From Algibacter luteus (GTDB lineage Bacteria; Bacteroidota; Bacteroidia; Flavobacteriales; Flavobacteriaceae), in contig NZ_FQYK01000001.1 of the NCBI RefSeq assembly GCF_900141715.1, positions 434,001 through 498,000 of the forward strand: a stretch of 64,000 nt of DNA, read 5' to 3'. Below the pieces are notes generated by a model that was given only the letters and a program-made list of their open reading frames with translations, ran no database searches and had not been told where the DNA came from. Numbering within the stretch: position 1 is the stretch's first letter; each line of letters starts with the position of its first letter. Below are positions 1 through 64,000 of this stretch, piece after piece. Made by a program: the position numbers and the translations under genes.

Positions 1-834
1 TTCTATTTGCTTAATTTGAGCTTTTGTTAATGAATCATAGGCAGCTTGACTCATAATTAGATATCTCACGTCATTATCTCCTTTAACTTGAAGCATATTG
101 CCAGCAAAATTATTGAGTTGCGTTTCTGTAATATCAATAACCTCTTTCCCATCTTCTTTTAAATGCTTAATAACATTTTTTCTCTCTTTCTTATCATCTA
201 TACTACTTAAACAAATAACTGCAAAGGTTTCAGCAATGCACATCATAACATTGGTATGATAAATTGGTTTACGCGCACCATCTACAGTTTGGTATGACGT
301 AAAAATTACAGGAGAATATTCAAAATCTTCGCAAAATTCTATAAACAGGTCTTCGTCTGCACGTGGTGATAAAGCACAATAAGCCTTTCTATTGACTCTA
401 TCAAGAATAATACTTCCAGTTCCTTCCAGAAACACTTGTTCTTCTTCTGCGCTTGTGTAATCAATAATATTGTTAATTAAGAAACCTTCTTTTTCAATGG
501 TTTCAAGAATATCTTCGCGACGTTCTTTTCTTCGATTTTCAGCAAACATAGGATATAATCCAACGTCGCCATTTTCATGAAATGATACCCAATTATTTGG
601 AAAAATAGAATCTGGTGTATCAGTTTCCATTCTATCTTTAACCACAATTACCTTCACGCCTATGGCTCTAAGTTTTTCAACAAAAGCATCAAACTCTTTT
701 TGTGCTTTGGTATTGATAGTATCGGGCAATACATCATCAATATCTTTCTGATAATAATTATTTACAGCAGTTTGTTCATTCATCCTAAAATTTACAGGAC
801 GAACCATCAAGATGGTATTTGTAGTTTGTTGCAT
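1..834 (-). CDS. ctlX: CtlX-type citrulline utilisation hydrolase (partial, C-terminus beyond window)
   Basis: The minus strand is open from an ATG at 834 to the window edge (278 codons). It encodes a guanidino-group-modifying enzyme of the amidinotransferase/arginine deiminase fold. The N-terminus reads MQQTTNTILMVRPVNFRMNE, followed by a FPNNWVSFHENG segment near residues 65-80, an LEGTGS segment and an HTNVMM segment; this layout matches the CtlX group. The catalytic cysteine expected near the C-terminus lies outside the window. The gene starts 5 bp after the stop of the same-fold gene at 840-1754, so the two are probably co-transcribed and may act on arginine- or citrulline-type substrates. 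The substrate is inferred from family resemblance only. Confidence 0.8.
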   Translation of the reverse strand, partial: MQQTTNTILMVRPVNFRMNEQTAVNNYYQKDIDDVLPDTINTKAQKEFDAFVEKLRAIGVKVIVVKDRMETDTPDSIFPNNWVSFHENGDVGLYPMFAENRRKERREDILETIEKEGFLINNIIDYTSAEEEQVFLEGTGSIILDRVNRKAYCALSPRADEDLFIEFCEDFEYSPVIFTSYQTVDGARKPIYHTNVMMCIAETFAVICLSSIDDKKERKNVIKHLKEDGKEVIDITETQLNNFAGNMLQVKGDNDVRYLIMSQAAYDSLTKAQIKQIE

Positions 835-839
835 TCCTT

Positions 840-1754
840 TTAATCTCTAATTAATGGCATTGTAGTGCATCGTAATAATCCTTCTTGTTTTCCTATTTCG
901 GCATAAGGTACTTCTTCAACAGTAAAGCCTTGTTTTCTTAGCCAACTATTTAATCTTGTAAAGTTTCGTTCTGAAATAATTACATCTTCAGAAATCGAAA
1001 ATACATTGCTGCACATTTGATACATTTCATCTTTTGTAATTTCAAAAATATTTTCTTTTCCAAAAAAATCAACCAACCATTGATACTCATCTTCAATAAG
1101 AAATCCGTTTTTATGAATAATAGCTTTACCCTTTCCTAATGGGTTAAAGCAACAATCTAAGTGTAGCGCATTTTCTTTTGGATCTGTGTTAGATTTCCTA
1201 AGCTCAAAAGACTTTACTTTCTTATGTGGAAATATATCTTGTATAGCCTTAACAGCGTGTATATTAGTACGAGCTGTAATCAAATCTGAATAATCGTTAC
1301 CAGAATATGTTCCTATAAAGATATGATCGTACCAAGGCATGACATCACCTCCTTCAACATGACAGTTTTCTGGTAATATAATTCGCTTATTCTCTGCAAC
1401 TTGATTCCATATATAATCAATGGCTTCAACTTCTTCTTCTCTATGAGGTAGTATATTAGCCTCAATTAAAATATCATCAATTACAAAAGCAATATCTCTA
1501 GCAAAAATTTGATTGCAGTCTTGTATTACCTCAGGTCTAAATACTTTTACTCCGTATTTTTTAAATACCTCATCAACGGCATCCAACTCTTTAATCATAT
1601 CTGCCTCTGTTGGATATGTTCCTGCTTTTATATGTTCTATACTTTTAGGATCATAGCAATCTTCAATTTTAGGAATTGGCCCATTACTTAATGCCGTTCC
1701 TAAAACCACTGCTCGTAATCTTGATATTTCGTTTTGAACATTTAGTTTTAGCAT
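840..1754 (-). CDS. Dimethylarginine dimethylaminohydrolase/amidinotransferase-family protein
   Basis: This 304-residue cytosolic enzyme has the pentein (amidinotransferase) fold. Visible landmarks are ARD at residues 85-87, EGGD at 134-137, the HLD motif with catalytic His198, and nucleophile Cys296 in the LLRCTTMPL ending. These match enzymes that hydrolyse or transfer the guanidino group of arginine derivatives, such as dimethylarginine. The ATG at 1754 is followed at once by a conserved-looking N-terminus. It lies 5 bp upstream of the ctlX-like gene and forms a two-gene operon with it. All the active-site residues named are present, so it should be active. The exact substrate (arginine, methylarginine or other) cannot be told from sequence. 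Confidence 0.8.
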   Translation of the reverse strand: MLKLNVQNEISRLRAVVLGTALSNGPIPKIEDCYDPKSIEHIKAGTYPTEADMIKELDAVDEVFKKYGVKVFRPEVIQDCNQIFARDIAFVIDDILIEANILPHREEEVEAIDYIWNQVAENKRIILPENCHVEGGDVMPWYDHIFIGTYSGNDYSDLITARTNIHAVKAIQDIFPHKKVKSFELRKSNTDPKENALHLDCCFNPLGKGKAIIHKNGFLIEDEYQWLVDFFGKENIFEITKDEMYQMCSNVFSISEDVIISERNFTRLNSWLRKQGFTVEEVPYAEIGKQEGLLRCTTMPLIRD

Positions 1755-1840
1755 ACTTTTTCGGATTAAAAAGGCATTTAAATTTCAACTTCAAAACTAA
1801 GAATAATAATAGACAAATTAAGTTATTCTTATAAAATTAG

Positions 1841-1880
1841 ATAAAAAAAAGAAAAGCTTCATGAATTTATCATGAAGCTT
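1841..1880 (-). terminator. Intrinsic terminator of gltA
   Basis: An 11-bp perfect stem (1854-1864 with 1870-1880) has a 5-nt loop. On the minus strand it runs into a U-rich tract (A-run at 1843-1850 on the plus strand). It lies 25 bp beyond the gltA stop. Confidence 0.85.
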
Positions 1881-1904
1881 AAGAATATTTTAAAAATATG
1901 AAAA

Positions 1905-3194
1905 TTATTTTCGATCTTCAACAGGAACGAATGCTCTCTGAGTTGCTCCTACGTAAATTTGTCTTGGTCTTCCGATTGGTTCTTTTTTAAGGCGCATTTC
2001 TCTCCATTGTGCAATCCAACCTGGCAATCGTCCTATGGCAAACATTACCGTGAACATTTCTGTTGGTATACCCATAGCTCTATAAATTATTCCAGAATAA
2101 AAATCTACATTCGGATATAGTTTTCTATCCACAAAATATTTATCCTCTAAAGCTTCTTTTTCAAGTCCTTTAGCAATGTCGAGTATAGGGTCTTCTATTC
2201 CTAAATCGTGTAAAACCTGATCTGCAGCTTTCTTTATAATTCTAGCACGAGGATCAAAATTCTTGTAAACACGATGTCCGAAGCCCATTAGTCTAAAAGG
2301 ATCATTTTTATCCTTTGCTTTTTCCATATATTTTTTAGTATCACCTCCATCAGCCTGAATAGCTTCTAACATTTCTATTACTGCTTGGTTAGCTCCACCA
2401 TGTAATGGACCCCATAATGCAGAAATTCCAGCTGAAAGCGATGCAAATAAACCAGCATGTGAAGATCCAACAATTCTTACTGTAGATGTTGAACAGTTTT
2501 GTTCATGGTCTGCATGCAAGATTAATAACTTATCTAGAGCGTTAACTAAAACCGGGTTTTGAACATAGCAACTGTTTGGTCTAGAAAACATCATCTTTAA
2601 TAGATTTTCAACATAACCTAGCGTGTTATCTCCATAATCCAAAGGTTGTCCTTGTTTCTTTCGCATGGTCCATGCCACTAAAACTGGCATTTTACCAAGA
2701 ATTCTTACTACCGATTTGTACATTTCAGCTTCTGAAGAAACGTCTACAGATGACGGATTAAATGCGGTAAGGGCACTTGTTAATGATGAGATAACTCCCA
2801 TAGGATGTGCAGCCTTCGGGAAGGCATCTAATATCTTTTTGACATCTTCATCAACAGCCGATTCAGCCTTTATATCATCATGAAATTTATCATTCTGCTC
2901 TTTTGTTGGTAATTCACCAAAAATTAATAAGTAAGCAACTTCTAAAAAGTCAACTTTATCGGCTAAATCTTCAATGTTATATCCACGATATCTTAAAATT
3001 CCTTTTTCACCATCTAAAAATGTAATTGCACTTTCACAAGACCCTGTATTTTTATAACCAGGATCAATAGTAATAACACCTTTGGTTGTTGCTCTAAGTT
3101 TAGAAATATCTATTGCAACTTCATTTTCTGTTCCTTTAACTAGTGGGAATTCGTAATTTTTTCCTTCAATTTCAATTTTAGCCGTATTTGCCAT
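1905..3194 (-). CDS. gltA: Citrate synthase
   Basis: This type II citrate synthase (429 residues, usual length) condenses oxaloacetate with acetyl-CoA to citrate, the first step of the TCA cycle. The active-site landmarks are all present: HADHEQN around 227-233, GPLHGG with His265, GFGHRVY with His307, and PNVDFYSG with Asp363. The N-terminal region (about 1-60) is the small beta domain typical of type II hexameric, NADH-sensitive enzymes. The gene is monocistronic, with a terminator just downstream and the eno terminator just upstream. The gltA-eno-carA order next to rplQ is common in flavobacteria. Confidence 0.97.
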   Translation of the reverse strand: MANTAKIEIEGKNYEFPLVKGTENEVAIDISKLRATTKGVITIDPGYKNTGSCESAITFLDGEKGILRYRGYNIEDLADKVDFLEVAYLLIFGELPTKEQNDKFHDDIKAESAVDEDVKKILDAFPKAAHPMGVISSLTSALTAFNPSSVDVSSEAEMYKSVVRILGKMPVLVAWTMRKKQGQPLDYGDNTLGYVENLLKMMFSRPNSCYVQNPVLVNALDKLLILHADHEQNCSTSTVRIVGSSHAGLFASLSAGISALWGPLHGGANQAVIEMLEAIQADGGDTKKYMEKAKDKNDPFRLMGFGHRVYKNFDPRARIIKKAADQVLHDLGIEDPILDIAKGLEKEALEDKYFVDRKLYPNVDFYSGIIYRAMGIPTEMFTVMFAIGRLPGWIAQWREMRLKKEPIGRPRQIYVGATQRAFVPVEDRK

Positions 3195-3310
3195 ATTCTT
3201 ATTTAGTGAATTTAATTTTTATGCGGAATGCTAAAGTACAAAATATCTAATTATTTTATTAGATTATCTCAATCGTTTTCGTTGATTTAAGAAATATTAA
3301 AATTGACACT

Positions 3311-3346
3311 AAATAAAAAAGCGATTATTTAAAAATAATCGCTTTT
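3311..3346 (-). terminator. Intrinsic terminator of eno
   Basis: The arms gcgattatt (3321-3329) and aataatcgc (3334-3342) pair perfectly, extended by A4/T4 flanks. The stem runs into an A-rich stretch on the plus strand (U-tract on the minus strand). It lies 23 bp after the enolase stop. Confidence 0.85.
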
Positions 3347-3368
3347 AGTATAAAAAATATAATGCTAT

Positions 3369-4682
<1,314 letters not shown>

Positions 4683-4691
4683 TTATTACTT

Positions 4692-4699
4692 CAAATTTA
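4692..4699 (-). promoter_or_regulatory. Candidate -7 box of the eno promoter
   Basis: The minus strand reads TAAATTTG, an exact match to the Bacteroidota TAnnTTTG -7 element, about 30 bp before the eno ATG. No good TTTG -33 element is seen at the usual 19-20 nt spacing, so the call rests on one box. Confidence 0.4.
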
Positions 4700-4768
4700 C
4701 GGTTAAATCTTGTTTTTTTTAATATGTTTGATTAGAAATTGAAAAAATATCGTCTATAACGTTTTAGT

Positions 4769-4810
4769 TAAAAAGTCTAAATTATTCGACTGAATAATTT
4801 AGACTTTTTA
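4769..4810 (-). terminator. Intrinsic terminator of carA
   Basis: A long perfect 19-bp stem (4769-4787 with 4792-4810) has the 4-nt loop gact. The outer A/T pairs give a U-rich 3' end on the minus strand. The hairpin lies 8 bp beyond the carA stop. Confidence 0.85.
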
Positions 4811-4817
4811 AATTCTT

Positions 4818-5921
4818 TTATTTCTTTAAATTGCTTATAAATTGATCAAAAAGATATGACGAATCATGAGGTCCTGGACTAGCTTCAGGGTGATATTGCA
4901 CTGAAAATACATTTTTGTTCTTCATGGCTAAGCCAGCCACTGTGTTATCGTTTAAATGTAAATGCGTGATTTCCAAATCTGGATTTTGCTCTGCCTCTTC
5001 TCTATTCACCGCAAAACCATGGTTTTGAGAAGTAATTTCACCTTTACCAGTTATTAAATTTTTTACAGGATGATTAATACCTCTATGGCCATTATGCATT
5101 TTATAGGTTGATACGCCATTGGCGCGCGCAATAACTTGATGACCCAAACAGATACCAAATAAAGGTAAATCTCTTTTTATAATCTCTTTAGCCACCTCTT
5201 GAGCTTCTAATAAAGGTTCTGGATCTCCTGGTCCATTTGATAAGAAATACCCATCTGGCTTAAACGCTTCCAAATCTTCAAACTTCGAATCATATGGAAA
5301 AACTTTTATGTAAGCATCTCTTTCAGCTATATTTCTAAGTATATTCTTTTTTATACCAATATCTAAAGCTGCTACTTTATAAGTTGCGTTTTCATTTCCA
5401 AAATAATAAGGTTCTTTTGTAGACACTTTAGAAGCTAATTCCAGTCCTTCCATATTAGGCACTTCTGCTAATTGCTTTTTTAAGCCTTCAATGTTATCTA
5501 CTTCAGTAGAAATTACTGCATTCATAGCGCCATGGTCTCTTATATAACTTACCAATGCTCTTGTATCAACATCTGAAATAGCTAAGAGGTTATTCTTGTC
5601 AAGAAAATCTTCTAATGATGAATCTGCTGCATCTCTAGAATATTCGTAACTAAAATTTTTCACTATTAAACCTGCAATCTTTATAGAATCAGATTCTACT
5701 TCATCTACATTTGTACCATAATTCCCGATATGGGCATTGGTAGCTACCATTAGCTGTCCAAAATAAGAAGGGTCTGTGAAAATTTCTTGATAACCTGTCA
5801 TTCCAGTGTTAAAACAAACTTCACCAAATGAAGTTCCTTGTTTATTTCCCACTGCTTTACCGTAAAAAATTGTGCCATCTGCTAGAAGAACGATAGCTTT
5901 TTGTCTTTTTTGATATTTCAT
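4818..5921 (-). CDS. carA: Carbamoyl-phosphate synthase small (glutaminase) subunit
   Basis: CarA (367 residues) hydrolyses glutamine and passes ammonia to CarB for carbamoyl phosphate synthesis, feeding arginine and pyrimidine biosynthesis. The N-terminal CPSase domain spans about 1-150. The class I glutamine amidotransferase domain follows, with the oxyanion segment SNGPGDPE (228-235), nucleophile Cys258 in GICLGHQ, and the His344/Glu346 pair in YHPEASPG. carB is not in this window. The gene has its own strong terminator, and a terminator lies just upstream, so it is transcribed alone. Confidence 0.96.
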   Translation of the reverse strand: MKYQKRQKAIVLLADGTIFYGKAVGNKQGTSFGEVCFNTGMTGYQEIFTDPSYFGQLMVATNAHIGNYGTNVDEVESDSIKIAGLIVKNFSYEYSRDAADSSLEDFLDKNNLLAISDVDTRALVSYIRDHGAMNAVISTEVDNIEGLKKQLAEVPNMEGLELASKVSTKEPYYFGNENATYKVAALDIGIKKNILRNIAERDAYIKVFPYDSKFEDLEAFKPDGYFLSNGPGDPEPLLEAQEVAKEIIKRDLPLFGICLGHQVIARANGVSTYKMHNGHRGINHPVKNLITGKGEITSQNHGFAVNREEAEQNPDLEITHLHLNDNTVAGLAMKNKNVFSVQYHPEASPGPHDSSYLFDQFISNLKK

Positions 5922-5950
5922 ATTTCTTTTGAAAAGTTTTGCAAAATTGC

Positions 5951-5986
5951 ATAAAAAAAAGGATAAACTAAAATAGTTTATCCTTT
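5951..5986 (-). terminator. Intrinsic terminator after the exported paralogue pair
   Basis: A 13-bp stem (5958-5970 with 5974-5986) has a 3-nt loop and an A-run on its left side (U-tract on the minus strand). Its arm aaaggataaact is identical to the arm of the rplQ terminator 1.5 kb away. Confidence 0.8.
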
Positions 5987-6008
5987 ATATATTAAATGCT
6001 TATTAACA

Positions 6009-6686
6009 TTATAATGAGTTTTGAAAATTTAAAATTGTTTGTAATCGTTTTTCGTCCTTAATATTAATATTATTGTCTTTTATAAAATTAAGAACCATTT
6101 TAGCATCTTTACTAAACAAATTACTAAATGCCTTTTTATTGAGCTTTAACTCTTTAATTACATTTCCTTTTTTAGAATAAAGTATTTCTTTATTTACATA
6201 GCGGTCTTTTTCTTTCACTTGTGTCAAAGGATTTAAATTGCCTTTCTTAACTATTTTAGTATGCCATTTTAATATTTCGAGATCTTCGTTAAACGCAATC
6301 ACTTCTAAAAAAGTCCTTTTCCCTTGCAAACTATACTCTTTAAAAGTTTTATTATTTAATCTAACTTCCTTTATACTGGCATTATCAAAAACATAAACCG
6401 AATCATTAGATACTTTTACACAAAATTTATTGTTTTTTGTGTCGTAATTTAAGTCGTTGATAATTAATTTTTTATCATTCTGTGTCGAGATAATAGCATA
6501 TGATTTCCAATTATCATAAAGATACATAGATCCATCAACGCCATCATCAATAGGATTGCTTATCCATGCCCCAATTGAATTTGAATTTAATCCAGAATAA
6601 TCATTCGTAATTCTAGTAGAATCATCTCTTTGTGCAAAGACCAAAGTAACGCTCAAAAGAAAGATACCGATAACTAAATTTTTCAT
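6009..6686 (-). CDS. Exported protein of unknown function, paralogue of the neighbour at 6724-7419
   Basis: I do not recognise this 225-residue family. Residues 1-18 form a Sec signal peptide ending LVFAQ, so the protein is exported to the periplasm or outer membrane; there is no lipobox. It shares with its upstream neighbour a YLYD-W segment, an NDSV/EDSV-(F/I)D stretch, an NPLT/NPMT motif and a Lys-rich C-terminal third. The two are therefore diverged tandem duplicates. It starts 37 bp after the neighbour and both should be co-transcribed. Their place between rplQ and carA is an insertion into an otherwise core-gene order. A structural or envelope role is possible but unsupported. Confidence 0.75.
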   Translation of the reverse strand: MKNLVIGIFLLSVTLVFAQRDDSTRITNDYSGLNSNSIGAWISNPIDDGVDGSMYLYDNWKSYAIISTQNDKKLIINDLNYDTKNNKFCVKVSNDSVYVFDNASIKEVRLNNKTFKEYSLQGKRTFLEVIAFNEDLEILKWHTKIVKKGNLNPLTQVKEKDRYVNKEILYSKKGNVIKELKLNKKAFSNLFSKDAKMVLNFIKDNNINIKDEKRLQTILNFQNSL

Positions 6687-6723
6687 GTTTATATTTATTA
6701 AGTCCTATAAATATAAGAAATAA

Positions 6724-7419
6724 TTATAATGTTTTGGAATACTCGATAATTGCCTTGACGTCTTCAGCTTTTTTAAATTTGAGTTTATGTTGCTTTGCAA
6801 ATGTCTTAACACGATCTAATTTGTTTTTATTGATTAATGATAAGATTGATCTTTTATTAACTTTAAAGCTTTTAAGATCCTCCCCCTTGCTGTTTGCAAT
6901 GTAATACACCTCTTTTTTTATTAGTGCATCTTTTTGCAATTTTTGCATCGTCATAGGGTTTATTTGTCCTTCTTTTAATTCAACCGTATGCTTTTCTAAA
7001 AGTACTTTTCCGTTTATTGTTGCTATTTTTTGGAAGTAGGAATTTCTCTGAAACTCAGGATCGAGTCTTCGTATAAACTCTTTATCACGTATCACAACCT
7101 TCTTTATGCCCTGAGGATCAATTGCAAAAACAGAGTCTTCTGAAATTTTAGCTTCAAATCGCTCAAGTTGCATATTATAATTCATAGACATAATGCTTAA
7201 AACCCTATTGCTTAAATAGATTTTACCATTATTAAACCAAGAATCATAGAGATAAGGAGACCCTTTTAAATCCACTTTTTGGGATACAGATTTCACCCAC
7301 ATGCCATTTCCAAAATCATTAACCCCAATATTATCTATTCTTCCATTATTATCATAAGAAGACTGCGACATTCCTTTTAGCCCCAGACATACAACTAATA
7401 TCACTAACAATTTATTCAT
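6724..7419 (-). CDS. Exported protein of unknown function, paralogue of the neighbour at 6009-6686
   Basis: This 231-residue protein has a Sec signal peptide (residues 1-19, ending GMSQ) and no membrane segment after it. The middle holds PYLYDSWFNNGKIYL, SEDSVFAIDP and INPMTMQKL, each with a counterpart in the downstream paralogue. The C-terminus is basic (KLKFKKAEDVKAIIEYSKTL). No catalytic motif is visible. It begins 31 bp past the rplQ terminator hairpin. No clear promoter box was found in that short space, so read-through from the ribosomal cluster is possible. Confidence 0.75.
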   Translation of the reverse strand: MNKLLVILVVCLGLKGMSQSSYDNNGRIDNIGVNDFGNGMWVKSVSQKVDLKGSPYLYDSWFNNGKIYLSNRVLSIMSMNYNMQLERFEAKISEDSVFAIDPQGIKKVVIRDKEFIRRLDPEFQRNSYFQKIATINGKVLLEKHTVELKEGQINPMTMQKLQKDALIKKEVYYIANSKGEDLKSFKVNKRSILSLINKNKLDRVKTFAKQHKLKFKKAEDVKAIIEYSKTL

Positions 7420-7449
7420 ATAGTATTTAACTTTTTTTTAAGATTTTAC

Positions 7450-7486
7450 AAAAAAAAAGGATAAACTATTACAGTTTATCCTTTTT
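7450..7486 (-). terminator. Intrinsic terminator of rplQ, end of the ribosomal cluster
   Basis: A 14-bp stem (7454-7467 with 7473-7486) has the loop attac and an A-run at 7450-7458 (U-tract on the minus strand). It lies 24 bp after rplQ. Confidence 0.85.
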
Positions 7487-7509
7487 ATATTTAAATGTTT
7501 AAAACACAT

Positions 7510-7980
7510 TTATTCTTCTTCGTTTGATGCTTTTGTTTCAACTGGAGCAGGAGCTGGTTTTGAACCTCCACGTCTACTTCTTCTAGTTGTTTTCTTAGTA
7601 GCTTTTCCTGCATTATAGATTTCGTTGTAATCAACTAATTCTATCATTGCCATATCAGCGTTATCACCTAAACGATTACCTAGTTTTATAATTCTAGTAT
7701 ATCCTCCTGGTCTGTCTGCCACTTTAGCCGCAACATCTCTAAACAATTCTGCAACAGCATCCTTTTGTCTTAATTTAGACATAACAAGACGTCTGTTATG
7801 TGTTGTGTCTTGTTTAGATTTTGTAATCATTGGCTCTACAAATTGTTTTAAAGCTTTTGCTTTTGCAACAGTTGTATTAATACGCTTGTGCTCAATTAAT
7901 GAACAAGCCATATTTGCTAACATTGCTTTTCTGTGAGCTGTTTGTCTACCTAAGTGGTTTACTTTTTTTCCGTGTCTCAT
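7510..7980 (-). CDS. rplQ: 50S ribosomal protein L17
   Basis: L17 is the last gene of the alpha operon. The first ~117 residues are the conserved core, beginning [20 protein letters not shown]. At 156 residues it is longer than the ~127-residue E. coli protein. The extra tail runs from basic (TTRRSRRGG) to Pro/Ala-rich and then acidic (NEEE). Such low-complexity tails are common on Bacteroidota L17. It follows rpoA with a 59-bp gap and is followed by a strong terminator. Confidence 0.97.
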
Positions 7981-8039
7981 GACGTTTGTTTTATCATCTT
8001 GCTACCAAACTCGTTATCCGAGGAGCAAAATATGATTAA

Positions 8040-9032
8040 TTAATCTTTATCTAATTTATATTTACTTAAATCCATTCCGAAGTTTAGTCCTTTAACATTC
8101 ACAAGCTCTTCAAGCTCGGTTAAAGACTTCTTACCAAAGTTTCTGAATTTCATTAAATCATTTTTATTGAAAGATACCAAATCTCCTAAGGTATCAACTT
8201 CTGCAGCTTTTAAACAATTAAGGGCACGAACAGATAAATCCATATCGATTAACTTCGTTTTAAGCAACTGTCTCATATGTAATGATTCTTCATCATATGT
8301 TTCAGTTTGTGCAATTTCATCAGCTTCTAAAGTTATACGCTCATCAGAGAATAACATGAAGTGGTGAATTAACGTTTTAGCACCTTCAGTTAAAGCATCT
8401 TGTGGCGTAATTGACCCATCAGTAATGATTTCAAAAACTAATTTTTCGTAATCTGTTTTTTGTTCAACACGATAGTTCTCGATACTATACTTTACGTTTT
8501 TTATAGGTGTATAAATTGAATCAGTAAAAATAGTTCCAACTGGCGCAGAAGCTTTTTTGTTTTCTTCTGCAGGAACATATCCTCTACCTTTTTCAATAGT
8601 GATTTCCATATTTAAATTCACTTTAGGATCTAAATTACAGATAACTAATTCTGTATTCAATACTTGAAATCCTGAAATAAATTTTTGTATATCTCCAGCA
8701 GTAATTCTTTCTTGACCTGAAATTGAAATAGATATTGATTCATTATCGATATCTTCAATTTGTCTTTTGAAACGAACTTGCTTTAAGTTTAAGATAATTT
8801 CTGTTACATCTTCCACCACACCAGCTATTGCTGAAAACTCATGATCTACACCTTCTATTCTAACTGAAGTAATTGCAAAACCTTCTAAAGAAGATAATAA
8901 AACTCTTCTAAGTGCATTTCCAACTGTTAGACCATAACCTGGTTCTAAAGGTCTGAATTCGAATTTGCCTTCGAAATCAGTAGAATCAATCATGATTACT
9001 TTGTCGGGCTTCTGAAAATTAAATACTGCCAT
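8040..9032 (-). CDS. rpoA: DNA-directed RNA polymerase alpha subunit
   Basis: The 330-residue alpha subunit nucleates RNA polymerase assembly. The N-terminal dimerisation domain (about 1-235) contains [25 protein letters not shown]. After an acidic linker the C-terminal domain (about 250-315) contains [18 protein letters not shown] and [10 protein letters not shown], the helix-hairpin-helix part that contacts DNA and activators. Length and both domains are complete. It sits between rpsD and rplQ as in most alpha operons. Confidence 0.98.
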
Positions 9033-9128
9033 TTTTTTCTTCGTTTTAATTGTTATTTAGTTGCGCGGTTTAAAAGTTTGAAGAAATACTTATAAACCCT
9101 TTGGCCAAATACCAATGTTAATAATTTA

Positions 9129-9734
9129 TTATTTAGAGTATAATTCGACTATGAATTGTTCATTTATGTTCTCTGGAATTTGGATTCTTGCAGGAACAGA
9201 AACATAAGTTCCTTGTTTCGTATCAGAATTCCAAGTTATCCATTCATAAACGTTGCTTGAGTTTGAAAGTGATCTTTCAATAGCTTCAAGTGATTTTGAT
9301 TTTTCTCTTACAGCAATAACATCTCCAGCCTTTAATTGGTAAGAAGGTATATTTACCAACTCGCCATTAACGGTGATGTGTCTGTGAGATACCAATTGTC
9401 TTGCAGCACTTCTAGTAGGAGCAATTCCCATTCTAAATACTACATTGTCTAATCTTGACTCACAAAGTTGTAAAAGTACTTCACCTGTAATACCTTGAGC
9501 AGACCTTGCGCTTTTAAACAAGTTTCTGAATTGACGCTCTAATATACCGTAAGTATATTTTGCTTTTTGCTTTTCTTGAAGTTGAATAGCGTATTCAGAT
9601 TTTTTACCACGTCTTCTGTTATTTCCATGTTGACCTGGAGGGTAATTTCTTTTTTCGAACGACTTATCGTCTCCGAAGATAGCTTCGCCAAATTTACGAG
9701 CTATTTTAGTTTTAGGACCAGTATATCTTGCCAT
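9129..9734 (-). CDS. rpsD: 30S ribosomal protein S4
   Basis: S4 (201 residues) binds 16S rRNA early in 30S assembly. The start [17 protein letters not shown] and the S4 RNA-binding domain ([28 protein letters not shown], about 89-116) are clear. The N-terminus has no Zn-binding cysteines, so this is the zinc-free form. A terminator hairpin and a TAAATTTG box upstream suggest that rpsD begins a separate rpsD-rpoA-rplQ transcription unit. S4 often autoregulates its operon; a dedicated leader of about 95 nt is available here. Confidence 0.97.
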
Positions 9735-9835
9735 TTTAAATTTGTTTTGAGAGTGATTATGAATTAAGGTCTTAATCTTATCCTTCGATAATCGTTGATC
9801 TCTCGTTAATACTTGTTAATTATTTTTTCGGTTTG

Positions 9836-9843
9836 CAAATTTA
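9836..9843 (-). promoter_or_regulatory. Candidate -7 box of an internal promoter for rpsD-rpoA-rplQ
   Basis: TAAATTTG on the minus strand matches TAnnTTTG exactly. It lies directly after the rpsK terminator-like hairpin, about 102 bp before rpsD. No clean -33 element is seen. Confidence 0.45.
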
Positions 9844-9846
9844 TAC

Positions 9847-9885
9847 AAAAAATTAATACCATCTGGCATTCAGATGATATTAATT
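9847..9885 (-). terminator. Terminator-like hairpin between rpsK and rpsD
   Basis: The arms 9851-9865 and 9871-9885 pair over 15 positions with one mismatch, and the loop is gcatt. On the minus strand the stem is followed by six Us (A-run 9847-9852). This is an intrinsic terminator or attenuator inside the ribosomal cluster. Confidence 0.7.
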
Positions 9886-9926
9886 TTTCTATTTGCTTTA
9901 TTCAATAAACGTCAGCTAAAACGTTA

Positions 9927-10310
9927 TTAAACTCTTCTTCTTTTTGGAGGGCGACATCCATTGTGTGGTAATGGAGTAACATCAATAATTTCTGTTACTT
10001 CAATCCCTGCATTATGAATAGAACGGATAGCAGATTCTCTACCATTTCCTGGTCCTTTTACATAAACTTTCACCTTTCTTAAACCAGCTTCGTGAGCTAC
10101 TGAAGATGCATCTTCTGCTGCTAATTGAGCCGCGTATGGTGTGTTTTTCTTTGAACCTCTAAATCCCATCTTACCTGCAGAAGACCATGAAATAACGTCT
10201 CCTTTTTTATTGGTAAGAGAAATAATGATGTTGTTAAAAGAAGCTGTTACATGCGCTTCTCCAACGGAATCAACTATAACTTTACGTTTTTTTGTGCTTG
10301 TTTTTGCCAT
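9927..10310 (-). CDS. rpsK: 30S ribosomal protein S11
   Basis: S11 (127 residues) forms part of the 30S platform near the mRNA exit. The hallmark segments are present: [33 protein letters not shown] and the C-terminal [11 protein letters not shown]. Length is normal. It follows rpsM by 108 bp and is followed by a terminator-like hairpin rather than directly by rpsD. Confidence 0.97.
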
Positions 10311-10418
10311 AATTTCTAGTGCTTAGTTTTAGTGATAGTCGCTAGAATCCTAAACCGTAATTTCAAACAGATTCCTTCCAACGTCTAATAACTAAAGACT
10401 AAATATTTCTAATTATTC

Positions 10419-10793
10419 TTACTTAGTTGCTTTTTTCTTGTTAGCAACAGTTTTTCTTCTACCTTTTCTAGTTCTAGAGTTGTTTTTAGTACGTTGTCCT
10501 CTTAATGGAAGACCAGCTCTATGACGAATACCTCTGTAACATCCAATGTCCATTAATCGCTTAATGTTTAATTGCGTTTCAGAACGTAATTCACCTTCAA
10601 TAGTAAAAGTACCAACAGCCTCACGAATACCAGCAATTTGGTCATCCGTCCAGTCTTGAACTTTAATACTTTCGTCTACTTTAGCTGATGCTAAAATGTC
10701 TTTTGCTCTACTTCTACCTATTCCATAGATATAAGTTAAAGAGATTACTCCTCTTTTGTTTTTTGGTATGTCAACACCTGCAATTCTTGCCAT
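10419..10793 (-). CDS. rpsM: 30S ribosomal protein S13
   Basis: S13 (124 residues) sits in the 30S head and contacts P-site tRNA and L5. It begins [26 protein letters not shown] and has the [19 protein letters not shown] motif and a basic C-terminal tail. It starts 3 bp after the rpmJ stop, so the two are coupled. Confidence 0.97.
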
Positions 10794-10796
10794 AAT

Positions 10797-10913
10797 TTAC
10801 CCTTGTCTTTGTTTAAATCTAGGATTCTTTTTGTTTATCACGTAAAGTCTACCTTTTCTACGCACGATTTTACAATCTGCACTTCTTTTTTTAACTGAAG
10901 CTCTTACTTTCAT
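10797..10913 (-). CDS. rpmJ: 50S ribosomal protein L36
   Basis: A short 38-codon gene starts at an ATG at 10913 and ends with TAA at 10797-10799. It reads [20 protein letters not shown] and ends RFKQRQG. The usual Zn-ribbon of L36 is degenerate: only Cys14 is visible, with no CxxC-type set, so this is probably the zinc-free variant. It lies between infA and rpsM, its standard place. Confidence 0.93.
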
Positions 10914-10921
10914 CTTTTTCT

Positions 10922-10951
10922 AGTTTAAAAGTTTAAAGTTTAAAAGTTTAA
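10922..10951. repeat. Tandem 15-bp direct repeat in the infA-rpmJ spacer
   Basis: Two back-to-back copies of agtttaaaagtttaa fill the middle of the 79-bp spacer. It is A/T-only apart from the G positions. It may be a slippage product; no function is evident. Confidence 0.6.
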
Positions 10952-10992
10952 AGTTGTTTAACTTATTACTTCATCACCTTACAACTTAATCT

Positions 10993-11208
10993 TTAGTATC
11001 TATAAGTTATTCGAGCCTTTGTTAAATCGTAAGGACTCATTTCTAATTTTACTTTATCACCCGGTAATAATTTAATGTAATGCATACGCATTTTACCAGA
11101 GATATGAGCAGTCACAATGTGACCGTTTTCTAACTCAACACGAAACATAGCATTTGATAATGCTTCTATAATCGTTCCGTCTTGCTCTATTGCTGCTTGT
11201 TTTGCCAT
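10993..11208 (-). CDS. infA: Translation initiation factor IF-1
   Basis: IF-1 (71 residues) is a single OB-fold protein that blocks the 30S A site during initiation. [22 protein letters not shown] starts the protein, and the [25 protein letters not shown] segment is the conserved OB core. It follows secY after 10 bp; adk and map, often found between these genes, are absent. Confidence 0.97.
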
Positions 11209-11218
11209 AGTATAATAA

Positions 11219-12574
11219 TTAAGCTACTGCTTTTCTATTTTTACCAGTCTTCATCAAACCATCATAGTGTCTATTCAACAAATACGAATTAATTTGCTGC
11301 ATAGTATCAATTGCCACTCCAACCATAATTAATAGTGATGTTCCACCGAAAAACAACGCCCAACCTTGCTGTACACCCATGAGTTTAACTATTACCGCCG
11401 GAAATACAGCGATAAGTGCTAAAAATATAGAACCAGGTAAGGTTATTTGAGACATTATTTTATCTAAAAATTCTGATGTTTCAGAACCTGGACGAATACC
11501 TGGAATAAAACCACCACTACGTTTCAAGTCGTCTGCCATTTTATTGGTAGGCACTGTAATTGCCGTATAAAAGTAAGTGAATACTATAATTAATAAAGCA
11601 AATGTAATGTTATAAACTAATCCAAAAATATCAGAATAGTTAGTTTGTAACCATGTTCCGAAAGCTGTTTCTTTTAAGAACGATGATCCTCCAATTAAAC
11701 TTGGAACAAACATGATTGCTTGTGCAAATATAATTGGCATTACTCCAGATGCATTTAACTTCAATGGAATGTATTGTCTAGAACCTGCCATAGCGCTCTT
11801 TTCATAACCGCCTGACGCCGTTCTTCTAGCATATTGTACAGCAATCTTTCTTACTCCCATTACTAACATAATAGAAGCTAAAATGATAACAAACCAGATA
11901 ACTAGCTCAATAAGTACCATCATTAATCCACCATTTCCACCACCTTCTAATCTCGTTGCCGAGTTTTGCAAGAAGGCTTGAGGTAAAGTAGCTATAATAC
12001 CAACCATAATTAACAGAGAAATACCATTACCAATACCTTTATCAGTTATTTTTTCTCCTAACCACATTGCGAAAATACATCCTGTTACTAAAATAGTTAC
12101 TGATGAGAAATAGAATAATGGCCCTGTACCTAATAAAAATGCCGTAGAAGGAATTCCTAATGCTGGTAAACTTGCTAAATATCCTGGTGCTTGCAATAAA
12201 CAGATAGCGATTGTTAACCAACGTGTAATCTGATTGATTTTCTTTTGGCCACTAGCACCTTCCTTTTGCAGTTTCTGCAAATAAGGAATAGCAATTCCCA
12301 TTAATTGAACAACAATAGAAGCAGAAATGTAAGGCATGATCCCTAAAGCAAAAACCGAGGCATTTGCGAACGCTCCTCCTGTAAAGGCGTTAAGCAAACC
12401 TAACAAACCACTGTCTGTTTTTTCTGCTAAACCTCCAAGTTGTGCAGCATCGATACCAGGTAAAACTACTTGAGCACCAAAACGATAAACCAATAACAGA
12501 CTCAAAGTTACTATGATTCTGTTTCTTAGTTCTTCTATTTTCCAAACATTCTTAATCGATTCTATAATTTTCAT
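11219..12574 (-). CDS. secY: Preprotein translocase subunit SecY
   Basis: SecY (451 residues) is the channel of the Sec translocon in the inner membrane. About ten hydrophobic segments are visible. Recognisable parts include the N-terminal TM1 with [17 protein letters not shown], the plug-region [23 protein letters not shown], and the cytosolic loop [20 protein letters not shown]. It sits between rplO and infA in the spc portion, ensuring supply with ribosome synthesis. Confidence 0.98.
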
Positions 12575-12588
12575 ACTTATAAAAAGTC

Positions 12589-13041
12589 TTATATAGTTAC
12601 AGCTTCTCCTCCTGCAGCTTCAATCGCAGCTTTTGCTGAAGCAGTAAACTTATGAGCAGATACTTTTAATTTTGCTTTTAATTCACCTCTACCTAAAATC
12701 TTAACTAGATCATTTTTTCCAGCTAAACGGTTTGCGAATAATGTTTCAAAATCTACTGTATCTTTTATTTTCTTCTCATCAACCAATTGTTGTAATGTAT
12801 CTAGATTGATTCCTTGATACTCAACACGGTTAATGTTAGTAAAACCAAACTTAGGAACACGTCTTTGAAGTGGCATTTGACCTCCTTCAAATCCTAATTT
12901 CTTAGAATAACCAGAACGAGATTTAGCTCCTTTGTGACCACGAGTTGCGGTACCACCTTTTCCAGAACCTTGTCCACGACCTATTCTTTTTCCTTGAGTT
13001 TTTACTGAACCTTCTGCAGGTTTTAAATTACTTAAATCCAT
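12589..13041 (-). CDS. rplO: 50S ribosomal protein L15
   Basis: L15 (150 residues) is a late-assembling 50S protein. The Gly/Arg-rich N-terminal extension (GKRIGRGQGSGKGGTATRGHKG) and GGQMPLQRRVPKFGF are diagnostic. It lies between rpmD and secY with short spacers. Confidence 0.97.
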   Translation of the reverse strand: MDLSNLKPAEGSVKTQGKRIGRGQGSGKGGTATRGHKGAKSRSGYSKKLGFEGGQMPLQRRVPKFGFTNINRVEYQGINLDTLQQLVDEKKIKDTVDFETLFANRLAGKNDLVKILGRGELKAKLKVSAHKFTASAKAAIEAAGGEAVTI

Positions 13042-13057
13042 TTTTCAGTTTATATTT

Positions 13058-13237
13058 TTAAGCTTCTTCTACAGAAACTAAATGTGAAACTTTAGCAACC
13101 ATACCAAGTATATTTGGTGTAGCTTCATGCTCTTTTACTTGACCAATCTTTTTAAGACCTAGAGCTTCTAAAGTTCTTTTTTGTCTTTGCGTACGATTGA
13201 TTGCGCTTTTAACTTTTTTTACTTTAATCTTTGCCAT
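13058..13237 (-). CDS. rpmD: 50S ribosomal protein L30
   Basis: A 59-codon gene starts at an ATG at 13237 and ends with TAA at 13058-13060. It encodes MAKIKVKKVKSAINRTQRQK, then LEALGLKKIGQ and a final LVSVEEA, matching bacterial L30 in length and pattern. It lies in its usual place between rpsE and rplO. Confidence 0.94.
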   Translation of the reverse strand: MAKIKVKKVKSAINRTQRQKRTLEALGLKKIGQVKEHEATPNILGMVAKVSHLVSVEEA

Positions 13238-13248
13238 TTCTGTCTTTA

Positions 13249-13773
13249 TTAAGCGTTAAAAACTTGTTCAAGTGAAATACCTCTATCTCTAGCAATAGTA
13301 TTCGCATCTCTTAATTGTAATAAAGCATCAAATGTTGCTTTTACTACATTATGAGGATTTGAAGACCCTTGAGATTTTGATAATACATCGTGTACACCAA
13401 CTGCCTCAAGAACTGTTCTTACAGCTCCACCAGCAATTACACCTGTACCAGGCGCAGCAGGAATAATATTTACTCTAGCTCCACCATATTTACCTTTTTG
13501 CTCGTGTGGTAACGTTCCTTTTATAATAGGAATTCTTACTAGGTTTTTCTTAGCATCTTCAACAGCTTTTGCAATTGCACTAGCAACATCTTTAGATTTT
13601 CCTAAGCCTTGACCTACAACACCAGCTTCATCACCAACTACTACAATTGCTGAAAAACCAAATGCTCTACCACCTTTAGTTACTTTTGTAACTCTTTGTA
13701 CACCAACTAAACGATCTTTAAGATCTAATCCACCTGGTTTTACTAACTCTGCACTTTTATATTTTTGAAACAT
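13249..13773 (-). CDS. rpsE: 30S ribosomal protein S5
   Basis: S5 (174 residues) affects decoding accuracy. The N-terminal double-stranded-RNA-binding domain contains [31 protein letters not shown]. The C-terminal domain has the [25 protein letters not shown] segment (split here by normal conservation). It is followed 11 bp later by rpmD. Confidence 0.97.
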
Positions 13774-13779
13774 AATATC

Positions 13780-14136
13780 TTAGAATTTAAGTCCTGCTTC
13801 TCTAGCACCTTCTGCTAGTGATTTTACTCTTCCGTGGTATAAATATCCACCTCTATCAAAAGCTATGGTTTCTACACCTGCCTTTAAAGCTTTTTCAGCA
13901 AGTGCTTTACCTACTAATTTAGCTACTTCTGATTTAGTTGCTTTCGCAGAACTAATATCTTTATCTCTTGAAGATGCTGCACTGATAGTGTTACCAGTTA
14001 CATCATCAACTATTTGAGCATAAATTTCTTTATTACTTCTATAAACAGCTAATCTTGGTCTAGCTTCTGTACCAGAAACTACTTTTCGGATTCTGTTTTT
14101 TATCCTTATTCTTCTTTCGTTCTTTGTCAATGCCAT
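13780..14136 (-). CDS. rplR: 50S ribosomal protein L18
   Basis: L18 (118 residues) binds 5S rRNA in the central protuberance. It shows [28 protein letters not shown] and the C-terminal [26 protein letters not shown]. The spacing to rpsE is 6 bp. Confidence 0.97.
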
Positions 14137-14146
14137 AACTTAATTA

Positions 14147-14689
14147 TTAAGCTGATTTACCTGCTTTTCTTCTTATTTCTTCACCAACAAACTTGATTCC
14201 TTTTCCTTTGTAAGGCTCAGGCTTTCTAAATCCGCGGATTTTTGCAGCTACTTGACCAACAAGTTGTTTATCGAATGATGTTAGTTTTACAATAGGATTT
14301 TTACCTTTTTCTGATATCGTTTCCACTTTTACTTCTGGAGCAATATCAAGAATGATGTTATGAGAAAACCCTAAGGCTAAATCTAATTTTTGTCCTTGAT
14401 TTGATGCTCTATAACCTACACCTACCAATTCTAACTCTTTTGTCCATCCTTTAGAGACACCTTCAATCATATTGTGCATTAAAGATCTATATAAACCGTG
14501 TTTAGCTTTTTGATCTTTAGTATCAGAAGAACGTGTAACCCAAACGCTACCATCTTCAACTTTTATCTCGATAGAGTCGTAGTTTTGTGTTAACTCTCCT
14601 AATTTTCCTTTTACAGTAACTACGCCGTCTTTAACGTCTACTGTTACACCTTCTGGAATGGCTACTGGATTATTTCCTATTCTTGACAT
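14147..14689 (-). CDS. rplF: 50S ribosomal protein L6
   Basis: L6 (180 residues) lies near the factor-binding site of the 50S subunit. It has the two repeated L6 domains, start MSRIGNNPVAIPEGV, and the conserved C-terminal RKPEPYKGKGIKFVGEEIRRKAGKSA. Gene order rpsH-rplF-rplR is standard. Confidence 0.97.
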   Translation of the reverse strand: MSRIGNNPVAIPEGVTVDVKDGVVTVKGKLGELTQNYDSIEIKVEDGSVWVTRSSDTKDQKAKHGLYRSLMHNMIEGVSKGWTKELELVGVGYRASNQGQKLDLALGFSHNIILDIAPEVKVETISEKGKNPIVKLTSFDKQLVGQVAAKIRGFRKPEPYKGKGIKFVGEEIRRKAGKSA

Positions 14690-14706
14690 TTCTTTCTGGC
14701 TTTAAA

Positions 14707-15105
14707 TTAGTATACGTAACATAAAACTTCTCCACCTACATTATCTCTTTTGGCTTGTTTACCAGTCATTACTCCATGTGAAGTAGAGACAATAGCAATA
14801 CCAAGACCATTAAGAATTCTAGGCAACTCATTAGCTCCAGCATACTTACGTAAACCTGGAGTACTAATTCTTTGAAGCTTCTTAATTACTGGTTCTTTTG
14901 TTTCTTTATTGTACTTAAGAGCTATTTTAATAGTTCCTTGTACAGTAGAATCATCAAATTTATAACTTAAAATATATCCTTGTTCGAATAAAATTTTAGT
15001 TATGTCTTTTTTAAGATTAGATGCAGGTATCTCTACCACTCTGTGGTTAGCACGCACTGCGTTTCTAATTCTTGTCAAATAATCCGCAATTGGATCTGAG
15101 TACAT
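14707..15105 (-). CDS. rpsH: 30S ribosomal protein S8
   Basis: S8 (132 residues) binds helix 21 of 16S rRNA; in enterobacteria it also represses spc mRNA. It begins MYSDPIADYLTRIRNAVRA and ends GGEVLCYVY. The C-terminal segment STSHGVMTGKQAKRDNVGG is typical. A 69-bp gap separates it from rpsN, larger than most spacers in this cluster. Confidence 0.97.
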   Translation of the reverse strand: MYSDPIADYLTRIRNAVRANHRVVEIPASNLKKDITKILFEQGYILSYKFDDSTVQGTIKIALKYNKETKEPVIKKLQRISTPGLRKYAGANELPRILNGLGIAIVSTSHGVMTGKQAKRDNVGGEVLCYVY

Positions 15106-15174
15106 AATGAATTGATTTTGTGGTCTTGGTTTTCGAACCTATGTCGAACCTTAAACCTGATTATTTAAATAATA

Positions 15175-15444
15175 TTACCAACTTGCTTTTTTAACTCCAG
15201 GAATAAGACCTTGGTTGGCCATTTCTCTAAATGTTACACGAGAAATACCAAATGTTCTCATATATCCTCTAGGTCTTCCTGTTAATTTACATCTATTATG
15301 CTGACGTATAGGAGATGCGTTTTTTGGCAACTTTTGTAATGCTTCATAGTCTCCAGCTTCTTTCAAAGCTTTACGTTTTTCAGCATATTTAGCTACTGTT
15401 TTAGCTCTTTTTACCTCGCGGGCTTTCATTGATTCTTTAGCCAT
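15175..15444 (-). CDS. rpsN: 30S ribosomal protein S14 (zinc-free type)
   Basis: S14 (89 residues) belongs to the longer type without CxxC zinc motifs; only one Cys is present in [21 protein letters not shown]. The C-terminus [10 protein letters not shown] is diagnostic. It overlaps nothing and follows rplE after 3 bp. Confidence 0.97.
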
Positions 15445-15447
15445 ATC

Positions 15448-15999
15448 TTAATTCTTTTGAAAAGGTAATCCTAATTCAGTTAATAATGATTTTGCTTCTT
15501 TATCAGTATCTGCAGTAGTTACAAATGTGATATCCATACCAGAAATTTTATTCACTTTATCAATATTTATCTCTGGAAAGATAATTTGTTCTGTAATTCC
15601 TAAATTGTAATTACCTCTACCGTCAAATCCTGTAGCTTTAATTCCATTAAAATCTCTAACACGTGGAAGTGCTGAAGTTACTAATCGATCTAAAAACTCG
15701 TACATTCTTTCGCCACGTAAAGTTACTTTTACCCCAATTGGCATCCCTTTACGTAATTTAAAAGAAGCAACATCTTTCTTAGATAATGTAGAAATCGCTT
15801 TTTGTCCAGATATAGTCGTTAATTCTTCTACTGCGTAGTCAATTAACTTTTTGTCTGCAACTGCAGCTCCAACACCTTTAGATATCACTATCTTAGTAAG
15901 TTTAGGAACTTGCATTACATTCTTATACCCAAATTCGTCTGTAAGAGCTGCAATTACTCTGCTTTTATACTCTTCTTTAAGTCTTGGTGAATATGCCAT
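15448..15999 (-). CDS. rplE: 50S ribosomal protein L5
   Basis: L5 (183 residues) binds 5S rRNA and the P-site tRNA region. It shows [55 protein letters not shown] and [20 protein letters not shown]. Length is normal. It starts 2 bp after rplX. Confidence 0.97.
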
Positions 16000-16001
16000 A
16001 A

Positions 16002-16313
16002 CTATATTACTTCATTAGATTTTACTGAAAATCTTACTTTTTTATCGCCTTCCATTCTATAACCAACTCTAGTTGTTTCACCTTTTGAGGTTAACAATGA
16101 TAAGTTAGAAATATGAATAGCTGCTTCTTTTTCTACGATTCCTCCTTGAGGGTTTTGCGCACTTGGTTTCGTATGTTTCTTAACCAAGTTTACACCTTCA
16201 ACAATCGCTTTGTTCTTTTCTATTAATACCTTCTGTACTTTACCTTCAGATCCTTTATGATCTCCAGCTATTACTTTTACAGTATCTCCAGTTTTTATTT
16301 TAAGCTTTCCCAT
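16002..16313 (-). CDS. rplX: 50S ribosomal protein L24
   Basis: L24 initiates 50S assembly. The KOW motif segment [18 protein letters not shown] is near the N-terminus. I chose the ATG at 16313 ([11 protein letters not shown], 103 residues), because it fits the family length. An in-frame ATG at 16328 would add five residues (MQNIK) and overlap the rplN stop as TAATG; that start is also possible and would imply translational coupling. Confidence 0.92.
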
Positions 16314-16327
16314 CTTAATATTTTGCA

Positions 16328-16696
16328 TTAAAGCACCTCTGGTGCTAATGATACAATCTTCATGAATTGTTTATCACGAAGCTCTCTAGCAACAGGACCA
16401 AATACACGTGTACCTCTCATCTCACCGGTTGGGTTTAATAAAACACATGCATTATCATCAAATCTTATATAAGATCCATCTGGTCTTCTTACTTCTTTCT
16501 TAGTACGTACAACAACTGCCGTAGAAACCGCTCCTTTTTTAATGTTGCCATTAGGGGTTGCGTCCTTTACAGAAACAACAATTTTGTCTCCAACAGAGGC
16601 GTATCTTCTTTTAGTACCACCTAAAACACGGATAGTTAAAACTTCCTTTGCTCCAGTATTGTCTGCTACTTTTAATCTTGATTCTTGCTGTACCAT
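16328..16696 (-). CDS. rplN: 50S ribosomal protein L14
   Basis: L14 (122 residues) sits at the 30S-50S interface. It begins [19 protein letters not shown] and ends REKQ-like [29 protein letters not shown] is diagnostic. It is 2 bp from rpsQ. Confidence 0.97.
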
Positions 16697-16698
16697 AA

Positions 16699-16956
16699 TT
16701 ATTTAGCTCTTTCTAAAATTTCAACTAATCTCCAACATTTAGATTTACTTAAAGGTCTTGTTTCCATGATCTTTACAGTATCTCCAATATTACAATCGTT
16801 TGTTTCGTCGTGAGCAACGTATTTTTTCGTTTTTAACACGAACTTTCCATACATAGGGTGTTTTACTTTTTTAACCTCTGCAACAACTATTGATTTTTGC
16901 ATCTTGTTACTAGTAACAACTCCTATACGTTCTTTTCTTAAATTTCTTGTTTCCAT
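16699..16956 (-). CDS. rpsQ: 30S ribosomal protein S17
   Basis: S17 (85 residues) has an OB fold and binds 16S rRNA early. Its core is [29 protein letters not shown], followed by [24 protein letters not shown]. Length and place are normal. Confidence 0.97.
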
Positions 16957-16968
16957 CTTTCAGCAGAA

Positions 16969-17160
16969 TTATTGTAATTCTCTTTTAGTTAATTCAGTCG
17001 CAATTCTCGCTACGGTTCTTCTTATAGAACGTAATTGAATAGGATTTTCTAAAGGAGATATTGCATGAGCCAATTTAAGGTCTGAATAACTCTTTTTTGT
17101 TTCACTAAGTTTCTCTTGTAACTCAGCTACAGATAATTCTTTAATTTCTGATTGTTTCAT
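16969..17160 (-). CDS. rpmC: 50S ribosomal protein L29
   Basis: L29 (63 residues) is a small helical protein at the polypeptide exit site. MKQSEIKELSVAELQEKL and the final RRTVARIATELTKREL match the family. It lies between rplP and rpsQ. Confidence 0.96.
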   Translation of the reverse strand: MKQSEIKELSVAELQEKLSETKKSYSDLKLAHAISPLENPIQLRSIRRTVARIATELTKRELQ

Positions 17161-17173
17161 AATATCAAATAAA

Positions 17174-17593
17174 TTATGCTTCGTAATCTCTAGCGATTAT
17201 AAACTTAGTTTTTACTGGCAGCTTTTGTGCAGCTAAACGTAATGCTTCTTTTGCAACGTCTAATGGCACACCACCTACTTCAAATAAAACACGACCTGGT
17301 CTACATACGGCAACCCATAATTCAACAGCACCTTTACCTTTACCCATACGTACTTCAAGAGGCTTCTTTGTAATAGGCTTGTCTGGAAATATTTTAATCC
17401 AAAGTTGACCTTCTCTTTTCATGTAACGTGTAGCGGCAATACGTGCAGCTTCTATTTGACGTGCAGTTATAAACGTAGCGTCTAATGCTTTTATTCCAAA
17501 AGTACCGTTTGAAAGTTGATGTCCTCTTCCAGAGAGACCTTTCATACGTCCTTTTTGTTGTTTACGAAATTTTGTTCTTTTAGGCTGTAACAT
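17174..17593 (-). CDS. rplP: 50S ribosomal protein L16
   Basis: L16 (139 residues) contacts A-site tRNA. It begins [19 protein letters not shown] and has the region [20 protein letters not shown] and the [20 protein letters not shown] segment. Length is normal. It follows rpsC by 21 bp. Confidence 0.97.
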
Positions 17594-17614
17594 TTTTCTT
17601 TACTTTATAAAAAA

Positions 17615-18331
17615 TTACTTTCTACGACGAGGTCCTTTATTTCCTCCTCTGGCACCACCTTTTCCTTCCTTCTTAGACAATCCAACAAGCGGAGAAAGTT
17701 CTCTTTTACCATATACTTCACCTTTCATGATCCATACTTTAACACCCAATCTACCATAAGTAGTGTGTGCCTCAACTAAAGCATAGTCAATATCGGCTCT
17801 AAAAGTTGATAAAGGAATACGTCCTTCTTTGTAGTGCTCAGATCGTGCCATTTCAGCACCATTTAAACGTCCACTAATTTGGATTTTAATTCCTTCAGCA
17901 TTCATACGCATTGTAGCAGCAATAGCCATCTTAATTGCACGTCTGTATGAAATTCTGTTTTCAATTTGACGAGCGATACTAGATCCTACTAAAAATGCAT
18001 CAAGTTCAGGTCTTTTAATTTCAAAAATATTTAACTGAACTTCTTTTCCAGTAATCTTCTTAAGCTCTTCTTTTAACTTGTCTACCTCTTGACCACCTTT
18101 CCCAATAATAATTCCAGGTCTTGCAGTAGTGATAGTAACGGTTACAAGTTTTAAAGTTCTTTCGATAATTACTCTACTAACACTTGCCTTAGATAAACGC
18201 GCATGAACGTATTTTCTAATCTTATCGTCTTCGGCAAGTTTATCACCATAATCGTTTCCTCCGTACCAGTTAGATTCCCATCCTCTGATAATTCCTAAGC
18301 GATTCCCGATTGGATTTGTTTTTTGTCCCAT
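17615..18331 (-). CDS. rpsC: 30S ribosomal protein S3
   Basis: S3 (238 residues) lines the mRNA entry tunnel and contributes to helicase activity. The type 2 KH domain has [18 protein letters not shown] (about 74-91). The C-terminal domain has [30 protein letters not shown]. The tail is Gly/Lys/Arg-rich. It follows rplV by 8 bp. Confidence 0.97.
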
Positions 18332-18339
18332 ACTCTATC

Positions 18340-18747
18340 TTAGCTTTGTGTGTTATTGTTAGCTCCAACTACGATTGTTACGTGGTTTGAACGTTTTCTT
18401 ATTCTGTGTGCACGACCTTGTGGTGCTGGACGCAATCTTTTTAACATAGATCCGCCATCAACTCTAATTTCTTGAACGATTAATTCAGCTTCTTCAATAT
18501 CAGCCTCTTCGTTTTTAGCTTGCCAGTTTGCAATTGCAGACAATAACAATTTCTCTAAACGACCTGAAGCTTCTTTTTGATTGAATTTCAAGATATTAAG
18601 TGCATGTTCTACTTTTTCACCTCTTACTAAATCGGCTACTAAACGCATTTTTCTCGGTGACGTAGGACAATTATTAAGTTTAGCAAAAGCAACATGCTTT
18701 TTCCCTTCCTTAATAGCGTCTGCCATTTGTTTTTTACGACTTCCCAT
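18340..18747 (-). CDS. rplV: 50S ribosomal protein L22
   Basis: L22 (135 residues) lines the nascent-peptide exit tunnel. The core begins at [29 protein letters not shown]. An N-terminal extension of about 25 residues ([17 protein letters not shown]) is typical of Bacteroidota. The C-terminal beta hairpin contains [24 protein letters not shown]. Confidence 0.97.
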
Positions 18748-18753
18748 AGCTTA

Positions 18754-19032
18754 CTACTTTTTACCTTTATTTTTAGCACCGGCATGTCCACGGAATGAAC
18801 GTGTTGGTGAAAATTCTCCTAATTTATGACCTACCATGTTTTCTGTTACATAAACAGGAACAAATTGACGGCCATTGTGTACTGCTATTGTTTGTCCAAC
18901 AAAATCTGGAGTAATCATACTTGCTCTTGACCAAGTTTTGATTACCGATTTTTTGTTAGCTTCAACATTTGCAGCCACTTTTTTCTCTAATTTATAATGA
19001 ACGTAAGGTCCTTTTTTTAATGATCTTGCCAT
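18754..19032 (-). CDS. rpsS: 30S ribosomal protein S19
   Basis: S19 (92 residues) is in the 30S head and pairs with S13. [19 protein letters not shown], then [22 protein letters not shown] and [17 protein letters not shown], are diagnostic. It lies between rplB and rplV with 3-6 bp spacers. Confidence 0.97.
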
Positions 19033-19035
19033 GTC

Positions 19036-19863
19036 TTATTTCTTTCTACGTTCTACAATATATTTATTACTTGCTTTTGATTTAGAACGTGTTCTATATC
19101 CTTTAGCTGGTATACCGTTTCTAGAACGTGGGTGTCCTCCTGAAGATTTACCTTCACCACCACCCATTGGGTGATCAACTGGATTCATTACTACTGGTCT
19201 AGTACGTGGTCTTCTTCCTAACCATCTTGTTCTACCTGCTTTACCACCAACTAACAATTGATGATCTGAGTTAGATACAACACCTATAGTAGCCATACAG
19301 TTAGCAAGAATTAATCTTGTTTCACCTGAAGGCAACTTAATAGTTGCAAACTTACCATCTCTTGCCATTAATTGAGCAAATGCACCTGCACTACGAGCCA
19401 TAACAGCCCCTTGTCCTGGACGTAACTCTACGCAAGAAATAATAGTTCCTAATGGAATTTCACTTAATGGCATTGCATTTCCAATTTCTGGAGCAATTCC
19501 CTCTTTACCAGATACTACATTTTGCCCAACCTGAAGTCCATTTTGCGCAATAATGTATCTTTTTTCACCATCTTGATAATTCAATAATGCGATAAAAGCT
19601 GTTCTGTTTGGATCGTATTGAATAGAAGCTACTTCACCAGGAATACCTGCTTTGTCTCTTTTAAAATCAATGATACGATACTTTTTCTTATGACCTCCAC
19701 CAATATAGCGCATGGTCATTTTTCCTTGACTGTTTCTACCACCAGACCTTTTGTTCGGAACGAGTAAACTCTTTTCCGGCTTATCAGTAGTTATGGCGTC
19801 ATACCCATTTACTACTCTAAATCGCTGTCCTGGTGTGATTGGTTTTAATTTTCTTACTGACAT
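19036..19863 (-). CDS. rplB: 50S ribosomal protein L2
   Basis: L2 (275 residues) is needed for subunit association and peptidyl transfer. The C-terminal [21 protein letters not shown] stretch contains the conserved His of the peptidyl-transferase region. [36 protein letters not shown] marks the OB-fold. Length is normal. Confidence 0.98.
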
Positions 19864-19873
19864 TAGTCTTTAA

Positions 19874-20164
19874 TTACATGTTACTGTATAAATCAATCAT
19901 TTCACCTTCCGCCAGTTGTACAATTGCCTTTTTAACAGCATTTGTTTTACCATGTTGAATACCAGTTTTTGTGAACTTGGTACTACGATCTGGACGGACA
20001 TTTATAGTACGAACTTTTTCAACAGAAACACCATAAGCAGCTTCCACCGCTTTTTTGATTTCTACCTTGTTCGCCTTTGTGTTCACCGCGAAAGTATAGC
20101 AGTTTCTTAACTCGCTATCGGCAGTCGCTTTTTCTGTGATTATAGGTTTAATTAAGATACTCAT
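19874..20164 (-). CDS. rplW: 50S ribosomal protein L23
   Basis: L23 (96 residues) sits at the exit tunnel and docks trigger factor and SRP. It begins MSILIKPIITEKATADSELRN and has the FAVNTKANKVEIKKAVEAAYGVSVEKVRT segment. It lies between rplD and rplB. Confidence 0.97.
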   Translation of the reverse strand: MSILIKPIITEKATADSELRNCYTFAVNTKANKVEIKKAVEAAYGVSVEKVRTINVRPDRSTKFTKTGIQHGKTNAVKKAIVQLAEGEMIDLYSNM

Positions 20165-20171
20165 CTGTTTC

Positions 20172-20801
20172 TTATTTACTTAAGTTTGTTTCAATTCCTT
20201 CTAACGCTCCTTCTAACAGCACTACTTGATTTGCATTTAAAATCTTGTAAGTGCTTAATTCTGAGCTAGTTATGACTTCTGAACTTTTTAAATTGCGCGA
20301 TGACAAATATACGTTATTATTTGACCCACCCAACACAAACAGCGTTTTTTTGTTTTCAAGCTCTAAAGCCTTTAAAACTGCCGTAAAATTCTTCGTCTTT
20401 ACAGAGTCAAAATTGAAGTCTTCTAGAACTGTTATTGACTTTTCTCCTGCTTTGATACTTAAGGCAGATTTACGTGCTAAACGCTTTAAGTTTTTATTAA
20501 GTTTGAAGCTGTAATTTCTTGGTCTTGGTCCGAACATACGGCCACCACCTTTAAATACACCAGACTTAATACTACCTGCTCTTGCTGTACCAGTTCCTTT
20601 TTGCTTTTTAATCTTACGTGTACTTCCAGAAATCTCAGCTCTTTCTTTCGATTTGTGAGTTCCTTGACGTTGGTTTGCTAAATATTGTTTAACATCCAAG
20701 TATACAGCATGATCATTAGGCTCAATAGCAAACACATCGTTAGAAAGGTCTGCCTTTCTACCTGTGTCTTTTCCGTTTATATCTAAAACTGCTACTTTCA
20801 T
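20172..20801 (-). CDS. rplD: 50S ribosomal protein L4
   Basis: L4 (209 residues) lines the exit tunnel; in E. coli it also represses the S10 operon. It shows KQYLANQRQGTHKSKERAEISGS, GTGTARAGSIKSGVFKGGG and GPRPRNYSFKLNKN. The stop-start junction with rplC at 20801 overlaps by 1 nt, so translation is coupled. Confidence 0.97.
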   Translation of the reverse strand: MKVAVLDINGKDTGRKADLSNDVFAIEPNDHAVYLDVKQYLANQRQGTHKSKERAEISGSTRKIKKQKGTGTARAGSIKSGVFKGGGRMFGPRPRNYSFKLNKNLKRLARKSALSIKAGEKSITVLEDFNFDSVKTKNFTAVLKALELENKKTLFVLGGSNNNVYLSSRNLKSSEVITSSELSTYKILNANQVVLLEGALEGIETNLSK

Positions 20802-21418
20802 TATTTTCTAATAATTACATAAGCGTTTTTGTGACCAGGAACACATCCTTTAACCACAAGTAGATTCTTTTCAGCAACTACTTTTAAAACTCTTAAATTT
20901 TGAACTTTAACTGTGTCTCCACCCATTCTTCCTGCCATTTTCATTCCTTTGAAAACTCTTGCAGGATAAGATGCTGCACCAATAGATCCTGGCGCTCTTA
21001 AACGGTTATGCTGACCGTGAGTAGCTTGACCTACACCACCGAAACCATGACGTTTTACAACACCTTGAAATCCTTTTCCTTTAGATGTTCCTGCTACATC
21101 AACAAATTCACCTTCAGCGAAATGTTCAACAGTAATTGCATCTCCTAATTTGTACTCCTCATCAAAACCTTTGAATTCAACAACTTTGCGTTTTACAGAA
21201 GTACCCGCTTTTTTAGCATGACCTTGGTCTGCTTTTGTAGCGCTTTTTTCTGTCGCGTCATCGAAACCAAGTTGAACAGCCTCATAGCCATCCACTTCTT
21301 TAGTTCTGACTTGGGTAACGATACATGGTCCAGCTTCGATTACTGTACAAGGAATGTTCTTCCCGTTTTCGTCGAAAATGCTGGTCATACCGATTTTTTT
21401 TCCAATTAACCCAGACAT
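20801..21418 (-). CDS. rplC: 50S ribosomal protein L3
   Basis: L3 (205 residues) binds near the peptidyl-transferase centre. [20 protein letters not shown] and the segment [24 protein letters not shown] are diagnostic. It is the first gene after a 196-bp structured gap that contains a terminator-like hairpin following rpsJ. This makes L3 a likely first gene of a separately controlled S10-spc unit. Confidence 0.97.
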
Positions 21419-21474
21419 ATTTATTTATTATTAATTATTACTATTTCGTTGAAACCTAATTCAACATTCTTATT

Positions 21475-21514
21475 TAAAAAATTTCAGGGACAAAATACCT
21501 TTCGTCCCTGAAAT
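21475..21514 (-). terminator. Terminator-like hairpin between rpsJ and rplC
   Basis: Perfect 11-bp arms atttcagggac (21481-21491) and gtccctgaaat (21504-21514) surround a 12-nt loop. On the minus strand the stem is followed by a run of Us (A-run at 21476-21481). It has the form of an intrinsic terminator or attenuator inside the ribosomal cluster. Confidence 0.7.
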
Positions 21515-21614
21515 GTATTTATCCGTTTTTCCCGCGACCGCATCGGTGGGACATTTTAATTTCTCTCAACGAGATCCCGAATTTGTTTCGGGATGTAAAT
21601 TAAAGCCTATATAC
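21515..21614 (-). promoter_or_regulatory. Structured rpsJ-rplC spacer upstream of the terminator hairpin
   Basis: This GC-richer stretch has a hairpin at 21574-21594 (atcccgaa/ttcgggat) and a smaller accg-cat-cggt hairpin near 21537-21547. Together with the downstream terminator-like stem it could act as an attenuator leader for rplC onward. It could equally be a dispersed palindrome inserted in a spacer. No ligand is assignable. Confidence 0.35.
21571..21594. repeat. GAGAT-type short palindrome
   Basis: The sequence gagat followed by cccgaa, a short loop and ttcgggat forms a compact hairpin. A second hairpin with the same gagat lead-in occurs at 56700-56724. It looks like a dispersed small palindromic repeat. 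Confidence 0.4.
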
Positions 21615-21920
21615 TTAAACTTTAATTTCCACTTCAACACCACTTGGTAATTCAAGTTTCATCAAGGCATCAATTGTTTTTGATGACGAAGAATAGATAT
21701 CTAATAATCTTTTATAAGAAGATAATTGAAACTGCTCTCTTGATTTCTTGTTTACGTGTGGAGAACGTAATACAGTGAAAATTTTCTTGTTTGTTGGTAA
21801 TGGAATTGGACCCGTTACAACAGCACCTGTACTTTTTACTGTTTTTACAATCTTATCAGCAGACTTGTCTACTAAATTATGATCATAAGATTTTAATTTT
21901 ATTCTGATTTTCTGACTCAT
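21615..21920 (-). CDS. rpsJ: 30S ribosomal protein S10
   Basis: S10 (101 residues) functions in the 30S head and, in other bacteria, in NusB-dependent antitermination. [25 protein letters not shown] and the segment [29 protein letters not shown] are diagnostic. It lies 11 bp after fusA with no tuf gene between, so it appears to be the last gene of the rpsL-rpsG-fusA-rpsJ unit. Confidence 0.98.
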
Positions 21921-21931
21921 TTTCTTAAATT

Positions 21932-24058
21932 TTAAGCTTCAACACCTTTAGCTGCTTTAATAACTTCTTCAGAAATATTTGAAGGTGTTTCAGCATAATG
22001 TGAAAATTCCATAGTTGACGTTGCACGACCTGAAGATAATGTTCTTAATGTAGTAACATATCCAAACATCTCTGATAAAGGTACAGTAGCTTTTACAGTT
22101 TTTGCACCTGCTCTATCACCCATATCACTAACTTGACCACGACGACGGTTTAAGTCACCTACAATATCACCCATATTTTCTTCTGGAGTAATAACTTCAA
22201 GCTTCATGATTGGCTCCATGATAACCGCTTTTGCTGCTTTTGCTGAATTTTTAAATCCAAGTTTTGCAGCTAATTCGAACGATAATTGATCAGAATCCAC
22301 ATCGTGGTAAGATCCGTCTGTTAACGTTACTTTCATTGCATCAACTTCGTATCCTGCTAATGGTCCATTTACCATAGCCATTCTAAATCCTTTCTCGATT
22401 GAAGGGATAAATTCTTTAGGAACGTTTCCACCTTTAATCTCAGACACGAACTCTAAACCTGTTTTACCTTCTTCAGCAGGCTCCAATGTAAACACAATAT
22501 CAGCAAATTTACCACGTCCACCAGATTGTTTTTTGTAAACTTCTCTGTGTTCTGCACGTTGCGTAATTGCTTCTTTGTACTCTACTTGTGGCTGACCTTG
22601 GTTAACCTCTACCTTAAACTCACGCTTAAGACGGTCAACAATTATATCTAAGTGAAGCTCACCCATTCCAGAAATGATAGTCTGTCCTGACGCTTCGTCT
22701 GTTCTTGCCGTAAATGTTGGATCTTCTTCAGCTAATTTTGATAAAGCCATTCCCAACTTATCTACATCAGCTTTTGTTTTTGGCTCCACCGCAATACCGA
22801 TTACTGGATCAGGGAAGTCCATAGATTCTAAAACAATTGGATGTTTTTCATCAGACATGGTATCACCAGTTTTGATGTCTTTAAATCCTACTGCTGCACC
22901 TATATCTCCTGCTTCAATAAAATCGATAGCATTTTGCTTGTTAGAATGCATTTGATAGATACGAGAAATACGTTCTTTTTTACCTGAACGATTGTTCAAG
23001 ATATAAGATCCTGCATCTAAGCGACCAGAATACGCTCTAAAGAATGCTAAACGACCAACAAAAGGATCGGTAGCAATTTTAAATGCTAATGCCGCAAATG
23101 GATCAGTAGCACTTGGCTTACGAACTTCTTCTTTACCTGTGTCTGGATTCGTACCTATAATATTCTCTCTATCTAAAGGAGAAGGTAGGTAACGACAAAC
23201 AGCATCTAATAAGAATTGTACACCTTTGTTTTTGAAAGCAGAACCACATATCATTGGAATAATAGCCATATCCATAACAGCAGCTCTAAGTGCAGCGTGC
23301 ACTTCATCTTCTGTTATAGAATCTTCATCTTCCATGAATTTCTCTAAAAGATTTTCATCGTAAGTTGCTACTTCCTCAATTAGTAATGCTCTATATTTTT
23401 TAGCTTCAGCTTTAAGCTCTTCTGGAATTTCAATAACATCAAAAGTAGCCCCTTGAGTTTCATCATGCCATACTATCGCTCTATTCTTAACTAAATCTAT
23501 AATTCCTTTAAAATCTATTTCGTCACCAATGTTTAAAACAATTGGTACTGCATTAGATTTCAACATATCTTTTACCTGTTGACAAACCCCTAAGAAGTTT
23601 GACCCTTGACGGTCCATTTTATTAACGAAACCAATACGTGGTACTTTATAATTATCTGCAAGTCTCCAGTTCGTTTCAGATTGTGGCTCAACACCATCAA
23701 CTGCACTAAATAAGAATACTAAACCATCAAGTACACGTAAAGAACGGTTTACTTCAACCGTAAAATCAACGTGACCTGGAGTATCGATAATATTAAAATG
23801 ATAGTCTTGTGCATCTGCAGTAGGCTGACCATTTTCTATAGGAAACTTCCATTCGCAAGTTGTAGCAGCGGAAGTAATTGTAATACCTCTTTCTTGCTCT
23901 TGCTCCATCCAGTCCATTGTTGCAGCACCATCATGTACTTCACCAATTTTATGAGAAACTCCCGTATAATAAAGAATACGTTCTGTTGTAGTAGTTTTTC
24001 CTGCATCAATATGCGCAGCAATACCTATATTTCTTGTTAATTTTAAATCTCTTGCCAT
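21932..24058 (-). CDS. fusA: Elongation factor G
   Basis: EF-G (708 residues) is the GTPase that drives translocation and, with RRF, ribosome recycling. The G1 motif [19 protein letters not shown] begins near residue 15. [12 protein letters not shown] (G3) and NKMDRQG (G4) follow, and domains II-V are complete (ending [16 protein letters not shown]). It lies 3 bp after rpsG. tuf is not next to it, unlike in many other phyla. Confidence 0.98.
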
Positions 24059-24061
24059 TTC

Positions 24062-24538
24062 TTAAAATCTAAAGTGAGAGAATGCTTTATTTGCCTCTGC
24101 CATTTTGTGAGTATCTACTCTTTTCTTAACCGCTGCTCCTTCTTCTTTAGCTGCTGCTAAAATCTCTGAAGCTAAACGTAACGCCATAGATTTTTCGTTT
24201 CTTTTACGCGAATAGCTAATTAACCATTTCATCGCTGTTGAAACTTTACGATCTGGACGAATTTGCATAGGGATTTGGAACGTTGCACCACCAACACGAC
24301 GGCTACGTACTTCTACGTGAGGCATCACATTTGATAAAGCATCTTTCCAGATTTCTAATGCTGTTTTTTCTTCGTCAGTTTTTTTCGAATCTACAATATC
24401 AATTGCATCGTAGAATACTTTAAAGGCCACAGACTTCTTTCCGTCCCACATCATCATGTTCACGAAACGAGTTACTAACTGGTCGTTAAAACGTGGATCT
24501 GGTAAAAGCGGTCTCTTTTTTGCTGCTCTTTTTCTCAT
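24062..24538 (-). CDS. rpsG: 30S ribosomal protein S7
   Basis: S7 (158 residues) nucleates assembly of the 30S head. It shows [49 protein letters not shown] and a final [16 protein letters not shown]. Length is normal. The spacing to rpsL is 21 bp. Confidence 0.98.
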
Positions 24539-24559
24539 GTCTTCTTCTTAAAGTTTTAA

Positions 24560-24934
24560 TTACTTTTTAGGGCGTTTAGCACCATACTTAGATCTACGTT
24601 GCGTTCTACCTGAAACACCTGCTGTGTCTAAAGCACCACGTACAATGTGATATCTAACTCCTGGTAAATCTTTTACCCTTCCACCTCTAACCAATACTAT
24701 CGAGTGCTCTTGTAGATTGTGTCCTTCACCACCGATGTATGCATTAACCTCGTTTCCGTTTGTTAAACGAACCCTTGCTACCTTACGCATTGCTGAGTTA
24801 GGTTTTTTAGGAGTTGTTGTGTAAACACGAGTACACACACCACGTCTTTGCGGACAAGAATCTAAAGCAGCCGATTTACTCTTCTTGGTTATTTTGGCTC
24901 TTCCTTTTCTTACTAATTGCGAAATTGTTGGCAT
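24560..24934 (-). CDS. rpsL: 30S ribosomal protein S12
   Basis: S12 (124 residues) sits at the decoding centre. It shows [33 protein letters not shown] and [20 protein letters not shown]. Both lysines whose substitution gives streptomycin resistance in other bacteria (in PKKPNSA and GRVKDLPG) are wild type. It is the first gene of the whole cluster and has an excellent promoter 44 bp upstream. Confidence 0.98.
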
Positions 24935-24959
24935 ATATATTATATATAAATTTTATTAT

Positions 24960-24973
24960 CCTCTTTTAAGAGG
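24960..24973. promoter_or_regulatory. Palindrome at the predicted rpsL transcript start
   Basis: The 14-bp perfect palindrome CCTCTTTTAAGAGG lies directly downstream of the rpsL -7 box, around the expected start of transcription. It may be an operator or a 5' RNA hairpin; nothing decides between them. Confidence 0.35.
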
Positions 24974-24977
24974 GCTG

Positions 24978-25008
24978 CAAAGGTAGAAATTAAAATTAAA
25001 ATTTCAAA
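24978..25008 (-). promoter_or_regulatory. Promoter of rpsL and the ribosomal cluster
   Basis: On the minus strand a TTTG (25005-25008) and TACCTTTG (24978-24985) are separated by 19 nt. Both match the Bacteroidota sigma-ABfr consensus TTTG-N19/20-TAnnTTTG exactly. Transcription should start near 24971, giving a leader of about 35-40 nt. Confidence 0.75.
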
Positions 25009-25111
25009 CCCTAATCGTTTAATTTTTAAGAGATTTGAAAAATAAAATCGTAAGCTATATTATTAGCCTATATTTTTCCGTTAGATTTACATCAAAATAA
25101 GTTTTAAAAAC

Positions 25112-26806
25112 GTGCAAAAAACTTTAAGAATAGTCCTTATTATATATATCTTTTTTTCTCAAGAAGGATTTTGCCAAAATTTAATACTAAATGTTAATGG
25201 TCAATCTGAAGATGAAACGGTTATAATTAGCAATCTCCAGTACCAAAAAACACATAAAGATTTTGAGTCTATAAGATTAGAAGTTGATTCTATTCAAAAC
25301 CAACTCTTCAAGATAGGTTATATCGAAAACAGGGCATCAAAAATCACTAGAATAAATGACTCGACATTTGTCACGAAAATAAACTTAAAGAATAGGTATG
25401 ATACCATTCATATATACTACAATAACGTTCAGATTGACCAAGTTACATTAAAAGCCCTATCAAAAGAAGTTAATGAAGATTACTTTGTTCTCAGTTTTAA
25501 TGAAGTAGCAAAGGCGCTTCGGTTTATTAATTCTGAAATTTCAAAAAAAGGACTTCCTTTTTCCAAAGTTAGTTTATCAAGCATTACAGCTAAAAATGCT
25601 ACTACATTAAAAGCTAACTTATTCATTGATGTTTCAAACAACAAAAGAACTATAAACAATATTGTGATTCGAGGCTACGATAAGTTTCCAAAATCCTACA
25701 TAAAGCACTTTTTAAAAATAAAGCCAAAACAGGTTTTTGATTTAAAAGCAATTAAAACCAAATCAGAACAACTTAACAACTTAAATTTCGCTAATGAAGT
25801 AAGACCTCCAGAAGTATTATTTTCTAAAGATTCCACAACCTTATATATGTACCTAGAGAAATCTAAAAGCAACAATTTTGATGGTTTTTTAGGTTTTGGT
25901 ACAAATGAAGACACAAACCAACTCGAATTTGATGGGTATTTGAATTTAATCCTAACTAATAATTTAAATTTTGGAGAATCTTTCCGATTACTTTACAAGA
26001 GTGACGAGAACGACCAAAAAACATTTGAAACGAATGCAACGCTTCCTTATTTATTTAACACTCCTATTGGAATTGATTTACAATTAAGAATATTTAAAAA
26101 AGATTCATCATTCACTACCGTTAATCAAGCGCTAAGACTTCATTATCAAATAAACTCCAAACATAAAATTTTGAGTGGTATAGTTTCAACTGAGTCAAAC
26201 AACCTTTTAAATGATAATTCATCCTTTGCTATTTCAGATTACAAAACACAACATTACACTATAGCTTATCAATTCTTAAAACGACAATCTAGCATTTTAC
26301 TTTTCCCTGTTAAAGAAAGCTTATATATTGAGGTAGGCATTGGAGAAAGAAAAACAACCACAACAAAAGAAAACCAATCACAATATAGCTTAGATGCATT
26401 AAAAATATTCGACTTAAATAAAACGAATAGTATTTTTATAAGAGCCAACGGATCTCATCTTAATTCTAAATCTTATTTTGAAAACGAATTATTAAGATTT
26501 GGAGGTATAAATTCTATTAGAGGTTTTGAAGAAAATAGTCTTTTTGCCAATTTATTTGGAGTTTTAAATACCGAATACCGATACACACTTAGTAATTCCT
26601 TATATATCCACTCTATTATCGACGCTGGTTACTTTGAAAATGAAGTATTAAAAACAAAAGAAAAACTTTTTGGCTACGGGTTTGGGTTTGGTATTCTTAC
26701 AAAAGCAGGACTATTAAAGTTTAACTATGCAAACGGCAAAAATGAGAATACGAGATTTAAACTGTCTAATTCCAAAATACATATCAGTTTAACTGCTAAT
26801 TTCTAG
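25112..26806 (+). CDS. Omp85/BamA-TamA-type outer membrane barrel protein
   Basis: This 564-residue exported protein starts at GTG (25112) and has a signal peptide ending GFCQ at about residue 22. Residues 30-240 look like POTRA-type repeats, including NIVIRGYDKFPKSYIKHFLKIKPKQVFDLKAI. The rest is a 16-strand-like barrel. RFGGINSIRGFEENS (about 468-482) resembles the conserved (V/I)RGF loop of Omp85 proteins, and the C-terminus ends in Phe. It is shorter than BamA, so it is more likely a TamA- or D15-like paralogue for insertion or secretion of an outer-membrane client. It is divergent from rpsL and 117 bp before the susC-like gene. Confidence 0.75.
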   Translation: MQKTLRIVLIIYIFFSQEGFCQNLILNVNGQSEDETVIISNLQYQKTHKDFESIRLEVDSIQNQLFKIGYIENRASKITRINDSTFVTKINLKNRYDTIHIYYNNVQIDQVTLKALSKEVNEDYFVLSFNEVAKALRFINSEISKKGLPFSKVSLSSITAKNATTLKANLFIDVSNNKRTINNIVIRGYDKFPKSYIKHFLKIKPKQVFDLKAIKTKSEQLNNLNFANEVRPPEVLFSKDSTTLYMYLEKSKSNNFDGFLGFGTNEDTNQLEFDGYLNLILTNNLNFGESFRLLYKSDENDQKTFETNATLPYLFNTPIGIDLQLRIFKKDSSFTTVNQALRLHYQINSKHKILSGIVSTESNNLLNDNSSFAISDYKTQHYTIAYQFLKRQSSILLFPVKESLYIEVGIGERKTTTTKENQSQYSLDALKIFDLNKTNSIFIRANGSHLNSKSYFENELLRFGGINSIRGFEENSLFANLFGVLNTEYRYTLSNSLYIHSIIDAGYFENEVLKTKEKLFGYGFGFGILTKAGLLKFNYANGKNENTRFKLSNSKIHISLTANF

Positions 26807-26865
26807 TGTCAAATTATCATTTTCTTAAAAATTGATGCTTTTTATCAAATTTTAACCATTATTTA

Positions 26866-26896
26866 TTGTTTTATTAACTTTATTTTATGATTTTTG
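26866..26896 (+). promoter_or_regulatory. Candidate promoter of the SusCD operon
   Basis: TTG (26866-26868) is followed after 20 nt by GATTTTTG (26889-26896), a one-mismatch fit to TAnnTTTG. It places the transcript start about 20 bp before the ATG at 26924 and overlaps the rejected upstream TTG start. Confidence 0.35.
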
Positions 26897-26923
26897 GCAT
26901 TGACTAATTCAAATAATTATAAA

Positions 26924-29900
26924 ATGAAAACAAAGTTTAGTGGAATTCTAACGCTATTACTAGCGTTTGTTGTGCAACTAACGTTTGCACAAGAAAAGAC
27001 AATTTCAGGTACTGTATCAGATGGATCTGGTTTACCGTTACCGGGAGCAACTGTCTTAGTAAAAGGTACTACTTCTGGTACATCAACAGATTTTGATGGT
27101 AAGTATACATTAAAAGCCAATACTGGGAGTACTCTGGTATTCAGTTTTGTGGGATATACTACCAAAGAAGTTGCAGTAGGTGCCTCAAACACAATTAACG
27201 TTACTTTAAATGAAGATGCCCAAGCATTAGAAGAGGTAGTAGTAACTGCCTTAGGTATAAAGCGAGATGAAAAAGCTTTAGGGTATTCTGTTCAAGGAAT
27301 TAAAGGTGATGGCTTAACCGAAGCAAGAGAAAGTAACATATCAAATGCTTTAAGTGGTAAAATTGCCGGTGTTCAAGTAACAGGAACCTCTGGTAGTGTT
27401 GGTGCTTCATCAAGAATTGTACTTAGGGGTAACTCTTCTATTACTGGTAACAACGAGCCGCTTTACGTAGTTGATGGTGTTCCTATCGATAACAGAAGTT
27501 TTGGTAACGCTGGTTCTGGTGGTGGAGTTGATTTACCAAATGGTGCTGCCGACATTAATCCAGACGACATTGAATCTGTTACTGTACTTAAAGGACCTAA
27601 TGCAGCTGCATTATATGGTTTACGTGCAGGTAATGGTGTAATTGTTATTACTACTAAAAGAGGAAATGGCGCGAAAAAATTTGGCGTATCTGTTAATACA
27701 AACGTAACATTCTCTAATCCTTTACTTTTACCTAGCTACCAAAATTCTTATGGACAAGGTGGTGATCCTACTTACTTCGAATTTGTTGATGGAGCAAGTG
27801 GTGGATCTGGTGATGGTGTAGATGAGAGTTGGGGACCACCTTTAGATGTTGGTCTTGAGTTTATCCAATGGAATTCACAATTAAACGGTGGAATCCCTTT
27901 ACCATGGAGATCTTACCCTGATAACGTTAAAAATTTCTTAGACACAGGAGTTAATATTTCTAATAACGTTTCATTTACTAATAATAATTTCAGATTATCT
28001 ATTGGTAATACAGATGAAAAAGGTATGGTTCCGAATACAGAACTTAAAAAAGTTACTGTAGGTTTAAGTGGATCTTTAGAAATTGGCGATCGCATGACAG
28101 TTGGAATGTCATTAAACTATTTTAATACTGATAGTGACAATTTACCAATCTCTGGATATAACAACGAAAATCCATTCCAACAATTTATTTGGTCTGCAAG
28201 ACAAGTTGATTTCCAAGAATTAAGAAACTGGAGAGATTTTCCTTTAGCTCCAGATGGAACTGCAGCAGCAGGAACGCCTTTAAACTGGAACCACAACTTC
28301 CAAAACAATCCATACTGGGTTCTTGAAACTAACAGAAATACTTTAGAAAAAGATCGTATCGTTGGAAACGTAGATGTATCTTACCAATTAACTGACTGGT
28401 TGTCATTTAATCAGAAATTAGGAATTGACTCTTACAGCCAACTTGAAACTCAAAGACAAGCCGTAGGAAGTAACAATGCTCAAAATGGTAGTTATTTTGA
28501 AATTCAAAGACGTTTTGAAGAGGTAAATGCAACATCTATTTTATCTGCAAATCAACCTATTAGTGAAGATATTGGTTTTTCTGCAAGTATTGGTTTTCAA
28601 CACATGAATAGACAATACAATTCTACTTCTGGATTCCTTCCAGGATTAGAGTTACCGAATTTATATAATCTTTCAAACTTACAAACAGGAGCAACTGCCG
28701 TATTAGGTAATCTTGAAAGAAACCAACAGATTAATAGTGTGTTCGGATACGGACAATTTTCTTTCAAAGAAATGATATTTGTTGATTTTACAGCGAGACA
28801 AGATTGGGCTAGTATTTTACCAGTTAAAAACAACTCATTCTTCTATCCTTCTGTAGCTGGTTCTATTTTATTATCAGAAATGTTTGATTTACAATCTGCA
28901 AAAATAGATTACTTAAAATTAAGAGGTGGTTGGTCTCAAGTAGGTAGTACAGGTGCTTTAGCTCCTTATAACATTATTTCTACTTTTGGATTAACTAATA
29001 CTGGTTTTGGTAACCAAGGATTCGTTCCTAACACGCAATTTAACCCTGAGTTAAAAGCTGAAACGGTAACTGGAATTGAGTTTGGTATTGATGCAAAATT
29101 ATTCTCAAACAGACTTCGTTTAAGTGCTACTTACTACGATCAGCAATCTGAGGATTTATTAGTTCCTATTCAAGTATCTTCGGCTACAGGTTCTACTTCA
29201 TCTTGGGATAACATTGCCGACATGAGTAACAAAGGTATCGAGCTTCAATTAGGAGGTACAATTATTGAATCTGAAGATTTCAGTTTTGATATTGATTTAA
29301 ACTTTGCGCAAAACGAAAACGAAGTTGTATCTTTAGGAGAATTAGATAGTTATGTACTTGGTGGACAATGGGGTGTTACACTTCAAGCAAGACCAGGTTT
29401 ACCTTATGGTGTAATAGTTGGTCGTGATTTTGAAAGAACTTCTGATGGTCAAGTTATTTATGAAGCTGGACTTCCTAAAATTGACGAATCACAACAAGTA
29501 CTTGGAGATATCGCGCCAGACTGGACAGGAGGTGCTAACTTCTCACTTAGATATAAAAACTTAAGCTTTTCAACGCTTATTGATGCTAAAATTGGTGGAG
29601 ATGTGCACAGTATGACATACGCATGGGGTAGATTTGCTGGTACTTTAGAAGAAACTTTAGTTGGCCGTGAAACAGGTTTAGTTGGAGATGGTGTAAGAGA
29701 AGATGGAAACGGAGGATATGTTCCTAACGACGTTGTTGTAGGCGCACAATCATTCAACCAAGCATCTTATAGTAACAGTATAGAATCAAGTTCAGTATTT
29801 GATGCTAGTTATGTTAAACTAAGACAAATAACTTTAGGTTATAGCGTACCTTCGAAAATGCTAAAGAATTCACCTTTTGAAGCAGTTAAATTTTCAATTG

Positions 29901-30049
29901 TAGGTAGAAACTTAGCACTTCTTTATAAGAAAGCGCCACATATTGATCCTGAAACAGGATTTAGTAGTGCAAACGGAGAACAAGGTCAAGAGTTTGGTCA
30001 ATACCCATCTGCAAGAACCGTTGGTTTTAACATAAACTTAAAATTCTAA
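26924..30049 (+). CDS. SusC/RagA-family TonB-linked outer membrane protein
   Basis: This 1041-residue TonB-dependent transporter forms the barrel of a SusCD nutrient importer. I place the start at the ATG at 26924, because MKTKFSGILTLLLAFVVQLTFAQ is a clean signal peptide; ten extra upstream codons would begin with TTG inside the promoter. A CarboxypepD_reg-like domain follows (about 24-100, ISGTVSDGSGLPLPGATVLV). Next come EEVVVTALG, and the plug with SNALSGKIAGVQVTG, VLRGNSSITGNNEPLYVVDGVPID. The barrel ends GFNINLKF. It is followed 7 bp later by its SusD partner. The ligand cannot be read from sequence; the nearby secreted protease hints at peptides. Confidence 0.93.
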   Translation: MKTKFSGILTLLLAFVVQLTFAQEKTISGTVSDGSGLPLPGATVLVKGTTSGTSTDFDGKYTLKANTGSTLVFSFVGYTTKEVAVGASNTINVTLNEDAQALEEVVVTALGIKRDEKALGYSVQGIKGDGLTEARESNISNALSGKIAGVQVTGTSGSVGASSRIVLRGNSSITGNNEPLYVVDGVPIDNRSFGNAGSGGGVDLPNGAADINPDDIESVTVLKGPNAAALYGLRAGNGVIVITTKRGNGAKKFGVSVNTNVTFSNPLLLPSYQNSYGQGGDPTYFEFVDGASGGSGDGVDESWGPPLDVGLEFIQWNSQLNGGIPLPWRSYPDNVKNFLDTGVNISNNVSFTNNNFRLSIGNTDEKGMVPNTELKKVTVGLSGSLEIGDRMTVGMSLNYFNTDSDNLPISGYNNENPFQQFIWSARQVDFQELRNWRDFPLAPDGTAAAGTPLNWNHNFQNNPYWVLETNRNTLEKDRIVGNVDVSYQLTDWLSFNQKLGIDSYSQLETQRQAVGSNNAQNGSYFEIQRRFEEVNATSILSANQPISEDIGFSASIGFQHMNRQYNSTSGFLPGLELPNLYNLSNLQTGATAVLGNLERNQQINSVFGYGQFSFKEMIFVDFTARQDWASILPVKNNSFFYPSVAGSILLSEMFDLQSAKIDYLKLRGGWSQVGSTGALAPYNIISTFGLTNTGFGNQGFVPNTQFNPELKAETVTGIEFGIDAKLFSNRLRLSATYYDQQSEDLLVPIQVSSATGSTSSWDNIADMSNKGIELQLGGTIIESEDFSFDIDLNFAQNENEVVSLGELDSYVLGGQWGVTLQARPGLPYGVIVGRDFERTSDGQVIYEAGLPKIDESQQVLGDIAPDWTGGANFSLRYKNLSFSTLIDAKIGGDVHSMTYAWGRFAGTLEETLVGRETGLVGDGVREDGNGGYVPNDVVVGAQSFNQASYSNSIESSSVFDASYVKLRQITLGYSVPSKMLKNSPFEAVKFSIVGRNLALLYKKAPHIDPETGFSSANGEQGQEFGQYPSARTVGFNINLKF

Positions 30050-30056
30050 AAAAATT

Positions 30057-31496
30057 ATGAAAAAATTTAAAATTATATTATTTGCTCTTATCAGCTTTTC
30101 TTTCGCTACTGGTTGCGACGGAGACTTTGAAGAACTAAATAAAGATCCAAATAACCCTGTGGCAATTCCTGCCGATTTATTATTGGGTTATGCACAAAGA
30201 CAATTTAGCAATGCTACTTATGGTATGCAACGTGGTGGAGACATGGGAGCTTGTTGGGCTCAGTTATGGTCTAAAGTACAATACAACGATGAAGCAAGAT
30301 ATGTTCCACGTAGAGGTGTAGTTGATGCCCTTTGGGATAATATCTTCACTTTAACTGTGTCTGAAGGTAAAGCCATGTATGATTTAGCTGAAGCTGATGG
30401 TAACACTAACTTACAAGGTGTTGCTTTAGTAATGCAAGCTATAGGTTATCAAACTTTAGTTGAACTTTATGGACCGATTCCATTTACAGAAGCTATTAAT
30501 GGTGCCATTTTAAAACCAGCTTACGATGATGAAGCAACTGTTTTTGAAGGTGTTATCGATTTGTTAACACAAGCATCTACCTTATTATCGAATGGAACTG
30601 GTTCTGTAACTGCGTCATCAGATTTATATTACGGAGGTGATACTTCAAAATGGCTAAAATTAGCTAATTCATTAAAGTTTAGAGCTTTAATGAGAATTTC
30701 AGGAACTAGAAGTGTTTCTTCTGAATTACAAGCATTAGTAAATGGCGGAAACATGTTCGCTAGTAATGATGATAGTGCTGAAATTACTTATTTATCAGTT
30801 GCACCAGATGCGAATCCTATTTGGGAAACAGTAGTTGATGGTAACAGACCAGAATACAAAATTGGTCTTGCTTTAACTGATATTTTAGAAGGTTTAGGAG
30901 ACCCTAGATTAGAAGTTTATGCATCACCAAACGCTAGTGGAGACATCGTAGGTAAGCCTGCAGGATTTGGTAATCAAACACCACTTCCTAATGATGCCTT
31001 AGGATATACTTACGCCAATATTTCAGGATTAGGTGCATTTTACTTAAGACCAGAATTACCTGCAGTAATTATGTCTTACTCGCAATTAAACTTTTTAATG
31101 GCAGAAGCTGCAAACGAAGGTTATATTTCTGGAGGAATTGCTGCAGCTAAAGAATACTATTATAAAGGAATTGCTGCAAACTTCCAATGGAATGGAATGG
31201 ATCCAACTTCATACTTAGCACAAGAAAATCTAAACTTTGCATCACAATCAGATGGTCGTGACAAAATTGCAACTCAAGTATGGATTTCGCTTTTCAGCCA
31301 AGGGTTTGAAGCATGGACAGAGTGGAGAAGAACAAAAATTCCTGCACTTCTACCTGCAGCAGAAGCTGCTTTAAATGAAATACCTTCAAGACTTTATTAC
31401 CCAACACTAGAGCCTTCATTAAATAAAGAAAATTATGATGCAGCAGCTTCTAGTATTGGTGGCGATTTATTAACATCGTCATTGTTTTGGCAATAA
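30057..31496 (+). CDS. SusD/RagB-like nutrient-binding lipoprotein
   Basis: This 479-residue surface lipoprotein caps the SusC barrel and binds the substrate. The signal peptide ends with lipobox Cys20 (SFATGC), followed by acidic DGDFEE, a Bacteroidota surface-export signal. Helical repeat features typical of the SusD-like_2 group include NKDPNNPVAIPADLLLGYAQRQ, LVELYGPIPFTEAI and the C-terminal ALNEIPSRLYYPTLEPSLN. It lies 7 bp after the SusC gene, and the pair is an obligate complex. Confidence 0.92.
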   Translation: MKKFKIILFALISFSFATGCDGDFEELNKDPNNPVAIPADLLLGYAQRQFSNATYGMQRGGDMGACWAQLWSKVQYNDEARYVPRRGVVDALWDNIFTLTVSEGKAMYDLAEADGNTNLQGVALVMQAIGYQTLVELYGPIPFTEAINGAILKPAYDDEATVFEGVIDLLTQASTLLSNGTGSVTASSDLYYGGDTSKWLKLANSLKFRALMRISGTRSVSSELQALVNGGNMFASNDDSAEITYLSVAPDANPIWETVVDGNRPEYKIGLALTDILEGLGDPRLEVYASPNASGDIVGKPAGFGNQTPLPNDALGYTYANISGLGAFYLRPELPAVIMSYSQLNFLMAEAANEGYISGGIAAAKEYYYKGIAANFQWNGMDPTSYLAQENLNFASQSDGRDKIATQVWISLFSQGFEAWTEWRRTKIPALLPAAEAALNEIPSRLYYPTLEPSLNKENYDAAASSIGGDLLTSSLFWQ

Positions 31497-31512
31497 CTAA
31501 AAAAAAAATAAT

Positions 31513-32430
31513 ATGAAAACTTTAAAGAAATTAATTTTAACGTTATTCGTTTCAACCATGATATTTTCATGTATTGACGATGACAACGATGAATTGACTG
31601 GAAATGCCGCACTAGGCGGTCTAGTAGACGTTGGTAATCCTTTGATTAGCTATGTTGTAGGAAGTGGTAACACGTATTCAGCAGCAGGAGCCGTATTTCA
31701 GGCCAATATTCAAACTACTGAAGTGAAAGTTTATAACACTTTTACAGATAACATGAGCGGAAGTTCAAGTAACAGAGTATTACTAAAAACAATTCCAATT
31801 TCGAACACAGCTGTAGGGACTACTGCAAATTTTACAGTAACCTTTACTTATGAAGAACTAATTGCTGGATTAACTTTAAACGGTAGCCCATTACCTGATA
31901 GTGATGGAGGCCTAAATATTGGTGATTTCTGGACTTTAGAATATGAAGCTGTAACAAGCGAAGGAAAAACTCACAACAACTCTAGTGTTACTAAAGTTGC
32001 TGTAGGTACACGTTATGCTGGTATTTACACAGTAGTAGCAAGTGCTTATTGGAACTCAGGAAGTCTATTAGGAAACTGGACTGGTGGTGACAGAGTAATT
32101 GAATCTGTTGATGCAACTATTTACAGACATGCAGGTTTAGCTTATTGGGATGATAATGAATTCTTCTTTACTGTAGATAATGATACAAATGTTATCACAG
32201 TACTTGATAAAGATTTAGAAGATGGTGACTTGTTATTAAATGGTTCGCCTGTAATGACTTGTACTGGAGGTACTGGTTCATTTGAAGTTTTAACTTGTGA
32301 CGGAACTACGTCTCGTGCAATTCCTGACGATGTTACTGGTAAAGACGTTTTAGAATTTACAGTAGGGTACTTTAGAGGTGTAGGTGCGACTAGAGAGTTC
32401 TTTGAGCGCCTAGAAAAACAAGTAGACTAA
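31513..32430 (+). CDS. Surface lipoprotein of the SusCD operon (SusE-like position)
   Basis: I do not recognise the domain. The 305-residue protein has a lipoprotein signal peptide with Cys20 (TMIFSC) followed by IDDDNDE, an acidic stretch that marks surface export. The rest is predicted beta-rich with Gly/Ser/Thr-rich loops; it has a Cys pair (about Cys255 and Cys266) that could form a disulphide. The gene lies 16 bp after susD and 25 bp before another lipoprotein gene, the place where SusE/F-type accessory binding proteins usually occur. A role in ligand binding is inferred from position only. Confidence 0.75.
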   Translation: MKTLKKLILTLFVSTMIFSCIDDDNDELTGNAALGGLVDVGNPLISYVVGSGNTYSAAGAVFQANIQTTEVKVYNTFTDNMSGSSSNRVLLKTIPISNTAVGTTANFTVTFTYEELIAGLTLNGSPLPDSDGGLNIGDFWTLEYEAVTSEGKTHNNSSVTKVAVGTRYAGIYTVVASAYWNSGSLLGNWTGGDRVIESVDATIYRHAGLAYWDDNEFFFTVDNDTNVITVLDKDLEDGDLLLNGSPVMTCTGGTGSFEVLTCDGTTSRAIPDDVTGKDVLEFTVGYFRGVGATREFFERLEKQVD

Positions 32431-32455
32431 TTCAGTTTAAATTAAATACAAACAC

Positions 32456-33754
32456 ATGAAAAATAAAATATATAAAATAGCTTTAGTATTAAGTGCTTTC
32501 GTCTTTGCTATTGCTTGTGAAAACACAGACGATCTCACTGGTGACAGTGTAGTAAGTCCATCAAATCCAGCTTTATCGGTTTCTTTAGATTTTGGTCCAA
32601 CCGAATCTCTAATTGAAACTGAAGCAGATTATGGATTTACAGTATCTCTAAGTCAACCTCAGGTCGTTGCAGTAGAAGTATATTTAGAATTACTTCCTAA
32701 CAGTACGGCTTCAGAAGGTTCTGATTTATCTTTTCCTCATCATATAAGAATTCCTGCAGGAAGTACATCTGTTTCAGATGTCATTACAATTCATGGTGAT
32801 GACTTGGCAGAAGATACTGAAACAGCTGTAATTAGAATAGGAACTGGTAAAGAAGCTAACGTTTCTGCAACAAATTCGCAAGTCGTATCTTTTAATATTA
32901 TGAACTATACTGAAGGTGATATTGCAATTGATATGACTTGGACTTCACCACAAGATTTTACCGATAATTTTGGTAATGCTATTGATGATGAAGAGATAGG
33001 CGATTTAATACTTTATGTTTCAGATGCTAATATTCCAACTTCCATAAACTATCTTACCGTGGATAATGCATTTGGTTTCGAATCTTTCGTTTTTGAAGAA
33101 GCTTATCCAGATGGTGAATATTATTTAGTTGCTGGATTCTATTCAGCTGGAGACTTTGGTGGTAACGATGCTGCTTTAGATATTTCGCTTACATTTAATC
33201 AACCAGGAGTTATTAATAATCGAGTTGTAACGGTACCTAATGCATTAAATACTGCATTCGCAAGTTGTCAAACATCTGTTATAGCAAAATTAACCAAATC
33301 TGGGACCAACTATACTATTGAGTCTGTTGGGCTTGCAAATTCAGTTGGAGTACCAGCTTCTGATATGTATGTTGGAGACTATAGTATGACTGTTTCTGGA
33401 ACAAATGCTTTTGGTGTTCCTTCTTTTGATGACCAAACTGTTACATTAGTAGCAAACGGTAATTCTAGAACTATTGAAGATTTATCTTATTTACCTGCTT
33501 TTGGTGGATTTGCGATTGATTTTACATTTGAATTTGTTGATGCATGTGGTCTAACTACTGTACCTGAGTATGACACAGGTGTTGGTTGTGTTGCCGGGGC
33601 AGAAGCTATGTTCCTAGGACCATCTGGAAGTGATGCAAGTTATTCAGTCGATGATGATATGACTTTAATAGTTAATTTCCAGGATGCTTCAAACGCTGGA
33701 AATAGCTGTGATGCACCTGCATCAGAGATAGTATTAACTTTTACTAAGTTATAA
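32456..33754 (+). CDS. Surface lipoprotein with a Calx-beta-like domain, end of SusCD operon
   Basis: This 432-residue lipoprotein has lipobox Cys21 (FAIAC) then ENTDD. Residues about 40-155 resemble a Calx-beta repeat (LDFGPTESLIETEADYGFTVSLS, then PAGSTSVSDVITIHGDDLAEDTETAVI), a Ca-binding or adhesive beta-sandwich. The rest is a beta-rich region of unknown type with several cysteines in the C-terminal third (VDACGL, GVGCVAG, NSCDAP). It closes the operon; a strong terminator follows 17 bp downstream. Confidence 0.75.
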   Translation: MKNKIYKIALVLSAFVFAIACENTDDLTGDSVVSPSNPALSVSLDFGPTESLIETEADYGFTVSLSQPQVVAVEVYLELLPNSTASEGSDLSFPHHIRIPAGSTSVSDVITIHGDDLAEDTETAVIRIGTGKEANVSATNSQVVSFNIMNYTEGDIAIDMTWTSPQDFTDNFGNAIDDEEIGDLILYVSDANIPTSINYLTVDNAFGFESFVFEEAYPDGEYYLVAGFYSAGDFGGNDAALDISLTFNQPGVINNRVVTVPNALNTAFASCQTSVIAKLTKSGTNYTIESVGLANSVGVPASDMYVGDYSMTVSGTNAFGVPSFDDQTVTLVANGNSRTIEDLSYLPAFGGFAIDFTFEFVDACGLTTVPEYDTGVGCVAGAEAMFLGPSGSDASYSVDDDMTLIVNFQDASNAGNSCDAPASEIVLTFTKL

Positions 33755-33770
33755 AAAACTTATTTATTAA

Positions 33771-33801
33771 AAAACCACCTCGAATGAGGTGGTTTTTTTT
33801 T
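33771..33801 (+). terminator. Intrinsic terminator of the SusCD operon
   Basis: Perfect arms aaaaccacctc (33771-33781) and gaggtggtttt (33786-33796) have a gaat loop and a run of nine Ts. Confidence 0.93.
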
Positions 33802-33856
33802 CTAATAAAATAAGATATCTAATTATTATTCTTATTTTTAGATAAAAACTTGCAAT

Positions 33857-36403
33857 ATGAAAAAATTTACACTTTTCTCAATAGGCTTAATTTTCTGTAG
33901 CCTATTTTCACATTCCCAAAATCTTAACAAAGCCTTAAACGATTTTCAAAGTAAAACACAAGCCACTATTACATTTAATAAAAATTTAGAGGCTCCTGGT
34001 TTTATAAAATTTCCTCTTAATAAAGAATTGTATGTAGCTGGTAAGACAGTAAAAGAAAAAGCTCATAATTTTTTATTAGAAAACAAAACAGTTTATGGGA
34101 TTTCCAACTTAGACGAGACTCTTCCTCCTAACGGCGAAATCAAAATTGATAATTATGGATTAAAACATTACGAAACAAAACAGTTTTACAAAGGTGTTCC
34201 GGTTTATGATTCAGGTTTAAAATTTCATTTTAATAAATATGACAATATAACATCTGTTAATGGTAATATCATATCTGATATTAAACTAGATGTTACTCCA
34301 AGACTAGCTAAAACTTTAGCTAATACAAAAGCTTTAGAATTAGTAAAAGACTTAAATAATTCTGGAGAACCTTTAAAAATAATTTCTAACGAACTAATGG
34401 TATTTCCAAAAGGGCTAGTTGAAGGCAATGTGACCTCAAAACATTTGGTTTATCGCATTGAAGTTCGTAACGATTTAGATGTTAGAGAATTTCTATTTAT
34501 AGATGCGCACTCAGGTAAACTTGTAGAGCAATTTACTGGTATTGCTCATGCACTAGATAGAATATTATATGAAGGCGATACAAGTAATAAAACATGGCAA
34601 GAGGGTCTTTCCTTTCCTGGGTTTTTAAATGTATGGCAACAGGCTGAAGTAGCTGCTGCAGGACATACCTATCATTTTTTTAATAACGCATTTGGGTTTA
34701 CATCTTACGATGGGCAAGATGCACAAATGGTGACCATAAATAATAATCCCAATATAAACTGCCCGAATGCAACTTGGAATGGTGTTTCTGCCAATTATTG
34801 CGACGGTACAGCTTCTGATGATGTTGTTGCACACGAGTGGGGTCATGCTTACACAGACTATACTTGTAATTTAGTATATGCTTACGAATCCGGTGCAATT
34901 AATGAGTCTTTATCCGATATCTGGGGTGAAACCATAGATTTATTAAATGGATATAATGATGACGGTGAAGATGTTACTGTACGTACCGGTTCTACAATAA
35001 ATGAACGTTGGAAAATGGGTGAAGATGCATCAGCTTTTGGAGGAGCTATTAGAGATTTATGGGCGCCAAATTTAAATGGAGACCCAGGAAAAATGAGCGA
35101 TAATCAATACGCATGCGACGTAGATGAAAATGATAATGGTGGGGTACATACAAATTCAGGGATTCCAAATCATGCTTATGCCTTATTAGTGGACGGTGGA
35201 ACTTATAACGGTCAAACCATAGGGAGTTTGGGCTTTGTAAAGGCTGCACATATCTTTTGGCGTGCACAAAGTGAATATTTAACTGCAACGAGTGATTTTG
35301 AAGTTCTTTCTGACGCATTAGAAGCGGCATGTGCTGATTTGGTTGGAATTAATCTTCAAGGATTATCTACAACAGATACGCCTGCAGGACTTTCTGGTGA
35401 GATCATTACACTTGCTGATTGTCAAGAAGTAACAAAGGCTTTAATTGCTGTTGAAATGAAGACAGAAAATGGATGTCCTTACGCAACTATTCTTGCACCG
35501 TCTTCTGAATTATGTGGCGCTGCAACATCGAATCCTATTTTCATTGAAGATTGGGAAAGTGGATTAGGGTCTTGGACGGTATCTCAAATTCCTGTAAATG
35601 CTGGAACTTGGGAGTCTAGAGATTGGACCATTGAAACGTCGTTACCAGATAGAGCAGGTCAAGGTATATTTGCACCAAATCCAATAAACGGCGATTGTGA
35701 TACAGATTTACAGAACGGTATCCTTCGATTAGAAAGCCCAACAATTACAATCCCTAATTATACGAATGGCACATTTAGTTTAGCATTTAACCATAATGTT
35801 TCTACTGAGCTAAATTATGATGGTGGTAACATTAAATTCAGTTTAGATAATGGTGCTACTTGGGCTATTTTACCAGCATCTGCTTTTACAGAAAATGCGT
35901 ATAACTTAACTCTTAACAATACGAACAATGACAGCCCAATGAGCGGTGAAGAAGCCTTCTCTGGATCTGATACAGGTTCTTTTGATAGTGTATGGGGCCA
36001 AAGTACCATCGACTTATCTGCTATAGGCGTTACTGCTAATTCGACGTTAAAATTAAGATTCGAGTTTGGAAGTGATGGTTGTAATGGAAAAATTGGTTGG
36101 TATTTAGATGAAATTGTCATTTTTAACTGTGCTGAAGCATTATCAATCAACGATTTCGACTTCTTAGGCAATAACATAAGTATTTACCCTAACCCATCCT
36201 CTGGTATATTTAATATCAAAATGAAGAGTATCTCTGATTTCCGCTATGATGTTTTAGACATTACAGGTAAATCTATTATGAGTAGAATGAATATAAACGA
36301 TAATTCTTTTAAAGTTGATTTAAGCAATTATTCAAAAGGGATTTATTTCTTTAAATTATATTCTGGCGAAGGTGCTATTACTAAAAAATTGATTGTTCAA
36401 TAA
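33857..36403 (+). CDS. Secreted M4-family (thermolysin-like) metalloprotease with T9SS sorting domain
   Basis: This 848-residue extracellular zinc protease has a signal peptide (1-20), an FTP/PepSY-type propeptide (about 50-230) and a catalytic domain (about 235-500). The active site shows HEWGH at 326-330 with Glu350 in GAINESLSD as the third zinc ligand, and GGVHTNSGIPNHAY carrying the later His. A beta-sandwich region follows (about 555-770). The C-terminal 80 residues, from ISIYPNPSSGIFNIK to KKLIVQ, form a type A T9SS signal. It lies about 100 bp after the SusCD operon under its own terminator, so it may provide peptides for that importer. Confidence 0.92.
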   Translation: MKKFTLFSIGLIFCSLFSHSQNLNKALNDFQSKTQATITFNKNLEAPGFIKFPLNKELYVAGKTVKEKAHNFLLENKTVYGISNLDETLPPNGEIKIDNYGLKHYETKQFYKGVPVYDSGLKFHFNKYDNITSVNGNIISDIKLDVTPRLAKTLANTKALELVKDLNNSGEPLKIISNELMVFPKGLVEGNVTSKHLVYRIEVRNDLDVREFLFIDAHSGKLVEQFTGIAHALDRILYEGDTSNKTWQEGLSFPGFLNVWQQAEVAAAGHTYHFFNNAFGFTSYDGQDAQMVTINNNPNINCPNATWNGVSANYCDGTASDDVVAHEWGHAYTDYTCNLVYAYESGAINESLSDIWGETIDLLNGYNDDGEDVTVRTGSTINERWKMGEDASAFGGAIRDLWAPNLNGDPGKMSDNQYACDVDENDNGGVHTNSGIPNHAYALLVDGGTYNGQTIGSLGFVKAAHIFWRAQSEYLTATSDFEVLSDALEAACADLVGINLQGLSTTDTPAGLSGEIITLADCQEVTKALIAVEMKTENGCPYATILAPSSELCGAATSNPIFIEDWESGLGSWTVSQIPVNAGTWESRDWTIETSLPDRAGQGIFAPNPINGDCDTDLQNGILRLESPTITIPNYTNGTFSLAFNHNVSTELNYDGGNIKFSLDNGATWAILPASAFTENAYNLTLNNTNNDSPMSGEEAFSGSDTGSFDSVWGQSTIDLSAIGVTANSTLKLRFEFGSDGCNGKIGWYLDEIVIFNCAEALSINDFDFLGNNISIYPNPSSGIFNIKMKSISDFRYDVLDITGKSIMSRMNINDNSFKVDLSNYSKGIYFFKLYSGEGAITKKLIVQ

Positions 36404-36427
36404 AATAAAAAAGAGCAACTATAACTT

Positions 36428-36460
36428 AAAAAAGAGACTGAAAGTTCAGTCTCTTTTTTT
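36428..36460 (+). terminator. Intrinsic terminator of the M4 protease gene
   Basis: A 14-bp stem (36428-36441 with 36446-36459) has the loop aagt and a T-run. It lies 24 bp after the stop. Confidence 0.9.
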
Positions 36461-36474
36461 ATACCTTTACACCA

Positions 36475-37212
36475 ATGGAAAACCAAACACAAATATTCGG
36501 TATTAGAGCTATTATAGAAGCTGTAAATGCTGGCGAGACAATTGATAAAGTATTTCTTCAAAAAGGTTTAAAAGGGGAATTATTTGGCGAATTAGAATCT
36601 GTTTTAAGGAAAAACAGTATTAATTCATCATATGTACCTGTTGAAAAACTAAATAGATTAACCAATAAAAACCACCAAGGTGCAGTTGCTCAAATTTCAC
36701 CGATTGCGTTTCATGACATGGAAACCTTAGTTTTAAATGTTATTGAATCTGGGAAAACACCGCTTTTTCTATTGCTTGATCAATTAAGTGACGTTCGAAA
36801 CTTTGGCGCCATTATTAGAACCGCTGAATGTACTGGTGTTGATGGAATCATCATCCAAAAGAAAGGTGGGGCTCCTGTAAATGGCGACACGATAAAAACA
36901 AGTGCTGGAGCAGTTTTTAAAATTCCTATTTGCAAAGTAGACCATATTAAAGATGCTGTATTCTACATGCAAGCTTCTGGCATAAAGGTGATTGCTGCCA
37001 CCGAAAAAACGAATGATACCTTGTACGATGTTTCTTTTGTTGAACCTTGTGCCATTATTATGGGATCTGAAGGTAAAGGTATCAATCCATCGACTTTAAA
37101 AGTTGTAGATGCTAAAGCTAAACTACCTTTGCTTGGTGATATTGAATCTTTAAATGTATCCGTAGCTTGTGGTGCTTTTTTATATGAAGTAGTGAGACAG
37201 AGGCTTTCTTAG
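36475..37212 (+). CDS. rlmB: 23S rRNA (guanosine-2'-O-)-methyltransferase RlmB-type (SpoU family)
   Basis: This 245-residue SPOUT methyltransferase uses SAM to 2'-O-methylate rRNA, probably G2251. The N-terminal RNA-binding substrate domain spans about 1-80 (QIFGIRAIIEAVNAGETIDKVFL). The trefoil-knot motifs are DQLSDVRNFGAIIRTAE (motif 1), IIMGSEGKGI (motif 2) and LPLLGDIESLNVSVACG (motif 3). It is monocistronic and convergent with the rhomboid gene. Confidence 0.9.
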   Translation: MENQTQIFGIRAIIEAVNAGETIDKVFLQKGLKGELFGELESVLRKNSINSSYVPVEKLNRLTNKNHQGAVAQISPIAFHDMETLVLNVIESGKTPLFLLLDQLSDVRNFGAIIRTAECTGVDGIIIQKKGGAPVNGDTIKTSAGAVFKIPICKVDHIKDAVFYMQASGIKVIAATEKTNDTLYDVSFVEPCAIIMGSEGKGINPSTLKVVDAKAKLPLLGDIESLNVSVACGAFLYEVVRQRLS

Positions 37213-37277
37213 GTTATTAGACTTGCTTAGATTTTTAGACTGCTTAGAATTTATTTTAGACTTTTTAGATTATAGAA

Positions 37278-38009
37278 TTAGTCTTTGTTTTCTCGGTAGG
37301 TATAGTTTACTTGTTGTTGCTCCGCCTCTATTTCGGGTGTTTTGGTTTCAATAAAATTTCCATTTTCATCGAAGTGTTTTAAAAACGGATCATCATCTTC
37401 GTTATAATTTTCTTGTTCCCAAACGTATTTTTTAGGCTTTGCTATTTCTTTTCTGAAGATAAGCGCAAACAGTAAACCTGTTATTAAACCTGCTAAATGC
37501 CCTTCCCAAGAAATACCTTTTTCTATAGGCATAGTATACCAAATCATACTGCCATACAGGAAAATAACGCCTAATGATAAGGCTATAAGTCTATAGTGTT
37601 TTGCGATAACTCCCTTAAAGAAAGTAAAACTTACCAGCACATAAATAAGTCCGCTTATCCCAATATGGTAAGACGGTCTGCCAATGCACCAGGTAAGAAA
37701 TCCAGAAACTAAGATGCCTAAAATAAGTACTTTCCAAGCGATATGCCTGTAGAAATAAAACAATGCTGTAGATAAAACGAATAACGGTACAGTATTGTGA
37801 TAAATGTGTTTGATGTCGCCATGAATAAACGGACTCAACACAACACCTCTTAAACCCTTAAGCGTTTGCGGAAAGACACCATACTTACTAAAGTTGTACC
37901 CAAAACGCACCTCGAACCAAAATACCAACCAAATAGTGAGCACAAAAAATATGGGGTATGCAATAACACCTGTAGAGAATTTAAAATGATCTTTATTTTT
38001 CATTAACAT
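37278..38009 (-). CDS. Rhomboid-family intramembrane serine protease
   Basis: This 243-residue membrane protein has about six transmembrane segments. The catalytic dyad is visible: Ser119 in GISG and His171 in WEGHLAGLITGLL. The oxyanion-side HxxxN-like segment lies at GDIKHIYHN (His67/His71/Asn72). The C-terminal 50 residues are cytosolic, charged and Gln-rich. It probably cleaves single-pass membrane proteins within the bilayer; the substrate is unknown. Convergent with rlmB. Confidence 0.88.
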   Translation of the reverse strand: MLMKNKDHFKFSTGVIAYPIFFVLTIWLVFWFEVRFGYNFSKYGVFPQTLKGLRGVVLSPFIHGDIKHIYHNTVPLFVLSTALFYFYRHIAWKVLILGILVSGFLTWCIGRPSYHIGISGLIYVLVSFTFFKGVIAKHYRLIALSLGVIFLYGSMIWYTMPIEKGISWEGHLAGLITGLLFALIFRKEIAKPKKYVWEQENYNEDDDPFLKHFDENGNFIETKTPEIEAEQQQVNYTYRENKD

Positions 38010-38066
38010 AAAAGTAGCAAATAGTTAACCAACTTTGTAATTTGTGCTAAATTGGCAGGTACGCCC

Positions 38067-38160
38067 GCGTGAGGGATTGAAGCATTTGTTGAAGCTACCG
38101 ACGCAGGAGGGAGCGACTGCTGAAAGCCCGACCCCCGATTTTTCTTCGGGGGGCACGCCC
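38067..38160 (+). repeat. Structured intergenic repeat, copy A
   Basis: It opens gcgtgagggattgaag and ends cacgccc, so its ends form a GCGTG/CACGC inverted repeat. It contains the shared gaaagcccgaccc core and an inner hairpin cccccga-tttttct-tcggggg. It lies between the divergent rhomboid and rarA genes. Confidence 0.65.
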
Positions 38161-38180
38161 AAAACTTGAATTATTTCGTG

Positions 38181-38188
38181 TAATTTTG
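38181..38188 (+). promoter_or_regulatory. Candidate -7 box of rarA
   Basis: TAATTTTG matches TAnnTTTG exactly and ends only 5 nt before the rarA ATG, so the transcript would be leaderless or nearly so. No -33 element is clear. Confidence 0.4.
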
Positions 38189-38193
38189 TAACT

Positions 38194-39477
38194 ATGAACA
38201 ACAATGCCCCTTTAGCGGAACGGTTAAGGCCCAAAACCCTGGAAGACTACGTTAGCCAAACACACTTGGTTGGCAAAGGCGGTGCTTTAACGCAGCACAT
38301 TAAACAGGGTTTAATACCATCGATGATTTTTTGGGGACCTCCAGGAACAGGTAAAACCACATTGGCAAATATTATTGCGAACGAATCTGGCAGACCATTT
38401 TACACCTTAAGTGCTATAAATTCTGGCGTTAAAGATATTCGGGAGGTTATTGATAAGGCTAAACAAAGTGGTGGTTTGTTTACTACTAAAAACCCTATTT
38501 TGTTTATAGATGAGATACACCGGTTTAGTAAATCTCAGCAAGATTCACTACTACAAGCTGTTGAGAAAGGATGGATTACACTTATTGGTGCGACTACCGA
38601 AAATCCGAGTTTTGAGGTAATTTCGGCACTTTTATCACGTTGTCAGGTTTATATTTTAAATGCGTTTGATAAAACCGATTTAGAAACACTTTTAAAACGC
38701 GCCATTGAAACCGATGAGCAACTTTCCAAAAAAAATATTACACTTAAGGAAACCAATGCGTTACTTAGGCTATCTGGTGGCGATGCCAGAAAACTGCTCA
38801 ATGTGTTCGAGCTTTTAGTAAATGCTTTTGATACCGATGATGTTGTTATTACAGACGAGACTGTTTTAGAAAACATCCAAAACAATACGGTTAGGTACGA
38901 CAAAACCGGAGAGCAACACTATGATATCATTTCGGCATTTATTAAATCCATTCGTGGTAGCGATCCTAACGGCGCGGTATATTGGTTGGCTAGAATGATA
39001 GAAGGTGGCGAAGATGTAAAATTTATTGCCCGCCGCCTATTAATTGCCGCAAGTGAAGATATAGGAAATGCTAACCCCACGGCCCTGGTTATAGCTAACA
39101 ACACTTTTCAAGCAGTTGCTACTATTGGCTACCCAGAATCGCGCATTATTTTAAGTCAGTGCGCCACATATTTAGCCTGCTCTCCCAAAAGCAATGCCGC
39201 ATATATGGCGATTGGGAATGCGCAACAATTGGTTAAGGAAACGGGCGACTTAAGTGTACCGTTAGAAATTAGAAACGCCCCCACAAAACTCATGAAAGAG
39301 CTTGGTTATGGTGATAATTACAAGTACGCACATAATTACGAAGGCAACTTTACCAACCAAGAGTTTTTACCAGACGAAATTAAAAACCAGAAATTATACG
39401 ACCCCGGAAACAACGCTCGCGAAAATGCGCATCGGGAGTTTTTAAAGCAGCGCTGGAAAGATAAATACGGTTATTAG
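38194..39477 (+). CDS. rarA: Replication-associated recombination protein A (MgsA/WRNIP1 family AAA ATPase)
   Basis: RarA (427 residues) acts at stalled replication forks and is related to clamp-loader ATPases. Walker A GPPGTGKT lies at 48-55 and Walker B FIDEIHRF at 104-111. Sensor-1 GATTENPSFEV follows, and the C-terminal tetramerisation domain contains GSDPNGAVYWLARMIEGGEDVKFIARRLLI. Length is normal. The gene has repeat copies on both sides, and the 3' copy begins 5 bp after its stop. Confidence 0.95.
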   Translation: MNNNAPLAERLRPKTLEDYVSQTHLVGKGGALTQHIKQGLIPSMIFWGPPGTGKTTLANIIANESGRPFYTLSAINSGVKDIREVIDKAKQSGGLFTTKNPILFIDEIHRFSKSQQDSLLQAVEKGWITLIGATTENPSFEVISALLSRCQVYILNAFDKTDLETLLKRAIETDEQLSKKNITLKETNALLRLSGGDARKLLNVFELLVNAFDTDDVVITDETVLENIQNNTVRYDKTGEQHYDIISAFIKSIRGSDPNGAVYWLARMIEGGEDVKFIARRLLIAASEDIGNANPTALVIANNTFQAVATIGYPESRIILSQCATYLACSPKSNAAYMAIGNAQQLVKETGDLSVPLEIRNAPTKLMKELGYGDNYKYAHNYEGNFTNQEFLPDEIKNQKLYDPGNNARENAHREFLKQRWKDKYGY

Positions 39478-39482
39478 TTTTT

Positions 39483-39585
39483 GGGCGCCTGCCTGCCGGC
39501 AGGCAGGTTACCACTAGGGTCGGGCTATACACTGCAAGTCCTCGCTCGTACCTCGCTGTGGGCTTTCCGTTGCTATCCCTAACGC
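39483..39585 (-). repeat. Structured intergenic repeat, copy B
   Basis: On the minus strand it opens gcgttagggatagcaacgg and ends tagcccgaccc...ggtaac, then the 20-bp palindrome and gcgccc. It lies immediately 3' of rarA with its GGGCG end nearest the stop codon. Confidence 0.7.
39488..39507. repeat. 20-bp palindrome nested in repeat copy B
   Basis: CCTGCCTGCCGGCAGGCAGG is a perfect 20-bp palindrome, GC-rich against the AT-rich background. The identical sequence occurs at the same place in copy C (45755-45774). Confidence 0.85.
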
Positions 39586-39607
39586 AATTCTAAAATTCTT
39601 TTAAAAC

Positions 39608-40483
39608 TTAAAATTTAATATTCAAAGCTTCTTGCTCTAAAGTGGCTCCAGTATAATACTCAATAACCCAATCGTTACCTTTTTTATAAATAATAGCACT
39701 AGAACCTTCTACTAAAAATACATCGTTTAAGTTTGTTTTTTTTATGCGGTAAACCACTTTTGGCGAACTGTCAACCAACTGAAAGCCGTTTTCAATTTCT
39801 TGAGCGTAAAGCACATTTGATACACCTTCAATAACAGAAGTTTCTTTAACTTCTGGTTGTTTTACTGGCTTTGGTTCTTGTACTTTTACTTCAGGTGTTT
39901 CAACCTTTGGTTTTTCAACTGCAGTAACCTCAGCTTGCTTTTCCTTTTTTAAATTTTGAATTTCTTTTTTGAGTTCAGCAATTTCTTGAGTCACTTCTTT
40001 TTTGGCGGGTGACTGTGTTGCTGTGGTTATAGAAGTAATACTTTCATTAGGCACATAGTTATAATTTAACGGCTCCAATTTTTTAAAGGCTTCGCGCAAT
40101 GCAAAATTGTATGCTTTTTTATATTCTTTCTCTCTACTTTCTCCTAGGCCAGTTTCATGCACAAGCTTATCATTACAATCTTTAAGCTCTATTTTAAGTT
40201 TAGTTTTAAATAAATTCGATTCATTTAAAACATCAGCATCTAAAGCCAAACAACGGTTTAATGCTAAGTCTGCAGGATATTCAGAGCCTTCCATTACTGC
40301 TTCAAAACCATATTTATTAAATAAAAACTTAGTTAACGAATTAAGTTGAAATTCATCTTGTGTTTTTAAAAAATCAAATTTTTCAGGAACAATAACGTAT
40401 TTATAATTATTGATGCTTATTTGCGAGAATGCAGATAAGGTAATAAAGCTGGCAACTATAATGGATAAAAACGGTGTCTTCAT
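39608..40483 (-). CDS. Exported coiled-coil protein of unknown function
   Basis: I do not recognise this 291-residue protein. A signal peptide (1-20, ending TLSAFSQ) precedes an N-terminal domain of about 130 residues. A charged coiled coil follows (about 165-190, EIAELKKEIQNLKKEK). Then comes a Pro/Lys/Glu-rich stretch (KVETPEVKVQEPKPVKQPEVKE), which could span the peptidoglycan. The C-terminal 60 residues are a small domain (VVYRIKKTNLNDVFLVEGSS). It is convergent with rarA. An envelope-linking role is only a guess from composition. Confidence 0.7.
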   Translation of the reverse strand: MKTPFLSIIVASFITLSAFSQISINNYKYVIVPEKFDFLKTQDEFQLNSLTKFLFNKYGFEAVMEGSEYPADLALNRCLALDADVLNESNLFKTKLKIELKDCNDKLVHETGLGESREKEYKKAYNFALREAFKKLEPLNYNYVPNESITSITTATQSPAKKEVTQEIAELKKEIQNLKKEKQAEVTAVEKPKVETPEVKVQEPKPVKQPEVKETSVIEGVSNVLYAQEIENGFQLVDSSPKVVYRIKKTNLNDVFLVEGSSAIIYKKGNDWVIEYYTGATLEQEALNIKF

Positions 40484-40559
40484 ATACTTAAATTAATTAT
40501 TTATGTTTTTGTAAATATACCATCCAACTATTAAAAATCGGACTTCTTTTATTCTAAAC

Positions 40560-41249
40560 TTACAGGAAGTTTTTTAATTGTATTAAATTATTTATTTGTC
40601 TAATATTTGCATCAACGGTCATATTTCTTAAATCGAAAAACACCACGTCCATCCCAATATTTTTTGCCCCCAAAATATCGGCTTCATAACTATCGCCAAT
40701 CATTACACTTTTATTTACAGTAGTATTAGCAAGGTTCAAAGCAAAATTAAAAATTTCAGGGTTTGGTTTTTTTACACCCGCGATTTCAGAATTGGTAATG
40801 GTTTTAAAATAATGATCAATTTTTGAATGACTCATTTTTTTATACTGTACTTCATTAAAACCATTGGTGATAATATGTAAGTTGTAATTAAGACTTAAAT
40901 AATCTAAAATTTCAAAGGTATTCTCGAATAAATGATTAAAAGTAGATAGATGTGTAATGTAATCTTCAGAAAGTTTATGAATCAACTCGTCTTCAGCTTT
41001 AAAGTTTATTAGTTTAAATGTTTCGCTTAACCTCTCATAGCGTAAGTCTGTTTTATTAATTTCGTTATTTCTGTAAAGTCTCCAATATTTTAAATTAATA
41101 GGTTCGTAATGTGTCAAAAAATGGTCTACATCAGCTTTTACATTATTTATCTTAAAAATTTTCTTAAACGTTAATGCTGAGTTCTTATCAAAATCCCATA
41201 GAGTATGGTCTAAATCAAAAAAAACGTCTGTGATTCCTTCAAACTTCAT
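40560..41249 (-). CDS. yjjG: YjjG-type HAD hydrolase (noncanonical pyrimidine nucleotidase)
   Basis: This 229-residue HAD-superfamily hydrolase has motif I FFDLDHTLWD (Asp12, Asp14), motif II IITNG, motif III Lys in KKPNPEIF, and motif IV MIGDSYEADILGA. The cap is C1 type. The DHTLWDF signature fits YjjG, a house-cleaning 5'-nucleotidase that removes noncanonical pyrimidine nucleotides. The start overlaps the end of the upstream deacetylase-like gene by 11 bp, so the two are translationally coupled. Confidence 0.85.
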   Translation of the reverse strand: MKFEGITDVFFDLDHTLWDFDKNSALTFKKIFKINNVKADVDHFLTHYEPINLKYWRLYRNNEINKTDLRYERLSETFKLINFKAEDELIHKLSEDYITHLSTFNHLFENTFEILDYLSLNYNLHIITNGFNEVQYKKMSHSKIDHYFKTITNSEIAGVKKPNPEIFNFALNLANTTVNKSVMIGDSYEADILGAKNIGMDVVFFDLRNMTVDANIRQINNLIQLKNFL

Positions 41250-42540
41250 CTGGAGAATTTAAAACTAAATTAAACAATTCTTTAAAACCATCCCACCTAG
41301 TATCATCACTAAAGGTATAGTTGTGAAACACCGGCACAAATTCACCATTTACTTGTTTTACTTGATGCATTATTTCGTTTAAAACTTTCTTTTTATCCAG
41401 TAACGATTTATGTTTTAACAACGCATAATCCATAAGATGATAAGGTACAATTTTAAGAGGTGTTTGTACTTCGTAATCCAAATCATAAAATAAAAATGGT
41501 GTACACGACCCTGCCCTAAAACCAATGTGGTTAACATAACCCATGGTATAATCTTCTTTAATTTCTAAAGCTATTAAATTTCTATAGGTTTCAGGTAGGT
41601 TTAGTTTGGAAAAGGATTGTCTTGAAGCTTTTAAATTGGTGTTTAAAATTTCTTCCATTCTTACTTTTTCTTTCTTAAGCAATACGTCATCTTCTAAAGC
41701 AAAAAAGGAAATTTTGAGTCCTACGTGGCTATAATCATTCACATGTTTTATAAGTGATACAAATTTCTTTTTATTAGGGTTTATACCTTTATCGTAAGTT
41801 GAATAATCGCCAATTAAAAAAAAGAAAAGAAACTTAAAATGCGAAGTTTTCTGTCTATTTATTAAATATTTAAATGTATCGTACGGATCGTGTCTAAACC
41901 CAAGTAACACACCAAATCGAGTATACAAACTTTTTAACCTAAACTTAAACAAATCTTTAAATGTACCTCCTAAAGTTCGCATAATACCTTTAAGTTTATA
42001 GGTATAAGCACTCGGTACATCTATAATCGGTTTTAGTTGATACGTTCTTTCAGGAAATTTAAAATCGGGAAATTGTTTCTGTAAAGCTTTTCTAAATTTA
42101 TATGCCCAAATATCTACAACGGGTTGATGTAAAAACCCTTCTTTGTAAGCGATACTTTCGGTTGCCACAAAACGACCGTATTCATCCTTTACATGTGGTA
42201 AATACTCTTCATATCTTGATAAAAGGTAAAACGATGCCGAAAAAATATCGTAAGGCAAAGCGCATTTATCGCCAATAGAAAAAAAGCATTTCGTATTTTC
42301 CCAAGTATGAATATGGATATCAATATCGCTTAAACCTTGTTCGAATAAAATGTCATTACTTTTAATAAAAAACTCATTACCTAACTGCTGTTTGGTATAA
42401 GACATTTTTAAACTATCGTGCGCTATAAACTCTTCTATTTTGGTTGTAAAACCAACTTTTACACCTAAAACTCTGGCACAAATATGCTTAAAAACATATT
42501 TTAATCTCGGTGATATTTTATGGGTGTAAACTAAAAGCAT
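41239..42540 (-). CDS. Polysaccharide deacetylase-like protein with an N-terminal DUF7033-type domain
   Basis: This 433-residue protein belongs to a flavobacterial family usually described as polysaccharide deacetylase-like. Residues about 1-110 are an N-terminal domain of the DUF7033 sort (IDIHIHTWENTKCFFSIGD). The C-terminal part (about 180-430) has the NodB-like segments KPIIDVPSAYTYK, DYSHVGLKISFFALED, NHIGFRAGSCTPFLFYDLD and VPVFHNYTFSD. The canonical zinc HxxxH motif is not obvious, so activity is uncertain. It has no signal peptide. Its ATG overlaps the radC stop as TAATG. The gene lies between radC and yjjG in a three-gene operon. Confidence 0.6.
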   Translation of the reverse strand: MLLVYTHKISPRLKYVFKHICARVLGVKVGFTTKIEEFIAHDSLKMSYTKQQLGNEFFIKSNDILFEQGLSDIDIHIHTWENTKCFFSIGDKCALPYDIFSASFYLLSRYEEYLPHVKDEYGRFVATESIAYKEGFLHQPVVDIWAYKFRKALQKQFPDFKFPERTYQLKPIIDVPSAYTYKLKGIMRTLGGTFKDLFKFRLKSLYTRFGVLLGFRHDPYDTFKYLINRQKTSHFKFLFFFLIGDYSTYDKGINPNKKKFVSLIKHVNDYSHVGLKISFFALEDDVLLKKEKVRMEEILNTNLKASRQSFSKLNLPETYRNLIALEIKEDYTMGYVNHIGFRAGSCTPFLFYDLDYEVQTPLKIVPYHLMDYALLKHKSLLDKKKVLNEIMHQVKQVNGEFVPVFHNYTFSDDTRWDGFKELFNLVLNSPDEV

Positions 42541-43238
42541 TAAAGTATGGTTTCATCTGCAAAACTAAAGTATGCTTTTTCTGTGATAATTAAATGGTCA
42601 AGCACTTTTATATCCAAACTTTGTGCTGCTTGTTTTAATTTTTGTGTGATTTGTTTATCGGCTTCACTTGGTTTTAATGTTCCCGATGGATGGTTATGTG
42701 TTAAAATTAAACCCGTAGCCCCTACTTCCAGCGCTGTTTTTAACACCAAACGCACGTCTACTAAAGTCCCAGTTATACCACCTTTACTTAATTGACTTTT
42801 TTGAATCACTTTATTGGAATTATTCACATAAATAATCCAAAACTCTTCATGTTCAAGTTCTCCAATAACAGGTTGCATGAGTTCAAAAACTGCTGAGCTT
42901 GAGGTTATTTTCTTTTTCTCAAGTGCTTCTTCACCCCTACGTCGTCTACCAAGTTCTAAAGCAGCAATAATAGTTATGGCTTTGGCTTCTCCAATACCTT
43001 TAAATTCCATGAGTTGTTTAATGGAAAGCTTTCCTAATTGGCTCAAGTTATTGTTGGAACTCGCCAAAATGCGCTTACATAAATCTACAGCGCTTTCCTC
43101 TCTATTGCCTGATCCAATTAAAATTGCAACCAATTCTGCATCGCTTAAAGCGGCCTTTCCTTTATAGAGTAATTTTTCACGTGGTTGATCGTCTTGACTC
43201 CAGTTTTTTATCGAAAATGACGATGGTTTTTCTTGCAT
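42540..43238 (-). CDS. radC: RadC-family protein (JAB/MPN domain)
   Basis: RadC (232 residues) has an N-terminal helix-hairpin-helix segment (about 72-95, IKQLMEFKGIGEAKAITI) and a C-terminal JAB/MPN metalloprotease-like domain. The metal site THNHPSGTLKPSEAD (180-194) holds His181, His183 and Asp194. Despite its name, a role in DNA repair is not well established. It is the first gene of an operon with a deacetylase-like gene and yjjG, and is divergent from the hydrolase at 43288. Confidence 0.93.
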   Translation of the reverse strand: MQEKPSSFSIKNWSQDDQPREKLLYKGKAALSDAELVAILIGSGNREESAVDLCKRILASSNNNLSQLGKLSIKQLMEFKGIGEAKAITIIAALELGRRRRGEEALEKKKITSSSAVFELMQPVIGELEHEEFWIIYVNNSNKVIQKSQLSKGGITGTLVDVRLVLKTALEVGATGLILTHNHPSGTLKPSEADKQITQKLKQAAQSLDIKVLDHLIITEKAYFSFADETIL

Positions 43239-43287
43239 TGGTTAAAGATAAATATTGTAAATTAGAGAAGCAATAAAAACTTTCATC

Positions 43288-44178
43288 ATGAAACCACTTA
43301 AAAAAGAAGATATAAGTCAAGAGGTTTTTGATTTATACGATTATTACGCTCATAATAAAATAGACAGACGCCAATTTGTAGAAAAATTATCTGTGTATGC
43401 GGTTGGTGGAGTTACCGTATCTTCATTATTGAGTTTTATAACCCCCGATTATATAAACACCTTGATGGTTAAGCCTAATGATACACGCTTAAAATCTGAA
43501 TATATAGAGTATAAATCGCCAAAAGGTGGTGGTACGATAAAAGGTTTAATATCGATGCCCGACGGAACAACGGGCAAGCTCCCTGGAATTGTGGTAGTGC
43601 ACGAAAATCGTGGATTGAACCCTTATATTGAAGATGTTGGAAGACGTGCAGCTCTTGACGGTTTTATAACTTTAGCTCCTGATGCCTTGACGCCTCTAGG
43701 TGGTTATCCTGGGAACGATGATGAAGGTCGTGTTTTACAGCGCCAAAGAGACAAAAATGACATGCTTGAAGATTTTATTGCAGCTTTTGAGTATTTGAAT
43801 TATCATGAAAATTGCAATGGTCATATTGGGGTTGTAGGCTTTTGTTTTGGCGGATGGATATCAAATATGATGGCTGTGAGATTACCTAATTTGAAAGCTG
43901 CTGTACCTTTTTATGGCGGGCAGCCATCAGCTGAAGAAACTGCAAACATAAAAGCACCTTTGTTACTGCAATTTGCCGAATTAGATACGCGCGTTAATGC
44001 CGGTTGGCCAGATTATGAAACGGCTCTGAAAGCTAATAATGTGGAGTATAAAGCACACTTTTATGAAGGTGTAAACCATGGATTTCATAACAATACAACG
44101 CCTCGTTATGATGAAAAAGCTGCCAATTTAGCTTGGGAACGCACAATAGCTTTCTTTAAAAAACATCTGACTTCATGA
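43288..44178 (+). CDS. Dienelactone hydrolase-family esterase with a probable Tat signal
   Basis: This 296-residue alpha/beta hydrolase belongs to the dienelactone hydrolase group, whose nucleophile is Cys rather than Ser. GFCFGG carries Cys186; Asp233 and His264 complete the triad. The N-terminus is unusual: after about 25 charged residues comes DRRQFVEKLSVYAVGGVTVSSLL, a twin-arginine-like signal, so it may be exported folded. Substrate is unknown. The gene stands alone, 50 bp from the divergent radC. Confidence 0.85.
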   Translation: MKPLKKEDISQEVFDLYDYYAHNKIDRRQFVEKLSVYAVGGVTVSSLLSFITPDYINTLMVKPNDTRLKSEYIEYKSPKGGGTIKGLISMPDGTTGKLPGIVVVHENRGLNPYIEDVGRRAALDGFITLAPDALTPLGGYPGNDDEGRVLQRQRDKNDMLEDFIAAFEYLNYHENCNGHIGVVGFCFGGWISNMMAVRLPNLKAAVPFYGGQPSAEETANIKAPLLLQFAELDTRVNAGWPDYETALKANNVEYKAHFYEGVNHGFHNNTTPRYDEKAANLAWERTIAFFKKHLTS

Positions 44179-44264
44179 AAGTAAAATTCAGCTTTATGTT
44201 AATCTGTTCAGCATTATACTGTTATTTAAGTAATAAGATTTGGATGTTTTAAAACCTATAAAGC

Positions 44265-45620
44265 CTATGCTATTAACCCTTTAACCTCGTCAAAATCCAG
44301 ACCACCGTAATTTCCTGAACTCATTAAAAGCAACGCTTTATTATCAAAATTTTGGGAGAATAAGAAATTTTTAAAATCATCTGGGTTAGTATATATCACT
44401 AAATCATCGCGTTCAAAAGCTGTAGCAATCTGCTCGTGCGTTACTTCTTTTAATTTTTTAATCTCGACGGCGTGTGGCGAATAAAACACAACAGCAACAT
44501 CGGCAGCATCCAGAGCTCCTTTATACTCTTTTAAAAATTCAGCGTTTAAACTGCTATATGTATGCAATTCTAAACAAGCCACTAAAGTTCTGTTTGCATA
44601 TTGCTCTTTAACTGCCTGAGTTGTAGCTTCAACTTTACTAGGCGAATGCGCAAAATCTTTGTAGGCCACACTTGTTTTTCCTTCTGCTATTTTTTCTAGT
44701 CTTTTACTTGCGCCTTTAAAGGTTGCAATGGCTTCGTAAAAATCGTCTTCATCGATGCCCATATGCTGACAAATCCATTTAGCTCCAGCCAAATTATTCA
44801 AGTTATGTTTCCCAAAAACTTCTATTGGCAGTGGACCTTCTGGAGTTTCTAATAACGTTTGTCCGTTTTCCACAGTATATTCTGGAGTTGTATAAGGTAT
44901 TCTTCTGATGGTATTTTCGCTAGCCTCTACTACCCTTTTTACTTCTGGATCTTCTTCATTGTAATTAATACTTCCCCCTTTTACAATGCTATCAACAAAA
45001 ATACTGAACTGCTCTACATAGTTTTCGTAGGTTGGAAATACATTGATATGATCCCACGCTATGCCACTTAATAAGGCTATATTAGGTTTGTATAAGTGAA
45101 ATTTTGGACGTCTGTCTATAGGTGAACTCAAATATTCATCGCCTTCAAGCACAATGAAATCATTGGTTTCAGTGAGTTTTACCATCACATCAAATCCTTC
45201 TAATTGCGCACCAACCATATAATCAACATCTCTATCGTGATAATGCATCACGTGTAAAATCATAGAGGTTATAGTCGTTTTTCCGTGGCTTCCGCCAATA
45301 ACGACACGGGTTTTATTCTTGGATTGTTCGTACAAGAACTCAGGATAACTGTATATTTTAAGTCCTAATTCTTGAGCTTTTAGCAACTCTGGATTATCCG
45401 CCTTGGCATGCATCCCTAGAACAATGGCATCCAAATTGTTGGTAATTTTTTCGGGAAACCAACCAAAAGTTTCCGGCAAAAGGCCTTTTACTTCTAGCCT
45501 TGATTTTGAGGGTTCGAAAATAGTATCATCGCTACCTGTTACTTGATACCCTTTGTTGTGCAGTGCTAAGGCTAAATTATGCATAGCTGCTCCTCCAATA
45601 GCTATAAAATGTACGTTCAT
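44265..45620 (-). CDS. mpl: UDP-N-acetylmuramate:L-alanyl-gamma-D-glutamyl-diaminopimelate ligase
   Basis: This 451-residue Mur ligase attaches recycled murein tripeptide to UDP-MurNAc. The N-terminal nucleotide-binding domain starts MNVHFIAIGGAAMHNLALAL. The ATP loop GGSHGKTT lies at 109-116. YKDFAHSPSKVEATTQAV is the Mpl-type segment before the C-terminal domain. The length (~450) and the FAHSP motif separate Mpl from MurC. Mpl ligates a whole tripeptide, whereas MurC adds alanine. A structured repeat lies upstream. Confidence 0.88.
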   Translation of the reverse strand: MNVHFIAIGGAAMHNLALALHNKGYQVTGSDDTIFEPSKSRLEVKGLLPETFGWFPEKITNNLDAIVLGMHAKADNPELLKAQELGLKIYSYPEFLYEQSKNKTRVVIGGSHGKTTITSMILHVMHYHDRDVDYMVGAQLEGFDVMVKLTETNDFIVLEGDEYLSSPIDRRPKFHLYKPNIALLSGIAWDHINVFPTYENYVEQFSIFVDSIVKGGSINYNEEDPEVKRVVEASENTIRRIPYTTPEYTVENGQTLLETPEGPLPIEVFGKHNLNNLAGAKWICQHMGIDEDDFYEAIATFKGASKRLEKIAEGKTSVAYKDFAHSPSKVEATTQAVKEQYANRTLVACLELHTYSSLNAEFLKEYKGALDAADVAVVFYSPHAVEIKKLKEVTHEQIATAFERDDLVIYTNPDDFKNFLFSQNFDNKALLLMSSGNYGGLDFDEVKGLIA

Positions 45621-45675
45621 AAAACAAATATCAAACTACAAACTACAATTTCCAAATTATTTGTTATGAAGTTTT

Positions 45676-45779
45676 GCGTTAGGGATTGTAGTGAAAATCC
45701 TTTTTGTGAGCACAAGCAAAAAGATTGCAATGAAAAGCTCGACTCTTGTGATAACCTGCCTGCCGGCAGGCAGGCAACC
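45676..45779 (+). repeat. Structured intergenic repeat, copy C
   Basis: It opens gcgttagggattgtag, has an inner hairpin ctttttg/caaaaag and the core aagctcgactc, then taac and the nested 20-bp palindrome. It lies between mpl and the TPR gene, and its palindrome end is 6 bp from the TPR gene's stop codon. Confidence 0.7.
45755..45774. repeat. 20-bp palindrome nested in repeat copy C
   Basis: CCTGCCTGCCGGCAGGCAGG is identical to 39488-39507 and sits at the same point of the repeat, directly after taac. Confidence 0.85.
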
Positions 45780-45784
45780 AAATA

Positions 45785-46735
45785 CTAAAGATTTAAGATT
45801 TTCGATTTTTGAGCCAAAAACGGTTTGATTTTAGGAAGTTCTGCAATGGCAATATTAATGTGTTTTAGGGCCTTTTCCTTGTCTTTTTGATGGGCGTGAA
45901 TTTGTGCTAAACGGTAATGTGCCCAAGCAATTGGAATGCCATCTTGTGCCGAATAATTTTTTAGATAGGTTTGCAAACATTGCTCGCCTTTGTCCAGTTG
46001 TATTTTGTACTCTGCTGCTACTTTACCAATCTGATAATGTAGGGCATTGCGATGATGTTTTTTATGAGTTTCTTCGAGATTTTCAATGGCTTTTTTAGGT
46101 TGCTTTTCGTTTTCATAAAAATGAGTTAGCTTGTTGAAACATGTAAGCGACCCACCTTCTTGAATAGCCATTTTATAATATTTTTCGGCAAGTTCTGGTT
46201 CGTCATCGTACTCGTAAACATAGCCTTTAGCAAGGTAACCATCTACTTTTGATAGATTTTCTAATTCTTGAGCATATTGCAACGATTTGCTTTTACTACC
46301 ACCGAAAATACCTGGGAGTTGCATGTACAATTCTACGAGTGCCCACCTTGCATCAATATGGGTTTTATCGAGTTCGGCTGCTTTGGTGAAGGCTTCTTTT
46401 ATATCACCTATTAAACCAATAGCTTTAAATTTATTTTGTAGTGCTTTCATACCTAAAACACCTCCATATTTGTATTGATAATTTGCGATTTCTGGCTTAG
46501 TATCTACTAACTTTTTATATTGAACAGTAGCACTATCCCACTTTTTTTGGTAACCTAAAGCATCACCTAAAAGCTCTATAGCTACTAAATTATTTGGGTG
46601 AGTTTTTAAATAATTAATGGATTGAACTTCGGCTTTTTTATAGGCTTTCTGATTTATAAGCAATGTTATCTCACTAAGTTTATCTTGCGAAAAAGCAAGC
46701 GCAGGAAGCAATAAAAACAAAATTATTTTTTTCAT
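45785..46735 (-). CDS. Exported tetratricopeptide-repeat protein
   Basis: This 316-residue TPR protein starts, in my reading, at the ATG at 46735 (MKKIILFLLLPALAFSQ is the signal peptide). An upstream in-frame ATG at 46765 would precede the promoter box at 46755-46762. About six TPR units run from residue 30 to the end, such as YKKAEVQSINYLKTHPNNLVAIELLGDALG and KEALKHINIAIAELP. The stretch GIFGGSKSKS interrupts them near residue 160. TPRs bind protein partners; none is evident. It may be an envelope scaffold. Confidence 0.82.
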   Translation of the reverse strand: MKKIILFLLLPALAFSQDKLSEITLLINQKAYKKAEVQSINYLKTHPNNLVAIELLGDALGYQKKWDSATVQYKKLVDTKPEIANYQYKYGGVLGMKALQNKFKAIGLIGDIKEAFTKAAELDKTHIDARWALVELYMQLPGIFGGSKSKSLQYAQELENLSKVDGYLAKGYVYEYDDEPELAEKYYKMAIQEGGSLTCFNKLTHFYENEKQPKKAIENLEETHKKHHRNALHYQIGKVAAEYKIQLDKGEQCLQTYLKNYSAQDGIPIAWAHYRLAQIHAHQKDKEKALKHINIAIAELPKIKPFLAQKSKILNL

Positions 46736-46754
46736 AGATTTGAAATCGAAATCA

Positions 46755-46762
46755 CAAAAATA
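46755..46762 (-). promoter_or_regulatory. Candidate -7 box of the TPR gene
   Basis: TATTTTTG on the minus strand matches TAnnTTTG exactly, 20 nt before the chosen ATG. A TTTA at the -33 position is a three-of-four match. Confidence 0.45.
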
Positions 46763-46944
46763 CACTTTATTAGATTGGTGATAAATTACTTTATAAAAAT
46801 CTTAAGATTTTGTTGCTATGGCACTATTACCTCAGGGTATTTTATCATTAAAATGATTAACTTCACTCAATCAACGTGATAATTAACTTTTTTATTATAG
46901 TTTGGAATGGCTTTTGAAGTTACATTGATAATAAATATAAACAC

Positions 46945-49900
46945 ATGATGCGTCCTCTATTATTATTTATGATTATACTTTTTTCAAACATTGCTCAAGG
47001 TCAAGATTCTAATTACACCAATCTATGGACTAAAGTTGAACAATTTGAAGTCGACGGGTTACCTAAATCTGCTTTGAAAGCTGTTGAAAATATTGAGAAA
47101 CAGGCAATTATAGATAATAATAATCCGCAGCTCATTAAAACCATGCTTTTTAAAAGTAAGTATGCATTGATTTTAGAGGAAGATGCGCAATTGAGTATCA
47201 TCAACGATTTTAAAACCAAAATTGCTAAAAGTGATTTTCCAACAAAAAATATTCTTGAAAATATTCTAGCAAATTTGTACTGGCAATATTTTAACCAACA
47301 CAGATGGCAATTCTATAACCGAACTAAGACCGCGGAGAAAGCAGATACTGAAGACTTTAGAACTTGGGATTTACAAACACTTTTTGATGAAACACATATT
47401 CATTTCCAAAACTCTTTACAGAGTGGATTGATGCTTCAACAAGAGCCTTTAAATAAGTACAGTGCTTTGTTACATGAGCAAAAAGGATCGAAAATTTATC
47501 GACCTACGTTATTCGATTTTTTAAATCATAATGCACTACAATTTTACAAAACCAACGAAACTCAAATAATCAAACCCGCTTATAAATTTGAAGTAGAAAA
47601 CCCTGATCTTTTGGCTCCTGCCGAACGATTTTCAATATTAAATATAGAATCAAAAGACTCCACTTCTTTACAACTACATGCATTAAAAATCTATCAAGAT
47701 TTGATTCGATTTCATTTGAAAGATAAGTCGCCTTTAGCATTAACTGATGTTAATATTGAACGTTTAAAATTTGTCAATCAGCATGCCACATTCGTCGATA
47801 AAAAAACCCTCTTAATGAGCGCCTTAAAAACAGAAAGTGAGCGAAATAAAACTCATGAGGTTTCTGGATTATACGATTATGAAATTGCTGCTATTTACTA
47901 TCAAGAAAGCACGCAATATCAAGCTGCTAATAACGAGCAATTTCGCTGGAAAGCTAAAGATGCCCTAATCCTTTGTGACGCTGTCATTTCAAAATTTCCG
48001 AATAGTAAAGGCGCGGAGCAATGTGAAATATTAAAGTCTCAGATTAAACATGCTTCTATTCAAATTACCACCGAAGATTTTTTACCGATTCAGCAAGATG
48101 GAAGATTATTACTGCGTTATAAGAATTTAAAAGAACTAAATTTTAATGCATACCGAATTACTCAGCAGCAATTTGAGAAATTTATAAATACTTACAGAAA
48201 AGATGAACAACTGCGTTTTATAAAAAATTTGAATGCCTCAAAATCTTGGTATAGCAAATTAAAAAATGAAAATGATTACCAAACGCACACTACTGAGGTT
48301 TTAATCCCGAAATTGGACAATGGCCGATATATTATTGCCGCATTTATAGATGAAGATAAAAATAATTTTGCTTTCGCGAATATACAAGTAACACATTTGG
48401 CCTTGGTAGAAACCGAAGCTTCAGCACATAAGTTATTTCAAATAATTGATAGAAATAATGGTACACCTAAAGTCAAAACCAAAGTTAAAGTTTCATACCA
48501 ATCTAGAAATAACAGAAATACAATAAATAAAAATTACACCACAAATCAGTTAGGTGAAATTGAAATTGAAAAAGACAAAAATTGGTATAGAAATGTCAAG
48601 TTAAAAGTGGAAAGTGCCAACGATACTGCTTATTTCGGCAATTATTATATCAATCAATCTGATATTCAATCGAAAGAACAAGATAGTTATAATTCCTTCT
48701 TGTTTACCGATAGAAGTATTTATAGGCCTGGGCAAACTGTTCATTTCAAAGCTATTGCAATGAAAACTATTAATGGTAAAACAGAGGTTGCAGCAAATGA
48801 GCCTGTTTATGTAACACTATTTAATACTAATGACGAGGAGGTTAAAGAGCTTAAATTTAAAACAAATGAAATCGGATCTGTTTCAGGTGAATTTATTTTA
48901 CCAAATAATGGATTGAATGGTGAATATTATATTGAATTTGATGGTGATGTTGAAGATTTCTTTTCAGAGCATTATTTTTCAGTTGAAGAATACAAGCGTC
49001 CTAAATTTGAAACAAAGTTTTACCCAGTAACCGAAACTTTTAAAGTTAACGACTCGGTTACCATTAAAGGACAAGCCCTAGCGTATGCAGGGAGTAATAT
49101 TACTGATGCCAAAGTGGTGTATCGTGTGCATCGCAAAGTAGAGTATCCGCGTTGGTATTTTTGGTATCGCCCAAGTTTTTATAGTGAGCCACAAGAAATC
49201 ACGCATGGTGAGAGTATCACCAATGAAAAAGGCGAATTTGAAATCACTTTCAATGCCATTCCAGACCAAAGCATTAATAAAACTAGCTTACCAGTTTTTA
49301 ATTATGAAATTACAGCAGATGTTACCGATTTAAACGGTGAAACACGAAGCGCAACTACCATTGTTAATGTCGGATATCATGCATTAATTGCGAACATGAG
49401 TATCGAGAGTCCAATAGACAAAACCAAAAAAGATGTTGCTTTAACTATAAATACAAAAAACTTAAATGGCGAATTCGTACCATCAAAAGGCAGCATTAAA
49501 ATATATAAGCTTAAAGCCCCAAATGCCGTTTTAAGAGCTCGTCCTTGGGCTGCACCTGATTATCAAACATTCTCTAAAGAGGAGTTTAAGACATTGTTTC
49601 CGCATGATGCCTATACCAACGAACACCTATCTAATAACTGGGAGAAAGGCAAACTAGTTCTAGAAAAATCGTTTAACACGAAAGACTCAAAAACACTTGA
49701 ACTTGGCAAATTGAAGAAATGGAAATCGGGACAATATCTCATCACATTAGAGAGTAAAGATAAATTTGGGCAATTGGTAAAAGATGAAATAAAAACCACC
49801 TTGTTTAGTCATAAAGATGAAACGCCGGCAGACAAGCAGCTGTTTACCATAACCACTAACAAAACCGCTTATCAGGCTGGGGATATGGCAAAAGTTACTG

Positions 49901-52900
49901 TAGGTTCTGCAGCTAAAAATGTGAAGGTTACCCTTACCATTGAAAAAGATAAACAAATTATAAAAACCGAAGTGATTTCGCTAAATGCAAATAAAAAAAC
50001 CATTTCTATTCCTGTATCACAAAATGATTTAGGCGGATTTGTAGTGCATTATAGTTTGGCAGCATTTAATAGTTTTTTATCAGGGTCAGAAAACATTTCA
50101 GTGCCTTATCCTTCCACAGAACTGGATATTGAAATTAATACCTTCAGAGATAAATTACAACCAGGAATCGATGAAACTTGGAGCTTCAAAATTAAAGGTC
50201 CGAAAGGTGATAAAGTAAGTGCTGAGTTATTAGCAAGTATGTACGATGCTTCCTTAGATCAGTTCAAACCGCATGCTTGGAATTTTAACCCTGTCCAAAT
50301 GCCTAATTATTATGGCATAAGCAACAGACGAGCAAACAACAGTTTTGGTACACAAAATTTTAGAGTCTATCAAGACCGTTTTATTCCGAATTATTCCCAT
50401 CAAACATACGACCAATTGAATTGGTTTGGGTTTAGTTTTGGGTACAACAATGACTTAAGAATCAGAGGGAATAAGAGTGTTTCCAGGGCGCTAGAAGGTC
50501 GAGTTGCGGGTGTTCAAGTTGTTGAAAATGATATGGAAGTTGAAGAATCTGTTGCATTCATGAAAGTTAGCGACGATGCCGATTTAGAAGAAGTGGTAGT
50601 AACAGGATTCGCTCCAAAAATGGAAAGTACAGATAAACAAAACTTAGAACAAGAAAGCTTCGAAAACATTGGTATTCGCAAAAACCTGCAAGAAACAGCT
50701 TTTTTCTTTCCGAAATTACAAACGGATAAAGATGGCAATGTAAGTTTTAGTTTTACAACACCTGAGGCTTTAACACAATGGAAATTACAACTTTTAGCCC
50801 ACACTAAAAATTTAGAATGTGCCACCAAAACCTTAACTACGGTCACGCAAAAAGAATTGATGGTAATACCAAATGCACCGCGTTTTTTACGTGAAGGCGA
50901 TAACATAACCATCAGTACAAAAATTGCAAACCTTACTGATAAAACACTTTCTGGTCTAGCAAAACTCATTTTAACAGATGCCATATCAGGAAATGATATT
51001 ACAGATAAGTTAATCAATACTTCCCTCTCGGAGAATCAAGACAAGGCTTCTTTTACCGTTGACGCTAAAGGAAATACACAAGTGTCGTGGCGCTTGTCTA
51101 TTCCAAATAATGTGGATGCTATTCAATATAAAATAGTAGCAAAATCTGAAAGTTTTAGTGATGGTGAGCAAAATGCTTTACCTGTTTTAAGTAACCGTAT
51201 GTTGGTTACCGAAACGCTACCTATGTGGGTTAGAAGCAACGAAACTAGAACTTTCGTTTTAGATAAATTGAGAACAAATACCTCAACCACACTCAAAAAT
51301 CATAAGTTAACTTTAGAAATAACTTCAAATCCGGCGTGGTATGCAGTTCAGGCCCTTCCCTATTTAATGGAATATCCTTACGACTGTAATGAGCAAACTT
51401 TTTCTAGATATTACTCCAATGCTTTGGCGAGCCACATTGCAAACTCAAACCCGCGAATTCAAGAGGTTTTTAATCAATGGCGAAATACCGATGCATTACT
51501 TTCTAACTTAGAAAAGAACCAAGAATTAAAGTCTATTTTAATTCAAGAAACTCCGTGGTTACGTGATGCGCAAAGTGAAACTGAACAAAAAAAGCGTATA
51601 GCTCTCTTATTCGATTTGAATAAAATGAATAATGAGTTACAGTCTGCACTCAATAAATTAAAAGCAAATCAAATGCCTTCTGGTGCTTGGGCGTGGTTTA
51701 ACGGTGGTTACGAAAACCGATACATTACCCAACACATTATTGCTGGATTTGGACACTTGAAACAGCTCGATGTTCTTCAGAATGATAACGCAGAATCTAT
51801 TATTCAAAAAGCCATCAATTATTTAGATGATGAATTTATCAAAGCGTATAAAAACATCAGAAAGTATAATAATGATGTTGATATGGATAAAGACCATTTA
51901 AGCCATACGCAATTGCATTATTTATATATGCGAAGCTTCTTTCCAGAGATTAAAAAATCGAAAGAAGTTGAAAAAATTAGCGATTATTACCAAACTCAAA
52001 TTAACAAGTATTGGTTATCGCGACCGTTATATTCTAAAGGATTAATGACCTTAGTTTCATATAGAAATAACGAAACAAAAACGGTTTCTAAAATATTAAA
52101 ATCGCTAAAAGAAACGAGTATAACTTCTGATGAACTAGGCATGTACTGGAAAGCCAACACAAATTCATGGTATTGGTACCAAGCCCCAATTGAAACACAA
52201 GCTCTTTTAATTGAAGCATTCTCTGAAACTGGACATGTTATTCATAACGAAACTAAGAATCTAACAGATATTGATAACTTAAAAATTTGGTTGCTTAAAA
52301 ACAAACAAACTAATAGATGGAAAACGACTAAAGCAACCACCGAAGCCGTTTATGCGTTATTACTTCAAGGTAGCGAATGGTTGTCTGTAACCGATATGGT
52401 TGATGTCGTTTTAGGCGGACAAAAAATAGAGCCTTCAAAATTAGAAGCTGTAAAAGTTGAGGCCGGAACAGGATATTATAAAACAGCTTGGAGTGCTTCA
52501 GAAATTAAACCTAATATGGCTGAAGTAACTATTTCTAAAACTGGAAAGGGTATTGCTTGGGGAAGTTTATACTGGCAATATTTTGAAGATCTAGACCAAA
52601 TTACTTCTGCTGAAACACCGCTTAAATTAAAGAAGAAACTATTTCTTAAAACAAATTCGGATACTGGTGAAGAAATTTCAGAAATTAACGAAGAAACACC
52701 ACTTCAGGTTGGCGATTTGGTTAGGGTTAGAATTGAATTGAGAAGCGATAGAAATATGGAATTTATCCATATGAAAGATATGCGCGCCTCAGGTTTAGAA
52801 CCTGTAAATGTATTAAGCACATACAAATGGCAAGATGGTTTAGGGTATTATGAAAGTACTAAAGATGCTTCCACCAATTTCTTTTTTGACAATTTACCAA

Positions 52901-53037
52901 AAGGTGTTTATGTTTTTGAATACGATTTACGAGTGAATAATGCAGGAAATATGAGTAACGGTATCACAACAATACAAAGCATGTATGCGCCAGAATTTAG
53001 CAGTCATAGTGAAGGTACACGAATACTTGTTGAATAA
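46945..53037 (+). CDS. Alpha-2-macroglobulin-family protein with a plug-like motif cluster
   Basis: This 2030-residue exported protein (signal peptide 1-19, ending IAQGQ) has the bacterial alpha-2-macroglobulin layout. A long helical N-terminal region (about 20-540) is followed by the MG2-type domain starting SFLFTDRSIYRPGQTVHFKAI (about 590-610) and further MG domains. The A2M domain holds GNVSFSFTTPEALTQWKLQLLAHT. The complement-like helical domain starts at LMEYPYDCNEQTFSRYYSN, with a CxEQ thioester-type sequence at Cys1481. Such proteins trap or block proteases in the periplasm. Unusually, residues 1171-1222 carry SusC-like plug motifs (see findings). It is followed by a small lipoprotein gene. 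Confidence 0.9.
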   Translation: MMRPLLLFMIILFSNIAQGQDSNYTNLWTKVEQFEVDGLPKSALKAVENIEKQAIIDNNNPQLIKTMLFKSKYALILEEDAQLSIINDFKTKIAKSDFPTKNILENILANLYWQYFNQHRWQFYNRTKTAEKADTEDFRTWDLQTLFDETHIHFQNSLQSGLMLQQEPLNKYSALLHEQKGSKIYRPTLFDFLNHNALQFYKTNETQIIKPAYKFEVENPDLLAPAERFSILNIESKDSTSLQLHALKIYQDLIRFHLKDKSPLALTDVNIERLKFVNQHATFVDKKTLLMSALKTESERNKTHEVSGLYDYEIAAIYYQESTQYQAANNEQFRWKAKDALILCDAVISKFPNSKGAEQCEILKSQIKHASIQITTEDFLPIQQDGRLLLRYKNLKELNFNAYRITQQQFEKFINTYRKDEQLRFIKNLNASKSWYSKLKNENDYQTHTTEVLIPKLDNGRYIIAAFIDEDKNNFAFANIQVTHLALVETEASAHKLFQIIDRNNGTPKVKTKVKVSYQSRNNRNTINKNYTTNQLGEIEIEKDKNWYRNVKLKVESANDTAYFGNYYINQSDIQSKEQDSYNSFLFTDRSIYRPGQTVHFKAIAMKTINGKTEVAANEPVYVTLFNTNDEEVKELKFKTNEIGSVSGEFILPNNGLNGEYYIEFDGDVEDFFSEHYFSVEEYKRPKFETKFYPVTETFKVNDSVTIKGQALAYAGSNITDAKVVYRVHRKVEYPRWYFWYRPSFYSEPQEITHGESITNEKGEFEITFNAIPDQSINKTSLPVFNYEITADVTDLNGETRSATTIVNVGYHALIANMSIESPIDKTKKDVALTINTKNLNGEFVPSKGSIKIYKLKAPNAVLRARPWAAPDYQTFSKEEFKTLFPHDAYTNEHLSNNWEKGKLVLEKSFNTKDSKTLELGKLKKWKSGQYLITLESKDKFGQLVKDEIKTTLFSHKDETPADKQLFTITTNKTAYQAGDMAKVTVGSAAKNVKVTLTIEKDKQIIKTEVISLNANKKTISIPVSQNDLGGFVVHYSLAAFNSFLSGSENISVPYPSTELDIEINTFRDKLQPGIDETWSFKIKGPKGDKVSAELLASMYDASLDQFKPHAWNFNPVQMPNYYGISNRRANNSFGTQNFRVYQDRFIPNYSHQTYDQLNWFGFSFGYNNDLRIRGNKSVSRALEGRVAGVQVVENDMEVEESVAFMKVSDDADLEEVVVTGFAPKMESTDKQNLEQESFENIGIRKNLQETAFFFPKLQTDKDGNVSFSFTTPEALTQWKLQLLAHTKNLECATKTLTTVTQKELMVIPNAPRFLREGDNITISTKIANLTDKTLSGLAKLILTDAISGNDITDKLINTSLSENQDKASFTVDAKGNTQVSWRLSIPNNVDAIQYKIVAKSESFSDGEQNALPVLSNRMLVTETLPMWVRSNETRTFVLDKLRTNTSTTLKNHKLTLEITSNPAWYAVQALPYLMEYPYDCNEQTFSRYYSNALASHIANSNPRIQEVFNQWRNTDALLSNLEKNQELKSILIQETPWLRDAQSETEQKKRIALLFDLNKMNNELQSALNKLKANQMPSGAWAWFNGGYENRYITQHIIAGFGHLKQLDVLQNDNAESIIQKAINYLDDEFIKAYKNIRKYNNDVDMDKDHLSHTQLHYLYMRSFFPEIKKSKEVEKISDYYQTQINKYWLSRPLYSKGLMTLVSYRNNETKTVSKILKSLKETSITSDELGMYWKANTNSWYWYQAPIETQALLIEAFSETGHVIHNETKNLTDIDNLKIWLLKNKQTNRWKTTKATTEAVYALLLQGSEWLSVTDMVDVVLGGQKIEPSKLEAVKVEAGTGYYKTAWSASEIKPNMAEVTISKTGKGIAWGSLYWQYFEDLDQITSAETPLKLKKKLFLKTNSDTGEEISEINEETPLQVGDLVRVRIELRSDRNMEFIHMKDMRASGLEPVNVLSTYKWQDGLGYYESTKDASTNFFFDNLPKGVYVFEYDLRVNNAGNMSNGITTIQSMYAPEFSSHSEGTRILVE

Positions 53038-53069
53038 TTACTGCATTACTATAAACAAAATTACACACT

Positions 53070-53570
53070 TTGTCATTATTGAAAAATATAACGAAATATA
53101 AAATCACCATACTGTTATTGGTATTACTACCTGTGTTTTTAGGATGCAAGAATAGCAAGCAAAGCTTCGAGAATCAGACTGAAATAGAAAGCACACCAAA
53201 AATTTTATTTCTAAATTATGTTATTGAAAAAACTCTTGATAATAAAAGGAAAATTGAGTTTATCAATAAGAAAATAGTAGATGGTAAATTAAAAAATATA
53301 GCCTTCGAACCTATTGGAAATGCGGTTGATGGGGATCTTATTTTTTCGGAATTAGATAGCAAGCTAAAAACCATAAATAAAATTCTAATTAAGAATCCTT
53401 TGGTGCAAACCATTGAATATGTTGACGATGCAAAACAATTTCAAACAAAAACACTAGACCTAGATAAATCCCAATTTTCTATAAGGTTACAACTAAAAAA
53501 CGCTACTAAATACATTACAATTAGTAACTTTGCTGAAAACGAGCCCCTTATCAAAACTAAAATTAACTAG
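53070..53570 (+). CDS. Small lipoprotein of unknown function
   Basis: I do not recognise this 166-residue protein. I use a TTG start at 53070, since no ATG is near and the reading gives a good lipoprotein signal (hydrophobic 12-25, then GCKNSKQ with Cys27). The body is Lys/Ile-rich with KKIVDGKLKNIAFEP and a beta-rich C-terminal half. The gene begins 32 bp after the macroglobulin gene and ends 1 bp before the M64 peptidase gene, so the three are probably one operon. A partner role to the macroglobulin is inferred from position. Confidence 0.65.
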   Translation: MSLLKNITKYKITILLLVLLPVFLGCKNSKQSFENQTEIESTPKILFLNYVIEKTLDNKRKIEFINKKIVDGKLKNIAFEPIGNAVDGDLIFSELDSKLKTINKILIKNPLVQTIEYVDDAKQFQTKTLDLDKSQFSIRLQLKNATKYITISNFAENEPLIKTKIN

Positions 53571-53571
53571 T

Positions 53572-54960
53572 ATGAAATTGGTTTTATGCTTTTTATTACT
53601 CGCAATTACCCTACAAATTCCTGCACAAACATTTGATGTTGAAGCAATAAAACTTGAAGGCGCTAACGACAAGCGCATCAATCTTGTTTTTATGGGCGAT
53701 GGCTATACGGCTTTCGAATTAGACCAGTTTATAACCGATGCAACTAATTTCTCTAGTAGTTTATTTGGCCAAAGTCCGTTTACCGAATACGCAGCATACT
53801 TTAATGTCTATGCAATAAAAGTGATTTCTAACGAAAGTGGAACCGACCATCCAGGAACTGCAACAGACGTTACGGAACCCGTAATTGACGTAAAATTTGT
53901 AGATAATTATTTTAATACGTCTTTTGATACAGCAAATATTCACAGATTACTTTATACTTATGATTCTGCAACCGTTTATGATGTGTTAGCAGATAATTTT
54001 CCAGAATACGACCAGCCTGTTATATTGGTGAATACCTCCGAATATGGTGGCGCTGGCGGACCATATGCAACCTCATCGACAGGCACAAGCGCTGATGAAA
54101 TTGTAATACATGAGTTAGGACACTCACTTTTTGATTTGAAAGATGAGTATTATCCTGGAGATGCTTTAGCAGGAGAAGCCATAAATATGACTCAAGAAAC
54201 CAATACGAGCTTGGTTAAATGGAAAAACTGGATAGGAACTAGTGGTGTTGGCATTTATCCGTATGGCACTTCAGGAAACGCAGCAACTTGGAACAGACCT
54301 CACCAAAACTGTAAAATGCGCTATTTAGGCGTTCCGTTTTGCTCTGTATGTAAGGAAGGGATTGTTGAAAAAATTCATAGTTTAATATCACCCATTGATG
54401 CCTACACACCAAATAATACAACGGTTGATGAACCAACCTTTCCATTAGATTTTCAATTAGATTTGATTAAACCTATTCCAAATACCTTAGAAAGCGAATG
54501 GACCTTAAATACAGTAAGTTTTGCTAGTAATGTAGATGAAGTATCTGTACTTGAAACCGATTTGGTAGAAGGCGCTAATACGCTAACAGCTGTAATACAT
54601 GATAACACCCCATTTTTAAGAGTAGATAATCATGAAAGTGTGCATATTCATACCGTAACCTGGACTATAAATTATTCATCATTAGGAATAAATGATATTG
54701 AAAGTGAACTAAACAACTATACGATTTCCATGTATCCGAATCCAACAAATAACATTTTAATTGTGACGTTGGAAAGTAACTCTTCTTCTAATTTAAAAAT
54801 TGAAATTATGAGTTTGGATGGAAAAAAAGTAAAGTCTACAAGTATTTCAAATTATGAAAATACACCAATTGATATTAGTCATTTTAGTGAAGGTGTTTAT
54901 GTTTCTAATTTCTATTCTGGAAATATTTTAATTGCGAGTAAAAGATTGGTTAAGAATTAA
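53572..54960 (+). CDS. Secreted M64-family metallopeptidase with T9SS sorting domain
   Basis: This 462-residue zinc peptidase resembles the IgA-peptidase (M64) family. I place the start at the ATG at 53572; fourteen more upstream codons would overlap the previous gene and spoil the signal peptide MKLVLCFLLLAITLQIPAQ. The segment INLVFMGDGYTAFELDQF opens the M64 domain. The metal site is HELGH at 180-184, followed by FDLKDEYY. The C-terminal 75 residues (TISMYPNPTNNILIV to ASKRLVKN) are a type A T9SS signal. Its stop codon overlaps the DUF4136 gene's stop in a shared TTAA. Confidence 0.88.
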   Translation: MKLVLCFLLLAITLQIPAQTFDVEAIKLEGANDKRINLVFMGDGYTAFELDQFITDATNFSSSLFGQSPFTEYAAYFNVYAIKVISNESGTDHPGTATDVTEPVIDVKFVDNYFNTSFDTANIHRLLYTYDSATVYDVLADNFPEYDQPVILVNTSEYGGAGGPYATSSTGTSADEIVIHELGHSLFDLKDEYYPGDALAGEAINMTQETNTSLVKWKNWIGTSGVGIYPYGTSGNAATWNRPHQNCKMRYLGVPFCSVCKEGIVEKIHSLISPIDAYTPNNTTVDEPTFPLDFQLDLIKPIPNTLESEWTLNTVSFASNVDEVSVLETDLVEGANTLTAVIHDNTPFLRVDNHESVHIHTVTWTINYSSLGINDIESELNNYTISMYPNPTNNILIVTLESNSSSNLKIEIMSLDGKKVKSTSISNYENTPIDISHFSEGVYVSNFYSGNILIASKRLVKN

Positions 54961-55484
54961 TTCTTTTTATCTGGCGGATAACCAGTTAAAATCTTAGCAA
55001 CTATAGCATTGAATTGTTCTTCGCGTTTTTCTGGTGTTGCGTTTGGTTTGAATGAAGATTCGCTAATGGCTTGCCAAAAGAGTTGTTTTTTATTTTCGTC
55101 TACAAAATCTATGATTATTTGTCGGTTTACGTTCGCTTGCCCAATAGGCAAACCTACAGAAATACCGCCACCAACATTTCTTCCTGTCCCTCCTATTCCA
55201 ATTCCAACAGATTGTCTTTGCAGATTTTGAATTTCAGAACTTTTAATATCGATAAAAAAATCTGGGTCTTCGGAAAGATAATAGCCCTTGGCTTCCATTT
55301 GTGCATCGATAACATTCAATAAGCGCTTGGTGTCTAAGTCGCTTAAACCCGTGTCTAAATTCGAGTAATATTGATACGTTTTATAGTTATTGAAATTGGT
55401 TGCTTTGTCATAATCATAATCTACACGAATGGGTGCGCAAGAAACGATGAGTAAGGCAAGAATAGTAGCTTTTAGAAATCGCAT
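54957..55484 (-). CDS. DUF4136 domain lipoprotein
   Basis: This 175-residue protein has lipobox Cys16 (LLIVSC) and the DUF4136 pattern: VDYDYDKATNFNNYKTYQY at the start, a Gly-rich middle (VGIGIGGTGRNVGGGISVGLP), and a C-terminal REEQFNAIVAKILTGYPP. The function of DUF4136 is not known; most members are small envelope lipoproteins. It is convergent with and overlaps the M64 gene by 4 bp. Confidence 0.85.
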   Translation of the reverse strand: MRFLKATILALLIVSCAPIRVDYDYDKATNFNNYKTYQYYSNLDTGLSDLDTKRLLNVIDAQMEAKGYYLSEDPDFFIDIKSSEIQNLQRQSVGIGIGGTGRNVGGGISVGLPIGQANVNRQIIIDFVDENKKQLFWQAISESSFKPNATPEKREEQFNAIVAKILTGYPPDKKN

Positions 55485-55550
55485 GAGGCTTTAATTTTAG
55501 TTAAAGTTAATCAAAAATTATTCCAAAAGTTTAAGTTTAGTTTTTAAGCT

Positions 55551-55635
55551 GCGTTAGGGATTGTAAAGGAAATCCTTTTTGTGAGGCACGAGCAAAAAGA
55601 TTGTATTGTAAAGCCCGACCCTTACGGTAACGCCC
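55551..55635 (+). repeat. Structured intergenic repeat, copy D
   Basis: This is the shortest and simplest copy. It opens gcgttagggattgtaaagg, has the hairpin ctttttg/caaaaag and the core taaagcccgaccc, and ends ggtaacgccc; its GCGTTA/TAACGC ends pair perfectly. It abuts the obg gene, sharing one base with the obg stop codon. Confidence 0.75.
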
Positions 55636-56633
55636 TAATTATTTAACATTTTCCAGAGTAAATCTTTGAGTTCTTTAATGCCTTTTTGCGCTACTGATGA
55701 AATGAACAAATATGGAATTGGCAACTCGTTATCTAGTTCCTTTTTAAGTTCCGCTTGAAGCTCGTCGTCTAGTAAATCGCTTTTAGAAATGGCGATGATA
55801 CGCTCCTTGTCAAGCATTTCTGGATTGTATCTTCGGAGTTCATCTAACAAAATATCATATTGTTTTTTAATATCCTTGGCATCTGCAGGAATTAAAAACA
55901 GGAGAATAGAATTACGTTCTATATGACGTAAAAAATAATGACCAAGCCCTTTACCTTCTGCAGCGCCCTCAATAATTCCAGGAATATCTGCCATAACGAA
56001 GGTTTGAAAATCGCGATATTTAACTATGCCTAAATTGGGTTTTAGAGTTGTAAATTCATAATCGGCAATTTTAGGTTTTGCCGAAGTTATTACTGATAAT
56101 AAGGTTGATTTTCCAGCATTAGGAAAACCTACCAAACCAACATCGGCAAGTACTTTTAACTCCATGGTAACGTACTTTTCTTCCAATGGAATACCAGGTT
56201 GTGCGTAGCGAGGTGTTTGATTGGTTGAGGACTTAAAGTGCCAGTTTCCTAAACCACCTTTACCACCTTCTGCCAATATTCGTTCTTCGCCATCTTCGGT
56301 TATTTCAAACAGTATTTGATTGGTTTCGGTATCTCGAATTACAGTTCCTAATGGCACATCGATGTATACATCTTCACCATCGGCACCAGAACTTCTACCG
56401 CTACTTCCATGTTCTCCATGTCCCGCTCTGGTATGACGCTTAAATTTTAAGTGAAGTAAAGTCCATAGATTCGCTTTACCGCGCACAATAACATGACCAC
56501 CACGACCACCATCACCACCATCTGGACCGCCTTTTGTAATATACTTTTCACGATGTAAATGCACAGATCCTTTGCCTCCGTTTCCGGAACAAACATACAT
56601 TTTTACGTAATCTACAAAGTTACCTTCAGTCAT
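55635..56633 (-). CDS. obg: GTPase Obg/CgtA
   Basis: Obg (332 residues) is a ribosome-associated GTPase needed for 50S maturation and stress responses. The N-terminal Gly-rich Obg fold (1-158) has [15 protein letters not shown]. The G domain has G1 [12 protein letters not shown] (169-180), the switch segment [27 protein letters not shown] (G3) and SKSD (G4). It lacks the C-terminal OCT domain. The stop codon borders repeat copy D. Confidence 0.96.
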
Positions 56634-56659
56634 AGTTATTTATTGTTATTAAAAATACA

Positions 56660-56693
56660 AAAACTATAACTTCAATATTAAAGTTATAGTTTT
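56660..56693 (-). terminator. Intrinsic terminator of the hpt-adk gene
   Basis: A perfect 13-bp stem (56660-56672 with 56681-56693) has an 8-nt loop and an A-rich left flank (U-rich on the minus strand). It ends 31 bp from the hpt-adk stop. Confidence 0.75.
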
Positions 56694-56699
56694 CAAGTA

Positions 56700-56724
56700 T
56701 GAGATTCCTGCTTTTTACAGGAAT
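56700..56724. repeat. GAGAT-type short palindrome
   Basis: The lead-in gagat is followed by tcctg, a short loop and caggaat, giving a small hairpin directly 3' of the hpt-adk stop. It shares the gagat lead-in and layout with 21571-21594. Confidence 0.4.
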
Positions 56725-57834
56725 TTATAGTTTGTCTATTACAGCGCTTAATCGCTTGGTAATTTCTTCAACACTACCAACACCATCAACACCAAAATAT
56801 TTTTCTTGCGCAGTGAAATAGTCTTTTAAAATTGCAGTTTCGTTGTAATAAACTTTAATTCTGTTTCTTATGACTTCTTCGTCGGCATCATCTGCACGAC
56901 CGCTTGTTTTTCCACGTTCAAGTAAACGTTTTACTAAAACTTCATCATCAACTTCTAAAGCAATCATCGCATTAATTTGAGAATCTTTGCTGTCCATTAA
57001 TTTATCTAGAGCTTCAGCCTGCGCATTAGTTCTAGGGAAACCATCAAAAATAAAACCTTTTGCATCAGCATTTTTTTCTACCTCTGCATTCAACATATCT
57101 ATAGTAACTTGGTCTGGTACAAGTGCGCCCTTATCCATGTATGACTTGGCCAACATGCCTAAAGCGGTTTCGTTTTTAATGTTGTATCTAAAAACATCGC
57201 CGGTTGAAATGTGCACTAAATTATACTTCTCTTTTAAGAATTCTGCTTGAGTTCCTTTTCCTGCTCCTGGAGGGCCAAATAGTACTAAGTTTGTCATGTG
57301 TTGTGTTTCTTTTATTTGATATACTTCTGGTAAATTTCTTCCTAATCCATCATAATCTAAACCATAGCCTACAATAAATTTATTCGGAATCTCTATACCT
57401 ACATAATGTAATTTAAAATCTTTTTTATAGGCTTCAGGTTTGTAAAAAAGTGTTGCAATTTTTAACGATTTTACTTTTTCGTTCCTGAAAATCCTATGAA
57501 CCTCGTGTAACGTGTTTCCGGTATCAATAATATCTTCCAGTATAATTACTGTTCTTCCGGTTAAATCTTGTGTTAGACCAATTAATCGTTGGATATCTTC
57601 GCTAGATTTCACGCCTTCATAAGACGCTAATTTTATAAAAGTGACCTCGCAGGTTTTTGGATACTTCTTTACAAAATCGCTAGTTAACATAAACGACCCG
57701 TTTAAAATACCAACAAATACAGGTATTTCGTCACCAACGTCTTCAGCAATTTCATCAACCAAGCGCTGTAAGGCATCATCAATTTCTTTAGCAGAAACAA
57801 AAGGTTTGAAATATTTATCGTGTAGCTTTATCAC
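56725..57834 (-). CDS. adk: Fused hypoxanthine phosphoribosyltransferase-adenylate kinase
   Basis: This 369-residue protein joins two purine enzymes. Residues 1-178 are a purine phosphoribosyltransferase with the PRPP loop VIILEDIIDTGNT (about 96-108), giving IMP/GMP by salvage. From Met180 an adenylate kinase starts (MTNLVLFGPPGAGKGTQ), with P-loop 187-195 and a short LID, so it is the zinc-free ~190-residue form; it equilibrates AMP, ADP and ATP. The fusion is known in flavobacteria. It explains why no adk lies beside secY. Met180 (coordinate 57297) could also be an internal start giving adenylate kinase alone. Confidence 0.92.
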   Translation of the reverse strand: MIKLHDKYFKPFVSAKEIDDALQRLVDEIAEDVGDEIPVFVGILNGSFMLTSDFVKKYPKTCEVTFIKLASYEGVKSSEDIQRLIGLTQDLTGRTVIILEDIIDTGNTLHEVHRIFRNEKVKSLKIATLFYKPEAYKKDFKLHYVGIEIPNKFIVGYGLDYDGLGRNLPEVYQIKETQHMTNLVLFGPPGAGKGTQAEFLKEKYNLVHISTGDVFRYNIKNETALGMLAKSYMDKGALVPDQVTIDMLNAEVEKNADAKGFIFDGFPRTNAQAEALDKLMDSKDSQINAMIALEVDDEVLVKRLLERGKTSGRADDADEEVIRNRIKVYYNETAILKDYFTAQEKYFGVDGVGSVEEITKRLSAVIDKL

Positions 57835-57928
57835 GGGTGTTAAATTTTAAAGTTGCAAAGATAATCAATAGATTAAGTAATACCCATTTTTTGATTTACG
57901 ATTTAGGAAGTATTTTAAGATTTAAGTG

Positions 57929-57936
57929 TATTTTTG
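57929..57936 (+). promoter_or_regulatory. Candidate -7 box of purKE
   Basis: TATTTTTG matches TAnnTTTG exactly, 32 bp before the purK ATG. No TTTG is seen at the -33 spacing. Confidence 0.4.
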
Positions 57937-57968
57937 CCTAACTTAAATAAGTTATTAGCTTTAAAACA

Positions 57969-59126
57969 ATGACAAACTATTTTTCTTCAAAATTTAAACT
58001 CGGAATACTTGGCGGTGGTCAATTAGGTAAAATGCTGCTTTACAACACCAGAAAATTTGATATTTACACATCTGTTTTGGACGCGAGTGAAGAAGCGCCG
58101 TGTAAAATTGCGAGTAATGAATTCCATTTGGGCGACCTCATGGATTATGATGCGGTTTATAATTTTGGAAAACAAGTAGATGTTTTAACCATAGAAATCG
58201 AAAATGTTAATGTTGATGCACTAGAAAAACTTGAAAAAGAAGGCGTTAAAGTATATCCATCGGCCAAAACCTTACGAACCATACAAAATAAGGCCAAACA
58301 GAAACTGTTTTATAGAGACCATAATATTCCAACATCCGATTTTACGCGTTTTGCCTATATTTCTGAAATTGAAGACTCTCTCGAAAATGGTGGATTAGAA
58401 TTCCCTTTTGTTTGGAAGGCAGCACAATTTGGGTATGATGGCAATGGTGTTAAAGTGGTTAGAAATTTATCAGATTTAGAAGGTTTGCCTAAAGGCGAGT
58501 GTATTGCAGAGGAGTTAATCCCATTTAAAAATGAATTGGCTGTTATTGTAGCAAGAAGTGTATCTGGTGAAACTAAAACGTATCCGGTGGTTGAAATGGA
58601 GTTTCATCCTGAAGCGAACCAAGTTGAGTATGTTATTTGTCCGGCACGAATTTCTAATGAGGTCGCGAAAAAAGCTGAGGCCGTTGCTTTAAAAGTCTCA
58701 AAAGCTTTTAACCATGTTGGCCTTTTAGCAGTTGAAATGTTTCAAACTAAAGACGATCAAATTCTAGTTAATGAAGTGGCACCAAGACCTCACAATTCTG
58801 GTCATCAAACCATTGAAGCTAGCTATACCTCGCAATTTGAACAACATATTAGAGCTATTTTAAATTTACCATTAGGAAGAACAGATGGTAAGGTTGGAGG
58901 CGTTATGGTAAATCTTGTTGGCGCAGAAGGCTACAGCGGCAATGTAGTTTATAAAAACATTGAAAACATTATGAATATGGAAGGTGTTACGCCTCATATT
59001 TATGGCAAAAAACAAACACGCCCGTTTAGAAAAATGGGGCATGTAACCATTGTAAACGAAGATTTAAATGAAGCCCGACGCGTTGCAGAAGAAGTTAAGA
59101 AAAGTATTAAAGTTATAAGCGAATAA
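57969..59126 (+). CDS. purK: N5-carboxyaminoimidazole ribonucleotide synthase
   Basis: PurK (385 residues) is an ATP-grasp enzyme that carboxylates AIR to N5-CAIR in de novo purine synthesis. The N-terminal KLGILGGGQLGKMLLYNTRKF is the pre-ATP-grasp domain. The ATP-grasp core contains FVWKAAQFGYDGNGVKVV, then VNEVAPRPHNSGHQTIEA. Length is normal. It is separated from purE by 2 bp and works with it. Confidence 0.96.
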   Translation: MTNYFSSKFKLGILGGGQLGKMLLYNTRKFDIYTSVLDASEEAPCKIASNEFHLGDLMDYDAVYNFGKQVDVLTIEIENVNVDALEKLEKEGVKVYPSAKTLRTIQNKAKQKLFYRDHNIPTSDFTRFAYISEIEDSLENGGLEFPFVWKAAQFGYDGNGVKVVRNLSDLEGLPKGECIAEELIPFKNELAVIVARSVSGETKTYPVVEMEFHPEANQVEYVICPARISNEVAKKAEAVALKVSKAFNHVGLLAVEMFQTKDDQILVNEVAPRPHNSGHQTIEASYTSQFEQHIRAILNLPLGRTDGKVGGVMVNLVGAEGYSGNVVYKNIENIMNMEGVTPHIYGKKQTRPFRKMGHVTIVNEDLNEARRVAEEVKKSIKVISE

Positions 59127-59128
59127 AT

Positions 59129-59611
59129 ATGAGCAAAGTAGGAGTTATTATGGGAAGCAAAAGCGACCTACCAGTAATGCAAGATGCCATAGACATCTTA
59201 AAAGGATTTGATATTGAAGTTGAAGTGGATATTGTTTCTGCGCATCGTACCCCAGAGAAATTATTTGATTATGGAAAGCATGCACACACCAGAGGGTTTT
59301 CTGTCGTAATAGCAGGTGCTGGTGGAGCAGCGCACTTACCAGGAATGATAGCTTCCTTATCACCCCTTCCCGTAATTGGCGTTCCTGTAAAAAGCAGTAA
59401 CTCAATTGATGGATGGGATTCTGTACTCTCTATTTTACAAATGCCTGGTGGTGTACCGGTTGCTACTGTAGCTTTAAATGGTGCCAAAAACGCGGGTATC
59501 TTAGCTGCTCAAATTATAGGCTCTAGTGATACATGTGTGCTAGACAAAATCATAGCTTATAAAGAAGGTTTAAAAATTAAAGTCAACGAATCTGCTAAAG
59601 ATTTAAAATAA
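59129..59611 (+). CDS. purE: N5-carboxyaminoimidazole ribonucleotide mutase
   Basis: Class I PurE (160 residues) moves the carboxyl group of N5-CAIR to form CAIR. It shows VGVIMGSKSDLPVMQDA, VSAHRTPEKLFDYG and GAGGAAHLPGMIASLSPLPVIGVP. The presence of purK supports the class I assignment. A hairpin follows the stop at once. Confidence 0.96.
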   Translation: MSKVGVIMGSKSDLPVMQDAIDILKGFDIEVEVDIVSAHRTPEKLFDYGKHAHTRGFSVVIAGAGGAAHLPGMIASLSPLPVIGVPVKSSNSIDGWDSVLSILQMPGGVPVATVALNGAKNAGILAAQIIGSSDTCVLDKIIAYKEGLKIKVNESAKDLK

Positions 59612-59612
59612 A

Positions 59613-59638
59613 AAAACCCCGAATTACTTCAGGGTTTT
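59613..59638 (+). terminator. Probable intrinsic terminator of purKE
   Basis: Arms aaaaccccgaa and ttcagggtttt pair with one mismatch around a 4-nt loop. The T-run is only four bases, so the hairpin is weaker than the others. Confidence 0.6.
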
Positions 59639-59703
59639 CAGCTATTAACAAATAATTCTCAAGAGTTAGTCACTCTGTGTATTATTGGCTGCAAAAATAA
59701 ATA

Positions 59704-59733
59704 AAAATTTACTATGCATACATAGTAAATTTT
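59704..59733. terminator. Bidirectional terminator-like hairpin
   Basis: A perfect 13-bp stem (59704-59716 with 59721-59733) has a 4-nt loop, A-rich on the left and T-rich on the right. It lies between convergent purE and the LamG gene and could serve either strand. Confidence 0.6.
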
Positions 59734-59890
59734 ATTTTTAACATATTTATTGAAAAAATGATAACAATATTACGTGTTACATCATTTAAAGTGAGTAATA
59801 ACCCAACTACATTCAGAATAATTTAATTAATTGGTTTATCAACCAATTCCATTTTTAATTAAATTCAAAAGTACACAACCTAAATTGCTA

Positions 59891-62326
59891 TTATTTTTTT
59901 ACTATTTTTTTCATAATTGCATTGGTGTTATTATAAGTATACTTCAAGATATATACGCCAGGATTGATATTTTGAGTTCGAATACTATTGTTATATGGAG
60001 TATCCAATATCTGTTGCCCTAAAACATCCCATAATTGAATTGTTATAGGGTTTTCATTATCTGTAGTCGTTGTAATTAATTGATTGTTTACGAAAAATGA
60101 TCGAATTGAATTAATGTCTTCAAAATCAGTTGTACTTAAAATCATTTTACTTACAAAATGAAGTACAAATCTGTTATTATCTTCAACTGCACTAGATACA
60201 TTAAAATTGTAATCTGCGTTTCTTAAATCTGAATTTATACCCAATAATTTATCTTCAAGTATTATATCAAAATTAGTATCAATATACTCTAACATTATTG
60301 AAATTGAATAATTTCCAGCACTGTTTACTTGAAAACCTAGAGGTATTTCATTATCATTATTTTCATTTAAAACAGAACGTCCTTGTATAACATATTTATT
60401 GTTATTAATAAGGCTATATAATTTTATAGACGCCTCATGGTTAATAAAAACACCATCATATTGGCTTTCGTAATCATTGGTTGCTCCCGGAATAAAACCT
60501 ATTAAAATAGGACTATACCCCATAGAACCTGAGAGTTTTATCCAAGATTTACCATCATCCTTGTTGCTTTTTTCGTTATTGCTTTTAAAAAACTGATCGT
60601 TATTCCCTACTACTTTATGAGCGTTTCTAAAAGTTGCCGTACCCGCTTGAGTGGCATTAACAAAAACTCCTAATCCAGCAGGTATAAATTCTGAAATTCC
60701 GGGTTCAGAAGGGCCAGTACCATAATTATAACTTTTAAAATCATTGACTGAGTTATTTACTCCAGCGTAACTTTGAACCCAATAGTGCATGGTACCCTCT
60801 AAAACATCGCTGTTATCTTCATAAAACTTTCTCCAATCAATTGCTGAGGCATATGGATTGCCTATTAAATTATCCATATCTGTTGGACTATTATAATAAA
60901 TTGGAATATCGATATTACCATTATTCAAAACTCCAGAAAAACTTCTTGTAATTACTCCCGAATCATGGTCTGACCGAATAAAATAACCTTTACCCACTTC
61001 CATATTAGCACTTTTAGGTAGTTGAACGTAGGCTGAAGGGTTCTGCGAAGCATCGTATTCATAAATTATAACGTCATTAGTGAATATAGAACTAAATTGA
61101 GAGTCTGGAGAAGATACAGGTGTTGACCATATCGTATAAAAATCTGAAGGATAATCAGATGTATCTCTATTTATATTCAAAGATCCAACTCCAGAAATTG
61201 GACTACTTTCTCTTACTTCTAAGGAGCCATTATCTTCAACAATTAATATACCGTCATTTAGCAAATCGTATGCAATGGCTAATGTACCTCCATCTTGAAT
61301 TGTTATTTCGCCTGGGTTGGTCCCGTCAGCTTCAAGTTCAATATCACCTACAACAACCGTCGTGTTAATTTCAGGAAAGTATGTGCTTCCTTTTTTAATA
61401 AGCACGGGTTCTTGCTTTGTATTATCCGGTATCAGATCATTTTTCCAGTTTGTTGCGGTTGTCCAATTTGTATCTGTGTTTCCTTCCCATTCTTTAACCG
61501 TTAGTCCGCCTTCGCTATCTCTTACATCTGGTAAGCTATTATTATCCAGATAAGTAACAGTATCACCATCAAGAACCGCTAATAGATTAGCATTTTCTGA
61601 CTGTAAAATTAGTTTAGATTTATTATCATTTATTTCAGCCGCAGTTCGAGCGCTATTCCAAACTCTAAAACCCCATAAATAGCCATCAAAATAATTTTCA
61701 TCTCCACCACCTTCTTCTATTTGCTCTCCAAACGAATATTCCGAAAGACCTGATGGTATCCAACTGGCTAAAGCTGTAGGAATCTGCAACTTGTCGTCTT
61801 TTAATCCAATATTTAAGTTATTATGATCTCCATTACCTCCAATTTGAAAGCCTGCCTTCTGGTCATGTAACACACCATCTAAATACCATTTAAAGTTCGT
61901 ATTATCCATGGCTGTTACAGCTGGAGTTGGATTTGGAACTGATAGATTGTCAAAAACCAATGCTATATGATACCAAGTATTAGCAGATATAGCTTTTCTA
62001 AAATAAGTCCCAGTCCATAAATTGGCATAGTCGTTATCGACGCAATAGGCACCTGCTATTATATAACCACCTTCAATATAGGCTAAAACACCTCGTTTTT
62101 CTTCACCTTCCATAAATATGAATTGTCTGGCAACGGTAGAGTTGGCATAAAAATAGGTTTCGTAAGTTCGATTGTTAATTTGCGTTTTGTTTATAACATC
62201 AGAATCAGGAATTTTAAAAACATCCTTTTCTATACTATTAACATAAAAGCCATTGTTTGGTGCTTGGGCAAGCGCACCTGTTATTGTTAAAAAAAGCAGC
62301 CCCTTTAAAAAAGTAAAAATTTTCAT
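59891..62326 (-). CDS. Large surface protein with LamG-like domain and T9SS sorting domain
   Basis: This 811-residue secreted protein has a signal peptide (1-20, ending GALAQ). A LamG/concanavalin-like jelly-roll follows at about 40-240, with NTWYHIALVFDNL, WYLDGVLHDQ and GYLWGFRVWNSARTAAEI. Residues about 280-380 hold a Gly/Thr-rich beta repeat region, and the rest is beta-rich and undefined. The C-terminal 75 residues (WDVLGQQILDT, NPGVYILKYTYNN, final KKIVKK) are a type A T9SS signal. It is probably a carbohydrate- or protein-binding adhesin. No catalytic residues are apparent. Confidence 0.85.
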   Translation of the reverse strand: MKIFTFLKGLLFLTITGALAQAPNNGFYVNSIEKDVFKIPDSDVINKTQINNRTYETYFYANSTVARQFIFMEGEEKRGVLAYIEGGYIIAGAYCVDNDYANLWTGTYFRKAISANTWYHIALVFDNLSVPNPTPAVTAMDNTNFKWYLDGVLHDQKAGFQIGGNGDHNNLNIGLKDDKLQIPTALASWIPSGLSEYSFGEQIEEGGGDENYFDGYLWGFRVWNSARTAAEINDNKSKLILQSENANLLAVLDGDTVTYLDNNSLPDVRDSEGGLTVKEWEGNTDTNWTTATNWKNDLIPDNTKQEPVLIKKGSTYFPEINTTVVVGDIELEADGTNPGEITIQDGGTLAIAYDLLNDGILIVEDNGSLEVRESSPISGVGSLNINRDTSDYPSDFYTIWSTPVSSPDSQFSSIFTNDVIIYEYDASQNPSAYVQLPKSANMEVGKGYFIRSDHDSGVITRSFSGVLNNGNIDIPIYYNSPTDMDNLIGNPYASAIDWRKFYEDNSDVLEGTMHYWVQSYAGVNNSVNDFKSYNYGTGPSEPGISEFIPAGLGVFVNATQAGTATFRNAHKVVGNNDQFFKSNNEKSNKDDGKSWIKLSGSMGYSPILIGFIPGATNDYESQYDGVFINHEASIKLYSLINNNKYVIQGRSVLNENNDNEIPLGFQVNSAGNYSISIMLEYIDTNFDIILEDKLLGINSDLRNADYNFNVSSAVEDNNRFVLHFVSKMILSTTDFEDINSIRSFFVNNQLITTTTDNENPITIQLWDVLGQQILDTPYNNSIRTQNINPGVYILKYTYNNTNAIMKKIVKK

Positions 62327-62699
62327 GTGTTAGGGATTTGGTTGGTTTATAAATCATATTTTATTTTAAATGTTGTTTAATAATTTCGATAGGAATTTTC
62401 TCTTAAAAATAATCAACAAATAAATATTAATTCGTTATAATTCAAATATATTCGATGAAGTGTATTTTTTAACATGTAAAAACCTACGATGAATTGCGTT
62501 CTTGTCAATAAATAATTTTTTATTACTTTTTTTCACAATATCATACGTTGATATATTCTTTAAATTACATTATGAATTTTCACCACACGGAATTCCAAAT
62601 AATTATATTTTAAAATGGTTTTATTCAGAATTACGTATATAATATTATAAAGTTATAATTAAATTATAGCATAAACATATATTACAAAGAAGCCTTAAA

Positions 62700-62870
62700 A
62701 TGGAATTTTCGTTGGATAACCTTTTAACGCAGACCAATGGAAATTTTACAGAGTTGAACGATTATAACAAATTTAATCGTTTCATTAATTCTGGTCTATT
62801 GGAGCGACTTAAAGAAATAACATCTTTTTTAAAATGCACACTGTTTTCCTCGATATCTATTATTTTTTAA
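62700..62870 (+). CDS. Small open reading frame of doubtful coding status
   Basis: The frame runs from ATG at 62700 to TAA at 62868-62870 (56 codons), with the start MEFSLDNLLTQTNGNF and then FNRFINSGLLERLKEI. It is the only reading frame of note in the 0.7-kb gap. It could be a small peptide, a degraded N-terminus of a larger gene, or chance. Nothing confirms expression. Confidence 0.2.
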   Translation: MEFSLDNLLTQTNGNFTELNDYNKFNRFINSGLLERLKEITSFLKCTLFSSISIIF

Positions 62871-62978
62871 GCATTTATGATAAATGGACGATACACCTTT
62901 AAAAACAAAACGTTTCAAGTAGTCTTAAACACTTGGTTAATTAAGAAAATTTCTAAACGAAATGTAGTCGTCTTTTCA

Positions 62979-62986
62979 TAGTTTTG
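62979..62986 (+). promoter_or_regulatory. Candidate -7 box of the M3 peptidase gene
   Basis: TAGTTTTG matches TAnnTTTG exactly, about 45 bp before the ATG at 63031. The -33 position shows no TTTG. Confidence 0.4.
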
Positions 62987-63030
62987 TAAATTATAAAAAA
63001 TCAATAATTTCTTTTTACAAATATTTTTTG

Positions 63031-64000
63031 ATGAATATACTTTTAAAACCATTTGATAGTCCATTTAAAACCGCTCCGTTTTCGAAAATTAAAACTAAGG
63101 ACTTTTTGCCAGCTTTTAAATTGGGTATAAAGGAAGCCAAAGCCGAGATTGACGCCATAATTAATACTACTGAAGAGCCAACTTTTAAAAACACCATTGA
63201 AGCTTTAGAGTTTTCTGGAGAGCAATTAGATAGAATTTCAAGTATCTTTTTCAATTTAAATTCTGCTGAAACCAATGAAGAAATTCAAAAAATAGCTCAA
63301 GAAGCTTCACCTTTACTTTCAGAGTTTAGTAATGACATTACTTTAAATGAAGAGTTGTTCAAGCGTGTTAAAACGGTTTACGAGGCAAAAGAAGATTTAA
63401 AATTAACCACGGAACAAGAGACATTGCTAGATAAAAAATATAAAAGTTTCTCCAGAAATGGCGCCAATCTTCCTGAAGACAAAAAGACGAAACTTCGAGA
63501 AATCGATAAAAAATTAAGTCAGTTAAAATTAAAATTTGGCGAAAACGTGTTAGCTGAGACCAATAAATTTGAGATGCTAATTACCGATGAAACCGATTTA
63601 GCTGGACTTCCTGAAGGGGCTAAAGAAGCAGCGAAACAAATGGCAGAGTCAAAAAATAAAGCCGGTTGGTTATTTACACTTGACTACCCAAGCTACATTC
63701 CTTTTGTAACTTATGCCGATAATAGAGAATTGCGTAAAAAAATAACACTTGCTGCTGGAAGTAAATCGTTTAAAAACGACGCATTAGACAATCAAAAAAT
63801 TGTGTTACAAATTGTTAATCTAAGACACGAACGCGCTAATCTTTTAGGCTATAAAACACATGCTCATTTTGTACTTGAAGAACGTATGGCCGAAACTCCT
63901 GAAACCGTATTAAAGTTCTCGAATGATTTGTTGGAAAAAGCACAACCAGCGGCAAAACGCGAGTTTAAACAACTTGAAAATTTTGCTAAAAAATTAGATA
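63031..64000 (+). CDS. M3-family metallopeptidase (oligopeptidase A/Dcp-like; 5' part only)
   Basis: The gene starts at the ATG at 63031 (MNILLKPFDSPFKTAPFSKIK) and runs off the window after 323 codons. N-terminal M3 helical features are visible: ETNEEIQKIAQEASPLLSEF, YKSFSRNGANLPEDKKTKLREID and AGWLFTLDYPSYIPFVTYADNRELRKK. The HEXXH zinc site, expected near residue 460, is outside the window. M3 enzymes degrade peptides in the cytosol or periplasm; no signal peptide is visible, so it is probably cytosolic. Confidence 0.9.
   Translation, partial: MNILLKPFDSPFKTAPFSKIKTKDFLPAFKLGIKEAKAEIDAIINTTEEPTFKNTIEALEFSGEQLDRISSIFFNLNSAETNEEIQKIAQEASPLLSEFSNDITLNEELFKRVKTVYEAKEDLKLTTEQETLLDKKYKSFSRNGANLPEDKKTKLREIDKKLSQLKLKFGENVLAETNKFEMLITDETDLAGLPEGAKEAAKQMAESKNKAGWLFTLDYPSYIPFVTYADNRELRKKITLAAGSKSFKNDALDNQKIVLQIVNLRHERANLLGYKTHAHFVLEERMAETPETVLKFSNDLLEKAQPAAKREFKQLENFAKKLD

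Follow-up and report, generated by a model that had tools for sequence, protein, structure and literature searches.

Receptor-derived pieces and a conserved TonB box in the bait region of a flavobacterial alpha-2-macroglobulin

The macroglobulin locus

The window, a 64,000-nucleotide stretch of the Algibacter luteus genome, encodes a type I bacterial alpha-2-macroglobulin and, upstream of it, a SusC/RagA receptor that we used for comparison (Table 1). The MG2, A2M_BRD, A2M, and C-terminal MG domains of the macroglobulin are all present above Pfam cut-offs. Judged by eye, the protein begins with a signal peptide, from which it is probably periplasmic, and no lipobox is seen at its N terminus. 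Within the class, 147 of 247 genomes have a macroglobulin match, and the CXEQ thioester motif is retained in nearly all orthologues. The pattern finds no match in four of them (L002, L094, L015, and L018), in which the thioester may thus be missing, and reads DNNEQ in one other. Separately, a single TAA breaks the macroglobulin frame of L004 (G024:C2:2654740-2660795) near residue 79.

Gene order around the macroglobulin is conserved, the neighbors being TPR, Mur ligase-like, M64-like, DUF4136-like, and ObgE genes, and these conserved neighbors yield no functional link. Downstream of the macroglobulin, positions 53530 to 54960 encode a secreted protein with an HELGH motif that resembles M64 IgA-type peptidases; an M64-like gene of similar kind adjoins 17 of 80 macroglobulin orthologues. 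An open reading frame on the opposite strand (50514 to 51017) was dismissed as a shadow of the macroglobulin coding frame. According to PMC5764988, known type I macroglobulin genes form an operon with PBP1c; no PBP1c gene was seen in the macroglobulin flanks examined, and we do not regard this operon as defining the type I protein family.

Table 1. Features of the macroglobulin and of the receptor used for comparison (positions in the window)
Feature	Positions	Strand	Basis
Type I bacterial alpha-2-macroglobulin, 2030 aa	46945..53037	+	Pfam MG2, A2M_BRD, A2M, bMG10 above cut-offs
Split MG domain with bait loop, counterpart of ECAM MG8 (aa 1056-1304)	50110..50856	+	AF2 model aligned to ECAM 4rtd
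Bait region (aa 1132-1248), predicted disordered	50338..50688	+	pLDDT <50, model residues 271-387
Plug remnant "C," LRIRGNKSVS (aa 1171-1180)	50455..50484	+	Matrix score 13.4
Plug remnant "B," ALEGRVAGVQVV (aa 1182-1193)	50488..50523	+	Matrix score 29.8
TonB box LEEVVV (aa 1214-1219)	50584..50601	+	Same form as SusC TonB box VDEVVV
Thioester motif CNEQ (aa 1481-1484)	51385..51396	+	CXEQ pattern
SusC/RagA receptor, comparison	26894..30049	+	TIGR04056 664 bits, Plug 62.7 bits

Receptor landmarks in reversed order

The preliminary description of this DNA reported three TonB-plug landmarks in the macroglobulin, in the opposite order to those of the SusC in the same window, and both the motifs and their positions were confirmed at exact open reading frame coordinates. 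LRIRGNKSVS comes first, followed by SRALEGRVAGVQVVE (aa 1180-1194; 50482 to 50526) and DLEEVVVTGF (aa 1213-1222; 50581 to 50610), whereas the SusC has LEEVVVTALG, then SNALSGKIAGVQVTG, and then VLRGNSSIT. Lettering the landmarks by their canonical order A-B-C (A, the TonB box; B, ALxGRVAGVQV; C, IRIRG), the macroglobulin reads C-B-A. We scored the landmarks with matrices built from 13 other SusC plugs, leaving out the window's own SusC; of 20,000 shuffles of the window linker, 9 reached the observed score for the TonB box, none for ALxGRVAGVQV, and 24 for IRIRG. The segment has no match to Pfam Plug (PF07715), and, when searched alone, it returns a weak match to TIGR04056 (E 0.0054).

The predicted bait region

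The motifs fall between the Pfam domains A2M_BRD (968-1095) and A2M (1251-1336). In an AlphaFold2 model of residues 862 to 1345 built from 59 homologues, the MG domains are folded, but confidence drops below a pLDDT of 50 in the stretch between them that carries the motifs (to about 26 to 37 across the motifs themselves). The folded part aligns to Escherichia coli ECAM (4rtd) with a Z of 10.2 and an rmsd of 2.9 over 118 residues, model residues 195 to 443 corresponding to ECAM 855 to 1020. This span includes the ECAM bait region, in which residues 923 to 942 are disordered and lack density (PMC4498604), and the motif segment is therefore assigned, by predicted fold and domain order, to the macroglobulin bait region. 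In sequence searches, no solved structure aligned across the bait part. Among orthologues, the linker varies in length from 114 to 300 aa.

Receptor modules across orthologues

We delimited 86 unique linkers among the orthologous loci and scored each for receptor modules at thresholds passed by 1% of shuffles. Module A (LDEVVVTGYG) was found in 45 of the 86 linkers, B (ALxGRVAGVQV) in 28, and C (IRIRGxxS) in 21, against an expectation of about 0.9 each, and modules D (PLYVVDG) and E (AIYGSRGANGV) in 7 apiece; among 1,203 control stretches taken elsewhere in the same proteins, the corresponding counts were A 8, B 2, C 0, D 12, and E 2. Taken alone, the core of the TonB box (LDEVVV) was recognized in 47 of the 86 flavobacterial linkers (shuffle mean, 0.35; controls, 2 of 1,024), leaving 39 without a recognizable one. 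A survey that went beyond the family added 60 linkers, in which A, B, and C were found 8, 6, and 6 times, with 0.6 expected.

Some orthologue bait loops hold a whole receptor N terminus (NTE, TonB box, and Plug) in the normal order, with CarbopepD_reg_2 scoring up to 79 bits and Plug scoring 59.4, 56.6, 51.7, 40.1, and 33.5 bits against a cut-off of 23.9. PF07715 thus exceeds its cut-off at this same place in L013/L024, L056, L025, L220, and L230; whole-genome searches also gave Plug matches over the cut-off for G002 and G014, the NTE being found in G002 as well. In its model, the L024 insert adopts an NTE fold like that of the SusC BT3090 (9hfj; Z 12.1, rmsd 2.2 over 79 of 80 residues), with a second folded patch at the position of the plug, although overall confidence in this model is low (pTM 0.28). 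By these comparisons, the pieces derive from TonB-dependent transporters, and the bait region very probably descends from captured N-terminal modules (NTE, TonB box, and plug) of such transporters. The lineage of the window has no NTE, and all that is left of the plug is two drifting scraps, which look like decaying remnants.

The suggestion that the segment is a degenerate or permuted plug accordingly holds in part: it appears to be receptor-derived, and its plug part is both degenerate and permuted, but DLEEVVVTG is the TonB box and does not belong to the plug fold. Disorder, variability among homologues, and lack of a plug-profile match had been named as evidence against the suggestion; the window segment is predicted to be disordered, is variable, and lacks a PF07715 match, yet orthologue inserts score well above the cut-off. 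The segment is best described as a bait loop of receptor origin that has kept its TonB box rather than as a plug domain. Its location in a bait region and the normally ordered NTE-TonB box-Plug runs of orthologues go beyond the preliminary description.

Permutation and repeated capture

Short linkers commonly place the TonB box last, in the orders BA (11 linkers, of which L106 is doubtful), CBA (4), CA (2), and BCA (1); AB occurs once. The C-B-A loops of the window's clade align collinearly, so that the reversed order noted at the outset was inherited within the clade and did not arise anew in this genome. Two linkers (L040 and L095) carry an additional B ahead of an A-B or an A-C-D-E run, an arrangement suggesting that part of the module was duplicated and that loss came later. 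An "A-like" stretch in L204 (ELKEVEMV) was rejected as a permuted box and is more likely the strand before GVPAxYGD of another receptor type.

Pieces of this other receptor type, recognizable by RGARSDxTxYFIDGVxV, occur in the linkers L199, L203, L204, L205, and L215. They are matched by an open reading frame of 1,253 residues in G233, which has the matching N-terminal domain plus RGSRSDATSYYVDGMKV...GGVPAWYGDATGGV, and by one of 1,262 residues in G091; we take these receptors to be Oar-type. A single capture of all NTE copies was rejected by tree comparison (p-AU 0.0016, from about 100 alignment columns and with a long L213 branch). Together, the Oar-type pieces and the NTE tree suggest that receptor modules were captured repeatedly. 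No recent DNA donor was found in the genome, in which the best non-self match covers 28 query bases (89% identity, E 0.019).

Selection on the TonB box

In 19 linkers from the window's clade, aligned by anchoring on the motif, pN/pS is 0.20 for LEEVVV but 0.68 and 0.80 for plug scraps B and C and 0.78 to 0.80 for the spacers; synonymous sites are saturated (pS of about 0.7), which makes these ratios rough but leaves the ranking by pN unaffected. When the six-codon stretches of the bait loop are ranked in this way, the TonB box is the lowest of 61 in this clade (pN of 0.141 versus a median of 0.417) and the lowest of 62 in a second clade, Maribacter/Zobellia/Arenibacter (0.272 versus 0.534); in Winogradskyella, the box is not constrained. 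The stretch concerned comprises only 6 codons. The constraint lies exactly on the TonB-binding hexamer and spares its flanks. The TonB box therefore appears to be kept by selection and to be the sole constrained piece of the motif segment. Conservation across homologues, which had been proposed as the mark of a functional insertion, thus extends to the TonB box, whereas the plug pieces and spacers drift.

Other carriers without a barrel

Similar inserts occur in other proteins. In a set of ten DUF4139 (mucoidy inhibitor A-like) proteins taken from nine relatives, four (L270, L271, L274, and L276) carry an NTE, a TonB box, and plug pieces, and L274 and L276 retain most of a plug. L279 has an NTE-like domain, a receptor-like box, and an Oar-type piece, and L273 and L278 have Oar-type plug pieces. 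The inserts of all seven lie at one internal place. A YfbK-type VWA protein (L280) starts with an NTE, followed by the TonB-box-like LEEVVTIGYG and an IRGLSS piece.

M56 peptidases were considered as a further carrier and rejected: some have late plug pieces (PLYIIDG and YGDKGKNGV), but there is a single TonB-box-like match (LDEVAV in L285). These late pieces lie near the C terminus in L286, L289, and L290 and in L296/L303, from this genome and relatives. In the window's genome, an M56 open reading frame of 548 aa (C5:633296-634426) matches TonB_C as well.

Discussion

The macroglobulin of A. luteus resembles E. coli ECAM/YfhM and Salmonella SaA2M in its MG2, A2M_BRD, A2M, and bMG10 domains, its CXEQ thioester, and its disordered bait loop in a split MG8, but it is nearly 400 residues longer, has no visible lipobox, and carries receptor pieces in the loop. 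Pseudomonas aeruginosa MagD, a type II protein, also represents a periplasmic bacterial macroglobulin in a larger envelope assembly; it differs in lacking the thioester and in belonging to a six-gene mag operon, with no link to TonB mentioned in the accessible text (PMC5764988). With the N terminus of SusC/RagA (NTE PF13715, TonB box, and Plug PF07715), the window protein shares the LEEVVV, ALxGRVAGVQV, and IRIRG landmarks but not the barrel, the NTE, a complete plug, or the order of the pieces, although several orthologues keep the complete module. PorE provides a precedent for an NTE-type domain in a nonreceptor envelope protein, where it has been proposed to hint at force transfer by a TonB-like protein (PMC12204202); the macroglobulin, in contrast, retains the TonB box itself, within the bait loop of a protease trap. 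In the literature within reach of our search, no paper links a macroglobulin to a plug domain in Bacteroidetes or to a TonB-dependent receptor in flavobacteria, and a receptor-derived bait loop with a TonB box is apparently undescribed there.

In Bt1763, mutation proved VDEVVV to be the TonB box of SusC. It lies there just after the NTE, which this protein requires for growth but whose role is unknown (PMC7782687). The LEEVVV of the macroglobulin matches the consensus hexamer of this box, and the window's genome encodes TonB. We tentatively favor the reading, to which we give somewhat less than an even chance, that the receptor-derived bait loop retains a TonB-docking peptide, which would let TonB hold the trap, or exert a pull on it, at sites of transport. 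The periplasmic C-terminal domain of TonB would bind the exposed LEEVVV as it binds the SusC TonB box, thereby holding the trap, or pulling on it, beside open TonB-dependent transporters, which would be the likeliest entry into the periplasm for foreign proteases. A protease that cuts the loop would trigger a conformational change, upon which the CNEQ thioester would capture it, as in ECAM; the same cut would also release the trap from TonB. Two observations speak against this reading: 39 of the 86 orthologues show no recognizable TonB box, and the box is unconstrained in Winogradskyella. The earlier idea of a linker that docks to TonB thus survives as the best functional reading we can infer, with the constraint on the TonB box behind it and none on the plug pieces.

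That the inserts are merely tolerated, with a disordered loop accepting in-frame insertions, duplications, and deletions of common receptor repeats and the box constraint arising by chance or repeated copying, is unlikely. Few coding repeats are commoner in these genomes than receptor N termini (Plug has 34 to 60 matches in each), and the variable loop length, the patchy content, the drift of scraps B and C, the many orthologues without a TonB box, and the failure of the macroglobulin NTE copies to form one clade would all be expected of functionless scraps. It is harder to see why debris should change least at the TonB box in two clades while the surroundings drift, or why the box should outlast module E, the longer and more informative end of the plug (45 versus 7 of 86 linkers); recent copying, for its part, is not seen, there being no DNA donor in the genome.

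We judge it improbable that the loop is instead a decoy, imitating the exposed receptor hinge (NTE-TonB box-plug) as the natural cutting site of proteases that enter the periplasm, such that a receptor-attacking protease springs the trap with TonB uninvolved. The motifs do sit exactly in the bait region, which is meant for cutting (PMC4498604 and PMC5764988), and two receptor types served as sources in different lineages. Selection on the TonB box could equally serve protease cleavage, the subsites of a protease accounting for the constraint. However, that constraint lies on the TonB-binding hexamer and not on its flanks, and the folded whole NTE and plug of some orthologues would make poor bait. 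Furthermore, the same inserts occur in DUF4139 and VWA proteins, none of which is known to trap proteases, so TonB docking fits these carriers better than does bait imitation. Finally, chance or convergence of short motifs in a low-constraint loop, for which the lack of a Pfam Plug match and the permuted order of the window copy might be cited, is very hard to sustain against the shuffle tests and is contradicted by orthologues that hold a complete NTE and Plug in the corresponding position.

Returning to TonB docking, a broader and more doubtful version is that NTE/TonB-box cassettes serve in Bacteroidota as portable couplers that would connect nontransport envelope proteins, among them macroglobulin traps, DUF4139 proteins, and YfbK-type VWA proteins, to the TonB motor, the cut in the macroglobulin bait both springing and freeing the trap. 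Even without a function, the capture, permutation, and erosion of receptor modules in a bait region constitute a clear natural record. Should TonB dock on the macroglobulin, transporters would not be the only clients of the Ton system, and an immune-like bacterial protein would be steered to the entry ports of attackers. The role of the NTE becomes testable in soluble, barrel-less proteins. Overall, the findings suggest that a macroglobulin defense protein is tied to the energized import machinery.
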